In this document: positions 1-64,000 of the stretch, in pieces
Layout of the letters: every line of letters starts with the position of its first letter
How positions within the stretch are numbered: position 1 is the stretch's first letter
Assembly (NCBI RefSeq): GCF_021233415.1
Contig: NZ_CP089466.1
Location: forward strand, 2,294,001 to 2,358,000
Direction of reading: 5' to 3'
DNA from: Halobacterium litoreum
GTDB taxonomy: Archaea; Halobacteriota; Halobacteria; Halobacteriales; Halobacteriaceae
Length of the DNA: 64,000 bases
Notes under the pieces: model-generated
What the model was told of the DNA's origin: nothing
The model's database searches: none
The model's input: the letters and a program-made list of their open reading frames with translations, nothing else
Translations under genes and position numbers: made by a program

Positions 1-1487
1 ACAAGCGCCAGGAACTCCACGAGCGCACGCCGCTCTCGGACGTCGTGCTCGACATGGTCTGTGAGCACTTCCCGGACCCCATCGACGCCCAGCCTCGCCG
101 CATCCCGCGCATCTGGCGCGGCGACAACGAGAGCGAAATCGCGGAGGGCATGCAGCTCGTCGACGAGAACGGCGAAGTCGTCCTGATGGTCACCGACATC
201 GGTATCGACCCGCACGCCGGCGAAATCGCCGCGGGTCGCGTCTTCTCCGGCACCATCGAGAAGGGCCAGGAACTGTACGTCTCCGGCACCGCGGGCAAGA
301 ACCGCGTGCAGAGCGTCGGCATCTACATGGGCGGCGAGCGCGAGGAAGTCGAGCACGTCCCCGCCGGGAACATCGCGGCCGTCACCGGCCTCAAGGACGC
401 CATCGCGGGCTCCACCGTCTCCAGCGTCGAGATGACGCCGTTCGAGTCCATCGAACACATCTCGGAGCCGGTCATCACGAAGTCCATCGAGGCACAGAAC
501 ATGGACGACCTGCCGAAGCTCATCGAGACGCTTCGACAAGTCTCCAAGGAGGACCCGACCATCTCCATCGAGATCAACGAGGACACCGGCGAACACCTCA
601 TCTCCGGGCAGGGCGAACTCCACCTGGAAGTCCAGACCCAGCGCATCGAGCGCAACCAGGGCATCCCGGTGAACACAGGCGAACCCATCGTCGTCTACCG
701 CGAGACGCCCACCACGTCCTCCCAGGAGGTCGAGGGCGTCTCCCCGAACCGCCACAACAAGTTCTACATCACCGTCGACCCGCTCAGCGACGAGGTTCTC
801 GACAAACTCCGCCTCGGCGACGTCTCCATGGACATGCCCGAGCAGGAACGCCGCGAAGTCCTGCAGGACGCCGGCATGGACAAGGAGACCTCCCAGAACG
901 TCGAGAACATCATCGGGAAGAACATCTTCATCGACGACACGAAGGGTATCCAGCACCTGAACGAGACGATGGAACTCGTCGTGGACGGCCTCCAGGACTC
1001 CCTCGAAGACGGCCCGCTCGCCGCGGAACCCGTCGAGGGCGCCCTCATCCGTCTCCACGACGCGCGCCTCCACGAGGACGCCATCCACCGCGGTCCCGCA
1101 CAGGTCATCCCGGCGACGCGTGACGCCGTCCACCGCGCGCTCATCGACGCCGAGATTCGCCTCCTCGAACCGATTCAGGACGTCCGCATCGACGTGCCCT
1201 CGGAGCACATGGGCGCCGCGTCCGGCGAGATTCAGGGCCGCCGCGGCCGCGTCGACGACATGTACCAGGAGGGCGACCTCATGGTCGTCGAAGGCATCGC
1301 ACCGGTCGACGAGATGATCGGCTTCTCCAGTGACATCCGCTCCGCGACCGAGGGTCGCGCGTCGTGGAACACGGAGAACGCCGGCTTCCGCGTCATGGCC
1401 GACAACCTTCAGCCGGAGATTATCGACGAGATTCGCCAGCGCAAGGGCATGAAGACGGAACTGCCCGAGAGCATCAACTACTTCTAA
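1..1487 (+). CDS. fusA: Elongation factor EF-2 (5' end outside window)
   Basis: Translocation GTPase that moves tRNAs and mRNA through the ribosome. Only the last roughly 495 codons are present; the reading frame is already open at base 3, so the GTPase P-loop and most of the G domain lie upstream. Visible are domain II ([17 protein letters not shown]), the domain III region, domain IV starting at [15 protein letters not shown], and the motif [12 protein letters not shown], whose second His (codon 1086-1088) is the family's diphthamide site and ADP-ribosylation target. The C-terminal domain V ends [17 protein letters not shown]. Full-length archaeal EF-2 is about 730 residues, so about two thirds is here. 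It is followed by the hom and EF-1alpha genes, as is common in haloarchaea. Identification is secure. Confidence 0.98.
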
Positions 1488-1522
1488 ACGCTCGCTCGAC
1501 GCGGTTCTCTCCTCTCTGTCTC

Positions 1523-1539
1523 CACCCCTCGACGGGGTG
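1523..1539 (+). terminator. Hairpin after EF-2 stop, possible terminator
   Basis: A 6-bp stem CACCCC / GGGGTG closes a TCGAC loop 36 bases after the EF-2 stop, within a pyrimidine-rich stretch (TCTCTCCTCTCTGTCTCC). It lacks a clean T-tract, so this is a weak terminator call. It separates EF-2 from the next promoter at about 1584. Confidence 0.35.
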
Positions 1540-1581
1540 TCTTCAGCGTTCGAACAGCGGTAGGATTTGACCGAGCCGAAG

Positions 1582-1589
1582 GCTTATAC
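1582..1589 (+). promoter_or_regulatory. TATA box of the ACT-hom operon
   Basis: GCTTATAC is the only good TATA element in this gap. Its centre at about 1586 predicts a transcription start about 27 bases later, at 1612-1614. That is exactly at the ATG of a short leader ORF (1614), not at the ACT gene (1714), so the operon mRNA would start with a leaderless leader ORF. Confidence 0.6.
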
Positions 1590-1613
1590 CGTGGACGCGC
1601 CCCATCTCGGGGC

Positions 1614-1721
1614 ATGCACGCACGGCGACGCACCACGCGTGGCATCGGCACGGAGCGACGGCAGTCTCGCTTCCGGCCGACAACAGTCGGTGCGTCGGCC
1701 GTGGAGGGCCGCGATGAGTGA
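1614..1721 (+). CDS. Putative leaderless leader peptide upstream of ACT-hom
   Basis: A 35-codon ORF beginning MHARRRTTRGIGTERR and ending GRDE, too short for routine gene calling. Its ATG coincides with the predicted transcription start, and its TGA (1719-1721) overlaps the ACT-gene start (1714). Five of 35 codons are Thr (positions 7, 8, 13, 23, 24), including a consecutive ACA-ACA pair (1680-1685), a codon that should be unusual in a genome this G+C rich. The pair sits where two alternative hairpins begin. Downstream genes make homoserine, the precursor of threonine and methionine. Inference: a threonine-sensing leader peptide. It could also be a chance ORF; conservation in relatives is untested. 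Confidence 0.45.
   Translation: MHARRRTTRGIGTERRQSRFRPTTVGASAVEGRDE
1675..1700 (+). promoter_or_regulatory. Alternative hairpins before the ACT-gene ribosome binding site
   Basis: GGCCGAC (1675-1681) pairs perfectly with GTCGGCC (1694-1700). The same 5' arm can instead form CCGAC / GTCGG (1677-1681 with 1686-1690) around an AACA loop, because GTCGG occurs twice. The two structures exclude each other. The longer one ends three bases before the Shine-Dalgarno GGAGGG (1703-1708), so pairing choice could influence translation of the ACT gene. The Thr ACA-ACA codons of the leader ORF start at the 5' arm. Confidence 0.45.
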
Positions 1722-2235
1722 CACCGCGGACCGCGCGCACACCCTCCGGTTGGAACTCGTCGACGAGCCCGGGGAGTTGTTGCGCGCGCTCGCACCCATC
1801 GCGGAGAACGGCGGGAACCTCCTCTCTATCTTCCACGAGCGCGGGTCGCTGACGCCCCGCGGACACATCCCCGTGGAGGTGGACTTGGAGTGTGCGCCCG
1901 AGCGCTTCGACCAGATAATCGACGCGCTCCGGGACGCGGGCGTGACGGTCATCGCGGCGGACGCCGAGCGGTACGGCGAAGCAGTGACCGTCCTGCTCGT
2001 CGGCGACCTCGTGGAGACGGACCTCTCGGACACCCTCAGAGAGCTGGAGACGTGTTCGAGCGCGTCGGTCGCGGACTTCTCGCTGACCGCGGACGCGGGC
2101 ACCGACGGCGTGTCGAGTGCGCGCCTGCGGCTCGCCATCGAGTCCGGGAGCGTCGAGCGCGCGCTCGCGACGGTTCGGGACGTGGCCGCCGAGAAAGACC
2201 TCTCGGTCGTCGAGCCGCTCGTGGGGGAAGCATGA
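1714..2235 (+). CDS. ACT-domain amino-acid-binding protein
   Basis: A 173-residue protein starting MSDTADRAHTLRLELVDEPGELLRALAPIAENGGNLLSI, a classic ACT domain (beta-alpha-beta, EPGELLRAL ligand loop), followed by a second, more diverged ACT-like half (EAVTVLLVGDLVETDLSDTLRELE). ACT domains bind amino acids for allosteric control. The start at 1714 is chosen because it has a Shine-Dalgarno GGAGGG six bases upstream and begins just before the conserved domain. It overlaps homoserine dehydrogenase by an ATGA junction (2232-2235). Bacterial homoserine dehydrogenases often carry a C-terminal ACT domain, whereas the adjacent enzyme here has none. A separate regulatory subunit is therefore a natural inference, not shown directly. 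Confidence 0.85.
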   Translation: MSDTADRAHTLRLELVDEPGELLRALAPIAENGGNLLSIFHERGSLTPRGHIPVEVDLECAPERFDQIIDALRDAGVTVIAADAERYGEAVTVLLVGDLVETDLSDTLRELETCSSASVADFSLTADAGTDGVSSARLRLAIESGSVERALATVRDVAAEKDLSVVEPLVGEA

Positions 2236-3173
2236 GACTGGCCGTCCTGGGCGCCGGCGCCGTCGGCCGGTCGGTCGCCGACCTCGCGAGCGAGTACGGG
2301 CACACGGTGACGGCGCTCGCCGACTCCGCGAGCGCCGTGGTCGACGCGGACGGCGTGGACGTGGACGCGGCGCTCGACCGGAAGCGGGGGGATGGAACGG
2401 TTGGAGACGCCGACCCGGCGGACGCGTTAGCCGCCGACTACGACGCGCTCGTGGAGGCGACGCCGACGACGCTCGGCGACGCCCAGCCCGGCTTCGGGCA
2501 CGTGCGGGCGGCACTCGAAGCCGACCGGCACGTCGTCCTCGCGAACAAGGGGCCGGTGGCGGAGCGCTACGACGAGGTGCGCGCGCTCGAACGCGAGAGC
2601 GCGGGCGAGGTGTTGTTCGAGGCGACCGTCGCGGGCGCCATTCCCGCACTCTCGACGATTGCGGGGCTCGGGCCGGAGCGCGTCACGGGCGCACGCGGCG
2701 TCTTGAACGGGACGGCGAACTTCATTCTCACGCGAATGGCCGCCGAGGGGCTGTCCTACGAACACGTCCTCTCGGAGGCCCAAGACCTCGGTGTGGCGGA
2801 AGCAGACCCGACGTTCGACGTGGAGGGGACGGACGCGGCGTTGAAGTGCGCCATCCTCGCGAACGTCCTCCACGGCGGCGGCTACTCGCTGGCCGACGTG
2901 GCCGTCGAGGGAATCACGGACCTGCCGCCGAGCGCGCTGGAACTCGCCGCCGAAGACGGCCGGACGGTGCGTCTCGTCGGCGAAGTGACCGGCGGGGAGG
3001 CGCGCGTCGGGCCGCGGCTCGTGCCGGAGAACGACACGCTCGCGGTTTCGGGGACGATGAACATCGTCCAGTTGGAGACCGAGCACGCCGGCCGACTGAA
3101 CCTCTCGGGGCGCGGGGCGGGCGGGCCCGAAACGGCGACCGCGGTGCTCGCCGACGTGGACCGGCTCTCGTAG
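2232..3173 (+). CDS. hom: Homoserine dehydrogenase
   Basis: Reduces aspartate semialdehyde to homoserine with NAD(P)H, the branch point to threonine and methionine. The 313-residue protein starts MRLAVLGAGAVGRSVADLA, a Rossmann dinucleotide motif. It contains the family signature region LNGTANFILTRMAAEGLSYEHVLSEAQDLGVAEADP and the following DVEGTDAALKCAILANV helix of the catalytic domain. It ends soon after the catalytic domain, so the C-terminal ACT domain of many bacterial homologues is absent. The start overlaps the upstream ACT gene stop by four bases (ATGA), so the two are translationally coupled. An attenuator-like leader precedes the pair. Confidence 0.93.
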   Translation: MRLAVLGAGAVGRSVADLASEYGHTVTALADSASAVVDADGVDVDAALDRKRGDGTVGDADPADALAADYDALVEATPTTLGDAQPGFGHVRAALEADRHVVLANKGPVAERYDEVRALERESAGEVLFEATVAGAIPALSTIAGLGPERVTGARGVLNGTANFILTRMAAEGLSYEHVLSEAQDLGVAEADPTFDVEGTDAALKCAILANVLHGGGYSLADVAVEGITDLPPSALELAAEDGRTVRLVGEVTGGEARVGPRLVPENDTLAVSGTMNIVQLETEHAGRLNLSGRGAGGPETATAVLADVDRLS

Positions 3174-3344
3174 TCCGCCGGACAGTCGAACGCGACTGCC
3201 ACGTCGCTCGGCGGGAAACGTGTCCGCGAACGAGTCGGGGTTAGTGCGCGACTACGGTCGGCCCCTCCGCGGGCCAATTCGTGTGCCGTGTTCCCACAAA
3301 CCCCTAGCGGGCGGCGGGTTCGGGCTGAAGCCGTACCGAAATGG

Positions 3345-3350
3345 TTTTAA
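3345..3350 (+). promoter_or_regulatory. Promoter of EF-1alpha-S10-tRNA-Ala block
   Basis: TTTTAA preceded by the purine-rich BRE-like CGAAATGG. A start about 27 bases on (near 3375) leaves a leader of roughly 30 bases before the EF-1alpha ATG, unlike most leaderless genes in this window. The rest of the 3174-3340 gap shows no gene. Confidence 0.55.
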
Positions 3351-3403
3351 TGCGAACTGCCGAATACATTCCACAGAGCGCGCCTTTCGCGCGATATCCG
3401 ACC

Positions 3404-4669
3404 ATGAGCGACAAACCGCACCAGAACTTGGCCGTCATCGGCCACGTCGACCACGGGAAGAGCACGATGGTCGGGCGTCTCCTCTACGAGACGGGGAGTG
3501 TGCCCGAGCACGTCATCGAACAGCACAAAGAAGAGGCCGAGGAGAAGGGCAAGGGCGGCTTCGAGTTCGCCTACGTCATGGACAACCTCGCCGAAGAGCG
3601 TGAGCGCGGTGTCACCATCGACATCGCCCACCAGGAGTTCGACACCGACGAGTACTACTTCACCATCGTCGACTGTCCGGGTCACCGCGACTTCGTCAAG
3701 AACATGATTACGGGCGCGTCCCAGGCGGACAACGCCGTCCTCGTCGTCGCCGCCGACGACGGTGTGGCGCCCCAGACCCGCGAGCACGTGTTCCTCTCGC
3801 GAACGCTCGGCATCGACGAGCTCATCGTCGCCGTCAACAAGATGGACGTCGTCGACTACGACGAGTCCGAGTACAAGCAGGTCGTCTCCGACGTGAAGGA
3901 CCTGTTCGGTCAGGTCGGCTTCAACACGGAGGACGCCTCGTTCATCGCGACGTCCGCGTTCGAGGGCGACAACGTCGCCGACCACTCGGACAACACGCCG
4001 TGGTACGAAGGCCCGACCCTGCTCGAGGCCCTGAACGACCTGCCGGAGCCGCAGCCGCCGACGGACGCGCCGCTGCGCCTCCCGATTCAGGACGTCTACA
4101 CCATCTCCGGCATCGGTACCGTCCCCGTCGGACGTATCGAGACCGGCGTGATGAACATGGGCGACAACGTCAGCTTCCAGCCGTCTGACGTCGGTGGCGA
4201 GGTCAAGACCATCGAGATGCACCACGAGGAAGTCGACAAGGCCGAACCCGGCGACAACGTCGGCTTCAACGTGCGCGGCATCGGCAAGGACGACATCCGC
4301 CGCGGCGACGTCTGTGGTCCCGCCGAGGACCCGCCGAAGGTCGCCGAGACGTTCACGGCGCAGGTCGTCGTGATGCAGCACCCGTCCGTCATCACGGCGG
4401 GCTACACGCCGGTCTTCCACGCCCACACCGCACAGGTCGCGTGTACCATCGAGTCCATCGACCGGAAGATGGACCCGGCCTCCGGCGAGACCGAAGAGGA
4501 CAACCCGGACTTCATCCAGTCCGGCGACGCCGCGGTCGTCACGGTTCGCCCGCAGAAGCCGCTCAGCATCGAGCCGTCCTCCGAGATTCCGGAGCTCGGC
4601 TCCTTCGCTGTGCGCGACATGGGCCAGACCATCGCGGCCGGGAAGGTCCTCGAGGTCAACGAGTCCTAA
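3404..4669 (+). CDS. tef1a: Elongation factor EF-1alpha
   Basis: GTPase that delivers aminoacyl-tRNA to the ribosomal A site. The 421-residue protein starts [21 protein letters not shown] with the G1 P-loop GHVDHGKST at residues 13-21, followed by G3 DCPGH and G4 NKMD, then the two beta-barrel domains ([13 protein letters not shown]..., [32 protein letters not shown]). The in-frame ATG at 3404 is used because homologues begin right before this P-loop; an upstream in-frame extension from 3341 looks non-coding. It lies three bases before the S10 gene, the usual archaeal arrangement. Confidence 0.98.
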
Positions 4670-4672
4670 TCC

Positions 4673-4981
4673 ATGCAGCAGGCTCGCGTTCGTCTCGCCG
4701 GCGTCGATCCCGACGACCTCGACGACATCTGCGACGACGTGCAGGAGATCGCGGACAAGACCGGCGTGAAGGTCAGCGGGCCGGTCCCGCTCCCGACCAA
4801 GACGCTGGAGATTCCCTCGCGCAAGTCCCCGGACGGTGAGGGGACGGCGACGTGGGAGCACTGGGAGATGCGCGTCCACAAGCGTCTCATGGACATCGAC
4901 GCGGACGAACGCGCGCTCCGCCAGCTGATGCGGATTCAGGTCCCGAACGACGTCAACATCGAGATCGTCCTCGAAGACTAA
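4673..4981 (+). CDS. rpsJ: 30S ribosomal protein S10
   Basis: Small-subunit protein of 102 residues, [23 protein letters not shown]... with the S10 signature around [24 protein letters not shown]. The C-terminal part [26 protein letters not shown] is typical of archaeal and eukaryotic S10/S20. It begins three bases after the EF-1alpha stop, so the two form a translation operon that runs toward tRNA-Ala. Confidence 0.97.
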
Positions 4982-5020
4982 AACGCCGCCTCGCGGCGTG
5001 TCACACGCTCTCCCCTTATT

Positions 5021-5092
5021 GGGCTCGTAGATCAGGGGTAGATCGCTTCCTTCGCAAGGAAGAGGCCCTGGGTTCAAATCCCAGCGAGTCCA
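5021..5092 (+). tRNA. tRNA-Ala (anticodon CGC)
   Basis: A 72-nt cloverleaf without encoded CCA. The acceptor stem GGGCTCG pairs with CGAGTCC and contains the G3-U70 wobble that identifies alanine tRNAs. The anticodon stem CTTCC / GGAAG encloses loop TTCGCAA, giving anticodon CGC. The T arm is CTGGG-TTCAAAT-CCCAG. It lies 39 bases after the S10 stop in the conserved haloarchaeal order EF-1alpha, S10, tRNA-Ala. No TATA box sits about 27 bases upstream, so co-transcription with S10 and processing is likely. Confidence 0.97.
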
Positions 5093-5373
5093 CTACTGTA
5101 CCTGACCGCGAAGCGACGCGTGTGTCGCTTCGCGTCAGTTCTCGCGGTGGTGAGCTGGGATTTGAAGCCCTACGAGACGAGCGAAGCGAGTCTCGTTCCC
5201 TCGTTGACTTCCCGCTCGCTTCGCTCGCGGGAATCCCGGCGCGGCGAAGCCGCGCCGACGTGCCACTCGCTGCGCTCGTGGCACTCCCAGCGAGTCCATA
5301 TCTCTCCGAGACCGACGCGCGTATTGCTGACGTAGCGGCGGTGTTCGCGCCGTGTACGTGACGTCCGAGCGGT
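5093..5373. repeat. Hairpin-rich scar with partial tRNA-Ala copies
   Basis: No convincing gene. At 5285-5298 a 14-base exact copy of the tRNA 3' end (TCCCAGCGAGTCCA; original 5079-5092) lies 206 bases downstream. At 5154-5166 a 13-base inverted copy of the T arm occurs (GCTGGGATTTGAA versus tRNA 5073-5085). Between them is a chain of hairpins: GCGAAGCGAC / GTCGCTTCGC (5108-5133), CGAGAC / GTCTCG, GGCGCGGC-GAA-GCCGCGCC and GTGCCAC / GTGGCAC, whose loops mostly read GCGAAGCG or similar. A direct repeat of a tRNA 3' end is the usual mark of integration at a tRNA, so this is probably a decayed integration scar or small mobile remnant. Confidence 0.6.
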
Positions 5374-5407
5374 ACGTTAATACGGGCCGCGTCCGATTCG
5401 GGAGTCG

Positions 5408-6454
5408 ATGGCACGCCACGCGGTGGCACTCGCGTTGCTCGCGCTCGTCGTCTTGTCGGGGTGTTTGACGGCGAACCCGACGAGCGGCGAGCGCAGCGAG
5501 GCGCCGGCCGCGGAGTTGCCACACGACGACCGGAGCGTGTCGAATCCGCCGTACGGAGCGTACGACAACCCGTGGCGCACGGACGAGATTACCGTCGTGG
5601 TGAAAGACGCCGCGGGGATGGAGCGGAACGTCGCGCCGGACGTGATGAAGACGCTGCAGTACTGGGAGGAGACCGCGGGCCGGGACGCGGCGTACCGCCC
5701 GAACTATCGGCTTCGCAGCGAGGCCGACGACCCGGACATTCGCGTGGTGCTCGTGCGCACCGTGGAGGGGTGTGGTGTACACGGTGACCGCGTCGCGTTG
5801 GGGTGTGCGCCGGTCTTGGACGCCGACGACACCGTGGACGACACGGTGACGATTCGCGTTCGCGCGGGGCACTCCTCGGCGACAACCCGAGAGATTCTGA
5901 AACACGAGTTCGGGCACACGCTCGGCTACCGGCACGGCGACGGTCTCGGTGTGATGTCCGAGGAGTTGTCGACACGCGCGCCGGTCGACGTGGTGAACGC
6001 GAGCGCCCGCGAGTACCCGTGGGCGTCCGAGCAGTTGGCCGTGGCCGTGACGAGTGCCGAGGGCGGCGTGACGGACGCGCAGCGAGCGCGCGTGCGGAGC
6101 GCTCTCGAGTACTACCAGCGCGGTGCGGGGGGCGCGGTGCCGCGACCGCCGTCGTTCTCGCTCGTGGACGACCCGTCGACGGCGGACGTGGTGGTGTCAC
6201 TGACCGACGACGTCGACGGCTGTCCCGTCGTCGGGCCGAGCGAGTCCTGCGTCGAGTGGCAGGGGCCGAGCGTCGACGACGACCCGAAGCCGGAGTACTA
6301 CACGGGCGCGAGAATCGTCGTCGGCGCTTCGGGGCACGACCGGCCGGGCTGGCACCTCGGCTACTGGCTCGGGCATTCGCTGTGGACGGACGGCTACCCG
6401 AAGCCGTTCCAGACCGGGCCGGGCGACGAGAAGCCGGCGGCGACGACGTGGTAG
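5408..6454 (+). CDS. Secreted lipoprotein with metzincin-type zinc protease motif
   Basis: A 348-residue protein with a hydrophobic leader ending in lipobox LSGC (Cys19), so it is probably a membrane-anchored extracellular lipoprotein. HEFGHTLGYRH (His166, Glu167, His170, His176) fits the HExxHxxGxxH zinc motif of metzincins, and GVMS at 181-184 fits the Met-turn. The second half (about residue 205 on) resembles a degenerate repeat of the first: a W...VAV opening, a YY helix, a DGCPVVG segment, and WHLGYWLGHSLW where the zinc site should be. An upstream TTAATAC (about 5377) suggests a leaderless transcript. The family is not one I can name; substrate unknown. Confidence 0.8.
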   Translation: MARHAVALALLALVVLSGCLTANPTSGERSEAPAAELPHDDRSVSNPPYGAYDNPWRTDEITVVVKDAAGMERNVAPDVMKTLQYWEETAGRDAAYRPNYRLRSEADDPDIRVVLVRTVEGCGVHGDRVALGCAPVLDADDTVDDTVTIRVRAGHSSATTREILKHEFGHTLGYRHGDGLGVMSEELSTRAPVDVVNASAREYPWASEQLAVAVTSAEGGVTDAQRARVRSALEYYQRGAGGAVPRPPSFSLVDDPSTADVVVSLTDDVDGCPVVGPSESCVEWQGPSVDDDPKPEYYTGARIVVGASGHDRPGWHLGYWLGHSLWTDGYPKPFQTGPGDEKPAATTW

Positions 6455-6460
6455 CGGGCG

Positions 6461-7750
6461 TTACTCCGCCTCGTCTTCGTCCACTACTTCCATCCCGCGG
6501 TTGTTGATGGCGTCCGGGTCGAGACCGACCTCTTCGAGGAAGTTCCGGTACTCGCGTTCGGCGGACTCGCCGGCTTTCTGCTTGTCGCTGGCGGTGTCAC
6601 ACAACTCGACGAGGTTCTCGGGGACGTCGTTCTGGTAGACGATCCAGTGGTTCACGAGGTCGCTCATGCGGCGGATGGGGCTCGTGAAGTGCCCGTAAAT
6701 CTCGAAGTTGAGCGCGTGGTGGCCGCCGAACGGGTCGTTCATGTACTTCGCTCGCGGCATCACCTTCATCACCGCCCACTGAATCTTCCCGAGTTGGCGC
6801 TCGGGCGCCTGCTCTAAGGTGGCGTTGACGGCCTTCCGGGGGTCGTCCCACGAGTCGCCGGGGATGGAGACGCCGTCGAGTTCCTGAATTTCGCGGAGCG
6901 CGTCGTCCCACTCGTCGGGACTCGGCTGGGGGTGGACGCGGTAGACGGCTTCGACGCCGCGATTCCACATGAGTTCGTGCGTGACGGCCTTGTTCGCCTT
7001 CAGCATGCACTCCTCGATGATGGTGTGCGCGCGGTCCCGGCGCGGATTCAGGACGAGGCTCCCCTCTTCTTTGCGCTGTTCGTGCATCTGGTCGGCGAGT
7101 TCGAAGACGAGCGAGATTTCGTCGTGGAGGGGCGCGTCCTCGTCGTCGAGGCGTGCCTCGGTCTCCTTGTACGTGAGGCGTTCGTCGCTGTGGATGACGG
7201 ACTTGTAAATCTCGATGTTCTGGTAGGAGAGGTCCTCCTTGTCGAGGTGCATCTCGACGGTGTGCGCGAGGCGGTCCTCCTCGGGGACCAGCGAGCACAC
7301 CGTCTCCGCGAGCACGGGCGGGAGCATGTGCATCGTGTAGCCGGGGAGGTAGACGGTGTTCCCGCGGTCGATGGCCTCGTCCCACATCGCCGAGTCCGGG
7401 TGGACGTAGTGGGTGACGTCCGCGATGTGGACCCAGACGACGTACTCGTCGTCGCGCTCGAGGACGCTGATGGCGTCGTCGAAGTCCTGGGCGTCCACGG
7501 GGTCGGTCGTCCACGTCGGGAGCGGTCGCATGTCGGCGCGCTCCTCGACTTCGCTCTGAATCTCTTCCTGTACGTCCTCGGTGCGTTCCTCGGCCTCCTC
7601 GATGACTTCCGGCGGGAACTCGTCGTGGAGTTCGAACTTCTCGAAGAGGTCCTCTCGCTTGTTCTCTATCTGGCGGGCGAGTTCGGGCGACACTTCGACG
7701 GGCCCTTGGTCTTCGATGGTTCCCTGCTGGGCCCCGGCGTCGTTGGACAT
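6461..7750 (-). CDS. rnr: RNase R/RNase II family exoribonuclease
   Basis: Predicted 3'-5' exoribonuclease of 429 residues. The catalytic RNB domain carries the metal-binding signature TTDPVDAQDFDDAIS (residues 81-95; Asp83, Asp89, Asp91, Asp92 as family candidates), then VHIADVTHYV, LPPVLAETVCSL, a Met-Leu-Lys-Ala-Asn-Lys helix and GHFTSPIRRMSDLVNHW near the C terminus. Bacterial RNase R has N-terminal cold-shock domains and a C-terminal S1 domain; this protein has neither, only an acidic coiled N terminus of about 75 residues. That compact form is usual for haloarchaea. It converges with the upstream lipoprotein gene, six bases apart. Confidence 0.9.
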   Translation of the reverse strand: MSNDAGAQQGTIEDQGPVEVSPELARQIENKREDLFEKFELHDEFPPEVIEEAEERTEDVQEEIQSEVEERADMRPLPTWTTDPVDAQDFDDAISVLERDDEYVVWVHIADVTHYVHPDSAMWDEAIDRGNTVYLPGYTMHMLPPVLAETVCSLVPEEDRLAHTVEMHLDKEDLSYQNIEIYKSVIHSDERLTYKETEARLDDEDAPLHDEISLVFELADQMHEQRKEEGSLVLNPRRDRAHTIIEECMLKANKAVTHELMWNRGVEAVYRVHPQPSPDEWDDALREIQELDGVSIPGDSWDDPRKAVNATLEQAPERQLGKIQWAVMKVMPRAKYMNDPFGGHHALNFEIYGHFTSPIRRMSDLVNHWIVYQNDVPENLVELCDTASDKQKAGESAEREYRNFLEEVGLDPDAINNRGMEVVDEDEAE

Positions 7751-7795
7751 ACCACCACGTAGCCCGCTCCCCCAGTTAGGCGTATCGCCGCGCCG

Positions 7796-8074
7796 TCACT
7801 CGCGGCCCGGTGGTTCCTCGGTGGTCTCGGCCAAAAAGCGCGCGAGGAACTCGTCGTCGCCGACGCGCCCGGCGCCCGCGGCCTCCAGTGTGTCTTCGAG
7901 GCCGTCGCGGGCGTGTTTCGTGAGGTCGCGGAAACAGGGCTTGCAGAGGTGTTCGAACTCCTTGCCGTCGCGGTCCCAGCGGTCGCCGTGTTTGTCGTAC
8001 TCGCGGGCGTCGCTCCGCTCGACGGAGTCGCCGCAGGCGATACAGGAGACCGGGTCGTTCGCTGACCCCCACAT
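7796..8074 (-). CDS. Small cysteine-rich zinc-finger-like protein
   Basis: A 92-residue acidic protein, MWGSANDPVSCIACGDSVERSDAREYDKHG..., with two CxxC pairs (CIAC and CKPC separated by about 32 residues), consistent with one zinc ribbon. The C-terminal half is helical. The start at 8074 is preferred because the conserved-looking sequence begins there; the upstream in-frame extension is basic and unlike haloarchaeal protein. Function unknown; a nucleic-acid or protein-binding role would be typical. It lies upstream of the RNase R gene on the same strand with a 45-base gap, possibly one transcript. Confidence 0.75.
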   Translation of the reverse strand: MWGSANDPVSCIACGDSVERSDAREYDKHGDRWDRDGKEFEHLCKPCFRDLTKHARDGLEDTLEAAGAGRVGDDEFLARFLAETTEEPPGRE

Positions 8075-8216
8075 CACGTAGTGGTTCGCTGGCCGACCAC
8101 TTAGCGATTTGGCCGGTGTGCGACGGGGGTTCGCGCCGGACACCGAGTACGACAGCAGGGTTCGGGCGTTCGGCTCGGAGCGGGCGTTTTAAGCGCGACG
8201 ACGACGGAGGTCCGGT

Positions 8217-8696
8217 ATGGAGGTATCCTCGCGACACCACCTTCGGAGCGACGAAATCGGCGCCATCGCCGACGCGCTCGCGGAGGGACTCGGCGTCGAA
8301 CTGGACGCCGACTCGTTCGAACTCGTGGAACTCGCCGACGAGGACTTCGACGTCGTGCTCGTGGACGGCGAGCCGCTGGTCTGGTATCCGGACGGCGAAC
8401 CGTTCGTCACCGTGAAGGGCGCGAACGCCACCGACCCGTCGACGGGCGTCGTCACCGTGGACGCGGGCGCGGTGTCGTTCGTGAGCGACGGTGCGGACGT
8501 GATGCGACCGGGCATCACCGAGGCGAGCGACAGCATCGAGGCCGGCGACCTCGTCGTGATTCAGGAGGAGGCCCACGGGAAGACACTCGGCATTGGGCGC
8601 GCGCTCGTGGACGGCGACGAGATGGTCGGCGACTCCGGGAAGGTCGTGGAGTCGCTCCACCACGTCGGCGACGAACTGTTCGAGTTCTCCGTCTGA
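8217..8696 (+). CDS. PUA-domain RNA-binding protein
   Basis: A 159-residue protein with an N-terminal alpha/beta region (RHHLRSDEIGAIADALAEGLGVELDADSFELVELADEDFDVVLVDGEPL) and a C-terminal PUA domain. In the latter, VTVDAGAVSFVSDGADVMRPGITEASDSIEAGDLVVIQEEAHGKTLGIGRALV shows the ADVMxPG and GD(L/V)V motifs seen in archaeosine transglycosylase and MCT-1/Tma20-type proteins. PUA domains bind structured RNA, especially tRNA or rRNA. Upstream GCGTTTTAAGC at about 8188 is a good TATA element about 27 bases before the ATG. The exact substrate cannot be read from the sequence. Confidence 0.85.
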   Translation: MEVSSRHHLRSDEIGAIADALAEGLGVELDADSFELVELADEDFDVVLVDGEPLVWYPDGEPFVTVKGANATDPSTGVVTVDAGAVSFVSDGADVMRPGITEASDSIEAGDLVVIQEEAHGKTLGIGRALVDGDEMVGDSGKVVESLHHVGDELFEFSV

Positions 8697-8697
8697 G

Positions 8698-9402
8698 TCA
8701 CTCGCCGCCTCTGTCTTCTTCGCTCGCGTCCTCTGCGTACCGTTCGAGCGCGTCCTCGTAGCCCCGCTTGGCGAGCCGGTAGGTCTCGCGCAGGTCGACG
8801 ATAGGGTCTTCGCTCGCGTCGACGCGCAGGTCGTCGTAGTACGGGCGCTCGTCGTCGCCGGTGTCCGCGACGCGGACGGCGGCGCTCTGCACGGTGAGGT
8901 CTTCGCGTTTGTCGCCGCCCGCGGCCTGCCCCGCGCCGAGCGCGTCTATCAGGCGCTTGGCGAGCGGGTCGCCGTCGTCGCGGTGGTCGGCGTAGTGGTC
9001 GGCGGTGCGCTCGATGACGGCTTCGCCGGCGAGGAGGTTGCCGGCGACGGTGTAGTTCTCGCCCTCGGTGTGGCCGTACCACCCGGAACAGCCGTCGCCG
9101 GAGAACGTGAACGCGCCGTCCCGCGAGACGCCGTGGAGCTGGCGGTCCGCGCTCCCGTCGTCGGCGTTCAGCAAGGCCTGCAGGGCGTCTTCGATGCCGA
9201 GGCCGTCGGCGAGGTACTCGACGCCCCGCGACCCGAGTTCGACGTTCGTCAGGCTCTGCGTGGCGACCGCGCCGTGCTCGTTGACGTGCGGGCACGGCAC
9301 GCCGACCGCCGGCAGGCGCGTCGTCACCGCGACGCCGAACCGGAACTGTTCGTCGCCCTCGTCGTCCTCGTAGGACTCCCGGACGCAGATGCTGAAGGTC
9401 AC
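8698..9402 (-). CDS. DUF1028 family Ntn-hydrolase-like protein
   Basis: A 234-residue protein read from a GTG start, beginning M/V-TFSICVRESYEDDEG and continuing FGVAVTTRLPAVGVPCPHVNEHGAVATQSLTNVELGSRGVEYLADGLGIEDALQALL, the hallmark of DUF1028. This family has the Ntn-hydrolase fold in which the residue after the initiator Met (here Thr2) can act as the nucleophile. DGAFTFSGDGCSGWYGHTEGENYTVAGNLLAG also matches the family core. The substrate is unknown, with a peptidoglycan or amide function suggested for bacterial members. It ends one base after the convergent PUA gene. Confidence 0.85.
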   Translation of the reverse strand: MTFSICVRESYEDDEGDEQFRFGVAVTTRLPAVGVPCPHVNEHGAVATQSLTNVELGSRGVEYLADGLGIEDALQALLNADDGSADRQLHGVSRDGAFTFSGDGCSGWYGHTEGENYTVAGNLLAGEAVIERTADHYADHRDDGDPLAKRLIDALGAGQAAGGDKREDLTVQSAAVRVADTGDDERPYYDDLRVDASEDPIVDLRETYRLAKRGYEDALERYAEDASEEDRGGE

Positions 9403-9502
9403 GTCCGTCCCGTGGCACTCGACGCCCTAAACGGTACGCGAACCGGTTGGCTCCTCGCGTCTGACGCAAGAACTATGCCCGCGGCGGGCGCGTCGTGTAC
9501 GC

Positions 9503-9859
9503 ATGGGCTTCATGGACAAGATTCTCGGCGGCGGCGGTGGGTCCACCGAGGATTACGTCGAACTGGACATCGAGGACTTCGACACGGAGAACGGCGACGC
9601 CGGCGTCACCGTACACGTCGCCGAAATCGACGGACAGGAGGACGTCATCGCTATCAAGGACGCGGTGTACGACGGCGACATGGTCATCGCGGACATCACG
9701 CGCCTGCGCACCGAAGACCGCACCGTCGAACACGTCGTCGACGAACTGCGGCAGGTGGCGACGGAGGTCGGCGGCGACATCGTCCAGAAGGGCGACGACC
9801 AACTCATCGTCTCGCCGAACGGCATCGCCATCAGCCGGTCGAAACTGAACCGCCACTGA
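9503..9859 (+). CDS. sepF: SepF-like cell division protein
   Basis: A 118-residue archaeal SepF. It has a short amphipathic N-terminal membrane-targeting helix (MGFMDKILGG), a glycine linker and the SepF core (VTVHVAEIDGQEDVIAIKDAVYDGDMVIADITRLRTEDRTVEHVVDELRQVATEVGGDIVQKGDDQLIVSPNGIAIS). In haloarchaea SepF anchors FtsZ rings to the cytoplasmic membrane at midcell and is essential for division. The gene stands alone here and converges with the next gene, four bases away. The start is preceded by a weak AACTATG element at about 9472, compatible with a leaderless mRNA. Confidence 0.93.
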   Translation: MGFMDKILGGGGGSTEDYVELDIEDFDTENGDAGVTVHVAEIDGQEDVIAIKDAVYDGDMVIADITRLRTEDRTVEHVVDELRQVATEVGGDIVQKGDDQLIVSPNGIAISRSKLNRH

Positions 9860-9863
9860 CGGC

Positions 9864-10259
9864 CTACGAGACGTTGTCGGGCTTGTCGGCGTCGTCTTCG
9901 ACCGCGCGCTTCATGGAGTCGCGACGGGACTTCGCGTCGCGGCCGGTGGCTTCGAGGAGGAAGTCGTTTTTCGCGTCGACGGCGTCCGCGGCGGCGTCCG
10001 CGTTCCCCTCGGCGATGACGTCCTCGGCGGGACGCTCCTCGAAGTCGACGCCGAGTTTGTCTTTCTTGCCGGAGTAGGAGACGGCACCCGCGACGACGCG
10101 CTCGAAGACCGGGTTCTTCGGGTCGCCGACGACGTAGAGGTCGCTGCCCTTGTACTCCTCGGTCTCCGTGATTTCACCGAAGTACTCCTCCACGGAGGCT
10201 TCGAGGTCGGGCATGCGCTCTTCGAGGTACTCCCCTCTCCGCATCTTGTACTCCTTCAT
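9864..10259 (-). CDS. DUF5611 family haloarchaeal protein
   Basis: A conserved 131-residue acidic protein, MKEYKMRRGEYLEERMPDLEASVEEYFGEITETEEYKGSDLYVVGDP..., with a small alpha/beta core (VVAGAVSYSGKKDKLGVDFEERP) and a charged C-terminal helix rich in Lys, Arg and Asp. I recognise it as DUF5611, found mainly in haloarchaea; no biochemical role is known to me. The start at the ATG of 10259 is selected because the N terminus MKEYKMRRG is the family beginning; a longer frame upstream is low-complexity antisense sequence. It lies 37 bases downstream of the zinc-ribbon gene and may share its transcript. Confidence 0.85.
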   Translation of the reverse strand: MKEYKMRRGEYLEERMPDLEASVEEYFGEITETEEYKGSDLYVVGDPKNPVFERVVAGAVSYSGKKDKLGVDFEERPAEDVIAEGNADAAADAVDAKNDFLLEATGRDAKSRRDSMKRAVEDDADKPDNVS

Positions 10260-10296
10260 GGAGGCGAGAAGAACAGCGAGGGCTTTAATCCCTTCG

Positions 10297-11235
10297 TCAG
10301 CGGTCCTCGGCGAGGTACCCGCGCTTGCACTCGGGGCAGATGTCGCCCGCGCGCAGGCTGGAACCGGCGGCGTACCGCTCGAAGCCACACTCCGGACAGT
10401 ACAACTCGAAGTCGAGGTCGTCGCCGTCGGAACTCTCGACCGGTCCGGCGCTCGTGAAGCCGGTGTCGGCTTCGACGAACTCCTCGTCGTCGCCGAACTC
10501 GAAGGCGGCGTCCTCGGCGTCGCCGTCGGTGGCGTCGAACCCCTCGTCCTCGCCGTCGGGCTCCGGCCACTCGCCGCGCGGCCGGTCGGTCTCCGCGGCC
10601 GCGGCCTGCGTGCCGCCGGCGTCAGCGGTCTCGGTCGACGCGCCGACGCCGGCCTGCTGGGCGTCGGTTTCGGCGGACTGGGTGTCGGCCGCGCCCGTGG
10701 TCTCGTCCGGGCCGGCGTCCACGAACTCCACGTCCTCCTCGTCGGGGTCGGCGGTCGGTTCCGGCGCGTCCGTGGGGTCGACCTCGTCCTCGGGTTCGTC
10801 CCACTGGTCGCTGCCGGGCGTCCCGTCGTCGGCGTCGTCGTCGAGGATGACCGCGTCCTCGCCGTCCGGGTCGGCGTCGGCCGCGCCGCCCGCGTCCTCT
10901 GTCGAGGCACCGGCGCCGGCTTCCGCCTGCTCGATGGCGTCCGTGGCGGACGTGAACGCGCCCGACCCGCCCGAGTCGTCGGCGCCAGCGTTCGCGGTCG
11001 CCGCCTGCTCGGTCTGCTGGTCCGGCGTCGACGCCGTCTCCTCGGTCGCCGGTTCCGGGTCCGGTTCGAGCGACCGGACTTCGGTGTTCTCGCTCGTGAC
11101 TCGTTCCGCGCCACAGCGCGCACACTCCTGTAGTTCGCGCTCGGTCACCACGACTTCGTTCCCGCGTTCCTCGCGGTCCCGCTCGACGAACGACTCGCCG
11201 TAGTCGTGCCCGAGCAGGGAACACCTGAGACCCAT
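10297..11235 (-). CDS. Acidic linker protein with N- and C-terminal zinc ribbons
   Basis: A 312-residue protein, MGLRCSLLGHDYGESFVERDREERGNEVVVTERELQECARCGAERVTSENTEV..., with a CxxC pair at residues 38-41. About 200 residues of Asp/Glu/Ala/Thr low complexity follow, and a C-terminal zinc ribbon (LYCPECGFERYAAGSSLRAGDICPECKRGYL) ends the protein. The layout resembles the haloarchaeal DUF7093 group. A long acidic linker between two zinc knuckles suggests a scaffold or nucleic-acid-associated protein, but the function is unknown. Antisense ORFs across the linker are artefacts of its biased composition. Confidence 0.8.
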   Translation of the reverse strand: MGLRCSLLGHDYGESFVERDREERGNEVVVTERELQECARCGAERVTSENTEVRSLEPDPEPATEETASTPDQQTEQAATANAGADDSGGSGAFTSATDAIEQAEAGAGASTEDAGGAADADPDGEDAVILDDDADDGTPGSDQWDEPEDEVDPTDAPEPTADPDEEDVEFVDAGPDETTGAADTQSAETDAQQAGVGASTETADAGGTQAAAAETDRPRGEWPEPDGEDEGFDATDGDAEDAAFEFGDDEEFVEADTGFTSAGPVESSDGDDLDFELYCPECGFERYAAGSSLRAGDICPECKRGYLAEDR

Positions 11236-11338
11236 TGGCAGGGTCGTATCCGGGCCAACGGCAAAAGACTACCGTTCGGAACCACCGCCGGTACGCGCCG
11301 GGGACACCGATAAGACGCCGGCGCGCGTCGGTCCACGT

Positions 11339-11635
11339 ATGCAGGCCAAGCGCGAGTTCCGCGACCGGGACGACACCGAGGTGGCGGTACTCGACGCGCT
11401 CGTCGACCGGACGAACGGCGGGATGACCGTCTTCGAGTTGCGGTCGCGCGTCGACGCCAGCATCGACGACATCGAGGGCGCGCTCGGCGCGCTCAAGGAA
11501 GACGACCTCATCGACGCCGAGGACGACGGCGACCGCACCGTCTTCACGGTCGACGACCGCGTCGTCCCGGACGCCGACGACCACACCGAGGAGGCGTCTA
11601 TCATCGACGCGATTCGCCGGAAGATGGGGTTCTGA
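11339..11635 (+). CDS. DUF6432-like winged-helix protein
   Basis: A 98-residue protein: MQAKREFRDRDDTEVAVLDALVDRTNGGMTVFELRSRVDASIDDIEGALGALKEDDLIDAEDDGDRTVFTVDDRVVP. The pattern helix-helix-recognition helix (DASIDDIEGALGALKEDDLI) followed by a beta wing fits a small winged helix-turn-helix regulator, and I recognise it as the haloarchaeal DUF6432 type. It probably binds DNA or acts as a protein-interaction wHTH; no target is visible. It overlaps by one base an alternative ATG leading into the YgfZ-like gene, so the two may be co-transcribed. Confidence 0.8.
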   Translation: MQAKREFRDRDDTEVAVLDALVDRTNGGMTVFELRSRVDASIDDIEGALGALKEDDLIDAEDDGDRTVFTVDDRVVPDADDHTEEASIIDAIRRKMGF

Positions 11636-11675
11636 TGCGGTGGGTTTACGCCGCGGAGACACCGACGTTCGAGCG

Positions 11676-12770
11676 ATGACTGTCGTCAGGGAAGCCCACG
11701 AGGCACACGGCGCGACGTTCGAGGCGGTGGCCGGGCGCGCCGTCCCGGCGGAGTACGGTCGCGCGGCGCGCACGCACCGCGCCGTGCGGAACGCCGTCGG
11801 CGTCACCGAACACGCCTTCGACGTGCTGGTGGTGTCGGGCGACGACCGCCGCGAGTTCGTCGACGACACCGTGACGAACCGCGTCCCGACCGAGGACGGC
11901 GAGGGCGCGTACGCACTTCTCCTGGACCCGCAGGGCCGGATTCGCGTCGACTGTTACGTGTTCGCGACGGGCGACAGCCTCCTGTTGTTCCTGCCCTTTG
12001 GCGAGGGCGGGGCCGTCGCCGAGGAGTGGAACGAGCGCACGTTCGTCCAGGACGTCGACGTGGAACTGGCGACCGACGACTTCGGGACGTTCGGCGTCCA
12101 CGGCCCGAAGGCCACCGAGAAGGTGGCGAGCGTCCTCCACCACGCGAGTCCGCCCGAGGAGCGCTTGACGTTCGTCCGCGGCGAGATGGAGGCGGGCGTG
12201 ACGGTCGTGCGCGACGACGACCTCGCGGGCGAGGAGGGCTACCTCGTCGTCTGCGGCGCCGAGGGCGCGAGCGACGTGTTCGAGACGCTGCTCGTCCGCG
12301 GCCTGAACGCGGTGCCGTTCGGCCGCCGAACGTGGGAGACACTGACCCTGGAGGCGGGCACGCCGCTGTTCGAGACGGAACTCCGCGACCGCATCCCGAA
12401 CGTCGTCGGCCTGCGGAACGCCGTCGACTTCGAGAAGGGCTGTTTCGTCGGGCAGGAAGTCGTCTCGAAGGTCGAGAACCGCGGCGAGCCGAGTTCCCGG
12501 CTCGTCGGCCTCACCTGCGAGACGCTCCCCGACGCCGGCGCGACCGTCACCGAGGACGGCGAGGAAGTCGGCGAGGTGACGCGCGCGGCCGAGAGTCCGA
12601 CACTGGAGGAACCGCTCGCGCTCGCGTTCGTGGACTACGACGTGGGCGGCGACGCCGGCGACGGCGCACTCGCCGTCGAGACGGACGGCGGCGACGCGAG
12701 CGCGAATCTCGCCGACCTGCCGTTCGTGGACGGCGGCGAGCGCTCGGCGCGACTCCCGACCTACGAGTAG
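11676..12770 (+). CDS. YgfZ/GcvT-like tetrahydrofolate-binding Fe-S maintenance protein
   Basis: A 364-residue GcvT-fold protein. The diagnostic YgfZ/IBA57 motif K-G-C-x-x-G-Q-E is present as KGCFVGQE at residues 254-261. That motif separates folate-dependent iron-sulfur cluster repair proteins from true glycine-cleavage T proteins. N-terminal RAVRNAVGVTEHAFDVLVVSGDDRREFVDDTVTNRVP and LLLDPQGRIRVDCYVF match the GcvT fold. The ATG at 11676 is used because homologues begin there; a GTG at 11640 would add a non-conserved tail. GGGTTTACG at about 11643 could be the TATA element for a leaderless mRNA. It converges with the next gene with no gap. Confidence 0.88.
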   Translation: MTVVREAHEAHGATFEAVAGRAVPAEYGRAARTHRAVRNAVGVTEHAFDVLVVSGDDRREFVDDTVTNRVPTEDGEGAYALLLDPQGRIRVDCYVFATGDSLLLFLPFGEGGAVAEEWNERTFVQDVDVELATDDFGTFGVHGPKATEKVASVLHHASPPEERLTFVRGEMEAGVTVVRDDDLAGEEGYLVVCGAEGASDVFETLLVRGLNAVPFGRRTWETLTLEAGTPLFETELRDRIPNVVGLRNAVDFEKGCFVGQEVVSKVENRGEPSSRLVGLTCETLPDAGATVTEDGEEVGEVTRAAESPTLEEPLALAFVDYDVGGDAGDGALAVETDGGDASANLADLPFVDGGERSARLPTYE

Positions 12771-13850
12771 TTACCGGAGGAGCGCGCGCAACTGCGCCGC
12801 GGAGAAGAGGCTCGTCGGCTCGTCCATGTGGACCGCGATTTCGCCGGAGAACAGCCGCATTCCCGCGCGCTGAATCGGTTCGGGCGCGGAGTACCCCTTT
12901 CTGACGAGGTGGCCGAGTGCGATGTCGCGGCTGAGTTCGTCGCGCCACGCGCGCTCGTATCCCGCGAGCGTCCCCGGCCTGTCGGGGTCAAGTTCGTCGG
13001 CCGCGCAGTCCGCCGCGCGCATCCCGTAGAGGATGCCGCCGCCCGTGAACGGCTTCGTCTGGCCGGCGGCGTCCCCGAGCAGGAACCCCCGGTGGCTCGT
13101 GACGGTGTCGGGCGGGCCGATGGGGATGACGCCCGAACACCGGTGTTCGATTTCGACGCCGTAGTCCTCCACGAGCGCGTCGAACAGCGCGGGAACGTCC
13201 TCGCCGGGCGCGGCCGCGAGGCCGTACTCGACGCCGCCCTCACCGCGAGGGATGCGCCACGCGAAGAACTCCGGGACGGTGAGGTGAACGTCCACGAAGT
13301 CCTCGTGGTCGGGGTCGGGGTCGAACGCGAGCGCACCGTGCAGGAACTCGTCCGGCTCGGGTAGGCCGAGCGCGTCCCGCACGCGGGAGCGCGGGCCGTC
13401 GCTCCCGGCGACCATCTTCGCGGTCACGTCGAACGTCTCGTCGGGACCCCTGACGGTGAGTTCCACGCGGTCGCGGTGCTCGGTGACGCCGGTGACGGTG
13501 TGCTGTTCGCGAACGTCTGCGCCGGCGTCGCGGGCGGCGTCCGCGAGCACCTTGTCCAACTGCACGCGGTCGACGGCGTTCGAAATCGGGCCGTCGCGGT
13601 AGAACGGATAGGCGTCGGAGTCGGCGCCCCCGAGGTGGAAGCGCGCGCCCCGAATCTCGTTCTGGAAGAGGTCCTCGCGGTGCGCCTCGGGCACCCGGTC
13701 CCAGACGTCGAGGCTCACGTGCCCCGAGCACGCCAGCGGCTTCCCGAGTTCGCCCGACTCGAAGGCCACCACGTCGAAGCCGCGTTCGGCCGCGCGGCGC
13801 GCGAACCGCGCCCCGGCGGGACCGACGCCGACCACCGCGAAGTCGTACAT
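12771..13850 (-). CDS. Geranylgeranyl-reductase family flavoprotein
   Basis: FAD-dependent reductase of 359 residues. The N-terminal MYDFAVVGVGPAGARFARRAAERGFDVVAFE binds the ADP part of FAD. CSGHVS, VDRVQLDKVLADAARDAGA, and the second FAD motif GFLLGDAAGQTKPFTGGGILYGMRAADCAA are typical of geranylgeranyl or digeranylgeranylglycerophospholipid reductases. These saturate the isoprenoid chains of archaeal lipids or of quinones and chlorophyll-like molecules. Which of the several haloarchaeal paralogues this is cannot be decided; it may also modify a carotenoid or menaquinone side chain. Confidence 0.85.
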   Translation of the reverse strand: MYDFAVVGVGPAGARFARRAAERGFDVVAFESGELGKPLACSGHVSLDVWDRVPEAHREDLFQNEIRGARFHLGGADSDAYPFYRDGPISNAVDRVQLDKVLADAARDAGADVREQHTVTGVTEHRDRVELTVRGPDETFDVTAKMVAGSDGPRSRVRDALGLPEPDEFLHGALAFDPDPDHEDFVDVHLTVPEFFAWRIPRGEGGVEYGLAAAPGEDVPALFDALVEDYGVEIEHRCSGVIPIGPPDTVTSHRGFLLGDAAGQTKPFTGGGILYGMRAADCAADELDPDRPGTLAGYERAWRDELSRDIALGHLVRKGYSAPEPIQRAGMRLFSGEIAVHMDEPTSLFSAAQLRALLR

Positions 13851-13889
13851 CGGGCCGTCCTACGCCGCGCGGAAGAAAGAGCCTTCGGC

Positions 13890-14549
13890 TTAGTAGCCGA
13901 GCGTCTCCTCGACGAGGACGACCGTGGTGCGGCCCTCGGTGCCCTCCTGCCGGTAGACGAGTTCCTTCGACGGGTAACTCTCGACGCCGTAGGCCTCCTG
14001 TGCGCGCTCGTTCTCGAACGCGTAGGCGAACTCGTGGAGGCGCTCGCGGGCCGCCTCGACGTCCTCGACGACTTTGTTCACGCCCGCGACGAGCAGGAGG
14101 TTCTGTGCGGCGAACGGGTACGCACCGACGCGGCTACCGGAGAGGTCGGCGGCGACGAGCGTGCCGTCCTGCGCGATGCCGTTCACGCTCCCGAGGAAGT
14201 AGTCCGCGGTCTGGGCGGCGCGGCGGGCGGCGTCGCGCTCGGCGTCGTCGTCGATGCTCCAGATGTCGGCGGCGAGGTTCTCCCAGTCGTGGTCGCCCTC
14301 GCCGAGGTAGTCGTCGAACCCGATTTCTTCGAGGGTCGTCGAGTGCCCGTTCATCACGGACGCGCCGGCGGGAATCTCGGAGACGAGGACGTCGAGGGCT
14401 TCCTCGGCGTCGGAGACGACTTCCACGTCGAAGCCGGACGCTTCGAGGTTCTCAACGGTCGCTTCCAGTTCGTCGTCGGTCGGATGGTCGTCCCAGTCGT
14501 CGTCCACGTCGACGTCGTCGACGTAGTCGGATTTCGTCTGTTGGCTCAC
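13890..14549 (-). CDS. LUD-domain (LutC-like) protein
   Basis: A 219-residue protein with an acidic N terminus and the LUD core: VLVSEIPAGASVMNGHSTTLEEIGFDDYL, AAQTADYFLGSVNGIAQDGTLVAADLSGSRVGAYPFAAQNLLLVAGVNKVVEDVEAARERLHEFAYAFENERAQEAYGV. LUD proteins include LutC of the lactate-utilisation complex and stand-alone members of unknown use. No lutA or lutB neighbour is present, so a lactate role is not supported here. The motif ADYFLGSVNGIAQDGTLV matches the conserved substrate-pocket region of stand-alone family members. It lies alone between a flavoprotein gene and uvrA, all on the minus strand. Confidence 0.87.
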   Translation of the reverse strand: MSQQTKSDYVDDVDVDDDWDDHPTDDELEATVENLEASGFDVEVVSDAEEALDVLVSEIPAGASVMNGHSTTLEEIGFDDYLGEGDHDWENLAADIWSIDDDAERDAARRAAQTADYFLGSVNGIAQDGTLVAADLSGSRVGAYPFAAQNLLLVAGVNKVVEDVEAARERLHEFAYAFENERAQEAYGVESYPSKELVYRQEGTEGRTTVVLVEETLGY

Positions 14550-14665
14550 ACGCGATACGAGTCGCGCCCGGGAAAAGAGGGTACGCCCACCGGCGAGTCG
14601 CGCCCGAACGAGTAACCCCGGCGTAACCGGGTTTCAGGCGTGCTATCGCCGGTTCGTCTCGCGTC

Positions 14666-17635
14666 TCAGTCGTCGGTGGTTGGCGCCGGCGCTTCCTCGG
14701 CTTCGGGCTTCTCGCGGTCGCTCCGCGGGCCTTCGAGGTCCACGCGCGGGAGTTTGTCCCGGAGGTACCGGCCGGTGTGGCTGTCGTCGTTGCGCGCGAC
14801 CTCCTCCGGGGTACCGGTGGCGACGACGCTCCCGCCGTTCTCGCCGCCCTCGGGACCGAGGTCGAGGACGTGGTCGGCGTTCTTCACGAGGTCGAGTTCG
14901 TGCTCGATGACGACGACGCTGTTCCCGCGGTCGGTGAGGCGCTGGAGCACCTCGATGAGTTTGCGCTCGTCCGCGGAGTGCAGGCCCGTCGTCGGTTCGT
15001 CGAGGAGGTACAGCGTCTCGCCGGAGTCCTTCTTCCCGAGTTCCTCGGCGAGTTTCACGCGCTGGGCCTCGCCGCCCGAGAGCGTCGTGGAGGGCTGTCC
15101 GAGGCGCATGTAGTCCAGCCCCACGTCTTTGAGGAGTTGGAGGCGGCGCCCGAGTCGGCTGTCCGCCTCGAAGAAGTCGTGGGCCTCCTCGACGCTCATC
15201 TGGAGCACGTCCGCGATGGTCTTCCCCTTGAACTCCACTTGCAGCGTCTCGTCGTTGTACCGGTCGCCGCCGCACTCCTCGCAGGGCACGTGGACGTCCG
15301 AGAGGAAGTTCATCTCTATCTTCTGGGTGCCCTGCCCGCCGCAGGCCTCACACCGGCCGCCCTTCACGTTGAACGAGAACCGCCCCTTCTCGTAGCCGCG
15401 CTGTTTCGCGAGTTTGGTCTGCGCGAACTTCTCGCGCACGTAGTCGAAGATGCCCGTGTACGTCGCCGGATTGCTCCGAGGGGTGCGCCCGATGGGGCTC
15501 TGGTCGATGAGCCGCACCGTCTCGACGTGGTCGACGCCCTCGATGGCGTCGTGGTCGCCGGGGTCGACCGAGGTGTTGTCGTTCATCTCGCGGGCGAGGC
15601 CCTTGTAGAGGATGTCGTGCATCAGCGTCGACTTCCCGGACCCCGAGACCCCGGTAATCGCGGTGAACGCGCCGACCGGGAGGTCCACGTTGAGGTCCCG
15701 GAGGTTGTGCTGGCGCGCGCCCCGAATCGTCAGCGACTCGTTCCAGTCGCGGCGCTCATCGGGGACGGGAATCTGCTTGCGGCCCGCGAGGTAGTCGCCC
15801 GTAATCGACTCCTCGGCGTCCATCAGGTCCTCGACGGAGCCGTTGGCGACGACCTCGCCGCCGTGGCGGCCCGGCCCCGGACCCATGTCGACGACGTTGT
15901 CGGCGCGCCGCATCGTCTCCTCGTCGTGTTCCACGACGACGAGCGTGTTCCCGAGGTCGCGCAGTTCTTCGAGAGTGTTCAGGAGGCGGTCGTTGTCGCG
16001 CTGGTGGAGGCCGATGGAGGGTTCGTCGAGGACGTAGAGGACGCCGACGAGGCCGGAGCCGATTTGGGTGGCGAGGCGGATGCGCTGGCTCTCGCCGCCC
16101 GAGAGCGTCGAGGCCTCGCGGTCGAGCGTGAGGTACTCCAGCCCGACTTCCTCCATGAACCCGAGGCGGGCGCGAATCTCCTTGAGAATCTCCTCGGCGA
16201 TTTTCGTGTCCCGCTCGTCCATCCCGTCCTCCATCCCCTCGAAGTGCGCCAAGCAGTCACCGATGCTCATCCGGTTCACCTCGCTGATGGGGGTGTCGTC
16301 GACGAGCACGGCCCGCGAGGACGGCTTCAGGCGCGTGCCGTCACACGCCGGGCACGTCGTCACGCTCATGTAGTCCTCGATGTGCTCGCGCGTGCTCTCG
16401 GAGTCCGTCTCGACGTGGCGGCGCTCCAGGTTCGGGATGACGCCCTCGAAGCGCTTCTCCTTGCGCCGGGTGCCGTTTTTCGTCTGGCGCTCGAAGACGA
16501 CCTGCTCGCTGGTACCGTAGAGGAACGCCTGCTGGACGTCCTCGTCGAGTTCCTCGAACGGCGTGGTGACGCTCACGTCGAAGTGCGCCGCCACGGAGTC
16601 GAGTCGCGTCTGGTAGTACGAGCGGTTGTAACTCCACGCCTCGAAGACGTCCTTCAGTGGCTTCGAGGTGTCCTGCACGACGAGGTCCTCGCTGACCTCC
16701 TTCGTGTTCCCGATGCCCTCGCACTCGGGACACGCGCCGTGGGGGCTGTTGAAGGAGAACGACCGGGTCTCGATTTCGCTGATGTCGATGCCGCAGTGCG
16801 TACACGCCAGTTCCTCGGAGAACTCCACGACGAGGCGGTCGTCGCCGTCGTCCTCGGCGAGGTCGCCGGTGCTCCGCGCGGTCGCGCCGCCGAGTTCGAG
16901 GTCGTCGTCGGCGTCCGGCACGACGACCTTCAGCACGCCGTCGGCCTCGTCGAGGGCGGTCTCGACGCTGTCCGTGATGCGGGAGCGCGCGTCCTCGCTG
17001 ACCGCGACGCGGTCCACGACCACGTCGACCGTGTGGTCGTAGTTCTCGTCGAGGTCGGGCGTGTCGTACGCCAAATCGTACTCCTCGCCGTCGACCTCGA
17101 CCCGCGAGTACCCCTCACTCACGAGTTCGTCGAAGCGGTCCTCGAACGCGCCCTTCTGGTCGCGCACGACGGGCGCCGCAATCTTCGCCTTCGTCCCCTC
17201 GGGGAGTTCGAGGATGCGACGCACCATCTGCTGGGCGGACTGCTCGCCGACCTCGCGCCCGCACTCGGGGCAGTGAGGCGTGCCGACGCGAGCGTAGAGG
17301 AGGCGGAGGTAGTCGTGGAGTTCGGTGACGGTGCCGACCGTCGAACGGGGGTTGTTCGCGGCGTTCTTCTGGTCGATAGAGATTGCGGGGCTCAGGCCCT
17401 CGACGGACTCGACTTGGGGCTTGTCCATCTGCCCGAGGAAGTTCCGGGCGTACGCCGACAGGCTCTCGATGTAGCGGCGCTGGCCCTCGGCGTAAATCGT
17501 CTCGAACGCGAGCGACGATTTCCCCGACCCGGAGAGGCCGGTCACCACGTTCAGCGACTCCCGCGGAAGCCGGACGTCGAGGTCCTTGAGGTTGTGTTCT
17601 TCGGCCCCTCGGACCTCGATGTAGTCCTCGCTCAT
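14666..17635 (-). CDS. uvrA: Excinuclease ABC subunit A
   Basis: DNA-damage-recognition ATPase of nucleotide excision repair, 989 residues. It has two ABC modules. The first has Walker A GLSGSGKS at 33-40, zinc-binding [19 protein letters not shown] and CPECEG, and signature LSGGESQRI. The second has Walker [10 protein letters not shown], the zinc module [29 protein letters not shown], and signature [10 protein letters not shown] low-complexity tail follows after the last helix. Haloarchaea use a bacterial-type UvrABC system, and this gene is one of its clearest bacterial acquisitions. The partners uvrB and uvrC are not in this window. A long antisense ORF opposite it is an artefact. Confidence 0.98.
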
Positions 17636-17706
17636 TGGACGAGTGCAGGGACCGAATCAGGGAAGGTCTATCGGTCGCGGCACGCGCTCGCGAACGCCCA
17701 GGGCCC

Positions 17707-18177
17707 CTACTCCGCCACGTCCGCGGCCTCCGCGCCCGCCAACTCGACGAGGCGCTCGGGGTCGATTGGCCACACCGCCGTCGGCGTGCCCGCCGCCGCC
17801 CACACCTCGTCGTGGGAGAGGAGCGTCTCGTCCAGCAAGACGGGTGCGCCGTTCTCGTGGCAAACCGGGGGCACGCCGCCGATGCTCCACCCCGTCGCGT
17901 TCTTCACCTCGTCGGCTTCGGCCATCCGGGCGTCGGCGGCGTCCGCGTACACCGCGACCTTCTCCAGGTCCACGCGGTTCGCGCCGCTCGTAATCACGAC
18001 GACGGGCGTGTCGTCCGCCACGACGACGATACTGGACGCGATTTGCGCCACGTCACAGCCGATTGCGTCCGCGGCGTCCGCCGCCGTCTTCGTGCCCTCG
18101 TCGAACTCGTGGACGTCTACCTCGACACCGTACTCCTCGCGCGCCCGCTCCGCGAACTCCGCGGCTCGCTCGTGCAT
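17707..18177 (-). CDS. YbaK/EbsC-type aminoacyl-tRNA deacylase
   Basis: A 156-residue protein of the YbaK/ProX fold: MHERAAEFAERAREEYGVEVDVHEFDEGTKTAADAADAIGCDVAQIASSIVVVADDTPVVVITSGANRVDLEKVA... The family hydrolyses misacylated tRNAs in trans (Cys-tRNA-Pro, Ala-tRNA-Pro). AIGCDVAQIASSIVV, VVITSGANRVD, and the GWSIGGVPPVCH glycine motif, which shapes the active site, are present. The start at 18177 gives the standard length; the longer upstream frame is not conserved-looking. Its gene is downstream of nothing obvious and is followed by uvrA on the same strand, 71 bases away. Confidence 0.88.
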   Translation of the reverse strand: MHERAAEFAERAREEYGVEVDVHEFDEGTKTAADAADAIGCDVAQIASSIVVVADDTPVVVITSGANRVDLEKVAVYADAADARMAEADEVKNATGWSIGGVPPVCHENGAPVLLDETLLSHDEVWAAAGTPTAVWPIDPERLVELAGAEAADVAE

Positions 18178-18286
18178 TGCGAGTCGCTGACACGGGCCGG
18201 GGAGAAAGGGCTGTCGCTCGGTGCAAGCAGTACGCCTCCGAGCGGCGAGTAGCGGGATTCTTCCGTCCGGAACCCCGAGACAGCCC

Positions 18287-18481
18287 GTGAACGCCGACTT
18301 CGGAACCGGTGTTAATCGGCTCCTCCTGCCGGTGGGCACCGCCTACCTCGTCTACCTCGCGCTCCAGCCGCCGCCCGCGAAGTGGGTCGGCCTCGGCTGT
18401 CTGGCAATCGTCGGCCCGCTGCTCGTCGGCTGGCTCGCCGGCGCCGTCGCGGGCGTCGGGCCGTGGGCTGACGACGACTGA
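18287..18481 (+). CDS. Small two-helix membrane protein
   Basis: A 64-residue product from an in-frame GTG (VNADFGTGVNRLLLPVGTAYLVYLALQPPPAKWVGLGCLAIVGPLLVGWLAGAVAGVGPWADDD), with two hydrophobic segments (LLLPVGTAYLVYLAL and VGLGCLAIVGPLLVGWLAGAVAG) joined by PPPAKW. GTG at 18287 is chosen because residues upstream in the frame are basic and non-membrane-like. No family recognised. The stop is 12 bases before the convergent SDR gene. Confidence is moderate because the gene is short and its start is uncertain. Confidence 0.55.
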   Translation: MNADFGTGVNRLLLPVGTAYLVYLALQPPPAKWVGLGCLAIVGPLLVGWLAGAVAGVGPWADDD

Positions 18482-18493
18482 CGCGCTATCGGC

Positions 18494-19234
18494 TCAGACG
18501 TCCTCCGGGAGCCACCCGCCATCTACCTCCACGTTCTCGCCGGAGACGTACTCGCTGCCCTCGTCGCAGAAGAATCTGACTACCTGCGCGAGGTCCTCGA
18601 ACGTCGCCCAGCGGCCGCGGGGCGCCTCGTCCGGGTACTCGTCGGAGTTCTCGACGACGTACGGGGAGACGGCGTTGACCGTGATGCCGTCGTCTTGGGT
18701 GTCGGCGGCGAGCATCCGCGTGAACATCAGGACGCCCTGCTTGGCGGCGAAGTACGGGAAGTTCTTCGGGGAGACCAGCCCCTTCTCGGCCGAGGCGTAG
18801 CCGACGTTGACGATGCGGCCCCACGACCGCTCGCGCATCGCGGGGAGCGCGCGCTTCGAGCAGAGGTAGGTGCCGGTGAGATTCGTGTCGATGACGGTCT
18901 GCCACGTCTCGAAGTCGATGTCCGCCCAGTGGTCGGGGGCGAACGCGCCGACGTTGTTCACGAGCACGTCCACGCTCCCGAGGTCGGCCTCGACGGCGTC
19001 GAAGAGGGCGTCCACGCCGTCGGGGTCGGTCACGTCGCCCTGCACGGTGGTGGCGGCGGGCGCGCCGAGTTCGCGTGCGTCGGCGGCGGTCTCGCGGGCG
19101 GCGTCCCCGCTCGTGTTGTAGTGGACGGCGACGCTGGCGCCGCAGTCCGCGAGCGACAGCGCGAACGCGCGGCCGACGCCGCTTGCACTCCCGGTGACGA
19201 GTACGGTGCGGCCGGCGAGGTCGGGTTCGAGCAT
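18494..19234 (-). CDS. Short-chain dehydrogenase/reductase
   Basis: A 246-residue classical SDR. The nucleotide-binding motif TGSASGVG (residues 14-21), NNVGAF after the fourth strand, and the catalytic YFAAK tetrad segment preceded by VNVGYAS are present. The loop DGITVNAVSPYVVENS and C-terminal VSGENVEVDGGW close the fold. The motif layout resembles FabG-like beta-ketoacyl reductases and glucose dehydrogenases; coenzyme and substrate cannot be assigned. Its start is 61 bases from the divergent UspA gene, so they share a control region. Confidence 0.9.
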   Translation of the reverse strand: MLEPDLAGRTVLVTGSASGVGRAFALSLADCGASVAVHYNTSGDAARETAADARELGAPAATTVQGDVTDPDGVDALFDAVEADLGSVDVLVNNVGAFAPDHWADIDFETWQTVIDTNLTGTYLCSKRALPAMRERSWGRIVNVGYASAEKGLVSPKNFPYFAAKQGVLMFTRMLAADTQDDGITVNAVSPYVVENSDEYPDEAPRGRWATFEDLAQVVRFFCDEGSEYVSGENVEVDGGWLPEDV

Positions 19235-19261
19235 GGCGGTGTGTTCCGGCCGCGCGGCCAT

Positions 19262-19270
19262 ATGTTTATG
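19262..19270 (+). promoter_or_regulatory. TATA box of uspA gene
   Basis: ATGTTTATG lies with its centre about 29 bases before the ATG at 19295, consistent with a leaderless transcript. It sits in the 60-base divergent gap shared with the SDR gene. Confidence 0.5.
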
Positions 19271-19294
19271 CCGTTCGGCGGTCACCACGTCGGC

Positions 19295-19747
19295 ATGGCA
19301 ATCGAGAACATCCTGCTCGCCGTCGGGCCGGGGGACAGCGAGCGCGTCGACCCGATGGCGTCGACCGTCGCGGACATCGCCGGACCGACCGGCGCGACCG
19401 TCACCCTCGCGCACGTATTCACCGACCAGCAGTACAAGGACGCGCGAATCAACCTCGGCGCGGAGGCCGACGACGGCGTGTCGCCGGACGCGGTGGCGCG
19501 CCGCCACGAGACGAGCCGCGAGATACAGGACCGCCTCGACGACGCGGGTATCGAACACGAGATTCGCGGCCGCGTCGGCGAACACGGCGAGAGCATCGTC
19601 TCGCTCGCGGACGACGTGGACGCCGACCTCGCGGTAGTCGGCGGCCGGAAGCGCTCGCCGACCGGGAAGGCGGTGTTCGGGAGTACGGCCCAGACCGTCC
19701 TGCTGTCGGCGCCGTGTCCGGTGACGTTCGTGCGCAGCGACCACTGA
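19295..19747 (+). CDS. Universal stress protein (UspA family)
   Basis: A 150-residue single Usp domain, MAIENILLAVGPGDSERVDPMASTVADIAGPTGATVTLAHVFTD..., ending with the ATP-binding-type motif VVGGRKRSPTGKAVFGSTAQTVLLSAPCPVTFVR (G-x2-G-x9-G(S/T) class). Such proteins bind ATP and respond to stress. The next gene starts at the last base of its stop (TGATG), so it and the AIM24-family gene form an operon. It is divergent from the SDR gene. Its substrate or stress cannot be read from the sequence. Confidence 0.92.
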   Translation: MAIENILLAVGPGDSERVDPMASTVADIAGPTGATVTLAHVFTDQQYKDARINLGAEADDGVSPDAVARRHETSREIQDRLDDAGIEHEIRGRVGEHGESIVSLADDVDADLAVVGGRKRSPTGKAVFGSTAQTVLLSAPCPVTFVRSDH

Positions 19748-20343
19748 TGGACGCGAGCGTCGGAGACGGCGTCGCGGGCGTGCTCGAAGTCGAGTTCGAC
19801 GCTGGCGACTCGCTGTTGACGGCGGCCGGCGCGCTCCTCGACCACGATGGCGGCGTGCGCGTGAGTCGCGCCCGCGAGGGCGTCCTGCGGTCGGTGGCGA
19901 ACGCCGCTCGCCAGCGCGAGCAGACGCCCGTCCGCGTGAGCGCGGAGCGGGAGACGACGGCGCGGTTCGCGCCCGACCACCACGGCGAACTGGCTGCCTG
20001 CGACCTCGGCGACCGGACGGTGCGCGCGGCGCGGTCGACGTTCCTCGCGGCGACCGGCGACGTCCGAGTGGGCGCGGGGCGCGTGGGGAACGCGCCGGAC
20101 CGCGGCGTCGGCCTCTTTCTGACGACGCTGTCGGGCGACGGCACCGCCTTCCTCGCGGGACGCGGTCGCGTCGAGCGCGTGGACGTGGACGGCGAGTACG
20201 CGGTGGCGGCCGACCACGTCGTGGCGTTCGACGGCGACGCGGACGTCACCGTGGAGCGCGCCGGTGCGCTGGAGGACGCGACGCCGGTCTGTCGCGTGGC
20301 CGGCGGCGCGGTCTGGGTGGGAACGCGGCGCGCCGAGCGCTGA
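19747..20343 (+). CDS. AIM24 family protein
   Basis: A 198-residue all-beta protein: MDASVGDGVAGVLEVEFDAGDSLLTAAGALLDHDGGVRV... The family shows the DAGDSLLTAAGALL and GGVGLFLTTLSGDGTAFLAGRGRVERVDVDGEYAVAADHVVAFDGDADV pattern of glycine-rich beta strands, as in AIM24 (yeast mitochondrial biogenesis factor) and TIGR00266-type proteins. Function in archaea is unknown. It starts on the last base of the uspA stop codon, so expression is coupled to the stress protein. Confidence 0.83.
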   Translation: MDASVGDGVAGVLEVEFDAGDSLLTAAGALLDHDGGVRVSRAREGVLRSVANAARQREQTPVRVSAERETTARFAPDHHGELAACDLGDRTVRAARSTFLAATGDVRVGAGRVGNAPDRGVGLFLTTLSGDGTAFLAGRGRVERVDVDGEYAVAADHVVAFDGDADVTVERAGALEDATPVCRVAGGAVWVGTRRAER

Positions 20344-20406
20344 GACTAACACGAGTCCGAGTGAAAACTGTGTAGTTAAGTGCGCTCGGCCGCCCTGTTC
20401 ACCTGA

Positions 20407-21378
20407 ATGCACTACGCGGGCGTCGACCTCGGCGCGACGAACGTGCGCGCCGCGGTGGCCGACGAGACGGGCGCAGTCGTCGCCAGCCACCGCCGCGGGA
20501 CGCCCCGGGGCCCGACCGGCATCGAGGTCACGGAAGCCGTCCTCGACGTGCTCCGGGGCGCCTGCGACAACGCGGGCGTCGACCCGACCGACGTGCGCGC
20601 CGTCGGCGTCGGGAGCATCGGTCCCCTCGACCTCGCCGAGGGGACCGTCGAGGGCCCCGCGAACTTCCCCGACTCCGTGGACACCATCCCGCTCGTCGGC
20701 CCGGTGTCGAAACTCGTAGAGTCCGAGCGCGTCTACCTCCACAACGACACCGTCGCGGGCGTCATCGGCGAGCGCTTCCACGCCGACCGCAACCCCGACG
20801 ACATGGCGTACGTCACCATCTCCTCGGGCATCGGCGCGGGCGTCGCGGTCGACGGCAACGTCCTCGCCGGCTGGGACGGCAACGCCGGCGAACTCGGGCA
20901 CATGGTCGTCGACCCGCAGGGCCGCCGGACGTGTGGCTGCGGGCGCGACGGCCACTGGGAGGCGTACTGCTCGGGGAACAACATCCCGGAGTACGCCCGG
21001 ATGCTCGCCGAGGAGGACGGCGGCGTCGAGACCGCACTCCCCTTGGAGGACGCCGACTTCTCCGCGAAACACGTCTTCGAGTACGCGGGCGAGGACGAGT
21101 TCGCCGACCACGTCGTCGACCAGGTCGGCTTCTGGAACGCCGTCGGGATGACGAACCTCGTGCAGGCGTACGCCCCCCTCGTCGTGTACGTCGGCGGCGC
21201 GGTGGCGCTCAACAACCCCGACCTCGTCCTGGACCCGATTCGGGAGCACCTCGACGACGGCGTGTTCAACAACGTCCCGCAGGTGCGACTGACGACGCTC
21301 GGCGACGACGTGGTGTTGCGGGGCGCGGTGGCGTCCGCGCTCACGGGCGGCACCGGCGACCGGTCGCAGGCGCCGTGA
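20407..21378 (+). CDS. ROK family sugar kinase (glucokinase-like)
   Basis: A 323-residue kinase with ATP-binding DLGATNVRAAVADE (7-20), the catalytic HND (Asp114), ISSGIGAGVAVDG, and the ROK metal site GELGHMVVDPQGRRTCGCGRDGHWEAYCSG (residues 161-190). The third Cys of the usual CxCGxxGC site is replaced by His183, as in some archaeal ROK kinases. Haloarchaeal members mostly phosphorylate glucose or N-acetylhexosamines; the substrate here is inferred. Upstream GTAGTTAAGTGC near 20375 looks like a TATA element for a leaderless message. Flanked by the AIM24 and LVIVD genes, same strand. Confidence 0.9.
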   Translation: MHYAGVDLGATNVRAAVADETGAVVASHRRGTPRGPTGIEVTEAVLDVLRGACDNAGVDPTDVRAVGVGSIGPLDLAEGTVEGPANFPDSVDTIPLVGPVSKLVESERVYLHNDTVAGVIGERFHADRNPDDMAYVTISSGIGAGVAVDGNVLAGWDGNAGELGHMVVDPQGRRTCGCGRDGHWEAYCSGNNIPEYARMLAEEDGGVETALPLEDADFSAKHVFEYAGEDEFADHVVDQVGFWNAVGMTNLVQAYAPLVVYVGGAVALNNPDLVLDPIREHLDDGVFNNVPQVRLTTLGDDVVLRGAVASALTGGTGDRSQAP

Positions 21379-21420
21379 GTCGTCGCAGGACTTTTAGACG
21401 TTCCTCGCGGAAGACGTGTC

Positions 21421-22962
21421 ATGCGACGACGAGACGTGCTGCGCGCGACGGTCGGCGCAGCAGCCCTCCCGCTGGCGAGTAGCGCAGTCACCGCCCGAAC
21501 CCAGGAGTCCTACGAGCCACTCGGCTCCGTGGCGCTCGAAGGCACCAAGGAAGTCGTGGTCGGCGACGACGGGACGACGGCGTACGCCGCGACCACCGAC
21601 GGCTTCGCGGTCGTGGACGTCAGCGACCCCGCCAACCCCGAAGTGCTCTCGAAGGCGTCCTCGCTGCTCGCGGACCGCGAGAGCGGCCCGATGAGCGGCA
21701 TCTACGACGTGAAAGTCGACGGCGACACGCTCGCCGTCGTCGGCCCCGCGAACCCCACGCGGGAGGACACCCTCCAGGGGATGGCGCTGTACGACGTGAG
21801 CGACCCCGAACTCCCCGAGCGCGTGGCGTTCCACGAGACGGACTACGCGATTCACAACTCCTACCTGCACGACGGCGTGGCGTACCTCACGGCGCTGAGT
21901 TACGACAACGTCGCCGACCCGGAGCAGCAGGCCCGGAACCCCGTCGTGATGGTCGACATCTCCGACCCCGCCAACCCCGAGGAACTCTCCCGGTGGTCCA
22001 TCGCGGACCACGACGAGGGCTGGCTGGACATCTTCTACTACCCGCGGTCGAACCACGACGTGTACGTCCAGGGCGACACGCTGTACATCGCCCACTGGGA
22101 CGCCGGGACGTGGCTGGTCGACGTCTCGGACCCCCAGAACCCGACGTACATCAACGACTTCGGGCACTACGCGCTCGAAGACTTACGAGAGCGCTCCCGG
22201 AGCGAACTCATCGCGGAGGGCACCGAGAAACCGGGGAACTCCCACTACGTCGCGGTGAACGACGACGCCACGCTCCTCGCGTCCGGCGCGGAGTCCTGGG
22301 ACGTCGAGGAGACCGAGGAGATCGGCGCGCCCGGCGGCATCGACCTCTGGGACATCTCCGACCCCCAGAACCCGGAGAAACTGTCGTTCATCGAGGGCCC
22401 GCCGACGCCCGACCCCACCCGCGGCGGCGTGTGGACGACCTCCCACAACTTCGACTTCCACGGCGACCGCCTCTACACGTCGTGGTACCGGGGCGGCGTG
22501 AAGATTCACGACGTCTCCGACCCCGCGAACCCCGAACAGATCGCGTGGTGGCGCCAGCCCGAGCAGGCGATGTTCTGGGGCGCGCAGTACGTCTCCGAGG
22601 AGGCGTTCGTCGCGGGCAACATGCAAGGTAGCGGCGACTACGCGACCGGCGTCTACACGTTCCCGAACCGCGCCGGCGAGCAGGCGAACGCGCCCGCGCT
22701 CGTCGAGGAGGAAAACGGGACGACCACGACGACCACCGCGACGACGGAACCGACCACCGAGCAGACCACGGCGTCGACCACGCAGACGACCACCGAGAGC
22801 GGCGGTAGCACCACGGCGTCCGCGGGCGGCGACGACACCACCACGGAGTCCGACGACAGCGGCGGCGGCGAGTCCGGCGGCTCCACGCCCGGGTTCGGCG
22901 TGCTCGCCGGCATCACGGCGGCGTCCGGCGCCGCCCTCGCCGCGTGGCGACGCCGCGACTAA
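21421..22962 (+). CDS. Secreted LVIVD-repeat surface protein with PGF C-terminal anchor
   Basis: A 513-residue extracellular protein. The N terminus [20 protein letters not shown] is a twin-arginine (Tat) signal peptide. At least six repeats of the form D(V/I)SDPxNPE form an LVIVD-type beta propeller. A Thr-rich stalk (about residues 435-480, [20 protein letters not shown]) precedes [24 protein letters not shown], a PGF-CTERM sorting signal processed by archaeosortase ArtA in haloarchaea. The propeller could bind a ligand or be a structural surface element; enzyme residues are not obvious. Confidence 0.9.
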
Positions 22963-23000
22963 CCGAAGGTATACCACACCTCCAGCGCGTACGCCCGGCC

Positions 23001-23372
23001 ATGAGCGAGTCAGCGGGCGCGGGCGACCTCCACGAGCGCGTCGAAACGTGGCTCACCGCCCAGATGCCCATCATCCGCAGTCACGGCGGCACGAGCGCCG
23101 TGCGGAAGGCCGACCCCGAGGACGGCGAGGTCGTCGTCGAACTCGGCGGCGCGTGCTCCGGCTGTGGCATCAGCCCCCGGACGGCCCAGCGCATCAAGAT
23201 GGACCTCGCGGCGGAGTTCGACGCCGTCGACGACGTGGTCGTGCGCTTCACCGACGGCGACGGCGGCGGCTGGGGCGGCGACCAGGCGGAGAGTTTCATG
23301 GGCGTCGACAGAAACGAGGGCGGACGCGGCGGCCGCGGCGAAGGCAGTCCGAACTCCGACTCGCACTTCTGA
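23001..23372 (+). CDS. NifU-like C-terminal domain protein
   Basis: A 123-residue protein with an N-terminal [60 protein letters not shown] segment. The CxxC (Cys52, Cys55 of the ATG-started protein) is the Fe-S cluster-binding pair of NifU C-terminal and Nfu scaffolds. A Gly/Asp-rich tail follows. It is predicted to carry or deliver iron-sulfur clusters. The start at 23001 is used because an upstream in-frame ATG (22944) lies inside the preceding gene. It is separated from the minus-strand FAU-1 gene by 27 bases. Confidence 0.88.
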
Positions 23373-23399
23373 TTCCGGACGGCTCGGGGCGGCCAGCCG

Positions 23400-24806
23400 T
23401 CAGTTCTCCACTGCGGATTTCACGCGCTCTGCGACCGACAGCGCCTGCTCCGCGAGTTCCTCGCTGACCGTGCCGTCGTCGACACAGTCGCGCAGTTCGT
23501 CCTCGTCCACGATTTCGACGGTGCCGTCGGCGTGCTTGATGACGTCCACGTGCAGGTCGACGTACCGGACGGCGTCGGGGAACACCTCGACGGGCGTGCA
23601 GACGTTCAGGTAGGTGCCCTTCCGGTCGCCGTCCGCGCTCCGGTAGACCGTCGGGTACCACCAGTTCCCCTCGGTGAACCGCGTGGTGGCGGTGTCACCG
23701 GCCTCGCGGTCGACGCCGAGCGCGTCGTACGTGCCGCCGCCGGTCATCTCGCGCTCGACCGAGACGCGCCCCTTCTCGACGTTCCGGTCGGTGACCTCGC
23801 CGCGACCGAGCGTGACGAGTCGGCCGTCCGGCTTGCCGTGGTGGAGCGCGACGGTGTCGCCCGCCGCGGGGCCGAACTGGTCGGTGACCGCGCCGAACGC
23901 GAACTCGTCGGGCGTGGCGCCGAGGGATTCGGCGAAGTCGACGGCGTCGCTCGCGCTCGCGCTCCCGGCCTTCACGCGGTGGTGGCCGGGCATCGTCGCG
24001 GTGACCTCGCGGCGAAGGTCGTCGAGTTCGCTGCGGGTCTCGCGACCGAACCACGCCCACAGCGTGTCGGCGGGCGCGGCGACGAGGCCGGGGTCGTCGC
24101 CGTCGGCGTCCGCGAGCGCGGCGTCGAGGTCTCGCGCGCGGTCGGCGAGCGCGTCGACGCTGTCGCCGAGCGCGCTCGTGTCGGCCTCGCTCGCGCCGTA
24201 GTGCCAGTAGACGCCCCAGTCGTCGGGCACGTCCGGGTCGAGCAGTTCGGTGGTGCGCGCGAGCGCGTCGCGGTCGGTCGCGGCGCCCGACACCAGCGCG
24301 TCGACGCCGCGGTCGAGGCTGGCGAGCGCGCCCTTCACCTCGAAGTCAGCGGTGGCGACCGCGCGGTCGCGCTCCCACGGCGCCGACGGCTCCCGAATCT
24401 GGACGCGGTAGGCGTCTCCCTCGGTGACGTGGGCGTCCACCGCGTCGAAGGGGAGGTAGGCTTCGCGGCCGTCGCCGAGGTCGAGAATCGCGCCGCCGCC
24501 CACGGTGCGGTCGACGACGCCGTCGAAGACGGCGCCGCGGGGCGTGTCGTCGCGCCAGACGAATGTGTCCCGTCCGAGGTCCGAGAGCAGGTCGGCGAGC
24601 GCGTCGGCCGCGTCGGTCGGCGCGGCGACGCCGACGCCCTGCCGGTCGTCGGTCATCCAGACGTCTGCGTCGGGTTCGGCCTCCGGGAGGTCGGCGTCGA
24701 ACCGGCGCTGAATCGGCGGGGACGCCGCGACCACGTCGTGGCCGGCGTCGAGCAGGCGGCGCGTGAGCGCGGTGGCGTAGATGCCGCGGACGCGGACGCG
24801 AGTCAT
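23400..24806 (-). CDS. fau1: FAU-1-type RNA-binding ribonuclease
   Basis: A 468-residue protein of the FAU-1 family (AU-rich RNA-binding protein of Pyrococcus, related to RNase E/G). The N terminus MTRVRVRGIYATALTRRLLDAGHDVVAASPPIQRRFDADLPEAEPDADVWMTDDRQGVGV is characteristic, with an S1-like beta segment (GGAILDLGDGREAYLPFDAVDAHVTEGDAYRVQI) and a C-terminal DUF402-type half (NWWYPTVYRSADGDRKGTYLNVCTPVEVFPDAVRYVDLHVDVIKHADGTVEIVDEDEL). Predicted role: rRNA maturation or RNA turnover. Its ATG overlaps the preceding gene's TGA by four bases, so they are co-translated. Confidence 0.88.
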   Translation of the reverse strand: MTRVRVRGIYATALTRRLLDAGHDVVAASPPIQRRFDADLPEAEPDADVWMTDDRQGVGVAAPTDAADALADLLSDLGRDTFVWRDDTPRGAVFDGVVDRTVGGGAILDLGDGREAYLPFDAVDAHVTEGDAYRVQIREPSAPWERDRAVATADFEVKGALASLDRGVDALVSGAATDRDALARTTELLDPDVPDDWGVYWHYGASEADTSALGDSVDALADRARDLDAALADADGDDPGLVAAPADTLWAWFGRETRSELDDLRREVTATMPGHHRVKAGSASASDAVDFAESLGATPDEFAFGAVTDQFGPAAGDTVALHHGKPDGRLVTLGRGEVTDRNVEKGRVSVEREMTGGGTYDALGVDREAGDTATTRFTEGNWWYPTVYRSADGDRKGTYLNVCTPVEVFPDAVRYVDLHVDVIKHADGTVEIVDEDELRDCVDDGTVSEELAEQALSVAERVKSAVEN

Positions 24807-25180
24807 TCGAGGTGCTCGCGCTCGGCGGCGAAGCGCACGCGGCCGTGAATCGTCGGGCCGAGCGTCAGTTCCACCGCGTCCTCGGAGAGCACGCGCGCGT
24901 CCTCGACGTACGCGCCCCACGAGTCGAAGCGCACGAACCCGCGGATGTCCTCGCTGTGCGTGAACAGGTCCACGTAGTCGAGGTCGTGTTCGGGGTAGTC
25001 GGCGGCCGAGTGCGTCTGGTCCATGTCCGAGTAGACGGTGTCGAGGCCGTCGAAGAAGGATTCCACGCGGTCGGCGGTCTCGCGGGCCTGCTCGCTGGCG
25101 TCGCGCTCGACGCGCTGGATGTCGTCCTGCGAGAGGCCGGCGTCCCGGAGCAGTTCCCGGGTTCGCTGGTCGAAGAGCAT
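24803..25180 (-). CDS. Conserved haloarchaeal protein upstream of fau1
   Basis: A 125-residue acidic protein with no catalytic motif: MLFDQRTRELLRDAGLSQDDIQRVERDASEQARETADRVESFFDGLDTVYSDMDQTHSAADYPEHDLDYVDLFTHSEDIRGFVRFDSWGAYVEDARVL. It is helical in its first half and beta-rich in the second. I do not recognise a named family and claim no function. Its TGA overlaps the FAU-1 start by four bases, so the proteins are probably made together and may act together in RNA metabolism. Confidence 0.75.
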   Translation of the reverse strand: MLFDQRTRELLRDAGLSQDDIQRVERDASEQARETADRVESFFDGLDTVYSDMDQTHSAADYPEHDLDYVDLFTHSEDIRGFVRFDSWGAYVEDARVLSEDAVELTLGPTIHGRVRFAAEREHLE

Positions 25181-25213
25181 ACCCCCGCTTGGTCGCGCGG
25201 GATTGAAAGCGTT

Positions 25214-25333
25214 TCAGTCGTCGGCGGGCGCGGGCGTCGCGTCGGCGTCGGCCTCGGGTGTCGGTTCGTCTCGTCCTCGATTCGGCTCCGGCGGACTGGA
25301 GTACAGGATGCCGCGACTCGAACTGAATGCCAT
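25214..25333 (-). CDS. Possible 39-residue small protein
   Basis: A short frame reads MAFSSSRGILYSSPPEPNRGRDEPTPEADADATPAPADD. It fills the gap between the fau1 operon and the divergent PrsW gene. The acidic composition is haloarchaeal-like, and an AT-rich element lies about 26 bases upstream on the minus strand (near 25359). No family is recognised and no homologue check was possible. It may be a real small protein or the tail of an unknown leader. Confidence 0.4.
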   Translation of the reverse strand: MAFSSSRGILYSSPPEPNRGRDEPTPEADADATPAPADD

Positions 25334-25443
25334 GCGCCACGGGGACTCGGAACGAATTGAAAAGGTTACCCCTTTAGGCACTTAATGACATACAAGGACA
25401 GTCGGCGGGAACACAGAAGAGGGAGGGGGCTGAACGGCCCGGC

Positions 25444-26574
25444 ATGACCGAGAAACGGGACCCGGTACAGGAGGCTGGGGAGGGGGAGTTCGACCTGTAC
25501 GACGTGGCGACGTGGGAGGAACGCACGTTCCTCGACCGCGCGTCGACGCGACTGTACGGGACGCTCGTGACGGGGGCGCGGGCGTCGGTGGTCGCGCTCG
25601 CGGTGCTCATCGTGGTCGCGCAGTTCGCGGCGGCCGCAGGCCTCGTCTACGTGAACCGGCCCGCCGTCGCCGTCTACGTCCTGCTGTCCGTGGTGCCCGC
25701 GCTCGGGATGGCGGCGTACATCTGGCGGGCGGACGTGACGATGCAGGAACCCCTCGAACTGCTCGTCGTGACGTTCGCGTTCGGGTTCCTGTTCGCGGGG
25801 TTCGCCGCCGTCCTGAACTCCGCGTTCTCCGGATTCTTCTTCCAGTTCACGTCGGACTCGCCGGCGTGGCTGGCGTTCCTCGCGCCCGCGCTCTACTTCT
25901 TCCTCGTCGTCGGCCCCGTCGAGGAGACGGTGAAGTGGCTGGCCGTCCGCCTCTACGCGTTCCGGAGCGACCGCTTCGACGCGGTGGTGGACGGCGCGGT
26001 GTACGGCGCGATGGCGGGGCTGGGCTTCGCGACCATCGAGAACGCCATCTACATCGCCCGCGAGGTCATCGTCGTCTCGCAGTCCGCCGGGAACGCGGTG
26101 GTCGCGGACGTGGCGCTCCAGACGGCGGCGGTGCGCACGCTCGCCGGGCCGGGTCACGTCATCTACTCGGCGTTCGCGGGCTACTACCTCGGCCTCGCGA
26201 AGTTCAACCCCGAGAACCGCGGCCCCATCGTCGTGAAGGGCCTCGTCATCGCGTCGCTCATCCACGCGACGTACAACACGTCGGTGACGAACCTCGGCGC
26301 CGTCGCGGACGCAATCGGCCTCTCGCAGGGCGTTGCCTTCCTCGCGTTCGTCGTGGCGTTCGACGGCTTCTTCTTCTACGTCCTCTATCGGAAGTTGACG
26401 GCGTACCGCGACGCCTACGTCGAGACGGGCGCGAGCGAGGCGTACGATGACGAGGACGAACTGGACGAGGAGACCGGCGAGAGCGACGAGAGCGCTGCGG
26501 TAGACGGCGTGGACTACTCCGAGGGCGAGGAGACGGCGTCGGAGACGGACGCCGCGGCGTCCGACGACGAGTAG
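25444..26574 (+). CDS. prsW: PrsW-like intramembrane metalloprotease
   Basis: A 376-residue polytopic membrane protein with roughly seven to eight hydrophobic helices. The GPVEETVKW motif (Glu160, Glu161) is the first zinc site of the PrsW/CPBP-like family; the later helices contain NAIYIAREV and GHVIYSAFAGYYLG, the other family motifs. PrsW cleaves anti-sigma factors in bacteria; the substrate in haloarchaea is unknown. The last 50 residues are strongly acidic (DEDELDEETGESDESAAVD...). The last 61 bases overlap the 3' end of the convergent riboflavin synthase gene. A short AT-rich stretch precedes the start. Confidence 0.85.
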   Translation: MTEKRDPVQEAGEGEFDLYDVATWEERTFLDRASTRLYGTLVTGARASVVALAVLIVVAQFAAAAGLVYVNRPAVAVYVLLSVVPALGMAAYIWRADVTMQEPLELLVVTFAFGFLFAGFAAVLNSAFSGFFFQFTSDSPAWLAFLAPALYFFLVVGPVEETVKWLAVRLYAFRSDRFDAVVDGAVYGAMAGLGFATIENAIYIAREVIVVSQSAGNAVVADVALQTAAVRTLAGPGHVIYSAFAGYYLGLAKFNPENRGPIVVKGLVIASLIHATYNTSVTNLGAVADAIGLSQGVAFLAFVVAFDGFFFYVLYRKLTAYRDAYVETGASEAYDDEDELDEETGESDESAAVDGVDYSEGEETASETDAAASDDE

Positions 26575-27158
26575 GCGTCGAGGCGTTCGACGTACTTCGC
26601 CATCACGTCGACTTCGACGTTCACGCGGTCGCCGGGGTCGCGCTCCGAGAGCGTCGTGAGGTCGTGGGTCGTGGGGATGACTGCGACGGAGAACGTGTTG
26701 GCCTGGTCGTCCACGTCCGCGACGGTGAGGCTGATGCCGTCGAGCGCGATAGAGCCCTTCGGCGCAACGTACTGCTCGTGGCCGTCGGGGAGCGCGAACG
26801 TGAACGTCCAGTCCTCGCCGACCTGTTCGACGCCGACGACCTCGGTGGTGGTGTCGACGTGGCCCTGCACGACGTGGCCGTCGAGGCGGCCGTCGGCGGG
26901 GAGCGCGCGTTCGAGGTTGACCGCGTCGCCCTCGCTGACTGCGTCGAGGGTGGTCTTCTCCAGCGTCTCGGTCGCGGTGAACGTCGAGAACCAGTCCGCT
27001 CCGAACTCCTCGACGGTGAGGCAGACGCCGCCGACGCTGATGCTCTCGCCGTGCGAGAACCCGGAGAGGTCGCCCGTGGAGATGCGGAGGCGGCGGCCGC
27101 CGTCGCCGTCTTCGACCGATTCGACGGTGCCCGTCTCCTCGATGATGCCGGTGAACAC
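26514..27158 (-). CDS. Riboflavin synthase
   Basis: Condenses two molecules of 6,7-dimethyl-8-ribityllumazine to riboflavin. The 214-residue protein starts at GTG (27158), reading M/V-FTGIIEETGTVESV, the exact beginning of the family. Two lumazine-binding halves are visible: FTGIIEETG...ISVGGVCLTV and LDGHVVQGHVDTT...LDGISLTVADVD. This alpha-type trimeric enzyme is bacterial-like, whereas many other archaea have a different archaeal riboflavin synthase. The C-terminal tail (about 20 residues) overlaps the coding 3' end of the convergent PrsW gene for 61 bases. Confidence 0.9.
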   Translation of the reverse strand: MFTGIIEETGTVESVEDGDGGRRLRISTGDLSGFSHGESISVGGVCLTVEEFGADWFSTFTATETLEKTTLDAVSEGDAVNLERALPADGRLDGHVVQGHVDTTTEVVGVEQVGEDWTFTFALPDGHEQYVAPKGSIALDGISLTVADVDDQANTFSVAVIPTTHDLTTLSERDPGDRVNVEVDVMAKYVERLDAYSSSDAAASVSDAVSSPSE

Positions 27159-27238
27159 GCTTCCAATTTCGTCATCCGTAACGAAAGTGTTGCGGAACGC
27201 GGCCGAAGACACTTGCCCGACGCCCCTCACCACGGGGT

Positions 27239-27502
27239 ATGGACCTCTCCCCGCTCACCGACGCCGACAACGCTCTCCTCGAACGCGCTGCCGTCGCCGC
27301 CGGCGCCCACGACTTCGAGCGCATCGCTGCCGTCGAACACCCGCGCGGCGAGCGCGACGCCGCCCGCGTCGTCTCCCCGTGTGGCGTCTGCCGTGAACTC
27401 ATCGCGGACTACGGCGACGACGTCCGCGTCCTCGTGCGCACCGACGACGGCGACGTGGGCGGCGTGCGCGCCGCCGAACTCCTGCAGGCGCGGACGTGGT
27501 GA
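27239..27502 (+). CDS. Truncated cytidine/blasticidin-type deaminase remnant
   Basis: An 87-residue frame. VVSPCGVCRELIADYGDDVRVLVRTDDGDV matches the second zinc motif PCxxC of cytidine and blasticidin-S deaminases, and AGAHDFERIAAVEHP matches the strand before it. The catalytic segment with (C/H)AE and the N-terminal strands, normally about 50 residues before PCxxC, are missing. The N terminus (MDLSPLTDADNALLERAAVAAG) runs straight into the helix that follows that motif. This is therefore probably an inactive remnant or a shortened protein. The gene starts four bases after a TATGG promoter-like context and is divergent from riboflavin synthase. Confidence 0.6.
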   Translation: MDLSPLTDADNALLERAAVAAGAHDFERIAAVEHPRGERDAARVVSPCGVCRELIADYGDDVRVLVRTDDGDVGGVRAAELLQARTW

Positions 27503-27534
27503 CGCTTATCCGTCCCGAGCGCCCACGCTGAGAC

Positions 27535-27771
27535 GTGAAAATCCTCGACGCGATTTCGCTCGCGGTGGCCGTCGCGTTCGCCGCGCCGGCCGCGCTGTTC
27601 GGCGTCGAGACGCTGCTCGGCGGCGACCAGACCGGCTGGGTATTCTTGGGGTTCGCTGCCGGCATCCTCGCGTTCGAGCGCTACCTCACGACCCCCACCG
27701 ACCTCCCGGCGCTCGCCGCCCAGAAGACCGCCGAGGTCGTCGCCGAGGACCCCGACGACGACAATCAGTAG
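27535..27771 (+). CDS. Small membrane protein (DUF7533-like)
   Basis: A 78-residue protein starting at GTG (27535) with two predicted transmembrane segments, ISLAVAVAFAAPAALFGVETLL and GWVFLGFAAGILAFERYL, and an acidic tail ending DPDDDNQ. Haloarchaeal genomes contain a similar small membrane family (DUF7533 as I recall it). No function is known. Its last seven bases overlap the 3' end of the convergent M24 gene. Confidence 0.65.
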   Translation: MKILDAISLAVAVAFAAPAALFGVETLLGGDQTGWVFLGFAAGILAFERYLTTPTDLPALAAQKTAEVVAEDPDDDNQ

Positions 27772-28790
27772 TCGGCTCGCGGCACCACCGAGCGCGGGAA
27801 TGCGCCGACGCGCTCGGCGCCCTCGTCGCCGACGAACGCTAAATCGGCGACCCACACCGCGCCCTCGTCGTCCAGTGTCGCCGTCACGCCCAGTACCGCG
27901 CCCGGTTCGACGGTCGCGTCGCCGGTCGGCGCCTCCCGGCGTTCGAGGCCGACGCCGTGGGCCGTCGCGGACCCGGCCGACGGCGAAAAGCCGTACGAAC
28001 CGAGTTCGGCGACAGCCTCGTCGGCGACTTCGGTGGCCGTCGTCTCGCCCGGTTCGAGGATGTCGAGGCCGGCGTCGACGGCGTACTCGCCCGCGAGCGT
28101 CGCGCGGCGCTCCCACCCGCCGTCGCTGTCCGCGACGAACGTCCGCGCGAGCAGGCCGCGGTAGCCGCCGACGGCCGGGGTGACGCGAACCGGCACCGGG
28201 TCGCTCGCCGCGAGCGCGCCCGACGCACCGACGACTGCCTCGGGCGTCGCGCCCTCGCCGGCCATCGCCGCGTTCGCGGCCCGGCGCACGCGCTCGGCGG
28301 TGACGACCCCTGCGTCGTCTTCGAGCGGGTCGCCGTCAGCGCCAGCGAGGAGCGCGGCGGCCGCCGCCACGCCCGCCTCCGCCGCTTTCTGTGCGGCCTC
28401 GATTGCGTCGCGCTCGCCGTCGGTCTTCACCGCCCGCGCGTCCTCGTGGGCGGTCGTCGACGCCACGTCGACGCCGTCGTTCTCGAGGTAGAGCGCGGCG
28501 TCGTGCGGGAGCGTCCGCGGCGCCAGCACGCTGTCCGCGACGAGCCCCGGCAGTCGCTGTGCTGGCGTCGGCTCGGGGTCGAGAACAGAGACGCCGTCGC
28601 GGAGCGAGACGCGTTCGGCGAGGGGGCACTCGGGCACGACGGCGACCCGGCCCGCGTACACGACGGCCGCGCGACACGGCAGAGCGGCGCCGCTCAGGTA
28701 GCGAACGAGCGGGTCGTCGGGCGGTCCGACGTGGACGAACGCGTCGGCGCCCGCGTCAGCGAGCGCGCGGTCGAGAACCGCCGACCGCAT
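27765..28790 (-). CDS. Degenerate M24 (pita-bread fold) peptidase-like protein
   Basis: A 341-residue protein of the Xaa-Pro-dipeptidase fold: an N-terminal creatinase-like domain (residues 1-130), EDARAVKTDGERDAIEAAQKAAEAGVAAAAALL, and a C-terminal pita-bread half. Family metal ligands appear lost. The first Asp pair segment reads PVRVTPAVGGYRGLLARTF, without the Asp residues usual in DxGxxxxGYxSDxTRT, and the later Glu motif reads VEPGAVLGVTATLD. Only the histidine in AHGVGLE remains. It is therefore probably not an active metallopeptidase, or uses a different mechanism. The ATG follows the stop of the SF1 helicase gene with no gap. Confidence 0.75.
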   Translation of the reverse strand: MRSAVLDRALADAGADAFVHVGPPDDPLVRYLSGAALPCRAAVVYAGRVAVVPECPLAERVSLRDGVSVLDPEPTPAQRLPGLVADSVLAPRTLPHDAALYLENDGVDVASTTAHEDARAVKTDGERDAIEAAQKAAEAGVAAAAALLAGADGDPLEDDAGVVTAERVRRAANAAMAGEGATPEAVVGASGALAASDPVPVRVTPAVGGYRGLLARTFVADSDGGWERRATLAGEYAVDAGLDILEPGETTATEVADEAVAELGSYGFSPSAGSATAHGVGLERREAPTGDATVEPGAVLGVTATLDDEGAVWVADLAFVGDEGAERVGAFPRSVVPRADY

Positions 28791-30620
28791 TCACGGGAGC
28801 TGGACCGGCGTGTCGGCTTCGAGGGCCTCCTCCAGGGTCTGGCCCGTCTGCTCGCCGTACAGCAACACGTCGATGGGGAGCGTCGGCGCGCCGCCGATGA
28901 GGTTCTGGAGCATCACCAGGCGCTCGCGGGCGCGGCTCATCCCGACGTAGAACACGCGGCGCTCGTTGTCCGTCAGAATCGGCACCGGGCTCGTCTTGCT
29001 CGTGAACTCGATGTCCTCGGGCACGTCCTCGGGGTCCGCGGTGGCCGCCATCTGCTCGACGACCTTCTCCGTGAGGTCGGTCGCGAGGAACACGTGGTCG
29101 GCCTCGCGGCCCTTCGCGGAGTGGATGGTGCCGACGCGCACGCGGTCCGGGTCCATCCCGCGGTAGTCGCCCTGGAAGTACGCGTCGATGCTGCGGCGCT
29201 GGTAGCGCGTGACCTTCCGGAGCATGTCGGCGGCCGCCGACGGCCCCGGCACGAACGGCACGTAGTCCCGGATGAAGTCCGCGGTGAACGTCAGGTCGGT
29301 GAGGTCCGTGTCCTCGCCCTGGGCCTCGTCGATGGCCTCGCGGAGGTCGCTGCGCTCCCGCGTGCCGAACGCCGAGTCCTGGAGCATGTCCATCAGGCGT
29401 CGGGCCTGCAGGCCGTCGATGGACTCGTCGTTCTCCAGGGCCTCCACGGCGGAGATGTACTGCTGGAGCCGGTCCGTCCACATGCGCTGGTCGGTGAGCG
29501 CCTTGAAGGGGATGCCCTCGCCGATGAACTCGTCCACGAAGTCGAACAGTTGGTAGCGAGCGCGGAACAACACCATCACCGTGTCGTCCTCGGTGGACTC
29601 GATGGTGCGTCGGACGTTCCGCACCAGGTCGAGCATCGACGGACTGTCGATGGCCTCGACGCTCCCGCCCTCCTTGCGGGGTTTCAGGTCTTTCTCCTGT
29701 CGCGTCTCGATGTGCCCGATTTCCTGTTGGACGACCTGCAGTACCTCCGAGGGCAGACGATAGGAGTTCGGGAGGACGCGGTCGTCGGTCACCTTCGTGT
29801 CGAGCAGGAGCTTCGGGTCCGCGCCCTGCCACGCGTACACGACCTGGTCGTCGTCGCCCGCGATGAGCACGCGCTCCATGTGCGGGCGCCACTCCTCGTA
29901 GACGTCGTACTGCAGGCTCGTGATGTCCTGGAACTCGTCGATGACCAGGTACTCAACGTTCGGGAGCAGCGAGCGCTGTTTCACGCGCTCGAGCATGTCC
30001 GCGAAGCCGACGAGTTCGTTCTCGCCCTTGTACGAGCGCCACGCGCGAATCGCTTCGGGGATGTCGTAGCGGTCGTCGCTCGACGGCCACGTCGGCGTGT
30101 ACTTGTTCCCGGTCTGGGCGTTGTCGTCGATGTCCGGGGGGAGGCGGACCTCCTCGTCGTTCCAGCGGAACGGCACGTCGTACCAGTCCGCGACGTCGCG
30201 TCGCGTCCGCTGGAGCCACTGCGAGGTGGCGATGACCTTGTTACCGAGGGTGGTCGAGCGCGCCGTCCGGCGGGAGCCCGAGGCGTACTCGTCCTCGAAG
30301 GGGATGCCGTACTCCTCGCAGAACTTCTCCTTGTCGTCCTCGCCGACGACGTCGTTGCGCGACAGCCCGAGCAGTTCGTAGGCTTTCGCGTGCATCGTCG
30401 CGACGTTTCCGCGCAGCGAGCGCGGGTTCATGTCGAGGCGCTCGGCGAGCCGCTCCCGGATCTCGGCCGCCGCAGCGCGGGTGTAGGACACGACGAGGAT
30501 GTCACGAACCGAGACGTCGTCGTCTTCGAGAATTTCCTCGACGTGGTCGAGGAGCGCCGTCGTCTTCCCGCTCCCCGGACCACCGAACAGCCGCGTAACT
30601 TCCGGCTCCGAGTCCGTCAT
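28791..30620 (-). CDS. UvrD/Rep-type superfamily 1 DNA helicase
   Basis: A 609-residue ATP-dependent 3'-5' helicase. Motif I GGPGSGKT at residues 13-20, motif Ia-like SYTRAAAAEIRERL, motif II DEFQD at 228-232, motif III AGDDDQVVYAWQGADP, and C-terminal motifs VRVGTIHSAKGREADHVFLA and RRVFYVGMSRARERLVML are all present. Compared with bacterial UvrD it lacks the extra insertion of the 2B subdomain found in long members. On the minus strand it is directly followed by the degenerate M24 gene. A GGTTTATACCC element on the minus strand (30643-30651) sits about 27 bases before the ATG, so it is leaderless. Confidence 0.93.
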   Translation of the reverse strand: MTDSEPEVTRLFGGPGSGKTTALLDHVEEILEDDDVSVRDILVVSYTRAAAAEIRERLAERLDMNPRSLRGNVATMHAKAYELLGLSRNDVVGEDDKEKFCEEYGIPFEDEYASGSRRTARSTTLGNKVIATSQWLQRTRRDVADWYDVPFRWNDEEVRLPPDIDDNAQTGNKYTPTWPSSDDRYDIPEAIRAWRSYKGENELVGFADMLERVKQRSLLPNVEYLVIDEFQDITSLQYDVYEEWRPHMERVLIAGDDDQVVYAWQGADPKLLLDTKVTDDRVLPNSYRLPSEVLQVVQQEIGHIETRQEKDLKPRKEGGSVEAIDSPSMLDLVRNVRRTIESTEDDTVMVLFRARYQLFDFVDEFIGEGIPFKALTDQRMWTDRLQQYISAVEALENDESIDGLQARRLMDMLQDSAFGTRERSDLREAIDEAQGEDTDLTDLTFTADFIRDYVPFVPGPSAAADMLRKVTRYQRRSIDAYFQGDYRGMDPDRVRVGTIHSAKGREADHVFLATDLTEKVVEQMAATADPEDVPEDIEFTSKTSPVPILTDNERRVFYVGMSRARERLVMLQNLIGGAPTLPIDVLLYGEQTGQTLEEALEADTPVQLP

Positions 30621-30722
30621 TGGACAACTAGAGGAACCGAACGGGTATAAACCGCTTGAAATTCTGTCGTCACGAAAACCCCCGAGAAAACGACCTTCGC
30701 GGCCCCAGCCACGCCGCCGGCG

Positions 30723-30881
30723 TTACGTGCGTCGCGTCGAACGCGCTTCCCGTACCTCGGCGCCGTCCCGAATCTTGTCTTCGCAGTTCGGACAGACGCG
30801 GGGCGCGCCGTGTTCGTTCGGCGTGAATACTCTCGCGTACGCGTCAGTGACGAACGACCCGCAGTTCTGACACTCCGGCAT
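30723..30881 (-). CDS. 52-residue CPxC mini zinc-finger protein
   Basis: A short ORF of 52 residues, starting MPECQNCGSFVTDAYARVF with CQNC, followed by a VCPNCEDK pair, so four cysteines form one zinc knuckle. A basic tail ends AREARSTRRT. I recognise this as a haloarchaeal small zinc-finger family (DUF7563-like). Such proteins of under 70 residues are numerous in haloarchaea, and several affect motility, stress or biofilm. It lies directly after the UvrD start on the same strand, with an intervening gap carrying UvrD's promoter. Confidence 0.75.
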   Translation of the reverse strand: MPECQNCGSFVTDAYARVFTPNEHGAPRVCPNCEDKIRDGAEVREARSTRRT

Positions 30882-31027
30882 GGCTTCACTCGGCCTTTCT
30901 CACGATTCGTCTTAGGCGTACTGGCCGGCACAACGCTCGCTGACGACTGCTCGGCGTTCGGAGCACTCGCTGCGCTGGCGACGCGAACGACGGGAGAAGT
31001 TGTCAGCGGGCAATTCGGTGTGGCCGG

Positions 31028-31198
31028 CTACGGCGTCCAGCCGCAGACGCCGCAGTCTGTCGCGTTTACGTCGTGGAGGCCGCCACACTCCGGACACTGC
31101 TTTTTGTTGTAGCTTCGTTCCCAGGTCTGCGTGTCGTGCCCGCGGTCTTCGAGGAACTCGTCCAGCAGGGAGTCGTCCGGAGTCTGTGCGCTCGACAT
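31028..31198 (-). CDS. 56-residue CPxCG zinc-finger protein (HVO_0416-like)
   Basis: A 56-residue protein, MSSAQTPDDSLLDEFLEDRGHDTQTWERSYNKKQCPECGGLHDVNATDCGVCGWTP. It contains CPECG and CGVCG, a single zinc ribbon preceded by an acidic helix. I recall this pattern as the HVO_0416-like haloarchaeal family. These mini zinc fingers act as regulators or partners of larger proteins in Haloferax, but this one has no known target. A GGTATGCTATACC dyad is 5-17 bases upstream of its start. Confidence 0.8.
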   Translation of the reverse strand: MSSAQTPDDSLLDEFLEDRGHDTQTWERSYNKKQCPECGGLHDVNATDCGVCGWTP

Positions 31199-31202
31199 AC
31201 AC

Positions 31203-31215
31203 GGTATGCTATACC
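31203..31215. promoter_or_regulatory. Dyad GGTAT-GCT-ATACC before a mini zinc-finger gene
   Basis: Perfect 5-bp arms around a 3-base centre, immediately upstream of the mini zinc-finger start (31198) on the minus strand. Because the element contains TATA on both strands it may be an overlapping TATA/operator site. It is short, so a chance occurrence is possible. Confidence 0.35.
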
Positions 31216-31287
31216 ACACCACTACTTCAAACTGTCGGGGTGACAGGCGAGCGCTCCCGGCCGCGAAAATCGAGCGGGAGGAAGCGT

Positions 31288-32781
31288 CTAAACGTCGTAC
31301 AGGTCGCCGAACTTCTCGCGGGCGTACTCGACGAAGTAGTCCGCGGTCAGCGGTTCGCCGGTCGCCACCTCGATGAGTTCGTCGGTGGTGTAGCGCTGGC
31401 CGTGCTCGTGGACGTGCTCGGTGAGCCACTCGCGAATCGGCCCGAACTCGCCTTCGCGCACGAGGTCGTCCACGTCGAGGTCCTCGCGCATCGCCGCGTC
31501 CAGTTGGGCGGCGAACACGCTCCCGACGGTGTAGTTCTGGAAGGACGCGAACCCGCCCGACCAGTGGATGTCCTGCAGGCAGCCCTCGGCGTCGTCCTCC
31601 GGGCGCACACCGAGGTAGTCGTCCATCAGGTCGTTCCAGCGCTCGGGCACGTCAGCCACGTCGAGGTCGCCGCCGACGAACGCCTTCTCCACGTCCGCCC
31701 GGAGGATGATGTGCATGTGGTAGGTGAGTTCGTCGGCCTCCACGCGAATCTTGTTCTCCGGGTAGATGCGGTTGACCGCCTCGTACACGTCCCGCGGGTC
31801 GGCGTCCGCGTCGAGGTGCTCGTTCACGATTGGCGTCGCGTACTCCCAGAACGCCTCGGTGCGCCCGACGTGGTTCTCCCAGAACCGCGACTGGGACTCG
31901 TGGACGCCCGACGACCGGGACTGGCCGAGCGGCAGGCCGTACTGGTCGTCCCGGAGGCCGTGCTGGTAGGACGCGTGCCCGAACTCGTGAATCGTACTCA
32001 TCACCGCGCCGAGCGGGTCGTCGGCCGCGAACCGCGTGGTGATGCGCGCGTCGAACTGCGGCCCCACCATGAAGGGGTGGGGTGCCGTGTCGAGGCGACC
32101 GCGGTTCCAGTCGTAGCCGAGGTGGTCGACGATTTCGCGGCAGAGTTCCATCTGCGTGTCGTCGTCGTACTCCCCCGAGAACGGCGACGTAAACTCCGTG
32201 TCGCTGTCCTTCAGGTCCGCAATCAGCGGGACGAGTTCCTCGCGGAGCGTGTCGAAAATCTCCTCGACGCGTTCGAGCGGGAGGTAGGGTTCGCCGTCCT
32301 CGAACATCACCTCGTAGGGGTTAGTGTCCGGGTCGATGTGTTCGACGCGCTCGGTGTGGAGTTCGCGCAGGTCGTCGAGCACGGGCGCGAACTGCGAGAA
32401 GTCGGCGTCGGCCTTCGCGTCCTCCCACACCTGCTGGGCGTCGCTCTGGGTCTCCGTGAGTTCCGCGACGAGGTCGCTGGGCACGCTGTCCGCGCGCTCG
32501 TACTGCCGGCGCATCTCCCGCACCGTCACCTGCTCGTCGTCGCCCAGTTCCCGGTCTTCGAGTTCGTCCAGCCACCCCGCCACCTCGTCGTCGGTGAGCA
32601 GGTCGTGGTGGACCGTCGACAGCGCCGAAAGTTGCTTCCCGCGGGCGGGCGCGCCGCCTTCGGGCATCATCACGCGCTGGTCCCACGCCAGCACGCCCCG
32701 AGCGTCCCCGAGGTACGCGAGTCGCTTCGTTCGGTCTTCGAGTTCGTCGTAGGCGTCCGTCTCGGGCGGTTCCGTGGCCAT
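31288..32781 (-). CDS. M32 metallocarboxypeptidase (first copy)
   Basis: A 497-residue zinc carboxypeptidase of the Taq type (M32). It has the HEFGH zinc motif (His265, Glu266, His269) inside AVMSTIHEFGHASYQHGL, then the family motifs VHESQSRFWENHVGR and YHMHIILRADVEKAF and C-terminal AEGCLQDIHWSGGFASFQNYTVGS. It removes C-terminal amino acids broadly. The protein is entirely soluble, with no signal peptide. A close paralogue lies 909 bases further on the same strand, with a GNAT acetyltransferase gene between. Confidence 0.95.
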   Translation of the reverse strand: MATEPPETDAYDELEDRTKRLAYLGDARGVLAWDQRVMMPEGGAPARGKQLSALSTVHHDLLTDDEVAGWLDELEDRELGDDEQVTVREMRRQYERADSVPSDLVAELTETQSDAQQVWEDAKADADFSQFAPVLDDLRELHTERVEHIDPDTNPYEVMFEDGEPYLPLERVEEIFDTLREELVPLIADLKDSDTEFTSPFSGEYDDDTQMELCREIVDHLGYDWNRGRLDTAPHPFMVGPQFDARITTRFAADDPLGAVMSTIHEFGHASYQHGLRDDQYGLPLGQSRSSGVHESQSRFWENHVGRTEAFWEYATPIVNEHLDADADPRDVYEAVNRIYPENKIRVEADELTYHMHIILRADVEKAFVGGDLDVADVPERWNDLMDDYLGVRPEDDAEGCLQDIHWSGGFASFQNYTVGSVFAAQLDAAMREDLDVDDLVREGEFGPIREWLTEHVHEHGQRYTTDELIEVATGEPLTADYFVEYAREKFGDLYDV

Positions 32782-32829
32782 ACTACGACGTGTGACACGT
32801 CAGTACGTTAAACCTCGCCCGGCGGAAAC

Positions 32830-33381
32830 CTAGACGCCGTCCCACTCCTCGCGAAGCAGGCCGTACAGCACCATGTCGTAGTAGTCGCCGCGGTAGTACG
32901 CGGCCTGCCGGCGGCGACCCTCGCGCTGGAACCCCAGCGATTCGAGCAGCCCCATCGAGGCGTCGTTGAACGCGCCGGCGCGAGCGAACACCCGGCGCAT
33001 GTTCCAGTCCTCGAAGGCGTACTGCACGAGCAGTTCCGCGGCCTCGCTCCCGTACCCGTTCCCGTGGTGGTCGGAACCGAGGTGGTACGCGAGTTCGACG
33101 CTCCGGGCGCGGTCGGTCGCCGTCGGTCCGTACTCGCTCGTCGTCAGGCTCGCGTGCCCGACCGGCTCGTCGTCCGCACAGACAGTCACGTGTACGTCGT
33201 CCTCCGTCGTGAGAACGCGCTCGAAGTACTCCTCGCCGAGGTCGGCGTTCATCGGCTTCGCGTCCAGTGCGGGACGCCACACGCCGGGGTCGTTCATCCA
33301 CTCCCGAATCGCGGGGAGGTCCTCGCGCTCGGTCGGTCGGAGGGTCACCGATTCGCCGGACAGGAAGACGGGACCGGGCAT
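32830..33381 (-). CDS. GNAT family acetyltransferase (RimJ-like)
   Basis: A 183-residue GNAT protein, MPGPVFLSGESVTLRPTEREDLPAIREWMNDPGVW, with YHLGSDHHGNGYGSEAAELLVQYAFEDWNMRRVFARAGAFNDASMGLLESLGFQREG. The latter contains the acetyl-CoA-binding (R/Q)xxGx(G/A)-type segment and the Asn-x-x-S helix typical of RimJ/RimL. Such proteins acetylate protein N termini or amino groups on small molecules. The start at 33381 gives the standard N terminus. It lies between the two M32 carboxypeptidase genes, with the same orientation. Confidence 0.87.
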   Translation of the reverse strand: MPGPVFLSGESVTLRPTEREDLPAIREWMNDPGVWRPALDAKPMNADLGEEYFERVLTTEDDVHVTVCADDEPVGHASLTTSEYGPTATDRARSVELAYHLGSDHHGNGYGSEAAELLVQYAFEDWNMRRVFARAGAFNDASMGLLESLGFQREGRRRQAAYYRGDYYDMVLYGLLREEWDGV

Positions 33382-33470
33382 ACGCGAATTTGGTCTCGGG
33401 TCCGAGCATAAGTCTTCGGTGCGCGTGTGACTCCGTTTCGGAGTATTTCTGTCTGAACCGCGATTTCCGC

Positions 33471-33650
33471 CAGGTAGGGCCCGCGACACCGAGCGAAGCG
33501 ACGGCAGTCGGTCAGCCGGCAGCCTGGTGGATCGAAAGGGCGAGGCGCGCTCGCGCTTGCCTTGTTCGCTCGCGACGCGAGGACCGCAGGCCGACGGCCG
33601 AGGACCGCGGCGAGCGAGCGGACGCGAGCGCGCCGAGGGCTTTCTGGTGT
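33471..33650. repeat. Intergenic structured element with a 12-bp stem
   Basis: The 309-base gap 33382-33690 has no convincing gene. Its core is a 12-bp perfect stem, GGCGCGCTCGCG (33544-33555) with CGCGAGCGCGCC (33623-33634). Outside it GAAAG (33534-33538) pairs with CTTTC (33640-33644) across a symmetric 5-by-5 internal loop (GGCGA / GAGGG). Further inside, a CGCTCGC / GCGAGCG stem is possible, and CCAGG / CCTGG (33471-33475 with 33523-33527) can form upstream. The phrase AGCCTGGTGGATCGAAAGGGCGAG strikes me as familiar from haloarchaeal intergenic regions (recall only). It may be a structured RNA or repeat element. Confidence 0.5.
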
Positions 33651-33690
33651 AGAAGGAAGTCGATACGTGGAGGTTCGCTACGAAGCCGGG

Positions 33691-35199
33691 CTACAGGTCG
33701 TAGAGTTCCGTGTACTTCTCGGTGGCGTAGTCGAGGAAGTAGTCGGCGGTGAACGCCTTGCCCGTGGCTTCCTCGATGAGTTCGGGGGTGGTGTAGCGCG
33801 CGCCGTGGCTGTGGACGTTCGATTCCAGCCAGTCTGCGATGACGTCGAAGTCGCCGTCGCGGACCTTCTCGTCCACGTCGCCCACGTCCTCGACGAGTGC
33901 GTCGTAAATCTGGGCGGCGAGCACGCTACCGAGCGAGTACGTCGGGAAGTAGCCGAAGGAGCCGTGGCTCCAGTGGATGTCCTGCAGGCAGCCCTCCGCG
34001 TCGTTCTCGGGGCGGATGCCGAGGTACTCCTCGTACTTGTCGTTCCAGACCTCGGGCACGTCCTCCACGTCGAGGTCGCCCTCGATGAGTTCGCGCTCGA
34101 TTTCGAAGCGCACCACGATGTGCATGTGGTAGGTGAGTTCGTCCGCTTCGACGCGGATGAGGTTGTTCTCGTGGACCTCGTTGGCGGCCTCGTAGGCCTC
34201 TTCGGGGGTGCCCTCGACCTGCGGGAAGCGCTCTTTGACGGCGGGCAGGAACTTCTCCCAGAAGACGCGACTGCGGCCGACGTGGTTCTCCCAGAGGCGG
34301 CTCTGGGACTCGTGGACGGTGAGGTCCCGGGACTCGCCGAGCGGGCTGCCGAACTGGTCGCGGGGCAGGCCGAGCGTGTAGCGCGCGTGGCCGAACTCGT
34401 GAATCGTGGACATGAAGGCGTCCACGGGCTTCTCCGGGTCGAAGCGCGTGGTGACGCGGGCGTCGAACTGGTTCCCCGACGAGAACGGGTGCGGGGCGGT
34501 GTCGAGGCGGCCGTGCTCCCAGTCGTAGCCGAGCGTGTCGAGCACGTCCCGCGCGAGGTCCTCCTGGGTGTCGACGTCGAATTCGCCCGTGAACGGGTCC
34601 GCGAGTTCGGCGTCGCTCTCGCGGATGTCGTCGATGAGCGGGACGAGTTCGTCGCGCAGGCGTTCGAGCACCTGCTCCGCGGTTTCGAGGTCGAGGTACG
34701 GCTCGTAGTCCGCGAACAGGACCTCGTAGGGGTCGGCGTCCGGGTCGATGTGGTTCGCGTACTCCTTTTTCAGTTCGATGAGGTCTTCGAGGACCGGAGC
34801 GAAGATGGAGAAGTCGTCTTCCTCGCGGGCTTCCTTCCACTTCGGGTGGGCTTCGGAGGTCTTCTCCGAGATTTCGGCGACGAGGTCGCTGGGGACGCGG
34901 TCGGCGCGCTCGTACTGGCGTCGAATCTCGCGGACGACGGCTTCCTGCTCGCCGGTGAGGTCGGCGTCCGCGAGTTCGTCCAGCCACTCCCCGACCTGCT
35001 CCTCGGTGAGCAGGTCGTGGGAGACGGAGGAGAGCGCGGACTTCTGCTTGGAACGCGCGGGCGTGCCGCCCTCGGGCATCATCACTTCCTGGTCCCAGGA
35101 GAGGATGCCGCTCGCGCCGTTGATGTTCGAAATCGTCTCGTAGTGGTCGAGGAGGGCGTCGTACGCCTCGGGGGCCTCCTGTGTGGCCTCTGTCGCCAT
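33691..35199 (-). CDS. M32 metallocarboxypeptidase (second copy)
   Basis: A 502-residue paralogue of the M32 enzyme encoded at 31288-32781, recognisable by IHEFGHARYTLGLPRDQF (His267, Glu268, His271), VHESQSRLWENHVGRSRVFWEKFLP, YHMHIVVRFEIERELIEG and AEGCLQDIHWSHGSFGYFPTYSLGS. The two paralogues are strongly similar throughout and probably arose by duplication. Differences in the loop after the zinc helix (GLRDDQYGLPL versus GLPRDQFGSPL) may change substrate preference. Cytosolic, no signal peptide. Confidence 0.95.
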   Translation of the reverse strand: MATEATQEAPEAYDALLDHYETISNINGASGILSWDQEVMMPEGGTPARSKQKSALSSVSHDLLTEEQVGEWLDELADADLTGEQEAVVREIRRQYERADRVPSDLVAEISEKTSEAHPKWKEAREEDDFSIFAPVLEDLIELKKEYANHIDPDADPYEVLFADYEPYLDLETAEQVLERLRDELVPLIDDIRESDAELADPFTGEFDVDTQEDLARDVLDTLGYDWEHGRLDTAPHPFSSGNQFDARVTTRFDPEKPVDAFMSTIHEFGHARYTLGLPRDQFGSPLGESRDLTVHESQSRLWENHVGRSRVFWEKFLPAVKERFPQVEGTPEEAYEAANEVHENNLIRVEADELTYHMHIVVRFEIERELIEGDLDVEDVPEVWNDKYEEYLGIRPENDAEGCLQDIHWSHGSFGYFPTYSLGSVLAAQIYDALVEDVGDVDEKVRDGDFDVIADWLESNVHSHGARYTTPELIEEATGKAFTADYFLDYATEKYTELYDL

Positions 35200-35265
35200 A
35201 CCCGCTCTTGACGCCCCGGGGACTATGAGGGTTGTCGTCGCGGCCCGCGCTCTGCCGCCGGCGCC

Positions 35266-36342
35266 TCACCGCTCGGCGACGCGCTCGTACACGCGACGAC
35301 ACCGCCCGAGCACGTCGACCGAGACGCTCTCGGTGGCGGTGTGGGCTTCCCCGGGTTCGGCGGGCCCGCAGACGAGACACGTCACGCCCGCGTCGGCGAG
35401 CCACCCGGCGTCGGTGGCGTGGGGTTTGCTGACGCGCTCGCCGGCGCCGTCCTGTTCGGCGCGCACGGCGGCGACGGCGGCGTCCGCGAACGCTTCGTCG
35501 TCGCAGGCCATCGGCGGGAGGTCCTGGTCGACCGCCCACGAGACGCCCGCGATGTCTTCGACACTCGCGAGGTCCGCGCGCTCGCCGGGGACGGTTCGTT
35601 CGTCGACGGTCACCGCACACTCGTCGGGAATCACGTTCCACGCCGTCCCGCCGTCGATTTCGGTGACCGCGACGCTCCCGGACAGCGTCTCGCCGAGTAC
35701 GTCGGCGCTCGGTGCGTCGAGGTCGCGAATCACGTCCACCGCGTCGCAGGCCCGGTAGACGGCGTTCTCGCCGGCCTCGGGCTCGCTGGCGTGCGCGCTC
35801 GTCCCCGCCGCGGTGACGGTGCTGGCGCGCCGCCCCTTGTGCGCGACGGCCACGTCGAGCACACCGTCGGCGGAGTAGCCGGTCGACCCCTCGCCGACGA
35901 GCGCGTAGTCCGGGTCGAAGCCGCCCTCGATGGCGAAGCGCGCGCCCTCGCCGCCGACTTCCTCGCCGACGAACGACGCGAACCCGAGCGGGCGGTCGGG
36001 GTCGGCCTCGCGGAACGCCAACAGCATCGCGGCGACGGCGCCCTTCATGTCGGCGGTGCCGCGGCCGTGGAGGCGACCGTCGTCGCGGTAGACGACGTAC
36101 TCGCCGCCGTCGGCAGTCTGCGAGTCGTCCGGCGGCACCACGTCGTGGTGGCCGACGAACGCGAGCGACGGGGCGTCGGCGCTCTCGTTTCGCCACGCGC
36201 GGACGTTGCCGGCGTCGTCCCGGGTGACGTTGGCTTCCGTCTCGTCGCGGAGCCACGACTCGATGGCGTCTCCCGCCTGCGTCTCGTCTTCGTGGCTCGG
36301 AATCGAGACGAGGCGCTCGGTCAGGTCGGTGAGTTCGGACAC
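35266..36342 (-). CDS. M20 family metallopeptidase (ArgE/DapE-like)
   Basis: A 358-residue di-zinc hydrolase. FVGHHDVVPPD holds the first metal His-x-Asp, then RLHGRGTADMKGAVAAML, then SFVGEEVGGEGARFAIEGGF with the catalytic Glu-Glu pair. A dimerisation (lid) domain follows (VAHKGRRASTVTAAGTSAHASEP) and the C-terminal ligand His lies in EAHTATESVSVD. Members deacylate N-acetylornithine, succinyl-diaminopimelate or dipeptides; the substrate cannot be assigned. The divergent proteasome-beta gene starts 115 bases away. Confidence 0.9.
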   Translation of the reverse strand: MSELTDLTERLVSIPSHEDETQAGDAIESWLRDETEANVTRDDAGNVRAWRNESADAPSLAFVGHHDVVPPDDSQTADGGEYVVYRDDGRLHGRGTADMKGAVAAMLLAFREADPDRPLGFASFVGEEVGGEGARFAIEGGFDPDYALVGEGSTGYSADGVLDVAVAHKGRRASTVTAAGTSAHASEPEAGENAVYRACDAVDVIRDLDAPSADVLGETLSGSVAVTEIDGGTAWNVIPDECAVTVDERTVPGERADLASVEDIAGVSWAVDQDLPPMACDDEAFADAAVAAVRAEQDGAGERVSKPHATDAGWLADAGVTCLVCGPAEPGEAHTATESVSVDVLGRCRRVYERVAER

Positions 36343-36402
36343 ACCGGTGCGTGGGCGTCCGCGGCCTTAGCCGTGTGGTCGGGGTGCGCCGGTCGCCCGC
36401 CC

Positions 36403-36431
36403 AACTAAAATATAATTTAGATTATACTTTT
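36403..36431. promoter_or_regulatory. AT-rich dyad promoter between M20 and proteasome genes
   Basis: The most AT-rich stretch of the region. It contains nested dyads CTAAA-N6-TTTAG (36405-36420) and TATAAT-TTAG-ATTATA (36411-36426), and a TATA element ending at ATTATACTTTT. This sits about 27 bases before the psmB-type GTG start at 36457. The symmetry may serve transcription in both directions or a repressor. Confidence 0.5.
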
Positions 36432-36456
36432 CCGCGCGGGGCGCCTCCGACGAGAC

Positions 36457-37188
36457 GTGAGACAGACACCGCAAGCGACCGACCGCACCCCCGAATCGCC
36501 CACCGCGGAACCGGCCCGCGGCGACCGCCGACCGCTCCACGAGCGCGACCCGAGCCTCGTCGATACGGGCGACGCCGACGGACAGGTCGCCGAGACGGGG
36601 ACGACCGTCGTCGGCGTCACCACCGAGGACGCCGCCGTGCTCGCCGCGGACAAGCGCGCGAGCGTCAGCGGCGGTCGGTTCGTCACGAACAAGGACACCC
36701 AGAAGGTCGAAGCCGTCCACCCGACCGCGGCCGCCGCGCTCTCGGGCACCGTCGGCCACATCCAGCAGTTCGTGCGCGTCCTGCGCTCCGAGGCGCGCCT
36801 CTACGAGGACCGGCGCGGCGACCCGCCGAGCCTCGACGCGCTCTCGACGCTCGCGGGCGGCATCCTCGGGTCGTCGCCGCTCGCGGTCTCCCCCCTGCTC
36901 GGCGGTGTGGACGAGGACGGCCCGCAGGTCGTCACGCTCGACGGCGGCGGCGGCGTCCTCACCGACGACTACGCCGCCGGCGGGAGCGGGATGCAACTCG
37001 CGTACGGCGTCCTCGAACGCGAGTACGAACCCGGCCTCGCCGTGGACGCGGCCCGCAGCGTCGCGGCGCGCGCCGTCGGGAGCGCGAGCGAGCGCGACAC
37101 CGCCAGCGGCGACGGCGTCACCGTCGCCACCGTCACCAGCGAGGGCGTCGAACTCGACGACTACGACGCGGCCTCGGAGGTGGCCTGA
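36457..37188 (+). CDS. psmB: 20S proteasome beta subunit (variant)
   Basis: A 243-residue precursor starting at GTG. A 48-residue propeptide (MRQTPQATDRTPESPTAEPARG...) ends at G48, and cleavage would expose Thr49 of TTVVGVTTEDAAVLAADKRAS. Thr1, Asp17 (Asp65), the Lys33 equivalent (in DTQKV, residue 83 with a short insertion), and the GSG and ERD-x2-SG active-site elements are conserved, so it should be catalytic. The sequence is strongly diverged from the usual haloarchaeal beta subunit as I know it. It overlaps the alpha-type gene by a TGATG junction, so the pair is coupled. Presumably a second proteasome core in this organism. Confidence 0.85.
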   Translation: MRQTPQATDRTPESPTAEPARGDRRPLHERDPSLVDTGDADGQVAETGTTVVGVTTEDAAVLAADKRASVSGGRFVTNKDTQKVEAVHPTAAAALSGTVGHIQQFVRVLRSEARLYEDRRGDPPSLDALSTLAGGILGSSPLAVSPLLGGVDEDGPQVVTLDGGGGVLTDDYAAGGSGMQLAYGVLEREYEPGLAVDAARSVAARAVGSASERDTASGDGVTVATVTSEGVELDDYDAASEVA

Positions 37189-37889
37189 TGCAGGGCACCG
37201 ACCAGCGGGCGTACGACCGCGGGACGACCATCTTCTCGCCGGACGGCCGGCTCTACCAGGTCGAGTACGCCCGCGAAGCGGTCAAACAGGGCGCGCCCGT
37301 GGTCGGCGTCAGAGGCGAGGACAGCGTCGTGCTCGCGGCTCACGCGGCCGAGCGCTCCGCACTCGCCGTCGATGGGGACGCCGAGAAGGTCGCCACGGTG
37401 GACGGCCACGTCGCGGTGGCGGGCGCGGGCCACGCCGCCGACACCCGCCAACTGGTGGATTTGGCTCGCCAGCGTGCCCAGCAGGAGCGCGTCCGGTACG
37501 GCGAGCGCGCGCCCGTCGCCGAACTCGGAACGGTCGTCGCCGACCACCTCCAGGAGTACACGCAGACCGGCGGCGCGCGCCCGTACGGCACGGCCTTGCT
37601 CGTCGCGGGTCACGACGGCGCGCCCGGCCTCGTGGAAATCGACCCGTCGGGCGCGACCCGCGAGTGGCGCGCCGACGCCGTCGGTCGGAACGCGAGCGTC
37701 GCCCGCGAGCAATTCGAGGACGACTACGAAGAAGAACTGAGCGCCGACGGCGCGCTGGCGCTCGCGCTCGCCGGCCTCGACGCGGCGGTAGACGACCTCT
37801 CGGTCGCCGACGTGGACGCGACGCTCGTGACCGACGACGGCCACGAGCGCGTCGAGGAACAGCGACTGCGGGCGGTGCGCGGGAGTTAA
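37188..37889 (+). CDS. psmA: 20S proteasome alpha subunit (variant)
   Basis: A 233-residue alpha-type subunit, MQGTDQRAYDRGTTIFSPDGRLYQVEYAREAVKQG, containing the diagnostic YDRxxTxFSPDGRLxQVEYAxEAV of all alpha subunits. The EKVATVDGHVAVAGAGHAADTRQLVDLARQ and TQTGGARPYGTALLV motifs match. In most archaea alpha and beta genes are apart; here beta precedes alpha with a one-base overlap. It forms the gating ring that binds regulatory ATPases. Many positions deviate from the canonical haloarchaeal alpha, for example AVKQGAPVVGVRG. It overlaps the convergent regulator gene by four bases. Confidence 0.85.
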   Translation: MQGTDQRAYDRGTTIFSPDGRLYQVEYAREAVKQGAPVVGVRGEDSVVLAAHAAERSALAVDGDAEKVATVDGHVAVAGAGHAADTRQLVDLARQRAQQERVRYGERAPVAELGTVVADHLQEYTQTGGARPYGTALLVAGHDGAPGLVEIDPSGATREWRADAVGRNASVAREQFEDDYEEELSADGALALALAGLDAAVDDLSVADVDATLVTDDGHERVEEQRLRAVRGS

Positions 37890-38284
37890 CTCGCCCGACG
37901 CGAGTCGTTCGACGTGAACGTGCCGGCGAGCACGGCCTCGGCGGCGCGGCGGCCGGCGCGCGTCAGTTCGTAGCCGTCGCCCGCTTTCCGGACGAAGTGG
38001 CCGTCGAGTTGCCGGAGGTGGTACGCGAACCGCGCGGAGCTGTCGGACCCGACCGCCGACTGGAGGTCCGAGAACGTCGGCGACGCGCCGTCGCGTTCGG
38101 CCCGCAGGAGGTGGACGAGCACCGCGAGGCGCACGTCGCTGGCGAGCGTCTGGAAGGCGTCGCTGGCCGCTGGCGCACCGTCTTCGGCGGCCTCGGCGAC
38201 CCACGTCTGGGCGTCGACCTCGCGGCCCGGGGTCGCGTCGAGGGCGTCGCCCGGACCGACGCGGGAGGGGTTCGACTCGGGCAT
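37886..38284 (-). CDS. ArsR-like helix-turn-helix regulator
   Basis: A 132-residue protein (start at 38284) with a C-terminal winged helix: DAFQTLASDVRLAVLVHLLRAERDGASPTFSDLQSAVGSDSSARFAYHLRQLDGHFVRKAGDGYELTRAGRRAAEAVL. This is the ArsR/DUF7347 style of haloarchaeal regulator, with a helix-turn-helix at about residues 70-95 and the wing GDGYELT. The N-terminal 40 residues are acidic and unstructured. Its 3' end overlaps the alpha-proteasome gene, so it may regulate that operon, though this is inference only. Confidence 0.8.
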   Translation of the reverse strand: MPESNPSRVGPGDALDATPGREVDAQTWVAEAAEDGAPAASDAFQTLASDVRLAVLVHLLRAERDGASPTFSDLQSAVGSDSSARFAYHLRQLDGHFVRKAGDGYELTRAGRRAAEAVLAGTFTSNDSRRAS

Positions 38285-38377
38285 CACGCCGGAGGTGGAG
38301 CGTCGGTGGCTTAAGCGACGGGGCCGCGGCAACGCGTATACACCCTTATCAATGCGCCGCGACTACCAGCAGTCAAC

Positions 38378-40243
38378 ATGAACGTCGTTCCTGACACGAG
38401 CGTCGTCGTCGACGGCCGCATCTCGCAGCGCGTCGAGGACGGCGAGTACGAGGGGGCCACGATATACGTCCCCGAGGCCGTGGTCGGCGAGGTCGAAGCA
38501 CAGGCGAACAGCGGGCGGCAGACCGGCTGGGACGCCCTCGAAGAACTCCAGCGACTCGTGGAGTTGGCGGACGACGGGCGCGTGGAGGTTCACTACGTCG
38601 GGGAGCGCGCCGACGAGGACGACATCAAGCGCGCGTCGGCGGGCGCCATCGACGCCATCATCCGGGACGTGGCGGCGGAGTACGACGCGGTGTTCGTCAC
38701 GAGCGACATCGTGCAGGCCGAGGTGGCGAAGGGGAAGGGCATCGAGGTGGAGTTCCTCGAACCGCTCGAACACGAACTCGGCGAACTCGCCATCGAGGAG
38801 TACTTCGACGACCTGACGATGTCCGTCCACCTGAAGCCGGGGATGGTGGCGATGGCGAAGCGCGGCGAGGTCGGCGAAGTCGAGTACCAGCCAATCGGCG
38901 ACGAGGAACTGGACGTGGAGACGGTCAAGGAGTACGCGGGCGAGATTATTTCGACGGCGAAGCGCGCGGACGACGCGTTCGTGGAACTCTCCGAGGAGGG
39001 GATGACCATCGCGCAGGTCCGTGACATGCGCATCGCCATCTCCGAGCCGCCGTTCTCGGAGCAGATCGAGATTACGGCGGTGCGGCCCATCGTGAAGACG
39101 ACGATGGACGACTACGAGCACGCCGACGAACTCCGGGACCGCCTGCTGGAGCGCGACCGCGGCGTGCTCATCGCGGGCGCGCCGGGCGCCGGGAAGTCGA
39201 CGTTCGCGCAGGCCGTCGCGGAGTTCCTCTCGGACGCCGGGAACGTCGTGAAGACGATGGAGAAACCCCGCGACCTGCAGTTGGACGAGAACGTCACGCA
39301 GTACACGGAACTCGGCGGCGAAATGTCGAAGACCGCCGACAGTCTGCTGATGGTGCGCCCGGACTACACCATCTACGACGAGGTGCGGAAGACCGACGAC
39401 TTCGAGGTGTTCGCGGACATGCGCCTCGCGGGCGTCGGGATGGTCGGCGTCGTCCACGCCACCCGGCCCATCGACGCGCTCCAGCGCCTCGTCGGCCGGG
39501 TCGAACTCGGCATGATTCCGCAGATCGTGGACACCGTCGTCTACATCGAGGAGGGCGACGTGGAGACCGTCTACGACGTGACGACCGAGGTGAAGGTGCC
39601 CGAGGGCCTGATGGAAGAAGACCTCGCCCGGCCCGTCATTCAGGTTCGGGACTTCTCGACCGGCACGCCGGCCTACGAGATTTACACGTTCAACCGCCAG
39701 GTCGTCACCGTGCCCCTCGACGAGAACGACGGGAGCACGGACTCGGGGGTCGACCGCCTCGCGAAACAGGAGGTCGAGCGAGAGATTCAGGCCGCCACGC
39801 GCGGCCCCGTGGAAGTCGACATCCGCGGGCCGAACGAGGCAGTCGTCTACGTCTCCGACGACGACATCAGTCACGTCATCGGGAAGGGCGGCGGGCGCAT
39901 CGCGGACATCGAGAACCGACTCGGCATCAACATCGACGTGCGCACGCTCGACGAGCGCCCGGGCCAGCCCGCGGGCACGCAGGGTGCGAGTGGCACCGGC
40001 GACGGCGCCGAGGAGTCCGGCCAAATCGTGACGCCGGAAATCACGAGCCGGCACATCATCCTCCCGCTGTCCGGCGACCGCTCCGGAGAGACGGTGGAGG
40101 TGCAGGCGGACGGCGAGTATCTGTTCACGGCGACGGTCGGGCGCGGCGGCGACATCAAGGTCTCGCGCGGGTCGGCCATCGCGGAGGAACTGGAGCGCGC
40201 CATCGACGCCGAGCGCATGGTGTCGGTCGTTCCCAACGAGTAG
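38378..40243 (+). CDS. PINA-type PIN-domain/PilT-like ATPase with KH domain
   Basis: A 621-residue fusion protein. The N-terminal PIN nuclease domain (MNVVPDTSVVVDGRIS, Asp6, with AGAIDAIIRDV and VFVTSDIVQAEVA) is followed by a PilT/VirB11-type ATPase with Walker A GAPGAGKST (267-275) and the arginine-rich VHATRPIDALQRLVGRVE motif, and a C-terminal KH domain (HVIGKGGGRIADIENRLGI, near residue 500). Archaeal homologues (PINA in Sulfolobus) are DNA helicases that interact with the Holliday-junction nuclease Hjc. Role: genome repair or recombination. Upstream CCCTTATCAA near 38345 looks like the TATA element. Confidence 0.92.
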   Translation: MNVVPDTSVVVDGRISQRVEDGEYEGATIYVPEAVVGEVEAQANSGRQTGWDALEELQRLVELADDGRVEVHYVGERADEDDIKRASAGAIDAIIRDVAAEYDAVFVTSDIVQAEVAKGKGIEVEFLEPLEHELGELAIEEYFDDLTMSVHLKPGMVAMAKRGEVGEVEYQPIGDEELDVETVKEYAGEIISTAKRADDAFVELSEEGMTIAQVRDMRIAISEPPFSEQIEITAVRPIVKTTMDDYEHADELRDRLLERDRGVLIAGAPGAGKSTFAQAVAEFLSDAGNVVKTMEKPRDLQLDENVTQYTELGGEMSKTADSLLMVRPDYTIYDEVRKTDDFEVFADMRLAGVGMVGVVHATRPIDALQRLVGRVELGMIPQIVDTVVYIEEGDVETVYDVTTEVKVPEGLMEEDLARPVIQVRDFSTGTPAYEIYTFNRQVVTVPLDENDGSTDSGVDRLAKQEVEREIQAATRGPVEVDIRGPNEAVVYVSDDDISHVIGKGGGRIADIENRLGINIDVRTLDERPGQPAGTQGASGTGDGAEESGQIVTPEITSRHIILPLSGDRSGETVEVQADGEYLFTATVGRGGDIKVSRGSAIAEELERAIDAERMVSVVPNE

Positions 40244-40303
40244 CCGGCACCGCCCCGCCGCCGGACCGAGGTTTAATGTCGCTGGTCCGACGACACGCCG
40301 GAC

Positions 40304-41680
40304 ATGAGTACGACGACGGGGAGGGGGTCGGCGACGGCGACCGACCGCCTGCTTCCCGAGGACATCGCGGGCGAACCGGACGACGCCGAGACGCTGCGGC
40401 GGCAACGCGACTTCTACAAACACCTCTTCGAGTCGGCCGTCGAGTCGTTCCCGCACCCCGTCGGCGTGGTCGACGACGGCGGCGTCGTGACGCACTGGAA
40501 TCCCGGCCTCGCGGACCTCGTACAGGTCCCCGCTGAGGAGGCCGTCGGGCAGACGGCCTACGACGTGGTCGGCACCGAGGGCGAGGACGAGGTGCTCTCC
40601 GAGCGCGTCGCGCGCACCGGCGAGACGGTCGTCGAGGACCAGATTCGCTCCGGGGAGACGCCGACCGGCGAGTCGTGGCACGTCCGCGGCGCGGCGTTCC
40701 CCGTCGAGGGGCCGGACGGCGACGTGGTCGGAGCGTTCCAGGTGAACACCGAGGTCACCGAAATCGTGGAGAAGAACCGCGCGCTCTCGGAGTTGCAGGA
40801 CCGGGTCACCGAGGAGGTGGCGACGGCGACGGAGTCCCTGCGGGACGCGCTGGCCGAGACGGCCGAGAACGCGGCGGCCATCGAGGCGACGACCGACGAG
40901 CAGGCCGACGAGGTGGCGTCGATTCGCCGCGAGTTCGGGACGGTCTGCGAGGAGAGTGAGGCGGCGGCCGAGACCGCTCGCGCGGTGGACGCCCGCGGCG
41001 ACGACATCGAGGACGCGATGGACGACGCGGAGGCGTCGGTGACGGCGGTCGTCGGGTCCGTCGAGTCGGCGGCAGACGTGGCGGCCGACGTGCGGGAGCG
41101 CGCCGAGGAGTTGGACGAGCGCGCGGACGCCATCACGCGGGTCACCGAGACCATCGAGGAGGTGGCGACGCAGACGAATCTGCTCGCGTTGAACGCGAAC
41201 ATCGAGGCGGCGCGCGCGAGCGCCGGCGGGAACGACGGCTTCGAGGTGGTCGCCGACGAGGTCAAGGAACTGGCGACCCGGGCACAGGAGGAAGCCGAGA
41301 AGGTCACCGAGGAGGTGGCGGCGACCCGGGACACCATCGACGAGACGGTGGCGGGCGTCGAGCAGTTGGACGACCGACTCGGCGCGGCGACCGACGAGGC
41401 GCGCGACCTCGAATCGACGCAGGCGGCCATCGCCGACGACGTGCGCGCGGCGACCGCCGACGTGGCGTCGGTCGCGGACGCCGTCACCGAGCAGGCCGAC
41501 CGCACGCGCAGTCTCGAAGGCGACATCGAGCGGTTGGCCGACCGCACCCGCGACGTGTCCGGGCGCGTCAGCGACATCGCGGCGGCGACGACCGAACAGA
41601 CCGAGACGGTCGGAGAACTCGACGAGACGGTCAAACAGGTCGCACGAGAGTTCGAGGCGTACGAACTCGGCGAGGAGTAG
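40304..41680 (+). CDS. Cytoplasmic PAS-domain chemotaxis transducer
   Basis: A 458-residue methyl-accepting transducer without transmembrane helices. A PAS domain (about residues 35-150: FPHPVGVVDDGGVVTHWNPGLADLVQVPAEEAVGQTAYDV) is followed by the long coiled-coil signalling domain. The hairpin tip that contacts CheA/CheW reads EVATQTNLLALNANIEAARASAGGNDGFEVVADEVKELATRAQ. Glu/Gln-rich helices flank it for methylation. It is soluble, so it senses an internal signal such as redox or energy state (cofactor unknown). Its start has no clear TATA box at -27 in this context, and it is convergent with the wHTH gene. Confidence 0.92.
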   Translation: MSTTTGRGSATATDRLLPEDIAGEPDDAETLRRQRDFYKHLFESAVESFPHPVGVVDDGGVVTHWNPGLADLVQVPAEEAVGQTAYDVVGTEGEDEVLSERVARTGETVVEDQIRSGETPTGESWHVRGAAFPVEGPDGDVVGAFQVNTEVTEIVEKNRALSELQDRVTEEVATATESLRDALAETAENAAAIEATTDEQADEVASIRREFGTVCEESEAAAETARAVDARGDDIEDAMDDAEASVTAVVGSVESAADVAADVRERAEELDERADAITRVTETIEEVATQTNLLALNANIEAARASAGGNDGFEVVADEVKELATRAQEEAEKVTEEVAATRDTIDETVAGVEQLDDRLGAATDEARDLESTQAAIADDVRAATADVASVADAVTEQADRTRSLEGDIERLADRTRDVSGRVSDIAAATTEQTETVGELDETVKQVAREFEAYELGEE

Positions 41681-41953
41681 TTACGCTGCTTCGGCGTCGG
41701 CCTCGGCGCCGGCGTCGTCTTTCTCGCAGGTGAGCTGGTAGAGGCTCTGCCGGGCGTCGGCGAAGTAGATGTCCTCGTCGACGACGCCGCGGTCCTCCAG
41801 TCGTTCGAGCGCGTACCGGACGGTGCGCGCAGAGAGCATGGTCTCCTCGACGATTCGCTTCTGGGTCAGGGGGCCGTCGTACTCGAGTACCTTGAAGACG
41901 AGCTTCGCGCTCGGCGGGAGGTCCTCCAGCACACTGTCGTCTCCAGCCATCAT
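41681..41953 (-). CDS. MarR-like winged-helix regulator
   Basis: A 90-residue regulator from the ATG at 41953 (reading MMAGDDSVLEDLPPSAKLVFKVLEYDGPLTQKRIVEETMLSARTVRYALERLEDRGVVDEDIYFADARQSLYQLT). The sequence after PLTQ forms a helix-turn-helix with recognition helix LSARTVRYALERLEDRGVV, followed by a wing. A TATA-like TTTTAAGC (minus strand, about 41980) lies about 27-30 bases upstream, favouring this start over an upstream GTG. Haloarchaea have one highly conserved protein of this kind; its target is unknown. The stop touches the convergent transducer gene. Confidence 0.85.
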   Translation of the reverse strand: MMAGDDSVLEDLPPSAKLVFKVLEYDGPLTQKRIVEETMLSARTVRYALERLEDRGVVDEDIYFADARQSLYQLTCEKDDAGAEADAEAA

Positions 41954-42006
41954 TACGATTCGAAACACTCCACGCGCTTAAAACTGCGGGAGGTCTTCCC
42001 ACGGCG

Positions 42007-42906
42007 TCACGACTCGGACTCCCCAGTCCGGCCGTCAACCGCGGTCACGAGGTCGAATCCGGGCTCCTGGTCGGCGAGGTAGCCGACCGCGAACGCCGTG
42101 TACGCGGTGCCGCCCTCCACGGTCACGTCGAAGGTGGTCACCACGTCCCCGGAGTTGTCCTCCGTGTCTGGGCGCACCTCCAGCGTGTACGACCCCGCGG
42201 GCACCGTCTCGTAGGACGACGACTCACCGAACGCCACGCCGTCGAACAGCGCCGACCCGCTGGACTCGACGGTCACGTCCACCGCGGGCGCGTCCGGCGA
42301 CGCGTGGAACAACCGCACCACGGACTCGTCGGCGCCCGGCGCCTCGGACTGGTCTTCGAGCAGGCCGACGGTGAACGCCGTGTCCCCGTCCATCTGCTCG
42401 GTGGTGGTGCCGTTCGCGGTCGTCGTCCCGTCCGCCGTGGTCGTCCCGCCGCCGGTCTGGAGTTCGCCGTACGCGACGGCGGACTGGAACCCCTCGGCGA
42501 CCGGGACGGTCTGGTCGAAGACGACGGTGCTCTCGTCGCCCGCGGCCGTGATGCGCACGTCGTGGTCGCCCGGCGACAGTGACGCGTACGGCGTCACGCC
42601 GCCGAACGGCGCCCCCTCGAACGCGAGCTGGTCGTCGACGTAGACGTCCACGTCCGGCGCGTTCGGGGACGCGTGGACCGCGCGCAGGTAGCCGCCGTCG
42701 CCCGCGGACGTCGTCGTCCCGTCGGTCGTCTCGGTGGTTCCATCGGCGGTCGTCGTGGTCTCCGTCGTTCCCGCCCCGTCGGTCGTCTCGGTGGTCGTGT
42801 CGGCGTCCCCGCCGCCGTTGCCCGCGCAACCGGCGAGCGCGACTGCGAGCGCTGTTCCGGAGAGTTGCACGACGCGCCGTCTGTTCGCACTGGGTGGCGT
42901 TCCCAT
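42007..42906 (-). CDS. Tat-exported DUF4397 lipoprotein
   Basis: A 299-residue secreted protein. N-terminal MGTPPSANRRRVVQLSGTALAVALAGC is a twin-arginine lipoprotein signal (lipid at Cys27). A Thr/Gly-rich linker is followed by two DUF4397 domains, each beginning LRAVHASPNAPDVDVYVDDQLAFEG or VRLFHASPDAPAVDVTVESSG. DUF4397 forms a beta-sandwich found in extracellular proteins of archaea and bacteria, with no known enzymatic role. Another Thr-rich linker (GGGTTTADGTTTANGTTTE) separates the domains. A TATA-like TATAGC lies on the minus strand near 42936. Confidence 0.9.
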   Translation of the reverse strand: MGTPPSANRRRVVQLSGTALAVALAGCAGNGGGDADTTTETTDGAGTTETTTTADGTTETTDGTTTSAGDGGYLRAVHASPNAPDVDVYVDDQLAFEGAPFGGVTPYASLSPGDHDVRITAAGDESTVVFDQTVPVAEGFQSAVAYGELQTGGGTTTADGTTTANGTTTEQMDGDTAFTVGLLEDQSEAPGADESVVRLFHASPDAPAVDVTVESSGSALFDGVAFGESSSYETVPAGSYTLEVRPDTEDNSGDVVTTFDVTVEGGTAYTAFAVGYLADQEPGFDLVTAVDGRTGESES

Positions 42907-43074
42907 GAGACCGGAGAAAGGACGACGCGTGCTTTGCTATACACGTCCTACGAACGCGTAAGCCCGCGTTGTCTCCGAGTACGGTCGACGTACGTGGCCC
43001 GAGAGCAACGCGAGCGTCGCGTGCCTCGTACGGCAAGCGAACACCTTTTGAGCGCGGCTACCGGAGAACCCGGT

Positions 43075-43374
43075 ATGACAGAGACCGTGGACCGGAAGGC
43101 CTCCCACCGGCGGAGCCTGAAGGTGACCACCATCGCCACGCTCGGCGGCGTCGCTGCGGCCTTCGCCTCGGAGGTCGCGGTGTCCAATCCGTCGAGCAGA
43201 ACCGGCCTGCTCGTGATGTTCGGCGTGGTGCTCGTCGAACTCGCCGCGATGCGGCTGTTCGGCGTCGACGTGACCGAGTTCGGGATGAAAGACCACTTCT
43301 ACGTCCTGTTCATGACGTTCGCGCTCTGGTTCGTGACGTGGGGCGTGCTCCTGAGCGAAGGCGTCAGCCTGTAA
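43075..43374 (+). CDS. EMC6-like small membrane protein
   Basis: A 99-residue protein, MTETVDRKASHRRSLKVTTIATLGGVAAAFASEVAVSNPSSRTGLLVMFGVVLVELAAMRLFGVDVTEFGMKDHFYVLFMTFALWFVTWGVLLSEGVSL. It has three hydrophobic helices and the archaeal EMC6-like pattern. In eukaryotes EMC6 is part of the membrane-protein insertase (EMC); archaeal homologues are proposed relatives. The gene ends two bases before the ABCE1 start, so the two are in one operon, a pairing that recurs in haloarchaea. Confidence 0.8.
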   Translation: MTETVDRKASHRRSLKVTTIATLGGVAAAFASEVAVSNPSSRTGLLVMFGVVLVELAAMRLFGVDVTEFGMKDHFYVLFMTFALWFVTWGVLLSEGVSL

Positions 43375-43376
43375 CG

Positions 43377-45191
43377 ATGGCGGAGGACAGCATCGCGGTC
43401 GTCGACCTCGACAGGTGTCAGCCCGACCGCTGCAACTACGAGTGCTCGAACTACTGCCCGCCGAACCGAACGGGCAAGGAGTGCATCACGCTCCGCGGCG
43501 AGGACGCCGAGGACGGCGACCCCGACCAAGTGCGCATCAGCGAGGAGATTTGCCTCGGGGAGACCTGCGGGATTTGCGTCGAGAAGTGCCCCTTCGACGC
43601 CATCGAAATCATCAACCTCCCCCAGGAGTTGGAGGACGAACCCACCCACCGCTACGGCGAGAACGCGTTCTCGCTGTACGGCCTGCCGGTGCCCGAGTCC
43701 GGGAAGGTGACGGGCCTGCTCGGGCCGAACGGCATCGGTAAGTCGACCGCGGTGAAGATTCTCGCGGGCGAAATCACGCCGAACCTCGGGCGCCACGACG
43801 ACGCGCCCGACTGGGAGGAGGTCATCGACGAGTACCGCGGGACGGAACTCCAGGACTACCTCGCGGCGGTCCGGGACGGCGACGTGAACGTCGCGCGCAA
43901 GCCCCAGTACGTCGACCAGATTCCCGACCAGTTCGACGGCACGACGCGGGAACTGCTCGAACGCACGGACGAGCGCGGCGTCCTCGACGACCTCGTGGAC
44001 CGCCTCTCGATTCGGCCGGTCATCGACCAGTCCATCGACTCGCTGTCCGGCGGCGAACTCCAGCGCGTCGCGCTCGCCGCCACCTTGGCGCGGGACGCGG
44101 ACTTCTACTTCGTGGACGAACTCACGCCGTACCTCGACATCGGCCAGCGCGTCACCGCGGCGCGCATCGTCCGCGAACTCGCCGAGGAGGAGGACAAGGC
44201 CGTGCTCGTCGTGGAACACGACCTCGCGGTCCTCGACCTGCTCGCGGACTCCATTCACGTCGCGTACGGTGAACCCTCGGTGTACGGCGTCGTCACGCCG
44301 CCGAAGAGCGTGCGCAACGGCATCAACGAGTACCTCCGCGGCTACCTCGACAACGAGAACATGCGCATCCGGCCGGAAGCCATCGAGTTCGAGGAGCACG
44401 CGCCCCGGCCGGCGAGCCGCGAGGAGACGCTCGTCTCCTACCCCGACATGGCCAAGTCCTACGGCGAGGGCGAGTTCTCGCTGTCCGTGGACGGCGGCGA
44501 CGTCCACCGCAACGAGGTGCTGGGCGTCGTCGGGCCGAACGGCATCGGGAAGTCGACGTTCGCGAAACTGCTCGCGGGCGACATCGAGGCCGACGGCGTC
44601 GACCTCGACTTGGGGATGGACATCGCGTACAAGCCCCAGTACGTCGAGGCCGACCAGCACATGCGCGTCGACGCGTTCCTCTCCTCGATTACGGACGACT
44701 TCGGGTCGAGTTACTGGAAGACCGAAATCGGCGACCCGCTCCAACTCGACCGCATCATGGAGCAGAACCTCACGGACCTCTCCGGCGGGGAGCGCCAGCG
44801 CGTCGCCATCGCCGCGACGCTCTCGAAGGACGCCGACCTCTACCTGCTCGACGAGCCCTCGGCCCACCTCGACGTGGAACAGCGCGTCCTCGCGACGCGC
44901 GCCATCCGGCGGTTCGCGGAGAACCGCGAGACCACCGTGATGGTCATCGACCACGACATCTACATGATAGACCTGCTCGCGGACCGCCTGATGGTGTTCG
45001 ACGGCGAACCCGCCGAACAGGGTCACGCGTCCACGCCACAGGAGATGCGCTCGGGCATGAACGAGTTCCTCGCGAACCTCGACGTTACCTTCCGCCGCGA
45101 CGAGAACCTCGGGCGCCCGCGCATCAACAAGCCCGACAGCCAACTCGACAAACAACAGAAACGCGACGGCGAGTACTACTACACGAACTGA
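43377..45191 (+). CDS. abce1: ABCE1 ribosome-recycling ATPase (RLI)
   Basis: A 604-residue twin-ABC iron-sulfur protein. The N-terminal 4Fe-4S domain has the cysteines in DRCQPDRCNYECSNYCP and ICLGETCGICVEKCPFDA. Two nucleotide-binding domains follow, each with Walker A GPNGIGKST, signatures LSGGELQRVALAA and LSGGERQRVAIAA, and the H-loops VVEHDLAVLD and VIDHDIYMID. It splits 70S ribosomes after termination with aRF1 and Pelota. The start is three bases after the EMC6-like stop, with which it is co-transcribed. Confidence 0.97.
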   Translation: MAEDSIAVVDLDRCQPDRCNYECSNYCPPNRTGKECITLRGEDAEDGDPDQVRISEEICLGETCGICVEKCPFDAIEIINLPQELEDEPTHRYGENAFSLYGLPVPESGKVTGLLGPNGIGKSTAVKILAGEITPNLGRHDDAPDWEEVIDEYRGTELQDYLAAVRDGDVNVARKPQYVDQIPDQFDGTTRELLERTDERGVLDDLVDRLSIRPVIDQSIDSLSGGELQRVALAATLARDADFYFVDELTPYLDIGQRVTAARIVRELAEEEDKAVLVVEHDLAVLDLLADSIHVAYGEPSVYGVVTPPKSVRNGINEYLRGYLDNENMRIRPEAIEFEEHAPRPASREETLVSYPDMAKSYGEGEFSLSVDGGDVHRNEVLGVVGPNGIGKSTFAKLLAGDIEADGVDLDLGMDIAYKPQYVEADQHMRVDAFLSSITDDFGSSYWKTEIGDPLQLDRIMEQNLTDLSGGERQRVAIAATLSKDADLYLLDEPSAHLDVEQRVLATRAIRRFAENRETTVMVIDHDIYMIDLLADRLMVFDGEPAEQGHASTPQEMRSGMNEFLANLDVTFRRDENLGRPRINKPDSQLDKQQKRDGEYYYTN

Positions 45192-45299
45192 ACCGTCGGC
45201 TCGCGGTCCTGTTTTCGCGCGCTCGCCGCGCGCATTCCGGGTCGACGGGCGAGAGCCGGTCAGGCCCACCGGCTCGTCGCCGTGTAGCGATTTCGAACC

Positions 45300-45326
45300 G
45301 TTAAGTCGGGTTAATCGGGGTTAATT
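45300..45326 (+). promoter_or_regulatory. Three GTTAA repeats spaced exactly 10 bp
   Basis: GTTAA occurs at 45300, 45310 and 45320 (units GTTAAGTCGG, GTTAATCGGG, GTTAATTTGC), so the repeat period is 10 bp, one DNA turn. The repeats are about 30 bases upstream of a TATA box (GTATAAGG at 45356-45363), which itself lies about 30 bases before the ATG at 45390. This looks like an activator site read from one DNA face, or a curved AT element. Confidence 0.5.
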
Positions 45327-45389
45327 TGCAGTAAGTCGCGCGCACGGTCCTGCGGGTATAAGGGGTGGAGACGCCAACGACCGGACAGC

Positions 45390-46361
45390 ATGAGACGGAC
45401 TGCTCTGTTCGTGGCGGTGCTGGTCGTCGCCGCCGGCGTTCCGCTGTCGGTCGGCGCGGTCGGCAGCCACGCCGCGGCCGGTGACGCCGCGTCGGGCGGC
45501 GTGGCGTCGGTCGCCGCACAGGACAACGAGACGGCGAACGAGACGAACGGGACGGCGCCCGGCGCCCAACTCGCCGCGGTGGTGAGCGTGCAGGGCGCCG
45601 AGGTCGAGGGCGACCTGGCGTCCCGGTCGTTCGGCCTGCAGATGGCGGCGGCGAAGTCGAACGCCTCGAAGGCGGCGGTGCTCGCGAACCAGAGCGGCGA
45701 CCTCGAAGAGCGCCTCTCCGAGCTCCGCGACCGGAAGCAGGCGCTGATCGAGGCCAAGCAGAACGGCTCCATCTCGCAGGCTCGGTTCCGCGCCGAGATG
45801 GCGAGCGTGGCGGCCGAACTGTCGACCGCGAACAATCTGTTGAACCGGACGACCGAGGAGTCCACCGAACTCCCGGCGGAAGCGCTGGCGGCCCAGGGCG
45901 TGAGCGCCGAGTCGCTACAGCGACTCCGGGCGGCCGCGGGGAACCTCTCCGGCCCGGAGATATCCGAGATAGCGCGCGAGATGGGCGGGCCGCCGTTCGA
46001 GGGCGACGGTGAGGGACCGCCGTTCGGTGAGAACGATGCGAACGAGACCGACGACGAGGGAGACAGCGACGTCGACCTGCCGGACGGCGTCTCGGTCGGC
46101 GACCTGCCGGAGAACGTCTCCGTGGCGGACCTGCAGGACGTCTCGATGGACGACCTCCCCGAGAACGCGACCGTGAGCGACGTGGTGGACGAGGTGGAGA
46201 ACGAGACTGAGACCGACACCGAGAACGACGCGTCGCTCGGTTCGGCGCCCGTGACGACTGGCGGCCCGCCGACGAACGAGACGCCCGGTAACTCCACGAC
46301 CGGGCCGCCGGTGTCCGTCGCGTGGGCGCTGACCGCCGTCCCGCTCCTCGGCATCGAGTGA
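45390..46361 (+). CDS. Secreted Asn/Thr-rich haloarchaeal protein (DUF7096-like)
   Basis: A 323-residue exported protein. It has an N-terminal Sec signal (MRRTALFVAVLVVAAGVPLSVGAV), the coiled-coil core AKSNASKAAVLANQSGDLEERLSELRDRKQALIEAKQNGSISQARFRAEMASVAAELSTANNLLNRTTEEST, and a low-complexity acidic Asp/Glu/Asn/Thr region. N-glycosylation sequons (NET, NGT, NRT, NST, NVS) are frequent. It closely resembles the DUF7096 group, whose function is unknown. The last 15 residues PVSVAWALTAVPLLGIE may be a short hydrophobic anchor. It follows an unusual promoter with 10-bp repeats. Confidence 0.75.
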   Translation: MRRTALFVAVLVVAAGVPLSVGAVGSHAAAGDAASGGVASVAAQDNETANETNGTAPGAQLAAVVSVQGAEVEGDLASRSFGLQMAAAKSNASKAAVLANQSGDLEERLSELRDRKQALIEAKQNGSISQARFRAEMASVAAELSTANNLLNRTTEESTELPAEALAAQGVSAESLQRLRAAAGNLSGPEISEIAREMGGPPFEGDGEGPPFGENDANETDDEGDSDVDLPDGVSVGDLPENVSVADLQDVSMDDLPENATVSDVVDEVENETETDTENDASLGSAPVTTGGPPTNETPGNSTTGPPVSVAWALTAVPLLGIE

Positions 46362-46408
46362 CACACCACCGGTAACGTTTTTCCGGTCGCCGCTGTCGGT
46401 TCGGTCAC

Positions 46409-46429
46409 ATGACGGTCCTCGACTTCTAG
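46409..46429 (+). CDS. Putative leaderless six-codon leader ORF before hflX
   Basis: ATG ACG GTC CTC GAC TTC TAG encodes MTVLDF. The TATA-like AACGTTTTT (46374-46382) predicts a transcription start near 46405-46409, so the ATG would be at the 5' end of the mRNA. The stop codon's G begins a 6-bp hairpin, GCCGGG / CCCGGC (46429-46434 with 46441-46446). HflX starts about 97 bases further on. It may be a regulatory mini-ORF; short ORFs do occur by chance. Confidence 0.35.
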   Translation: MTVLDF

Positions 46430-46446
46430 CCGGGCGTCCGCCCGGC
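46429..46446 (+). promoter_or_regulatory. Hairpin in the hflX leader
   Basis: GCCGGG-CGTCCG-CCCGGC forms a 6-bp stem with a 6-base loop. It begins at the last base of the mini-ORF stop. A 10-bp palindrome GAGCCGGCTC follows within 25 bases, so the 118-base leader is likely structured. Confidence 0.35.
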
Positions 46447-46526
46447 GGGTCGGCGCGAGCCGGCTCCTCCTCGCCGCGTGGGCGTCACGACGTGCATCGA
46501 CGTTCGACTCCCTCACCCACGCACGC

Positions 46527-47813
46527 ATGTCACGACGCGGCAACACAGCACTCGTAGCGAAACGCAGCACAGACCGACCAGTAGACACGACCGAGATTCG
46601 CGCGCTCTGCGAGTCGGCCGGCCTCGACGTGGTCGGCGAGCGCACGCAGGTCCGGCCCCGCGACCCGACCTACGACTTCGGCGAGGGCGCGGTCGCCGAG
46701 ATGACCGAGCGCGTCGAACGGGAGGACGTGGACGTGCTCGTCGTCGACGACGAACTCGACCCCGGTCGCGCGTTCCACCTCGAAGAAGCCGTGAGTGCCG
46801 ACGTAATCGACCGGACGCGCCTCGTCCTCGACATCTTCGCGGAGCGCGCCGAGACGAAGCGCGCCCGCCTCGAAGTCCGCCTCGCCGAACTCAAGTACGA
46901 ACTCCCGCGCGCCGAGGCGAAAGCCCGGCGGGGCGAGAGTTCGGGCCGCCGCGGGTTCAAGAGCGGCGGCGAGGAGCCACAGGCCGCCCAGATGCGCGCC
47001 GACTACAAGCAACGCATCAAGCACCTGCGGGACGAACTCGACCAGTTGGACGACGCCGACGGCGACCTGCGGGACGCGCGCCGCGAGTCCGGCTTCGATT
47101 TGGTGGCGCTCGCGGGCTACACGAACGCCGGGAAGTCGACGCTCCTGCGCCGCCTCGCGGACGACCTCTCGGTCGAGGAGAACGCCGTCCAGCACGACGA
47201 CTTGGACGACACGGCGGCGTCCCGCGACCGCCTGTTCGAGACGCTGGACACGACGACGCGCCGGGCGACCGTCGACGACCACCGCGTGCTCCTCACGGAC
47301 ACGGTGGGGTTCGTCGACGACCTGCCGCACTGGCTCGTCTCCTCGTTCCGGACGACGCTCGCCGCCGCCCGCGAAGCCGACGCCGTTCTGCTCGTAATCG
47401 ACGCGACCGACGACCCGGAGGCGATTCGCGCGAAGGTCGAGACGAGTCTGGCGGAATTGGACGACCGCGACGGCACGCTCGTCCCCGTCCTGAACAAGCG
47501 CGACGAGGCGGGCGCGCTCGACTCGAAACGGGGGGTCGTCGCTGACCTCGCGGGCGACCCCGTCGTCACGAGCGCCACCGAGGGCGCTGGCGTCGACGCG
47601 CTCCGGGACCGCCTCGGCGACGCGCTCCCCGAGCGCGAGCGCGTCGAACTCACGGTCCCGAACTCGGACGCCGGCAACGCCTTCGTCTCGTGGTGTCACG
47701 ACCACGGCACCGTCCGCGAAATCGAGTACGGCGACGCCATCTCGTTCGCGTTCGAGGGGCGACCCGAGGTCGTCGCGAAAGCCGAGGGGCGCACCGCAGA
47801 CTTCGGCGAGTAG
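46527..47813 (+). CDS. hflX: HflX-type GTPase
   Basis: A 428-residue GTPase that binds the ribosome's large subunit. N-terminal helical domain (DTTEIRALCESAGLDVVGERTQVRPRDPTYDFGEGAV), a long coiled coil (ERAETKRARLEVRLAELKYELPRAE...), and the G domain with P-loop GYTNAGKST (197-205), TRRATVDDHRVLLTDTVGFVDDLPHWLVSSFRTTL (G3) and LNKRDEAG (G4-like). The C-terminal tail contains ISFAFEGRPEVVAKAEG. Family members split stalled ribosomes in bacteria; the archaeal role is less clear. The start at 46527 gives the family N terminus. Confidence 0.94.
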   Translation: MSRRGNTALVAKRSTDRPVDTTEIRALCESAGLDVVGERTQVRPRDPTYDFGEGAVAEMTERVEREDVDVLVVDDELDPGRAFHLEEAVSADVIDRTRLVLDIFAERAETKRARLEVRLAELKYELPRAEAKARRGESSGRRGFKSGGEEPQAAQMRADYKQRIKHLRDELDQLDDADGDLRDARRESGFDLVALAGYTNAGKSTLLRRLADDLSVEENAVQHDDLDDTAASRDRLFETLDTTTRRATVDDHRVLLTDTVGFVDDLPHWLVSSFRTTLAAAREADAVLLVIDATDDPEAIRAKVETSLAELDDRDGTLVPVLNKRDEAGALDSKRGVVADLAGDPVVTSATEGAGVDALRDRLGDALPERERVELTVPNSDAGNAFVSWCHDHGTVREIEYGDAISFAFEGRPEVVAKAEGRTADFGE

Positions 47814-47854
47814 CCCCACAAAACACTTCATTCGCCCCGTTTCGTGTTTCACTA

Positions 47855-48496
47855 ATGGAGAGACGGGAGGTGCTCGGTGGCGTGGCCAGCGCTTGCGCCG
47901 TACTGGTGGCCGGCTGCCTCGGAGACGGTCGAGACGGAGTCAGTACCACCGAAGCGAGAACCGCCACGAGCGAGACAACCACGGAGGGCACGACGACCAC
48001 GACGGAACGAGTGACGTACGAGTCGCCGACCGCCGAGGACTTCGCGTTCGACGCGCGCGTTCTGGACGAGTCTCCGGAAGGCAGTCCGCCTCGGGTGGGC
48101 GTCGAACTCGCGAACGTCGCCGACCACGGAGTCAGCGTCTCCGGCGGCGCAACGTTCCCGTTCACGCAGTACAGTTCGACCGACGGGGCGCTCGCGCTCG
48201 TCCCCGACGACCGGGAGCACGTGTTTCCGGTGGACGGCGACAGCCTGATTCCCGGGTCACGCGACGGCTGTTGGGAACTCGGCGCGAACGTGGCGGTGGA
48301 GTCCATCGGTTTCCAACAGTCGCTGGCACCCGGAGAGCGCGTATCGACGAAGTTCAGCGTCCTCGCGTCCTCGTCCGCCCCGTGCCCCGGACCCGGCTCG
48401 TACCGATTCGAGAAGGACGTCAGCGACGTCACGCTCTCGTTCACCGTCGAACGCGCCGAAGACGGCAGTATCACCGACGCGTCCGGGAGCGTGTAG
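47855..48496 (+). CDS. Secreted lipoprotein of unknown function
   Basis: A 213-residue protein with a lipoprotein signal (MERREVLGGVASACAVLVAGC, Cys21), a short Thr/Glu-rich linker (TTEARTATSETTTEGTTTTTERVTYES), and an all-beta domain (DFAFDARVLDESPEGSPPRVGVELANVADHGVSVSGGATFPFTQYSSTDGAL). The domain resembles haloarchaeal extracellular Ig-like sandwich proteins, with two conserved cysteines (in DGCW and SAPCPGPG) probably forming a disulfide. No family is recognised. It ends before a hairpin-rich gap and the convergent amzA gene. Confidence 0.75.
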   Translation: MERREVLGGVASACAVLVAGCLGDGRDGVSTTEARTATSETTTEGTTTTTERVTYESPTAEDFAFDARVLDESPEGSPPRVGVELANVADHGVSVSGGATFPFTQYSSTDGALALVPDDREHVFPVDGDSLIPGSRDGCWELGANVAVESIGFQQSLAPGERVSTKFSVLASSSAPCPGPGSYRFEKDVSDVTLSFTVERAEDGSITDASGSV

Positions 48497-48562
48497 GCAG
48501 CGAGTTTGAGGTCGTAGGTGGTCGCTCGTTCGACTCCCGTCGACGAGCATCCGCGAGCGCCA

Positions 48563-48721
48563 CGAGGCGGCGAAGCCGCCTCGGAACGCGCGAGCGGTTC
48601 ACTCCGCGAACGCAGTGAGCGGAGGCCGACGGAACCCCCGAATGGGGGTGACCGAGGCTTTTTCCCCAAGTTTTTGCGCTGCACGAGGCGCGGCGTCGCC
48701 GCGCCTCGTGCAGCGCAAAAA
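48563..48721. terminator. Hairpin cluster with a 51-nt palindrome between convergent genes
   Basis: No gene in this 232-base gap. Hairpins in order: CGAGGCGGC-GAA-GCCGCCTCG (48563-48583), CTCCGC / GCGGAG (48602-48624), ACCCCC-GAAT-GGGGGT (about 48634-48650), and a 51-base near-perfect palindrome at 48671-48721. In the palindrome, arms starting TTTTTGCGCTGCACGAGG and ending CCTCGTGCAGCGCAAAAA surround a single centre base at 48696. T-runs and A-runs at its ends make it look like a bidirectional terminator. It ends eight bases before the amzA stop. Confidence 0.7.
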
Positions 48722-48728
48722 GTGGGTT

Positions 48729-49250
48729 CTAGAAAACCGTCCGTTCGCAGCTGCCACAGAGGAACTGTTCTTTGCGGTCGACTTCGCGGACCGTGGGGGA
48801 GAAGTTCATCGCACAGCGGTTGTTGTCGCAGTGTTCGAGGCCGAGGGTGTGGCCGAGTTCGTGGACGACTTCCTTCCGGACGCGGTCGTCGAAGACGTCG
48901 CTGGCGGGGCGTTCGGAGAAGCCGCCGTCGGAGGAGGTCTGGAGTCGGTAGGTGGAGACGACGCAGCCGCGGCCGTCGAGGTAGGCGAGGCCGAAGACGT
49001 AGTTGCGGCGGCGGTAGTAGAGGTCTTCGGGGGTGATGGCGAGGGTCTTGTCGCCGGAGCCGACGCGCGTCGCGACGTCGATGAACTCGGCGGCGCGGTA
49101 CTGGCTGCGCGCGTCGTCGTACGCCTCCGTCGGTACGTCCTGTTCGGCCTCGACGACGACTTCGCAGTCGTAGACGGACCGGAGGCTGGACGAGGCCTCG
49201 CGTTTGACGTGCGCGGGCACGTCGCCGACGGGGACGATATCTACCCGCAT
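48729..49250 (-). CDS. amzA: Archaemetzincin
   Basis: A 173-residue zinc protease with HELGHTLGLEH (His130, Glu131, His134, His140) followed by the archaemetzincin cysteine cluster CDNNRCAMNFSPTVREVDRKEQFLCGSC (Cys141, Cys146, Cys165, Cys168). The second zinc site and the Met148 turn are typical of AmzA, which differs from other metzincins by this cysteine site. Its physiological substrate is unknown. The start at 49250 is divergent from the next gene. It converges with the secreted lipoprotein gene over the 51-nt palindrome. Confidence 0.95.
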   Translation of the reverse strand: MRVDIVPVGDVPAHVKREASSSLRSVYDCEVVVEAEQDVPTEAYDDARSQYRAAEFIDVATRVGSGDKTLAITPEDLYYRRRNYVFGLAYLDGRGCVVSTYRLQTSSDGGFSERPASDVFDDRVRKEVVHELGHTLGLEHCDNNRCAMNFSPTVREVDRKEQFLCGSCERTVF

Positions 49251-49289
49251 GGGATGACGTTAAACGCCGCGAAGCATAAACATCCCGGC

Positions 49290-49679
49290 GTGGTGAAACC
49301 GCCCAACGTCGCGGACGTGTTGGCCGAGTACGACGAGCTCGTGGAGGTGGGCGTGGGTCGGCGCACGGGGGTAGCCCGCGACCTCACGGAGCGCGGGTGT
49401 TCGGTGACGGCGACCGACGTGTACGAGCGCGAGGTGCCCGAGGGCGTGGGGTTCGTCGTGGACGACGTGACCGACCCCGACGCCGCGGTGTACGAGGGCG
49501 CGGACGCGGTGTACGCGCTGAACTGTCCGCCGGAACTCCACCGGCCGCTCCGCGACGTGGCCGAGCGCGCGGGCGCGGACTGCCTGTTCACGACGCTGGG
49601 CGGCGACCAGCCCGCGGTTCCGGTGGCGCGCGTGACCGTCGCGACGGGGACGGTGTTCGTCGCGGAGACGCGTAACTGA
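49290..49679 (+). CDS. UPF0146 family protein
   Basis: A 129-residue protein of the archaeal UPF0146 family, with the pattern [123 protein letters not shown]. The beta-alpha fold looks like a methyltransferase-type Rossmann fold missing its active site. Start choice: GTG at 49290 with a TATA-like GTTAAAC about 27 bases upstream; an in-frame ATG at 49254 would leave only three bases to amzA. It is divergent from amzA. Confidence 0.83.
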
Positions 49680-49707
49680 CTTCTCTCCGGCGCGCCTGCG
49701 TCGGGGC

Positions 49708-50586
49708 ATGGACGTAGACGCCGTCGTCCTCGACATCGACGGCGTGCTGGTGGACGTGGCCGACTCCTACCGTCGCGCCATCGTGGAGTCCATCGAGCAC
49801 GTGTACGGGGAGACCATCGAGAAGGCCGCCGTCCAGCAGTTCAAGGACGCCGGGGGGTTCAACAACGACTGGACGCTGACCGACGCGGCGGCGCTCTGGA
49901 TACTGGCTCGCCGCGAGGACGGCGGCGTCGGGAGCGTCGCGGAGTTCACGAACGCCGTCGCGGCCCACGGCGGCGGGCTGGCGGGCGCCGAAGCGGTCGT
50001 GGAGTCGAGTCTCGACTCCGAGGCGGTGCGCCGGGTGCGCGAGGAGTGGGACCCCGAGCGCCTGCGGGACGTGTTCCAGCAGCTCTACCTCGGCACCGAC
50101 CTCTACGAACAACTGGAGGGCGAGACGCCGGAGCTGGACGTAGAGGGGTTCATCCACGACGAGGACGTGTTGATTTCGCCGGCGACCGTCGAGGCGCTCA
50201 CGGCGGACTGGCCGGTCTGCGTGCTGACCGGGCGCCCGAGCGACGAGGCGGACATCGCGTTAGACCGCGTCGGCCTCGACGTCCCCGACGAGCGCCGGTT
50301 TACGATGGACGACTGGGAGGAGGGGAAGCCGAACCCGCGCGCGCTGGTGGCGCTCGCCGAGCGCACGCACGCCGACTCGGTGGTGTTCGTCGGGGACACG
50401 CTGGACGACATCGAAACGGCGCTGAACGCGCGGGAGGCCGACCCTCAACGCGAGTACCACGCTGTCGGCGTGCTCACGGGCGGTCTCACGGGCGCAGCGG
50501 GCCGGCGGAAGTACCGCGAGGCGGGCGCCGACCACGTTCTCGACATCGTAAACGACCTGCCCGACCTGCTCGCGGGGGAACGGTGA
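49708..50586 (+). CDS. HAD-superfamily hydrolase
   Basis: A 292-residue HAD phosphatase. Motif [18 protein letters not shown] (Asp10, Asp12 by alignment), motif II in [16 protein letters not shown], motif III Lys in [15 protein letters not shown], and motif [17 protein letters not shown] all fit. The pattern resembles the TIGR01548 haloarchaeal subgroup. The cap is helical (residues about 15-110). Substrate unknown, typically a small phosphorylated metabolite. The next gene starts inside its stop codon (GTGA overlap). Confidence 0.88.
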
Positions 50587-50951
50587 GCGACGCGTCGGCG
50601 GGCCGACGGTGGACGACGGTCGCCGCCGTGATTCTGGGGTTCGCCGGTGCGGGGATGGCGGCGCCGCCGGACCCGATAACGCAGGTGGTGTTCCTGCCGG
50701 TCGTCGCGGCGGCGGCGTTGCCCGCGTGCGTCTGGGTCGCGGTGCGCGCGCCCGGCGGGAGCGACGGGTCCGGGTTCGCCGTGTTCGTCGTCGCGGCGGC
50801 GGTGGTCGGCGGCGCGGCCGTCGAAGCCGCGTCGCTGGTTCCCTTCGACTTCGCCGGCCTCCTGTCGCTCGTCGCGTTCGTCGGCGGCGTCTACCTCGCG
50901 GCGGCCGCGGCGCGCAAGCGCTTCGGCGCGGAGCGCACCGCGGGCGCCTGA
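50583..50951 (+). CDS. Small polytopic membrane protein
   Basis: A 122-residue membrane protein starting at GTG (50583), overlapping the HAD gene by four bases, with about four transmembrane segments ([75 protein letters not shown]). The N terminus is short and polar. No family recognised. It is translationally coupled to the hydrolase. Confidence 0.65.
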
Positions 50952-51014
50952 CCGGAACCGGCCACGCCTACCTGCCGCGCAATCCTTATTCGGGTGCCGG
51001 GAGACTGACAGGGT

Positions 51015-51683
51015 ATGCGAATCGCGTTACTCGGCGGGACCGGCGACATCGGCGAGGGACTCGCCCTGCGGTGGGCGTACCACACGGACCACGAGGTCGT
51101 CATCGGTTCCCGCGACCCGGAGAAGGCCCGCGCGAAGGCCGAGGAGTACGAGACCGAACTCGACAGCCGCGGCGTCGAGAAGAAGGTCACGGGCTTCGTC
51201 AACGAGATGGCGGCCGACCGCGCGGACGTGGTGGTGCTGGCGGTGCCGCCGTATCACGTCGCCGACCTCACCGAGGAAATCGCCGACCGCCTCGACGAGG
51301 ACTCGCTTTTGGTGTCGCCCGCCGTGGGGATGCAGAAGGGCGAGGGCGGCTTCCGGTACAACCCCCCGAGCGCGGGGAGCGTGACCCAGTTGGTCGCGGA
51401 GGCCGCGCCCGAGGACGTGCCCGTGGTCGGGGCGTTCCAGAACCTCGCGGCCGACCGCCTCGCGAACCTCGACGTGGAACTCGACCTCGACACGCTCGTC
51501 GTCGGGGACGACGGCGACGCGAAGGAGAACGTGAAGGACCTCGCGGCGGGCATCGAGGGCCTGCGCGCGCTGGACGCCGGGCCGCTCGCGAACGCGGCGG
51601 AGGTGGAGTCGCTGACGCCGCTGCTCATCAACCTCGCCATCCACAACGACGGTCTACACGACGTCGGCGTCCGCTTCGAGTGA
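51015..51683 (+). CDS. npdG: F420-dependent NADP reductase
   Basis: A 222-residue oxidoreductase that moves hydride between coenzyme F420 and NADP. The N terminus MRIALLGGTGDIGEGLALRWAYHTDHEVVIGSRDPEKARAKA holds the NADP-binding GGTGDIGEG motif and the 2'-phosphate-binding SR. VLAVPPYHV and AFQNLAADRL are conserved. Haloarchaea use F420 in this way. A TATA-like CCTTATTCGG lies at about 50986-50994, with no other gene between. It converges with the thiDN gene, and 30 bases overlap. Confidence 0.92.
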   Translation: MRIALLGGTGDIGEGLALRWAYHTDHEVVIGSRDPEKARAKAEEYETELDSRGVEKKVTGFVNEMAADRADVVVLAVPPYHVADLTEEIADRLDEDSLLVSPAVGMQKGEGGFRYNPPSAGSVTQLVAEAAPEDVPVVGAFQNLAADRLANLDVELDLDTLVVGDDGDAKENVKDLAAGIEGLRALDAGPLANAAEVESLTPLLINLAIHNDGLHDVGVRFE

Positions 51684-53006
51684 CGCGACGGTAGCCAGTT
51701 TCTCGCGGAGCGCACCGGCGTCACGAGCGAGCACGCGAATCATCGGTTCCTTCCCGACGGCGCCCTCGTCGAGCACCGCGTCCGGCGCGCGCTCCCGGCC
51801 GCGCATCGCGTCGCGGGCGGTCCAGTCCATCGTGCCGTCGGCGTCCGCGGGTTCGTCGGCGCGGTCCACGGTTTCGGCGTCCCAGCGCTCGCGGAGCGCG
51901 CTCGCCCGCGCCTCGCCGTACCGGACGTTCGCGGCCGCGGCGACGCCGGGGTCGGTCTCGCGCACGCCGAGCAGGAAGCGCGCGACGTGACTGGACGCGC
52001 CCGGCGCGATGCTCCCCGTCGCCCGGACGCCGCGAGACGTGGCGTGCAGGCGGCCGTCGACCGCCACCACGTCCGCGGGCGAGCGAGCGCCGGCGGGTGC
52101 GACGGCGACGTTCGTGCCGACTTCCGGAACCAAACCGGGCGGCCAGTCGGCTTCGAGCGCGGCGACCACGTCGCGGACGGCGGTGATTGCGTCCGCGGTG
52201 TCGGTGCGGGCGTCGCCGACGGCGCGGTGGTCGACCGGACCGTCGCCGGTGCCGACCGAGCGCTCCGAAGCGATGGCGGCCGCGACGCCCTCGACGCCGC
52301 GTTCGACCGCATCCGAGAGCGCGTCGCCGTGCGCGAGGCGGGCGACGATTGCGGCCGACAGCGTACACCCGGAGCCGTGGGTGTCGCTCGTGTGGACGCG
52401 CTCGCGGGTGAACGCTCGCGCGGCGTCGCCGACGAACACGTCGACGGGGTCGCCGTCGAGGTGGCCGCCGGTGAGCAAGACCGCGTCCGGCCCGAGGTCG
52501 GCGACGGCTTCGGCGGCCTCCCGGAGGTCTCCTTCGTGAGTGATTTCGACGCCAGCGAGCAGTTCGGCCTCCGGGACGTTCGGCGTGGCGAGCGTCGCGG
52601 CGGGGAGCAGAGCCTCGCGGACGGTGTCGACGCCGCGCTCGGTGAGCAGGCGGTCGCCGGACTGCGCGACGACCACCGGGTCGACGACCACGGGGAAGGC
52701 GGCGTCGCGGAGCGCATCGGCGACGGTTTCGACCACGTCGGCGTCCCCGAGCATCCCGGTCTTCGCGGCGGCCACGTCGAAGTCCGAGACGACGGCGTCA
52801 CACTGCGCGCGGACGATGTCTGGGGAGAGGACGTCGCTCGCCGCGACGCCTCGGGTGTTCTGCGCGGTGACGGCGGTGACAGCCGAGGCGCCGAACGCGC
52901 CGCAGGCCTCGAAGGTCTTGAGGTCGGCCTGCGCGCCCGCGCCGCCGCCGCTGTCGGACCCGGCGACGGTGAGCGCGACCGGCGGCGTCGGGGCGTCGGC
53001 GGGCAT
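51654..53006 (-). CDS. thiD: ThiD-ThiN bifunctional thiamine biosynthesis protein
   Basis: A 450-residue fusion. The N-terminal ThiD domain phosphorylates hydroxymethylpyrimidine (ALTVAGSDSGGGAGAQADLKTFEACGAFGASAVTAVTAQNT, VVDPVVVAQSGDRLL, SDTHGSGCTLSAAIVARLA). The C-terminal ThiN domain (GTNVAVAPAGARSPADVVAVDGRLHATSRGVRATGSIAPGASSHVARFLLG) is a thiamine phosphate synthase found in archaea without ThiE. The start at 53006 overlaps the thi4 gene, which is in the same operon. Both genes belong to thiamine biosynthesis. The 3' end overlaps npdG by 30 bases. Confidence 0.92.
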   Translation of the reverse strand: MPADAPTPPVALTVAGSDSGGGAGAQADLKTFEACGAFGASAVTAVTAQNTRGVAASDVLSPDIVRAQCDAVVSDFDVAAAKTGMLGDADVVETVADALRDAAFPVVVDPVVVAQSGDRLLTERGVDTVREALLPAATLATPNVPEAELLAGVEITHEGDLREAAEAVADLGPDAVLLTGGHLDGDPVDVFVGDAARAFTRERVHTSDTHGSGCTLSAAIVARLAHGDALSDAVERGVEGVAAAIASERSVGTGDGPVDHRAVGDARTDTADAITAVRDVVAALEADWPPGLVPEVGTNVAVAPAGARSPADVVAVDGRLHATSRGVRATGSIAPGASSHVARFLLGVRETDPGVAAAANVRYGEARASALRERWDAETVDRADEPADADGTMDWTARDAMRGRERAPDAVLDEGAVGKEPMIRVLARDAGALREKLATVASLEADADVV

Positions 53007-53935
53007 CAGTCGTCGGCCGCGGGGGACGCGCGACTCGGGAGGTCGACCGAGGGAGCGTCGACGCCGAGTTCCTCGATGGCGGCGTTCGCGGCGGCCTTCC
53101 CGGAGAGGAGCATCGCGCCGAACGTCGGCCCCATCCGCGTGAGGCCGTGCGTGGTCGCGGTGGCGAGGCCGGCGGCGATGAGGCCGTCGTGGACTTTTCC
53201 GGTGTGTTCGACGACCTTGTCCTCGCTGTCCGCGACCCACATCGAGTCGTGGCCGGGCGAGTCGTGGCCGGGCGCCCCGTACTCACCGTCCTCGGTCTTG
53301 TCCATCCCGGTGTTGTGCTCCTCGGCGTGCTCGATGCCGGCGGCGTCGACGACGCCGCGCTCCTGGAGCTTGGAGACGACGACGGCGTCGTGGCCCGTCG
53401 CGTCGACGACGAGGTCGGCCTCGACGGCGATGGGGTCGACGCAGGTGAGTTCGCGGGGGAGCGCGTGGACGGGCGTCCAGTTCATCACGATGCCCGCGAC
53501 CTCGTGGTCGTCGCGCACGACCACGTCCGTGAACTCGGTCATGTTCTGGATGCGCGCGCCGGCGTCGCAGGCCGCTTTGATGAGTGACGAGCAGGCGTGC
53601 GGGCCGTCCGCGACCGCGAGCCCCTCGGTCTCGTCGTCGTACTCGTAGGGGACGCCGAGGTCGTCGAGTACGTCGTCGGCGGGCGCGCGGACGGTGAGTT
53701 TGTTCATCAGGAAGCCGCCGAGCCAGAAGCCGCCGCCGAGGTAGTTGTTCTTCTCGACGACGGTGACGTCCACGTCGCGGTCGGCGAGTTCCTTGGCGGC
53801 CATCAGGCCGGAGGGGCCGCCGCCGACGATTATCACGTCGGTCTCGGTGTCGTCGACGAACTCCTCGGTCCACTGGCGGGCGATTGCGCGGGTGACCTGC
53901 GCTTCGTCTGCGTCGGCGAACGAGTCGAACGGCAT
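53006..53935 (-). CDS. thi4: Thi4 thiazole synthase (Cys-type)
   Basis: A 309-residue enzyme that makes the thiazole half of thiamine from NAD and glycine. GGGPSG at 38-43 is the NAD-binding motif; the C-terminal part [23 protein letters not shown] is also conserved. Cys165 (ELTCVDP) matches the position of the sulfur-donating cysteine of yeast THI4 and of Haloferax volcanii Thi4, so this is probably the single-turnover type rather than the sulfide-using His type of methanogens. The message is probably leaderless: GCTTAATTAC lies about 25 bases before the ATG on the minus strand (53955-53965). It precedes thiDN in an operon. Confidence 0.93.
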
Positions 53936-53954
53936 ACTACTAGGTGATACAACC

Positions 53955-53965
53955 GAGTAATTAAG
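53955..53965 (-). promoter_or_regulatory. TATA box of thi4-thiDN operon
   Basis: On the minus strand CGCTTAATTACTC, centred about 25 bases before the thi4 ATG (53935). The short distance implies a leaderless mRNA, so a 5'-UTR TPP riboswitch is excluded. Confidence 0.55.
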
Positions 53966-54056
53966 CGTTTGGATGGACGGTCCCCTGCGTCGGTCGTGCG
54001 CGAACCCGCCTCGCTGAACCCCCAACTGCTAAATCAGCCCGCTCTCTCGTAGGGGT

Positions 54057-54401
54057 ATGGACGCGGTCTGGGACGGCGACGGCGTCGCCGACGGGTTCGC
54101 CGACGAGTTCGAATCGTGGGCGACCCGGAACGGCGGCACGATGGCGGAGCGAACCGACGAGCGACTGCGCTGCGAGTTCGAATCCTCGGACACGCAGATG
54201 ATGACCGGCGTCGGCGTCTACGAGGCCAACGGCCGGCACATGCTGCGCTTCGAGACGGTGCGCGAGGAACTCGAACTGAAGATGCTCACGCGCTTCGAAA
54301 TCGGGGAGACGCGGCTCGCGCTCCAGTCGGACAAGGGCTCCCGGATGTTCGTCTTCGACGCCGACGCCGGCGAGTGGCGCGTCGAGAAGAAGCCGGTTTA
54401 G
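54057..54401 (+). CDS. DUF7111-like haloarchaeal protein
   Basis: A 114-residue protein, MDAVWDGDGVADGFADEFESWATRNGGTMAERTDERLRCEFESSDTQMMTGVGVYEANGRHMLRFETVREELELKMLTRFEIGETRLALQSDKGSRMFVFDADAGEWRVEKKPV. It is mostly beta strands after a helical start and has no obvious active-site motif. I recall it as the DUF7111 group. Function unknown. Its stop codon overlaps the convergent transporter gene by four bases. A CTAAATC element about 30 bases upstream is a candidate TATA box. Confidence 0.75.
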   Translation: MDAVWDGDGVADGFADEFESWATRNGGTMAERTDERLRCEFESSDTQMMTGVGVYEANGRHMLRFETVREELELKMLTRFEIGETRLALQSDKGSRMFVFDADAGEWRVEKKPV

Positions 54402-56257
54402 ACGCCCCAGAACACGGCGATGCCGGCGACCGTCACCACCGACAGCAGGAGTTGGAGGGGCATCCCGACCCGGAAGTAGTCCCCGAACTTGTAGCCGCCC
54501 GGCCCGTACACGAAGAGGTTCGTCTGGTAGCCGACCGGCGTCATGAACGCCGTCGACGCCGCGAACGTCACCGCGAGCACGAACGCGAAGGGATTCGCGC
54601 CGATGTCGACGGCGGCCTCGACGGCCACCGGAATCATCAACACGACGCTCGCGTTGTTGCTGATGACGCCCGTGATGAGCCCGGTGAACACGTAGAACAC
54701 CCACAGCACCGCTATCGCGGGGAGCATCGTCGCCGTGGCCGCGACTAGCGACCCGAGCAGGGCGGCCGCACCCGTCTGTTCGAGCGCGATGCCGAGCGGA
54801 ATCACGCCCGCCAGCAGGAAGATGACGTTCCAGTCGACGGAGTCGTACACCTCGCTCGGGTGGAGGACGCCGGTGCCCACCATCGCGACGACGCCGCCGA
54901 GCGCCGTCGTGACGATGTGCAGCGGCGTGACCGTCGCGGCGAGCACGACGCCGACGATGATGGCGACTGCGTACGGAATCTTTTCGGTTCGGTAGTTCGG
55001 CTCGTCGGGTTCGTGCGCGACGATGAAGTCCGGATTCGTCGACAGACGGTCGATGCTGTCCTCGGGCGCCTGCACGAGCAGGGTGTCCCCGACGCGCATC
55101 TCCACGTCGTCCAGCCGGCTCCGGAGCGTCTCCCCGCGCGACCGGAACGCCAGCACGTTCGCGTCGTAGCGGCTCCGGAACCCCGTCGACTTCAGCGTCT
55201 CGCCGACGAGCGACGACCCCGACTGGATGACGACCTCGACGAGCGTCTGCTCCTCCTGGGTGGTCGGTTCGAGTTCGGATTCGGACTCGGGCGTTCCCGC
55301 CAGCGAGAGGTCGTCCACGGCCGCAATGGACGCGAGCGTGTCGCGGTCGGTGCGGACGGTGAGCACGTCGCCGGCCTGGATGACCTTCTGCCCGATGGGT
55401 TCGATGAACCGGTCGTCGCCCCGCACAATCTGGAGGATGTCCGCGTCGAACCGGCGCTCGTCGATGGCCTGCGTGACCGTCTTCCCGACGATGGGCGAGG
55501 ACTCCCGGACGACCACCTCGGTGAGGTAGTCCTCCATCTCGTACTCCGCGAGGTAGTCGTCGGCCGCGGGCACGCGCTCGGGAAGCAGGCGCGGCGCGAC
55601 GGTGAACAGGTACAGCGACCCGACGACGAGCACGACGACGCCGAGTTGCGTGAACTCGAACATCGAGAACGCGTGCAGGCTCTCGATGCCCTCGGCCTCG
55701 CCGAGGCGGGCCGCCGTCTCGCTCGCGAGCAGGTTCGTGGACGTCCCGATGAGCGTCAGCATGCCGCCGAGCATCGACGCGAACGACAGCGGAATCAGGA
55801 GTTTCGACGGACTCGTCTTCCCCTTGTGCGCGAGGTCAGAGACCACGGGCACGAGGATAGCGACGACGGGCGTGTTGTTGATAAACCCCGAGACGGGGCC
55901 CGCCGAGCCGATGGTCGCCGCGAGTTGGCGGCGCCGACTCGTCCCCGCGAAGTCGGCCATCTTCCGGCCGAGAATCTGGACGAGGCCGGTCCGGCTCACC
56001 CCCGTACTCAGGATGAGCATCGCGAGCACCGCGACGGTCGCCTTGTTCGAGAACCCCGAGATGCCCTCCGCCGTGGAGACGTTCGTCCAGTCCCCAAGCA
56101 CCACCAACACCACCATCACGAGGATGGCGGTCACGTCGATGGGGAGCCACTCGGTGACGAACAACACCAGCGACCCGAGCACGACGGCGAACACCACGAG
56201 CATCTCCGTGGTCACCGGGGGCGTCCCGCCCGACGCGGCGAGCGGTAGCGAGAACAT
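54398..56257 (-). CDS. SLC13-type sodium/anion transporter with TrkA-C domains
   Basis: A 619-residue permease. About six transmembrane helices, then two central TrkA-C (RCK-C) domains (LTEVVVRESSPIVGKTVTQAIDERRFDADILQIVRGDDRFIEPIGQKVIQAGDVL and VEVVIQSGSSLVGETLKSTGFRSRYDANVLAFRSRGETLRSRLDDVEMRVGDTLLV), then more helices. It has the SLC13/DASS family repeats GFINNTPVVAILVPVV and GVISNNASVVLMIPVAVEAA. It probably moves sulfate, phosphate, dicarboxylate or citrate with Na+; the RCK-C domains may gate it. The substrate cannot be assigned. Confidence 0.9.
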   Translation of the reverse strand: MFSLPLAASGGTPPVTTEMLVVFAVVLGSLVLFVTEWLPIDVTAILVMVVLVVLGDWTNVSTAEGISGFSNKATVAVLAMLILSTGVSRTGLVQILGRKMADFAGTSRRRQLAATIGSAGPVSGFINNTPVVAILVPVVSDLAHKGKTSPSKLLIPLSFASMLGGMLTLIGTSTNLLASETAARLGEAEGIESLHAFSMFEFTQLGVVVLVVGSLYLFTVAPRLLPERVPAADDYLAEYEMEDYLTEVVVRESSPIVGKTVTQAIDERRFDADILQIVRGDDRFIEPIGQKVIQAGDVLTVRTDRDTLASIAAVDDLSLAGTPESESELEPTTQEEQTLVEVVIQSGSSLVGETLKSTGFRSRYDANVLAFRSRGETLRSRLDDVEMRVGDTLLVQAPEDSIDRLSTNPDFIVAHEPDEPNYRTEKIPYAVAIIVGVVLAATVTPLHIVTTALGGVVAMVGTGVLHPSEVYDSVDWNVIFLLAGVIPLGIALEQTGAAALLGSLVAATATMLPAIAVLWVFYVFTGLITGVISNNASVVLMIPVAVEAAVDIGANPFAFVLAVTFAASTAFMTPVGYQTNLFVYGPGGYKFGDYFRVGMPLQLLLSVVTVAGIAVFWGV

Positions 56258-56396
56258 ACCACCGCGGACGAACGCTCGTCAAATGAGGCTACCGGAAGGC
56301 AGCGACCGGCGCACGCGGACGGCGACGGGACGCTTCGGGCGACGCCGGCGGCGCCGCTGGCGAGCGAACTGAACCGCGGAGAATCGGCGTGACCGA

Positions 56397-56663
56397 CTAC
56401 GCGCCCGCTTCTTCGAGCGCGTCCTCGAGCTGTTCGCGCTGGGTGACGCCGACGAATCGCTCCACGACGCCGTCGTCGTTCTCCACGACGATGGTCGGAA
56501 TGGAACGCACCTGGTACTCGTTGGCGACGTCCTCGGCTTCGTCGACGTCGATCTTCTCGAACGTGACGCTGTCCCAGTCTTCCTCGAGCTCTTCGAGGAT
56601 GGGGTCCTGCGTCTTGCAGGGGCCACACCAGTCCGCGTAGAAGTCTTTGAGGGTGACGGTCAT
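56397..56663 (-). CDS. trxA: Thioredoxin
   Basis: An 88-residue thioredoxin with active site WCGPCK (residues 12-17; Cys13, Cys16), the cis-Pro segment VRSIPTIVVENDDGVVERFVG, and acidic surface. It is shorter than the usual 105-110 residues because the first strand and helix are missing, which is common among compact archaeal thioredoxin-like proteins. It reduces disulfides in the cytoplasm. It lies 139 bases downstream of the SLC13 gene start, on the same strand. Confidence 0.93.
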   Translation of the reverse strand: MTVTLKDFYADWCGPCKTQDPILEELEEDWDSVTFEKIDVDEAEDVANEYQVRSIPTIVVENDDGVVERFVGVTQREQLEDALEEAGA

Positions 56664-56776
56664 CGGTCTATCGAGGCTTGCCGCGCCCCGCGCTTAAGGG
56701 TTTCTCACGGGTGGGTGCTTGCCGCGAGTCGGGGTGACTCGAAAGGTTTAGGCCGTCGCGGCGTCAGGGAGCGTAC

Positions 56777-56938
56777 ATGAGCAGTGGTCAGAACTCCGGC
56801 GGGCTGATGTCCAGCGCGGGGCTCGTTCGCTACTTCGACTCCGAGGACCCCAACGCGATGCAAATCGACCCGCGCTCCGTCGTCGCGACGGGCGCGTTCT
56901 TCGGCGTCGCCATCCTGTTGCTCCAGTTCTTCGTGTAG
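56777..56938 (+). CDS. Protein translocase subunit Sec61beta
   Basis: A 53-residue tail-anchored membrane protein, [53 protein letters not shown]. The [12 protein letters not shown] segment and a single C-terminal helix are diagnostic of archaeal Sec61beta, part of the SecYE-beta channel. The TATA-like GGTTTAGG (about 56745) is 30 bases before the ATG. The pdxT gene follows 39 bases on. Confidence 0.93.
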
Positions 56939-56977
56939 AGCGAGAGGCTTTTTCGCGCCCGCCGCGTACTCGCAGTC

Positions 56978-57577
56978 ATGACTGTCAAGGCCGGCGTCGT
57001 CGCCGTACAGGGCGACGTCTCCGAGCACGCGGACGCCATCCGGCGCGCCGCCGCGTCCCACGGCGAGGACGCGGAGGTCGTCGAGATTCGGAAGTCGGGC
57101 ATCGTCCCCGACTGCGACATCCTCCTGTTGCCCGGCGGCGAGTCCACCGCCATCTCTCGACTGCTCGCCCGGGAGGGCATCGACGACGAGATTCGCGACC
57201 ACGTCGCCGCCGGCAAGCCCGTGCTGGCGACGTGTGCGGGCCTCATCGTCTCCTCGACGGACGCGAACGACGAGCGCGTCGACACCCTCGACGTACTGGA
57301 CGTGACCGTCGACCGGAACGCGTTCGGTCGGCAGGTCGACTCCTTCGAGGCGCCCCTGGACGTGACCGGACTCGACGACCCGTTCCCCGCGGTGTTCATC
57401 CGCGCGCCGCTCATCGACGGCGTCGGCGACGACGTGGAGGTGCTCGCCGAGTGGGACGGCCGCCCGGTCGCGGTGCGGGACGGTCCCGTGGTCGGCACGT
57501 CCTTTCACCCGGAACTCACGGACGACCCGCGAATCCACGACCTCGCCTTCTTCGCGCGGGAGGAGGCAGTCTTTTGA
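56978..57577 (+). CDS. pdxT: Pyridoxal 5'-phosphate synthase glutaminase subunit
   Basis: A 199-residue glutaminase that supplies ammonia to PdxS. LLLPGGESTAIS (GGES at 53-56), the nucleophile Cys86 in ATCAGLI, and the His177/Glu179 pair in SFHPELT form the catalytic triad. The IRAP segment is also present. The partner pdxS is not in the window. It precedes the BFN and hisE genes on the same strand, with about 22 bases to the next GTG. Confidence 0.95.
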   Translation: MTVKAGVVAVQGDVSEHADAIRRAAASHGEDAEVVEIRKSGIVPDCDILLLPGGESTAISRLLAREGIDDEIRDHVAAGKPVLATCAGLIVSSTDANDERVDTLDVLDVTVDRNAFGRQVDSFEAPLDVTGLDDPFPAVFIRAPLIDGVGDDVEVLAEWDGRPVAVRDGPVVGTSFHPELTDDPRIHDLAFFAREEAVF

Positions 57578-57599
57578 CCGTTCCCGTCGTGGTACGAAC

Positions 57600-58046
57600 G
57601 TGAACGCGCACATCGATGCGGTCCGCGTCGCCGGGACGCCGGACGGCCCAGTCCCCGTGGTCATCCTCGGCGTCGACGGCGAGGACGACGTCCTCCCCAT
57701 CTTCGTCGGGTTCGACGAGGCGTCGAGCATCGCGCGCGGCCTCGACGCGACGGACATCGGGCGCCCGCTCACCCACGACCTGACGCTGGACCTCGTGGAG
57801 GAACTCGGCGGGCGCGTCGAGCGCGTCGTCGTCTCCCGCGTCGAAGAGGGAACCTACTACGCCGACCTCCACGTCCAGACGCCTCGCGGCGAGGAGGTCG
57901 TGGATGCGCGCCCGAGCGACTCGCTGGCGCTGGCCGCGCGAACGGACGCGCCCGTCGAGGTGGCCGAGGACGTCTTCGAGGACGGCCGGCGCGCCCCCGG
58001 GACGTTCGACGAACTGCGGGACATCCGCGAGGTGATGGAGGGATGA
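57600..58046 (+). CDS. Bifunctional-nuclease domain (BFN/DUF151) protein
   Basis: A 148-residue protein from a GTG start: MNAHIDAVRVAGTPDGPVPVVILGVDGEDDVLPIFVGFDEASSIARGLDATDIGRPLTHDLTLDLVEELGGRVERVVVSRVEEGTYYADLHVQTPRGEEVVDARPSDSLALAARTDAPVEV. The LPIFVGFDEA, RPLTHDL and DARPSDSLALAAR motifs identify the BFN domain, which can act as a nuclease. Its hisE neighbour begins inside its stop codon. Confidence 0.87.
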   Translation: MNAHIDAVRVAGTPDGPVPVVILGVDGEDDVLPIFVGFDEASSIARGLDATDIGRPLTHDLTLDLVEELGGRVERVVVSRVEEGTYYADLHVQTPRGEEVVDARPSDSLALAARTDAPVEVAEDVFEDGRRAPGTFDELRDIREVMEG

Positions 58047-58348
58047 GCGACGCCGAGGCGAGCGCGGACGACGTGCTCCGCGAACTGTTCGCGGTCATCG
58101 AGGACCGGAAAGAACGGCTCCCCGCGGACTCCTACACGGCGAGCCTGTTCACCCACGAGAAGGGCGAGAACGCCGCCCTCGAAAAGCTCGGCGAGGAGGC
58201 CACGGAGTTCCTGCTCGCCGCGAAGGACGGCGACGAGGCCGAACTCGCCCACGAGGGCGCGGACATCATCTACCACATGCTCGTCGTGCTCGCGCAAAAC
58301 GACGTGGACGCCGACGCCCTGCTGGACGAACTGGAGTCCCGTCGGTAG
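58043..58348 (+). CDS. hisE: Phosphoribosyl-ATP pyrophosphatase
   Basis: A 101-residue MazG-fold enzyme of histidine biosynthesis: hydrolyses phosphoribosyl-ATP to phosphoribosyl-AMP (step two). LFAVIEDRKERLPADSYTASLFTHEKGENAALEKLGEEATEFLLAAKDGDEAELAHEGADIIYHMLVVLAQNDVD shows the EExxE...D metal sites and the GADxxYH motif. It overlaps the upstream gene by an ATGA junction. A structured gap follows. Confidence 0.93.
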   Translation: MSDAEASADDVLRELFAVIEDRKERLPADSYTASLFTHEKGENAALEKLGEEATEFLLAAKDGDEAELAHEGADIIYHMLVVLAQNDVDADALLDELESRR

Positions 58349-58435
58349 CCGAAATCGAGTTTCTGGCGCGTCGGTTGGCGTCCGAGTACCGGAGGGGTTA
58401 TCCGCCGACGCCGGGTAGCGTGTATCGGACGGCAC

Positions 58436-58494
58436 GGTCGGCCAGTCGCCTTTCAAACTCGCGTGGTTTCCACGCGCAGTTCCGCTGGCCGACC
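58436..58494. repeat. Nested two-stem element in the hisE-hydrolase gap
   Basis: The 247-base gap 58349-58595 holds no gene I can support. An outer perfect 10-bp stem, GGTCGGCCAG (58436-58445) with CTGGCCGACC (58485-58494), encloses an inner 7-bp hairpin, CGCGTGG-TTT-CCACGCG (58460-58476). The two stems can form together. The element may be a small structured RNA or a terminator (no U-run after it). Confidence 0.5.
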
Positions 58495-58595
58495 TACCCC
58501 GTCTCTCTAACGACGAAGAGCGACGGCTATTCTGCGCGCGCCCCTCGGCGGAACCGAATCGCTTTCCCGACGGCCCGGCGACTGCTCCGTTCGTC

Positions 58596-59363
58596 ATGGA
58601 GTCTGTGGTCTCGGCCGACGGCACGGAAATCGCGTACGAGGCGCGGGGCGACGGCCAACCCCTCGTGCTCGTGCACGGCATCGCGGGCAGCAAGGCGAGC
58701 TGGCGGACGGTTCCGGGCCGCCTCGCCGACGACTACCGCGTCGTTGCGATGGACCGGCGCGGTCGCGGCGACAGCGGAGACGGCGACGGGTACGCGCTCG
58801 AACGCGAAGTTGAGGACGTCCACGCAGTTTTGAATGCGGTCCGCGCTGATTCGGACGCCGGCGACCCCGTCCTGTTCGGGCACTCCTACGGCGGTCTCGT
58901 CGCACTCGCGGCGGCCGGAGATGCGGCCCTCTCGGGACTGCTCGTCTACGAGCCCGCCGTCGTCGCGGGCGACCACCCGGGCGGCGTGCAGCGCGCGGCC
59001 CGGATGCGGGACCTGCTCGACGCGGGCGACCGCGAGGCCGCCGTCGAGTTGCTGTTCCGCGGGTACGGCGGGCAGGAACTGGTCGACCGGATGCCCATCG
59101 AACAGATTGCGCCAATCGCGGACACCGTCGTCCGCGAGCACGACGTGGTCGTCGAGTACGGCGTCGACGAGTTCGACGCCGACGTGGGTGCACCGGCGCG
59201 AGTGCTCGTCGGCGAGACCAGCGACGACCACGTCCACCGCGCGGTCGACGCGGTCGCCGAGCGACTGGACGCGGACGTGTCGGTGCTCCCGGACACCGGC
59301 CACCACGCCCTCGAAACCGCGCCCGCGGCCCTCGAAGACGAGGTTCGGCAGTTCCTCGGTTAG
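58596..59363 (+). CDS. Alpha/beta-hydrolase
   Basis: A 255-residue hydrolase with the nucleophile elbow GHSYGG (Ser97), the oxyanion region LVLVHGIAGSKASW, VLVGETSDDHV carrying the Asp, and the GHHALE His. A lid (residues about 120-175) lies between. Substrate unknown; esterase-like or haloalkane/epoxide-type activity fits. Its stop overlaps the convergent DUF5518 gene by four bases. Confidence 0.85.
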   Translation: MESVVSADGTEIAYEARGDGQPLVLVHGIAGSKASWRTVPGRLADDYRVVAMDRRGRGDSGDGDGYALEREVEDVHAVLNAVRADSDAGDPVLFGHSYGGLVALAAAGDAALSGLLVYEPAVVAGDHPGGVQRAARMRDLLDAGDREAAVELLFRGYGGQELVDRMPIEQIAPIADTVVREHDVVVEYGVDEFDADVGAPARVLVGETSDDHVHRAVDAVAERLDADVSVLPDTGHHALETAPAALEDEVRQFLG

Positions 59364-59722
59364 CGCGCCGCGAGCCACCCGCCGATAGCGCCGGCGATGG
59401 CGGAGTCGACGGCGAGCAAGAGGAAGACGACGACGGAGAACGCGGCGACGCCGAGGCCGAGCAGGCCGGCGGGCACGAGGCCGGTCGCGGACACCACGAG
59501 GCTCGCGAGCACGAGGAACGACGCGACGACGAGGCCGCCGAGCGCGCCCGCGAGCAGGCCGTTGACCGCGCCGCCCCAGACGCCCTCCTTCGCCAGCCAG
59601 CCGGCGGTGAAGCCGCCGAGCAGGCCGGCGGCCGCGTGACCGACGCCCGGAATCGCGAACGCGAACACGCCGAGCACGAACTGGACCGCGAACCCCGCGA
59701 ACACCGCGCGCCACTTGACCAT
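59360..59722 (-). CDS. DUF5518 membrane protein
   Basis: A 120-residue membrane protein with about four helices (FAGFAVQFVLGVFAFAI; GHAAAGLLGGFTAGWLA; GALGGLVVASFLVLASLVV; FSVVVFLLLAVDSAIAGAIGGWLA). The Gly-rich pattern GxxxGGFTAGWLAxxGVWxGAVNGLLAGALGG matches the haloarchaeal DUF5518 family. Function unknown. It lies divergent from the Nog1-like gene, 81 bases away. Confidence 0.8.
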   Translation of the reverse strand: MVKWRAVFAGFAVQFVLGVFAFAIPGVGHAAAGLLGGFTAGWLAKEGVWGGAVNGLLAGALGGLVVASFLVLASLVVSATGLVPAGLLGLGVAAFSVVVFLLLAVDSAIAGAIGGWLAAR

Positions 59723-59803
59723 ACGCGAGGGGACGGCACGCGGGCGTAAAAGCCTCGCGCGCCGATACGTGGCCTTTTACGTGTCGCGCGTCTACCGACG
59801 GCC

Positions 59804-60790
59804 ATGATTTTCGAGAACCTACCGACGACCCCCACGTCGGAGGAACTCCTCGACAAGGCGTTCTCCCGGGCGGCACGCGCGGGGCGCGCCAAGCAGGGCC
59901 GGGAGGCACAGGAGTCGATGCTCCAGACCTCCTCGAACATCCTCGGGGACAACCTCCACAACGTCGTGACGGAGTGGCCGGACTTCGACCACGTCGACGA
60001 GTTCTACTACGAACTCGCGGACGCCATCCTGCGAGACGAGTTCGCCGACGACGAGGGCGTGGACAGACTCCGCAAGCACCTCTCGGAACTCTCGTGGGCG
60101 TCGAAGAAGACCCACGACCTCGGCCGCGAGTACATCGGGAAACTCCCGCACGACGCGGACGCCGCCCGGAAGATTCGCAAGCAGGGGTTCGCGCGGATGG
60201 GCTCCGTGATGAACCAGGTCGAGGACGACCTCGACGCCGTCGGGCGGGCGCGTGACGCGCTGAAGGTGCTACCGGACATCCGGCCGGACGAACCGACCGT
60301 GGTCGTCGCGGGCTACCCGAACGTCGGGAAGTCGTCGTTCGTGAACACCGTGACGAACGCCAAAATCGAGACCGCGGAGTACCCGTTCACGACGAAGGGC
60401 GTGCGCGTCGGCCACTTCGAGAACGACCGCGTGCGCTGGCAACTCGTGGACACGCCGGGTCTGCTCGACCGACCGGCCGACGAGCGCAACGAAATCGAGG
60501 ACCAGGCGGTCTCCGCGCTCGCCCACGCCGGCGACGTCATCTTGTTCTTCCTCGACCCGAGCGGGACGTGTGGCTACCCCCTCGACGACCAGCGCGCGCT
60601 CCGCGCGGAGGTCGCCGACCGCTTCGGCGACACGCCGCTGGTCACGGTCTGCAACAAGACCGACCTCTCCGAGGACGTGGAGGCCGACTGCTACATGAGT
60701 ATCGAGGAAGGCGAGGGCGTCGAGGACGCGCTCGACGCGGCGGTCGAAGCGGCGGGGTACGAGCCCGAACTGCCCTTCGAGGACTCCTAG
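59804..60790 (+). CDS. Nog1-family GTPase
   Basis: A 328-residue GTPase of the archaeal Nog1/Obg-like family, involved in large-ribosome-subunit biogenesis in eukaryotes. A long N-terminal helical region (residues 1-160: MIFENLPTTPTSEELLDKAFSRA...KLPHDADAARKIRKQGFARM) precedes P-loop GYPNVGKSS (170-178), TKGVRVGHFENDRVRWQLVDTPGLL (G2/G3), and CNKTDLS (G4). It is preceded by a promoter-like CTTTTACGTG (about 59772). Single gene. Confidence 0.93.
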   Translation: MIFENLPTTPTSEELLDKAFSRAARAGRAKQGREAQESMLQTSSNILGDNLHNVVTEWPDFDHVDEFYYELADAILRDEFADDEGVDRLRKHLSELSWASKKTHDLGREYIGKLPHDADAARKIRKQGFARMGSVMNQVEDDLDAVGRARDALKVLPDIRPDEPTVVVAGYPNVGKSSFVNTVTNAKIETAEYPFTTKGVRVGHFENDRVRWQLVDTPGLLDRPADERNEIEDQAVSALAHAGDVILFFLDPSGTCGYPLDDQRALRAEVADRFGDTPLVTVCNKTDLSEDVEADCYMSIEEGEGVEDALDAAVEAAGYEPELPFEDS

Positions 60791-60825
60791 GCGACGTCGA
60801 GGTCGTCGGTCCGACCGTTCTCGCG

Positions 60826-62121
60826 TCAGTCCACGCGCTCGACTTCGACGTACCTGACTTCGACAGCGAGGTCGCGGCCGGCGCGCTCGTCGATGCGGTC
60901 GTTCAACTGTTCTGGGAGGTCGGGGTAGTCGGCGTCGGGCGGCACGCCGAGTGTGACGACGACGGTCTGTGGCTGGCGGACGATGAGGCCGCGCTCGTAC
61001 TCGAAGCGCGTGTCCAGTAGCGTGACGCCCGGATACCCGTCCTCGGCCACGACGTCGTCGACGGCGTCGTTGATGGCCTGCTCGGTGGACGCCGACTCGA
61101 AGGACGCGAACGTGACGCCGCCGAGGAACGCCGACAGCACCGCGATGGCGATTGCGAGCACGGCGACGCGCTTCACGAGCGAGGACCGCGCTTCGCCGAC
61201 GCGGAAGAACCGCTCGGGCCGATAGCCCGAGTACCACAGCACGACGAGCGCCGCGAGGTTGATGGAGAGAACGTTCACCGCGACGAGAATCGAGGACCCG
61301 ACGGCGAGCGTCGGGATGTTCCACGCGACGCCGATGCCGACGGCGGCTGCCGGCGGGATGAGCGCCACGGCGATGGCGACGCCGACGAGCGCCGCGGAGA
61401 CGCCGGTCATCAGGCTGAACGCGCCCGCGACGCCGGCGCCGAGCGCGACGACGAGCGAGAGGAAGTCCGGGCGCAGGCGCTCTCTGACCTCGGTGAGCGA
61501 GAGCACGTCGAGGCCGGGCGGCACGACGTTCGTCTCCTTCACGAACAGCGCGAACGCCGTCGACCCGAGTATCGCGAGCGCGACGCCGACCAACTGGAGG
61601 CGGACGCCCCGCCGGAACAGGTCCTCGTCGTTGACGACGGTGCCGACGCTCGCGGACATCGCCGGGCCGAGCAGGGGCGCGATGACCATCGACCCGACGA
61701 CAGTCGCCGGCGAGTTCAACAGCAGGCCGGCGGTCGCGATGACGGTGCTGACGACGGTCATCACGACGTACGTCTGCCGGGACGGCGCGAGGTCCTCGGC
61801 GCGCGCCACCAGTTCCTCGCGGGCGATGCGGTCGCCGTTCTCCGCGTCCACCTCGTAGCGCGCCTCCAGTTCCTCGAACCGCCGGGAGACGACCGTCTCG
61901 GCGTCCACGACGACCGTGTACGCGTCCTCGGAGAGTCCCACGCTCCGGAGCGATTCGAGGACTTCTTCGACGGCCTCCGTCGGGAGCGGGAAGTGGACGA
62001 CCGCGGTGTACTCGCGGCCGCTCGTCTCGTCGGTCACGACGTAGTCGATGCCCTCGTCGTCGAGGACGCCGAGGACGGCGTCGCGTTTCCCCGCGGGCAC
62101 CGTCACCTGTACGAGTCGCAC
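60826..62121 (-). CDS. DUF389 (TIGR00341) membrane protein
   Basis: A 431-residue membrane protein with a cytoplasmic N-terminal domain (about 110 residues, MRLVQVTVPAGKRDAVLGVLDDEGIDYVVTDETSG) and about eight transmembrane helices with the DUF389 motifs GLLLNSPATVVGSMVIAPLLGPAM and AIAVALIPPAAAVGIGVAW. The C-terminal domain is extracellular or periplasmic-like. Members have been proposed as transporters; no substrate is known. Confidence 0.88.
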   Translation of the reverse strand: MRLVQVTVPAGKRDAVLGVLDDEGIDYVVTDETSGREYTAVVHFPLPTEAVEEVLESLRSVGLSEDAYTVVVDAETVVSRRFEELEARYEVDAENGDRIAREELVARAEDLAPSRQTYVVMTVVSTVIATAGLLLNSPATVVGSMVIAPLLGPAMSASVGTVVNDEDLFRRGVRLQLVGVALAILGSTAFALFVKETNVVPPGLDVLSLTEVRERLRPDFLSLVVALGAGVAGAFSLMTGVSAALVGVAIAVALIPPAAAVGIGVAWNIPTLAVGSSILVAVNVLSINLAALVVLWYSGYRPERFFRVGEARSSLVKRVAVLAIAIAVLSAFLGGVTFASFESASTEQAINDAVDDVVAEDGYPGVTLLDTRFEYERGLIVRQPQTVVVTLGVPPDADYPDLPEQLNDRIDERAGRDLAVEVRYVEVERVD

Positions 62122-62188
62122 GCCTCCCGATTGAGGGGGGGCGAAGAAAAGCGTTCAGGGGCGAGTGCCGTCTCTCGGGTCGGCAGCG

Positions 62189-62938
62189 TTACGCGGCGGT
62201 CGCGTTGTACGTCACGCGCACGTCGGCGGTGACGGTGACGGGACCGGACTGGATGGACGTACCGGCGTCGCCGCCCGCGCTCGCGTACGCCGCTTCGACG
62301 CGGTAGCCGCGGTAGTTCGTGTCCGCGGAGACGATGGTGTGGACGCCCGTGACGGAGACGCTGCCGGCGGCGGCGAGCGTGTCGGCGCGGTTGCGCGCGT
62401 TCTCCATCGCCTTCGTCAGCGCCTCGTTGTGGAGTTCTTCGCGTTTCTCCTCGGAGAGCGTGAAGGAGACGCCGTTGACCGTGTCGGCGCCGTTCTCGAC
62501 GGCGAGGTCGATGACTTCGCCGGCGGCCTCGGTGTCAGCGAGCGTGATTTCGAACGCGTGGACGCCGCGGTAGCCGCGGGTCTCGGTGCCTTCGGGCGTG
62601 CGCTCGCGTTCCTCGCGGATGTCGTAGTGCGCGGTGCGGATGTCCTCGGACGCGATGCCGTAGTCTTCGAGCGCGCTGCGGAGCGATTCGGCGCCGGACG
62701 CGAGTTCCTCGCGGACCGCCGTCGAGTCGTCGCCGGTCGCGGTGACGGCGACGCGCACGATGGCCTGGTCGGGCGTGGCCTCGACCTGGCCGTTCGCGGA
62801 GACGGTAATCGACTTGCCGGACTGGTCGGGCTGGCTGGCCGCGGCGGAGCCGCTGCCGAGCGCGAGCGCGCCGGCGACGCCGGCGCTCACGAGCAGGGCC
62901 GAACCGAGGACGGCCATCAGGAGTGTCTTCCGTTGCAT
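62189..62938 (-). CDS. Exported SIMPL-domain (DUF541) protein
   Basis: A 249-residue protein with a Sec signal (MQRKTLLMAVLGSALLVSAGVAGALALGSGSAAA) and a SIMPL domain: ITVSANGQVEATPDQAIVRVAVTATGDDSTAVREELASGAESLRSALEDYGIASEDIRTAHYDIREERERTPEGTETRGYRGVHAFEITLADTEAAGEVIDLAVENGADTVNGVSFTLSEEKREELHNEALTKAMENARNRADTLAAAGSVSVTGVHTIV. The GV.S and AM.NAR motifs are typical. Extracellular, function unknown. It lies 67 bases from the DUF389 gene on the same strand. Confidence 0.88.
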   Translation of the reverse strand: MQRKTLLMAVLGSALLVSAGVAGALALGSGSAAASQPDQSGKSITVSANGQVEATPDQAIVRVAVTATGDDSTAVREELASGAESLRSALEDYGIASEDIRTAHYDIREERERTPEGTETRGYRGVHAFEITLADTEAAGEVIDLAVENGADTVNGVSFTLSEEKREELHNEALTKAMENARNRADTLAAAGSVSVTGVHTIVSADTNYRGYRVEAAYASAGGDAGTSIQSGPVTVTADVRVTYNATAA

Positions 62939-63050
62939 ACGAGACTGTCTACGACACAACACCTCTTGAAGGTCTCTGGGACTGAAAGGGTCGTTTGAGC
63001 GTTCGAGCCGGTGACGCGGGACTTAACCCCGTTCGCGGGCAACAGCGAGT

Positions 63051-63671
63051 ATGTTCGAGAACCGCCCCGACCGGAGCGACGAGGTCGTGCTCGTCGGCCG
63101 GTCGAACGTCGGGAAGTCCACGCTGATGCGCGAGATTACGGGCCACAAGGTCCCCACGGGACAGAAACCCGGCGTCACGCGCGAACCCAACCACTTCGAC
63201 TGGGCGAGCGAGGACTTCATGGTCACCGACCTGCCGGGCTTCGGCTACATGCAGGGCGTCGAGGAGGGCCACGAGGAGGCCATCAAGACGGAGGTCGTGC
63301 AGTACGTCGAGGAGTACGCCGAGAACGTCATGGTCGGCGTGCTCGTCCTCGACGGGAAGGCCGCCGTCGACATCATCGACCGCCACAGCGGCGACGACGA
63401 GATTCCCCACGTCGTGGAACTCTACTACCTCCTCGAGGAACTCGGCATCCAGCCGGTCGTCGCCGTGAACAAGATGGACAAAGTCCCGGACCGCGACGAG
63501 CGCTTGAACGACATCGCGGACCGCCTCGGCCTCTACCCGCCGTGGAAGCAGTGGCGGGACGTCATCGCGCCCATCACCGCGAAGAAGGGGAAGATCGGTC
63601 CCTTCGAGGACGCGATGAAGAGCCACCTCGAAGCCGCGAAGCGCGACGACCTGAAGAAGTTCTTCGCGTGA
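63051..63671 (+). CDS. engB: EngB (YihA) GTPase
   Basis: A 206-residue GTPase with P-loop [10 protein letters not shown] (15-24), TDLPGFGYM (G3), NKMDKVP (G4) and the C-terminal ITAKKGKIG (G5 region). Bacterial EngB is essential for ribosome assembly and cell division. The start is directly followed by the P-loop, so the N-terminal helix is short. A promoter-like ACTTAACCC (63021-63029) lies about 27 bases upstream of the ATG. Confidence 0.93.
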
Positions 63672-63732
63672 CCGGCAGCATTCTGGTCCGCGAACCCAGC
63701 GCTTACGGAGCCCCGACGAGCGTCTAGGGACG

Positions 63733-64000
63733 ATGAGTCGCCTCGACGAGACGACGCGACGCGGCCTGCTCGGTCTCGCGGGCGCCCTCGCCATCACCGG
63801 GGGTGCCGGCTACGGGATGTCGAAACTCTCGACTGGCGGCGACGGCGCGTCGTCCGCGCCCCTCCACCACACCACGGAGACGACGAGTCTCGGCCTCGAC
63901 CTCGACGGTCACCCGGTGATGGGGTCGATGGACGCGCCCGTGGACGTCTACTACTACACTGACTACCAGTGCCCGTTCTGCGGGCGCTTCGAGCAGAACG
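63733..64000 (+). CDS. DsbA-like thioredoxin-domain exported protein (3' end outside window)
   Basis: The first 89 codons of an exported protein. TRRGLLGLAGALAITGGAGYGMS looks like a Tat signal. After a short Thr-rich linker the DsbA/DSBA-type thioredoxin domain begins: DAPVDVYYYTDYQCPFCGRFEQN, with the CPFC redox pair. It would act outside the cell in disulfide formation or isomerisation. The rest is past the window edge, so length is unknown. Confidence 0.85.
   Translation, partial: MSRLDETTRRGLLGLAGALAITGGAGYGMSKLSTGGDGASSAPLHHTTETTSLGLDLDGHPVMGSMDAPVDVYYYTDYQCPFCGRFEQN

Follow-up and report, generated by a model that had tools for sequence, protein, structure and literature searches.

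The window analysed here is a 64-kb stretch of the Halobacterium litoreum genome, and the element under study lies in it at 33524..33648 on the plus strand, within a 309-nt gap between two minus-strand genes. On one side is a GNAT acetyltransferase gene (32830..33381; PF13302), whose start codon is 142 nt upstream of the element, and on the other an M32 carboxypeptidase gene (33691..35199; PF02074, 561 bits), whose stop is 42 nt past the element's 3′ end. Read on the plus strand, the one with the purine-rich loop, the element is antisense to both neighbours. The region has two paralogous M32 carboxypeptidase genes (31288-32781 and 33691-35199, both minus), one on either side of the GNAT gene, and farther on a pair of adjacent proteasome subunit genes (36457-37188 and 37188-37889), the second with an alpha-type N-terminal signature.

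The outer stem of the hairpin, P1, pairs GAAAG (33534..33538) with CTTTC (33640..33644). It is followed by an internal loop in which GGCGA (33539..33543) faces GAGGG (33635..33639), and then by a 12-bp stem, P2, with 5′ arm GGCGCGCTCGCG (33544..33555) and 3′ arm CGCGAGCGCGCC (33623..33634), whose sequence varies among copies. All of these were read from the plus-strand sequence; P2 was also recovered by an inverted-repeat search, both stems by an 86-copy alignment, and the loop by a survey of loops among copies. An earlier note made from the sequence alone had described the perfect 12-bp stem, the outer GAAAG/CTTTC stem and the 5-by-5 loop; the P2 arms are exact reverse complements, and the note was correct to the base on all three. 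Taken together, the arms register in the inverted-repeat search as a 22-nt inverted repeat, 82% complementary, with 67 nt between them.

Inside P2, at 33574..33614 (plus strand), is an inner module, a divergent form of the GACGCAAGCAC ... GCGCAGCGAG module common to the two subtypes (type I and type II) of copies found elsewhere; it contains a 10-nt direct repeat, CGAGGACCGC, at 33578 and 33599. Upstream of the element, GGTCAGCCGG (33510..33519, plus strand) equals, by eye from the flanks, half of the palindromic centre seen between head-to-head type II copies. A lone CCTGGCGG lies on the opposite strand (33467..33474), 48 nt upstream of the window copy's CCTGG, and may be the remnant of a lost head-to-head partner arm; a covariance-model scan of the window gave no match at that place.

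Folded alone, 180 nt around the element stay within chance (z = -1.16 on the plus strand and -1.46 on the minus strand, relative to dinucleotide shuffles), as expected for DNA of more than 70% GC. A covariance model, R1, built from 28 other copies with the window copy not among them, matches the element over its full length (model positions 1-121) as a type I copy with 85.5 bits (E 5.3e-17), and a whole-genome scan returned the same place; no other place in the 64-kb window scores above 20.5 bits. It is comparison with other copies, not single-sequence folding, that lifts the hairpin above chance.

Distribution of the family

The model alignment (A2) took 28 of the 32 type-A copies then collected, near-identical copies from genome G011 having been dropped; type II copies are absent from the R1 training set. 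In the 2.7-Mb genome of the window (G000), R1 yields 43 matches at E <= 0.5, 30 of which score at least 60 bits, and a blastn-type search with the element yields 48 matches, several of them strong. The phrase GGTGGATCGAAAGGGCGAGG, which the earlier note took for recurrent haloarchaeal intergenic sequence, occurs eight times in this genome with up to three mismatches (zero for a reversed-pattern control) and turns up again in the species-wide scan described below, so the note was right on this point.

All 30 of the matches at or above 60 bits fall in 20-736 kb and 1,997-2,636 kb of the 2,697-kb contig, and the intervening 1.26 Mb (47% of the contig) holds none of them. With the main orc1/cdc6 gene located at 2,542,663, the copies crowd the origin half of the genome; the probability of this clustering is about 3e-7 for 24 independent sites, a figure computed for a region picked after seeing the data.

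Beyond this genome, a two-ended exact pattern is present in 14 of the 20 genomes of a set of relatives, and R1 matches occur in 10 of 12 relatives' genomes, at 0 to 76 per genome. The covariance-model search of haloarchaeal genomes that the earlier note had proposed found many copies: class-wide, 98 of 116 Halobacteria genomes and 39 of 45 genera carry them. A search of the phylum found 37 of 246 genomes positive, all of them among the 43 that the list places in the window's own order or nearer, and gave no R1 match in the other 203 genomes, 189 of the negative genomes being taken as non-Halobacteria from list order. Copy numbers are lower bounds, with up to 31 candidates scored per genome in the class search and up to 14 in the phylum search. 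In a scan of 84,980 bacterial and archaeal species, all 80 titled loci among the matches listed bear a haloarchaeal name.

Haloarchaeal genomes are well studied, yet searches of Rfam 15 match none of the copies searched. At gathering level they return only a tRNA elsewhere in the window, and the sub-threshold rows are chance microRNA models, so that no known RNA family emerges from Rfam. Plasmid and phage records, searched with distant blastn, left the window copy unmatched, a sequence-only search being weak for a stem that changes this fast.

Covariation, gene context and loop forms

The family's unit is a long hairpin of ~105-130 nt, consisting of a short outer stem (outer motifs GAAAGGG / GGGCTTTC), the purine-rich internal loop, a variable paired stem and the conserved inner module. 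Its structure was evaluated on alignment A3, which holds 86 model matches from 74 loci, with eight loci excluded as pair partners or copies already collected. In these 86 copies pairing holds in 97.4% of pair cells, changes on both sides appear at 24 of the 30 pairs and in 592 cells (169 ± 10.5 in shuffles), and the covariation score is 0.619 (0.147 in shuffles), figures that lean toward structure through the fitting of the alignment to the model and are inflated in their counts by related copies. Neither the count of both-side changes nor the score was reached in any of 500 shuffles, and sliding the partner by 1-3 columns destroys the signal, leaving a score of 0.075 or less.

The two stems contribute differently. 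P1 cells are 99.5% paired, with both-side changes at two of five pairs, and in P2 such changes are seen at 10 of 11 pairs. The P2 pair at columns 32/174 is GC in 36 copies, CG in 30, AU in eight and UA in five, a mix that, to judge from the alignment, no single ancestor would explain. The compensatory changes that the earlier note proposed to look for are thus plentiful (592 both-side cells), and of the two natures that it offered for the element, a 'structured RNA' agrees with these pairing and covariation values if taken to mean a conserved single-strand structure.

Copies avoid genes. None of 24 copies in the genome of the window (24 of the 30 matches, pair partners excluded) overlaps a predicted gene, and in a named set of 69 pattern matches with 900 nt on each side, within 80 loci and treated with a simple codon-score gene caller, one copy of the 69 overlaps a gene, as against 64% of random places. 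The strand classes of the flanking genes in the named set number 19, 17, 14 and 9, with no clear preference.

An independent small RNA gene, or an RNA acting in cis on the neighbours (a riboswitch, leader or 3′-end element), would fit the strong covariation and the conserved unpaired purines. It would also fit a regularity in the genome of the window, where 14 of the 17 copies with a plus-strand gene downstream end 54-104 nt before the start of that gene. We nevertheless consider this explanation unlikely, since the family has no consistent neighbour or orientation, the window copy is antisense to both of its neighbours, the flanking strands are mixed and the copies are dispersed at about 30 per genome. 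Signals of transcription also argue against it: a TATA-like box in the last 60 nt upstream is found in 0 of 86 copies, and TTTT within 40 nt downstream in only seven of 86. A promoter of its own is made unlikely by the 86 of 86 upstream stretches that have no TATA-like box, and a riboswitch or leader is rejected on the inconsistency of downstream gene and orientation.

The loop takes two dominant forms: type I, GGCGA/GAGGG, which is that of the window copy, and type II, GGG/GGG followed by C-G. The two commonest combinations of P1 and loop are present exactly in 26 and 32 of the 86 copies, and one or other loop form is retained in most of the remainder. These claims rest on A3, as the source pattern of A2 required AAGGGCGAG...CGAGGGCTT and loop invariance in A2 exists by construction. 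A k-turn reading of the GA-containing loop was set aside: with three additional nucleotides on its second strand, the loop is not a canonical k-turn.

Compensatory change in palindromes can arise by template switching, with no selection involved, and the hairpin might accordingly be a neutral palindrome whose shape is kept only by DNA events such as template switching or cruciform recombination. Two observations speak for this: three of the 86 loops have been turned into a perfect helix by copying of one arm, as template switching predicts, and, by eye, the inner hairpin of the CTATC-interior subtype is inverted between species at a shared site (L056 versus L047 and L045). Such a process should erase the mismatched loop everywhere, yet about 80 of the 86 copies keep a GGCGA/GAGGG-like or GGG/GGG-like loop, and both subtypes share a conserved inner module; purely neutral upkeep of the shape seems improbable. 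Perfecting of the palindrome evidently happens and the mismatched loop still survives nearly everywhere, from which we infer that selection acts on the folded plus strand.

Carriers, arrangement and possible exchange between sites

In relatives, many copies sit between recognizable transposon ends. Copies in genomes G011, G009, G098 and G122 are flanked by GGYRGTGTTCAGATAAG and its inverted copy, 17-bp terminal repeats of IS6 type, which were found at 77 places in G011, 81 in G122, 25 in G098 and 11 in G009, and such ends are also present in G014. Perfect 8-bp target duplications border 21 of 44 units and 7 of 8 positions match in three more, with none among 132 shifted controls; 23 of the 44 units are without a perfect duplication. 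The carrier units measure 74-537 bp and contain no transposase, being too short to encode one. The smallest (74-81 bp) are ends plus little else, one-arm forms have ~184-231 bp and two-arm forms ~320-373 bp, and some units are swollen by nested hairpins. In G122 the two-arm units have, by eye, unlike arms, one with the GCAAGCAC module and the other with a CACTATC...GATATC-type interior. Two carriers, L423 and L426, reach 534 and 537 bp through numerous short, perfect hairpins nested at internal positions, and look as if the hairpins themselves were inserted as units.

G011 also carries a 697-bp IS (L401) with the same ends as the carrier MITEs, encoding a 213-aa IS6-family transposase (NF033587, 199.7 bits with a cut-off of 125; PF13610). 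The carrier ends and duplications agree with IS6 features given in the available text of PMC7986276, namely 8-bp duplications, GG tips and a TGTT motif.

The second nature offered by the earlier note, a 'mobile repeat', accordingly stands in relatives, where IS6-type ends, 8-bp duplications and a matching IS occur together, and finds no such ends at the window copy or elsewhere in its own genome. The IS6-type terminal repeat has no copy in that genome (up to two mismatches) or in G001, despite 30 and more elements. Among the flanks of the 30 copies in the genome of the window there is a weak excess of IS6-type ends, only five exceeding the 95th percentile of shuffles where 1.5 are expected, and the window copy's flank score for such remnants is the lowest of the 30. 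On both grounds the window copy was not filed as an IS6 MITE. With neither it nor its genome showing IS6-type termini it looks locally like a resident relic, with an IS6 MITE as its putative ancestor.

Units are often paired. Among matches of at least 60 bits the genome of the window has six head-to-head pairs (minus then plus) 21-59 bp apart, and in G001 seven are visible, 21-82 bp apart; no close tail-to-tail pair was seen in the match lists of these two genomes. Between type II pairs the centre is, by eye, approximately CCGGYTGRYCARCCGG, situated between CCCACCCG and CGGGTGGG. Another conserved hairpin-rich module of ~150-180 nt, starting ACCGCAGCCCTGCCC, occurs in either orientation between head-to-head arms in HArc-gm2 (a Halobacteria archaeon). 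Loci with this module are L154, L161, L171, L177, L184, L137 and L143, the last being a relative in a Natronomonas contig, and Rfam matched none of the five loci searched.

An insert of ~53 bp with a double hairpin lies between CCTGGYGG and ATTGAAAG in L069, L073 and L075 and is absent from their close relatives L071, L072 and L074. G001, G002 and G011 have double-hairpin inserts alongside the element, and the ends of the bare copies are undefined.

A single-strand DNA element of IS605 kinship, comparable to the Haloquadratum PATEs, with hairpins recognised as DNA by a TnpA-type enzyme, would account for the hairpin ends and the high copy number. This reading is disfavoured by the inverted orientation of the paired units here, since ends of IS605 type are read on a single strand. 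The genome of the window, moreover, has a single TnpB match (PF07282, at 1,823,198) as against 30 copies, and it adjoins none of them; a TnpB omega-RNA was rejected on the same observation. The ~53-bp insert does come close to the 52-bp terminal-only PATEs, and the 8-bp target duplications count against the reading, as PATEs make none according to the available text of PMC3119063. All told we regard an IS605-type origin as distinctly improbable. A chance GC-rich inverted repeat belonging to no family would suit the unremarkable single-sequence fold and is refuted by the copies and their covariation.

Comparison of sites shared between genomes used 71 copies with 460 nt on each side. At the M32-GNAT site the element is present in the same orientation in the genome of the window, G001 and G010; the gap in G004 is 64 nt and empty of the element, and G005 and G006 have other sequence there. 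Between G001 and G010 the 60-nt upstream flank at this site is 90% identical, the core 75% and the P2 arm 64%, and the G010 copy has the P2 that occurs at 283,412 in the genome of the window. The flank has been kept and the hairpin core differs, which suggests core exchange at this site. At a second site (G004 L059 versus G011 L079) 53 of 60 flank letters agree by hand count and the core is 72% identical. In 14 of 19 cross-genome pairs with both outer flanks matching, a closer core exists elsewhere, and in five the most similar core is at the same site. For most shared-site pairs the 60 nt next to the element are near shuffled background (mean 0.58, maximum 0.67), so that independent insertion is possible at those sites and only the two cases named argue well for replacement of the core within an insertion that was itself kept.

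Interpretation and comparison with known systems

The family is real, widespread, structured and, in relatives, mobile, and we class it as a MITE-carried repeat with a conserved, covarying hairpin for cargo. Our preferred reading, which we hold to be rather probable, makes the window copy a resident member of an old non-coding interspersed repeat family that spans the class Halobacteria. Two units often stand head to head around a short palindromic centre. In relatives, MITEs made of one or two units and bounded by 17-bp IS6-type terminal repeats have inserted with 8-bp target duplications; an IS6 transposase would move these MITEs in trans. Most copies in the present genus, the window copy included, would descend from IS6-MITE insertions with decayed ends, or from a different carrier. 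Selection on the folded sense strand would then maintain the shape of resident copies, given that the adjacent stem varies freely and the mismatched loop only rarely; the simplest form for the selected strand would be RNA in read-through transcripts. Resident copies would also trade cores between sites, with gene conversion as the simplest route.

A more specific possibility, which we advance tentatively, is that this is a class-wide structured RNA family, in which a haloarchaeal protein would bind the purine-loop hairpin as RNA. MITEs would spread and re-spread the hairpin, which would then persist at fixed intergenic positions as an exchangeable cassette, with its core swapped between sites and its fold and loop constant.

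Selection on the fold would mean that each genome has tens of loci with a structured RNA or DNA and some partner for it. If the family is only a mobile repeat, it is transposon cargo in which a mismatched hairpin outlasts the turnover of its base pairs. In both cases it offers a clean marker of non-allelic exchange in polyploid archaea, and model R1 makes its annotation possible.

REP/BIME, BOX and RUP are bacterial structured repeats that, like the haloarchaeal family, are intergenic, multi-copy and hairpin-forming. The haloarchaeal unit differs in being much longer, in its fixed internal loop and inner module, and in its restriction to Halobacteria in the searches done.

The literature searched, which covers few subscription journals, contains no description of the family and loosely similar repeats only, and literature searches by sequence strings of the element listed matches that were all unrelated. 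A review of prokaryotic MITEs (PMC10969869) lists Halobacterium and Haloquadratum only briefly in its available text, and that of PMC12306157 has no word beginning with 'Halo'. Parts of the family, the carrier MITE above all, may well already be in ISfinder or in print.

According to the available text of PMC7986276, ISfinder lists two IS6-family MITEs, of 227 and 336 bp. Compared by length and description only, these are near the one-arm (~184-231 bp) and two-arm (~320-373 bp) carriers, and the likeness extends to the 8-bp target duplications, the short GG-tipped terminal repeats with a TGTT motif and the absence of a transposase. The family differs in that the window copy and its genome are without IS6-type ends, and in that the cargo is a covarying structured hairpin far more widespread where those ends are lacking.

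Closer to the present organisms, PMC3119063 describes MITEs, PATEs and SMRs of Haloquadratum. In its available text PATEs have near-terminal palindromes, no terminal inverted repeat and no target duplication, whereas the carrier MITEs have both of the latter; their terminal-only forms, IS605-type remnants of 52 bp, resemble the ~53-bp double-hairpin insert in size. The same text says that SMRs make no target duplication and insert into PATE palindromes, and tabulates 'switch repeats' at identical positions. SMR-A of Haloquadratum walsbyi, at ~110 bp with inverted ends, high copy number, enigmatic mobilisation and frequent hairpin nesting, is the nearest description to our family, alike in size, inverted ends, copy number and nesting. 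The two are set apart by description only: an internal RNA-like structure, which is not among the SMR features in the available text of PMC3119063, is present in the haloarchaeal hairpin family.
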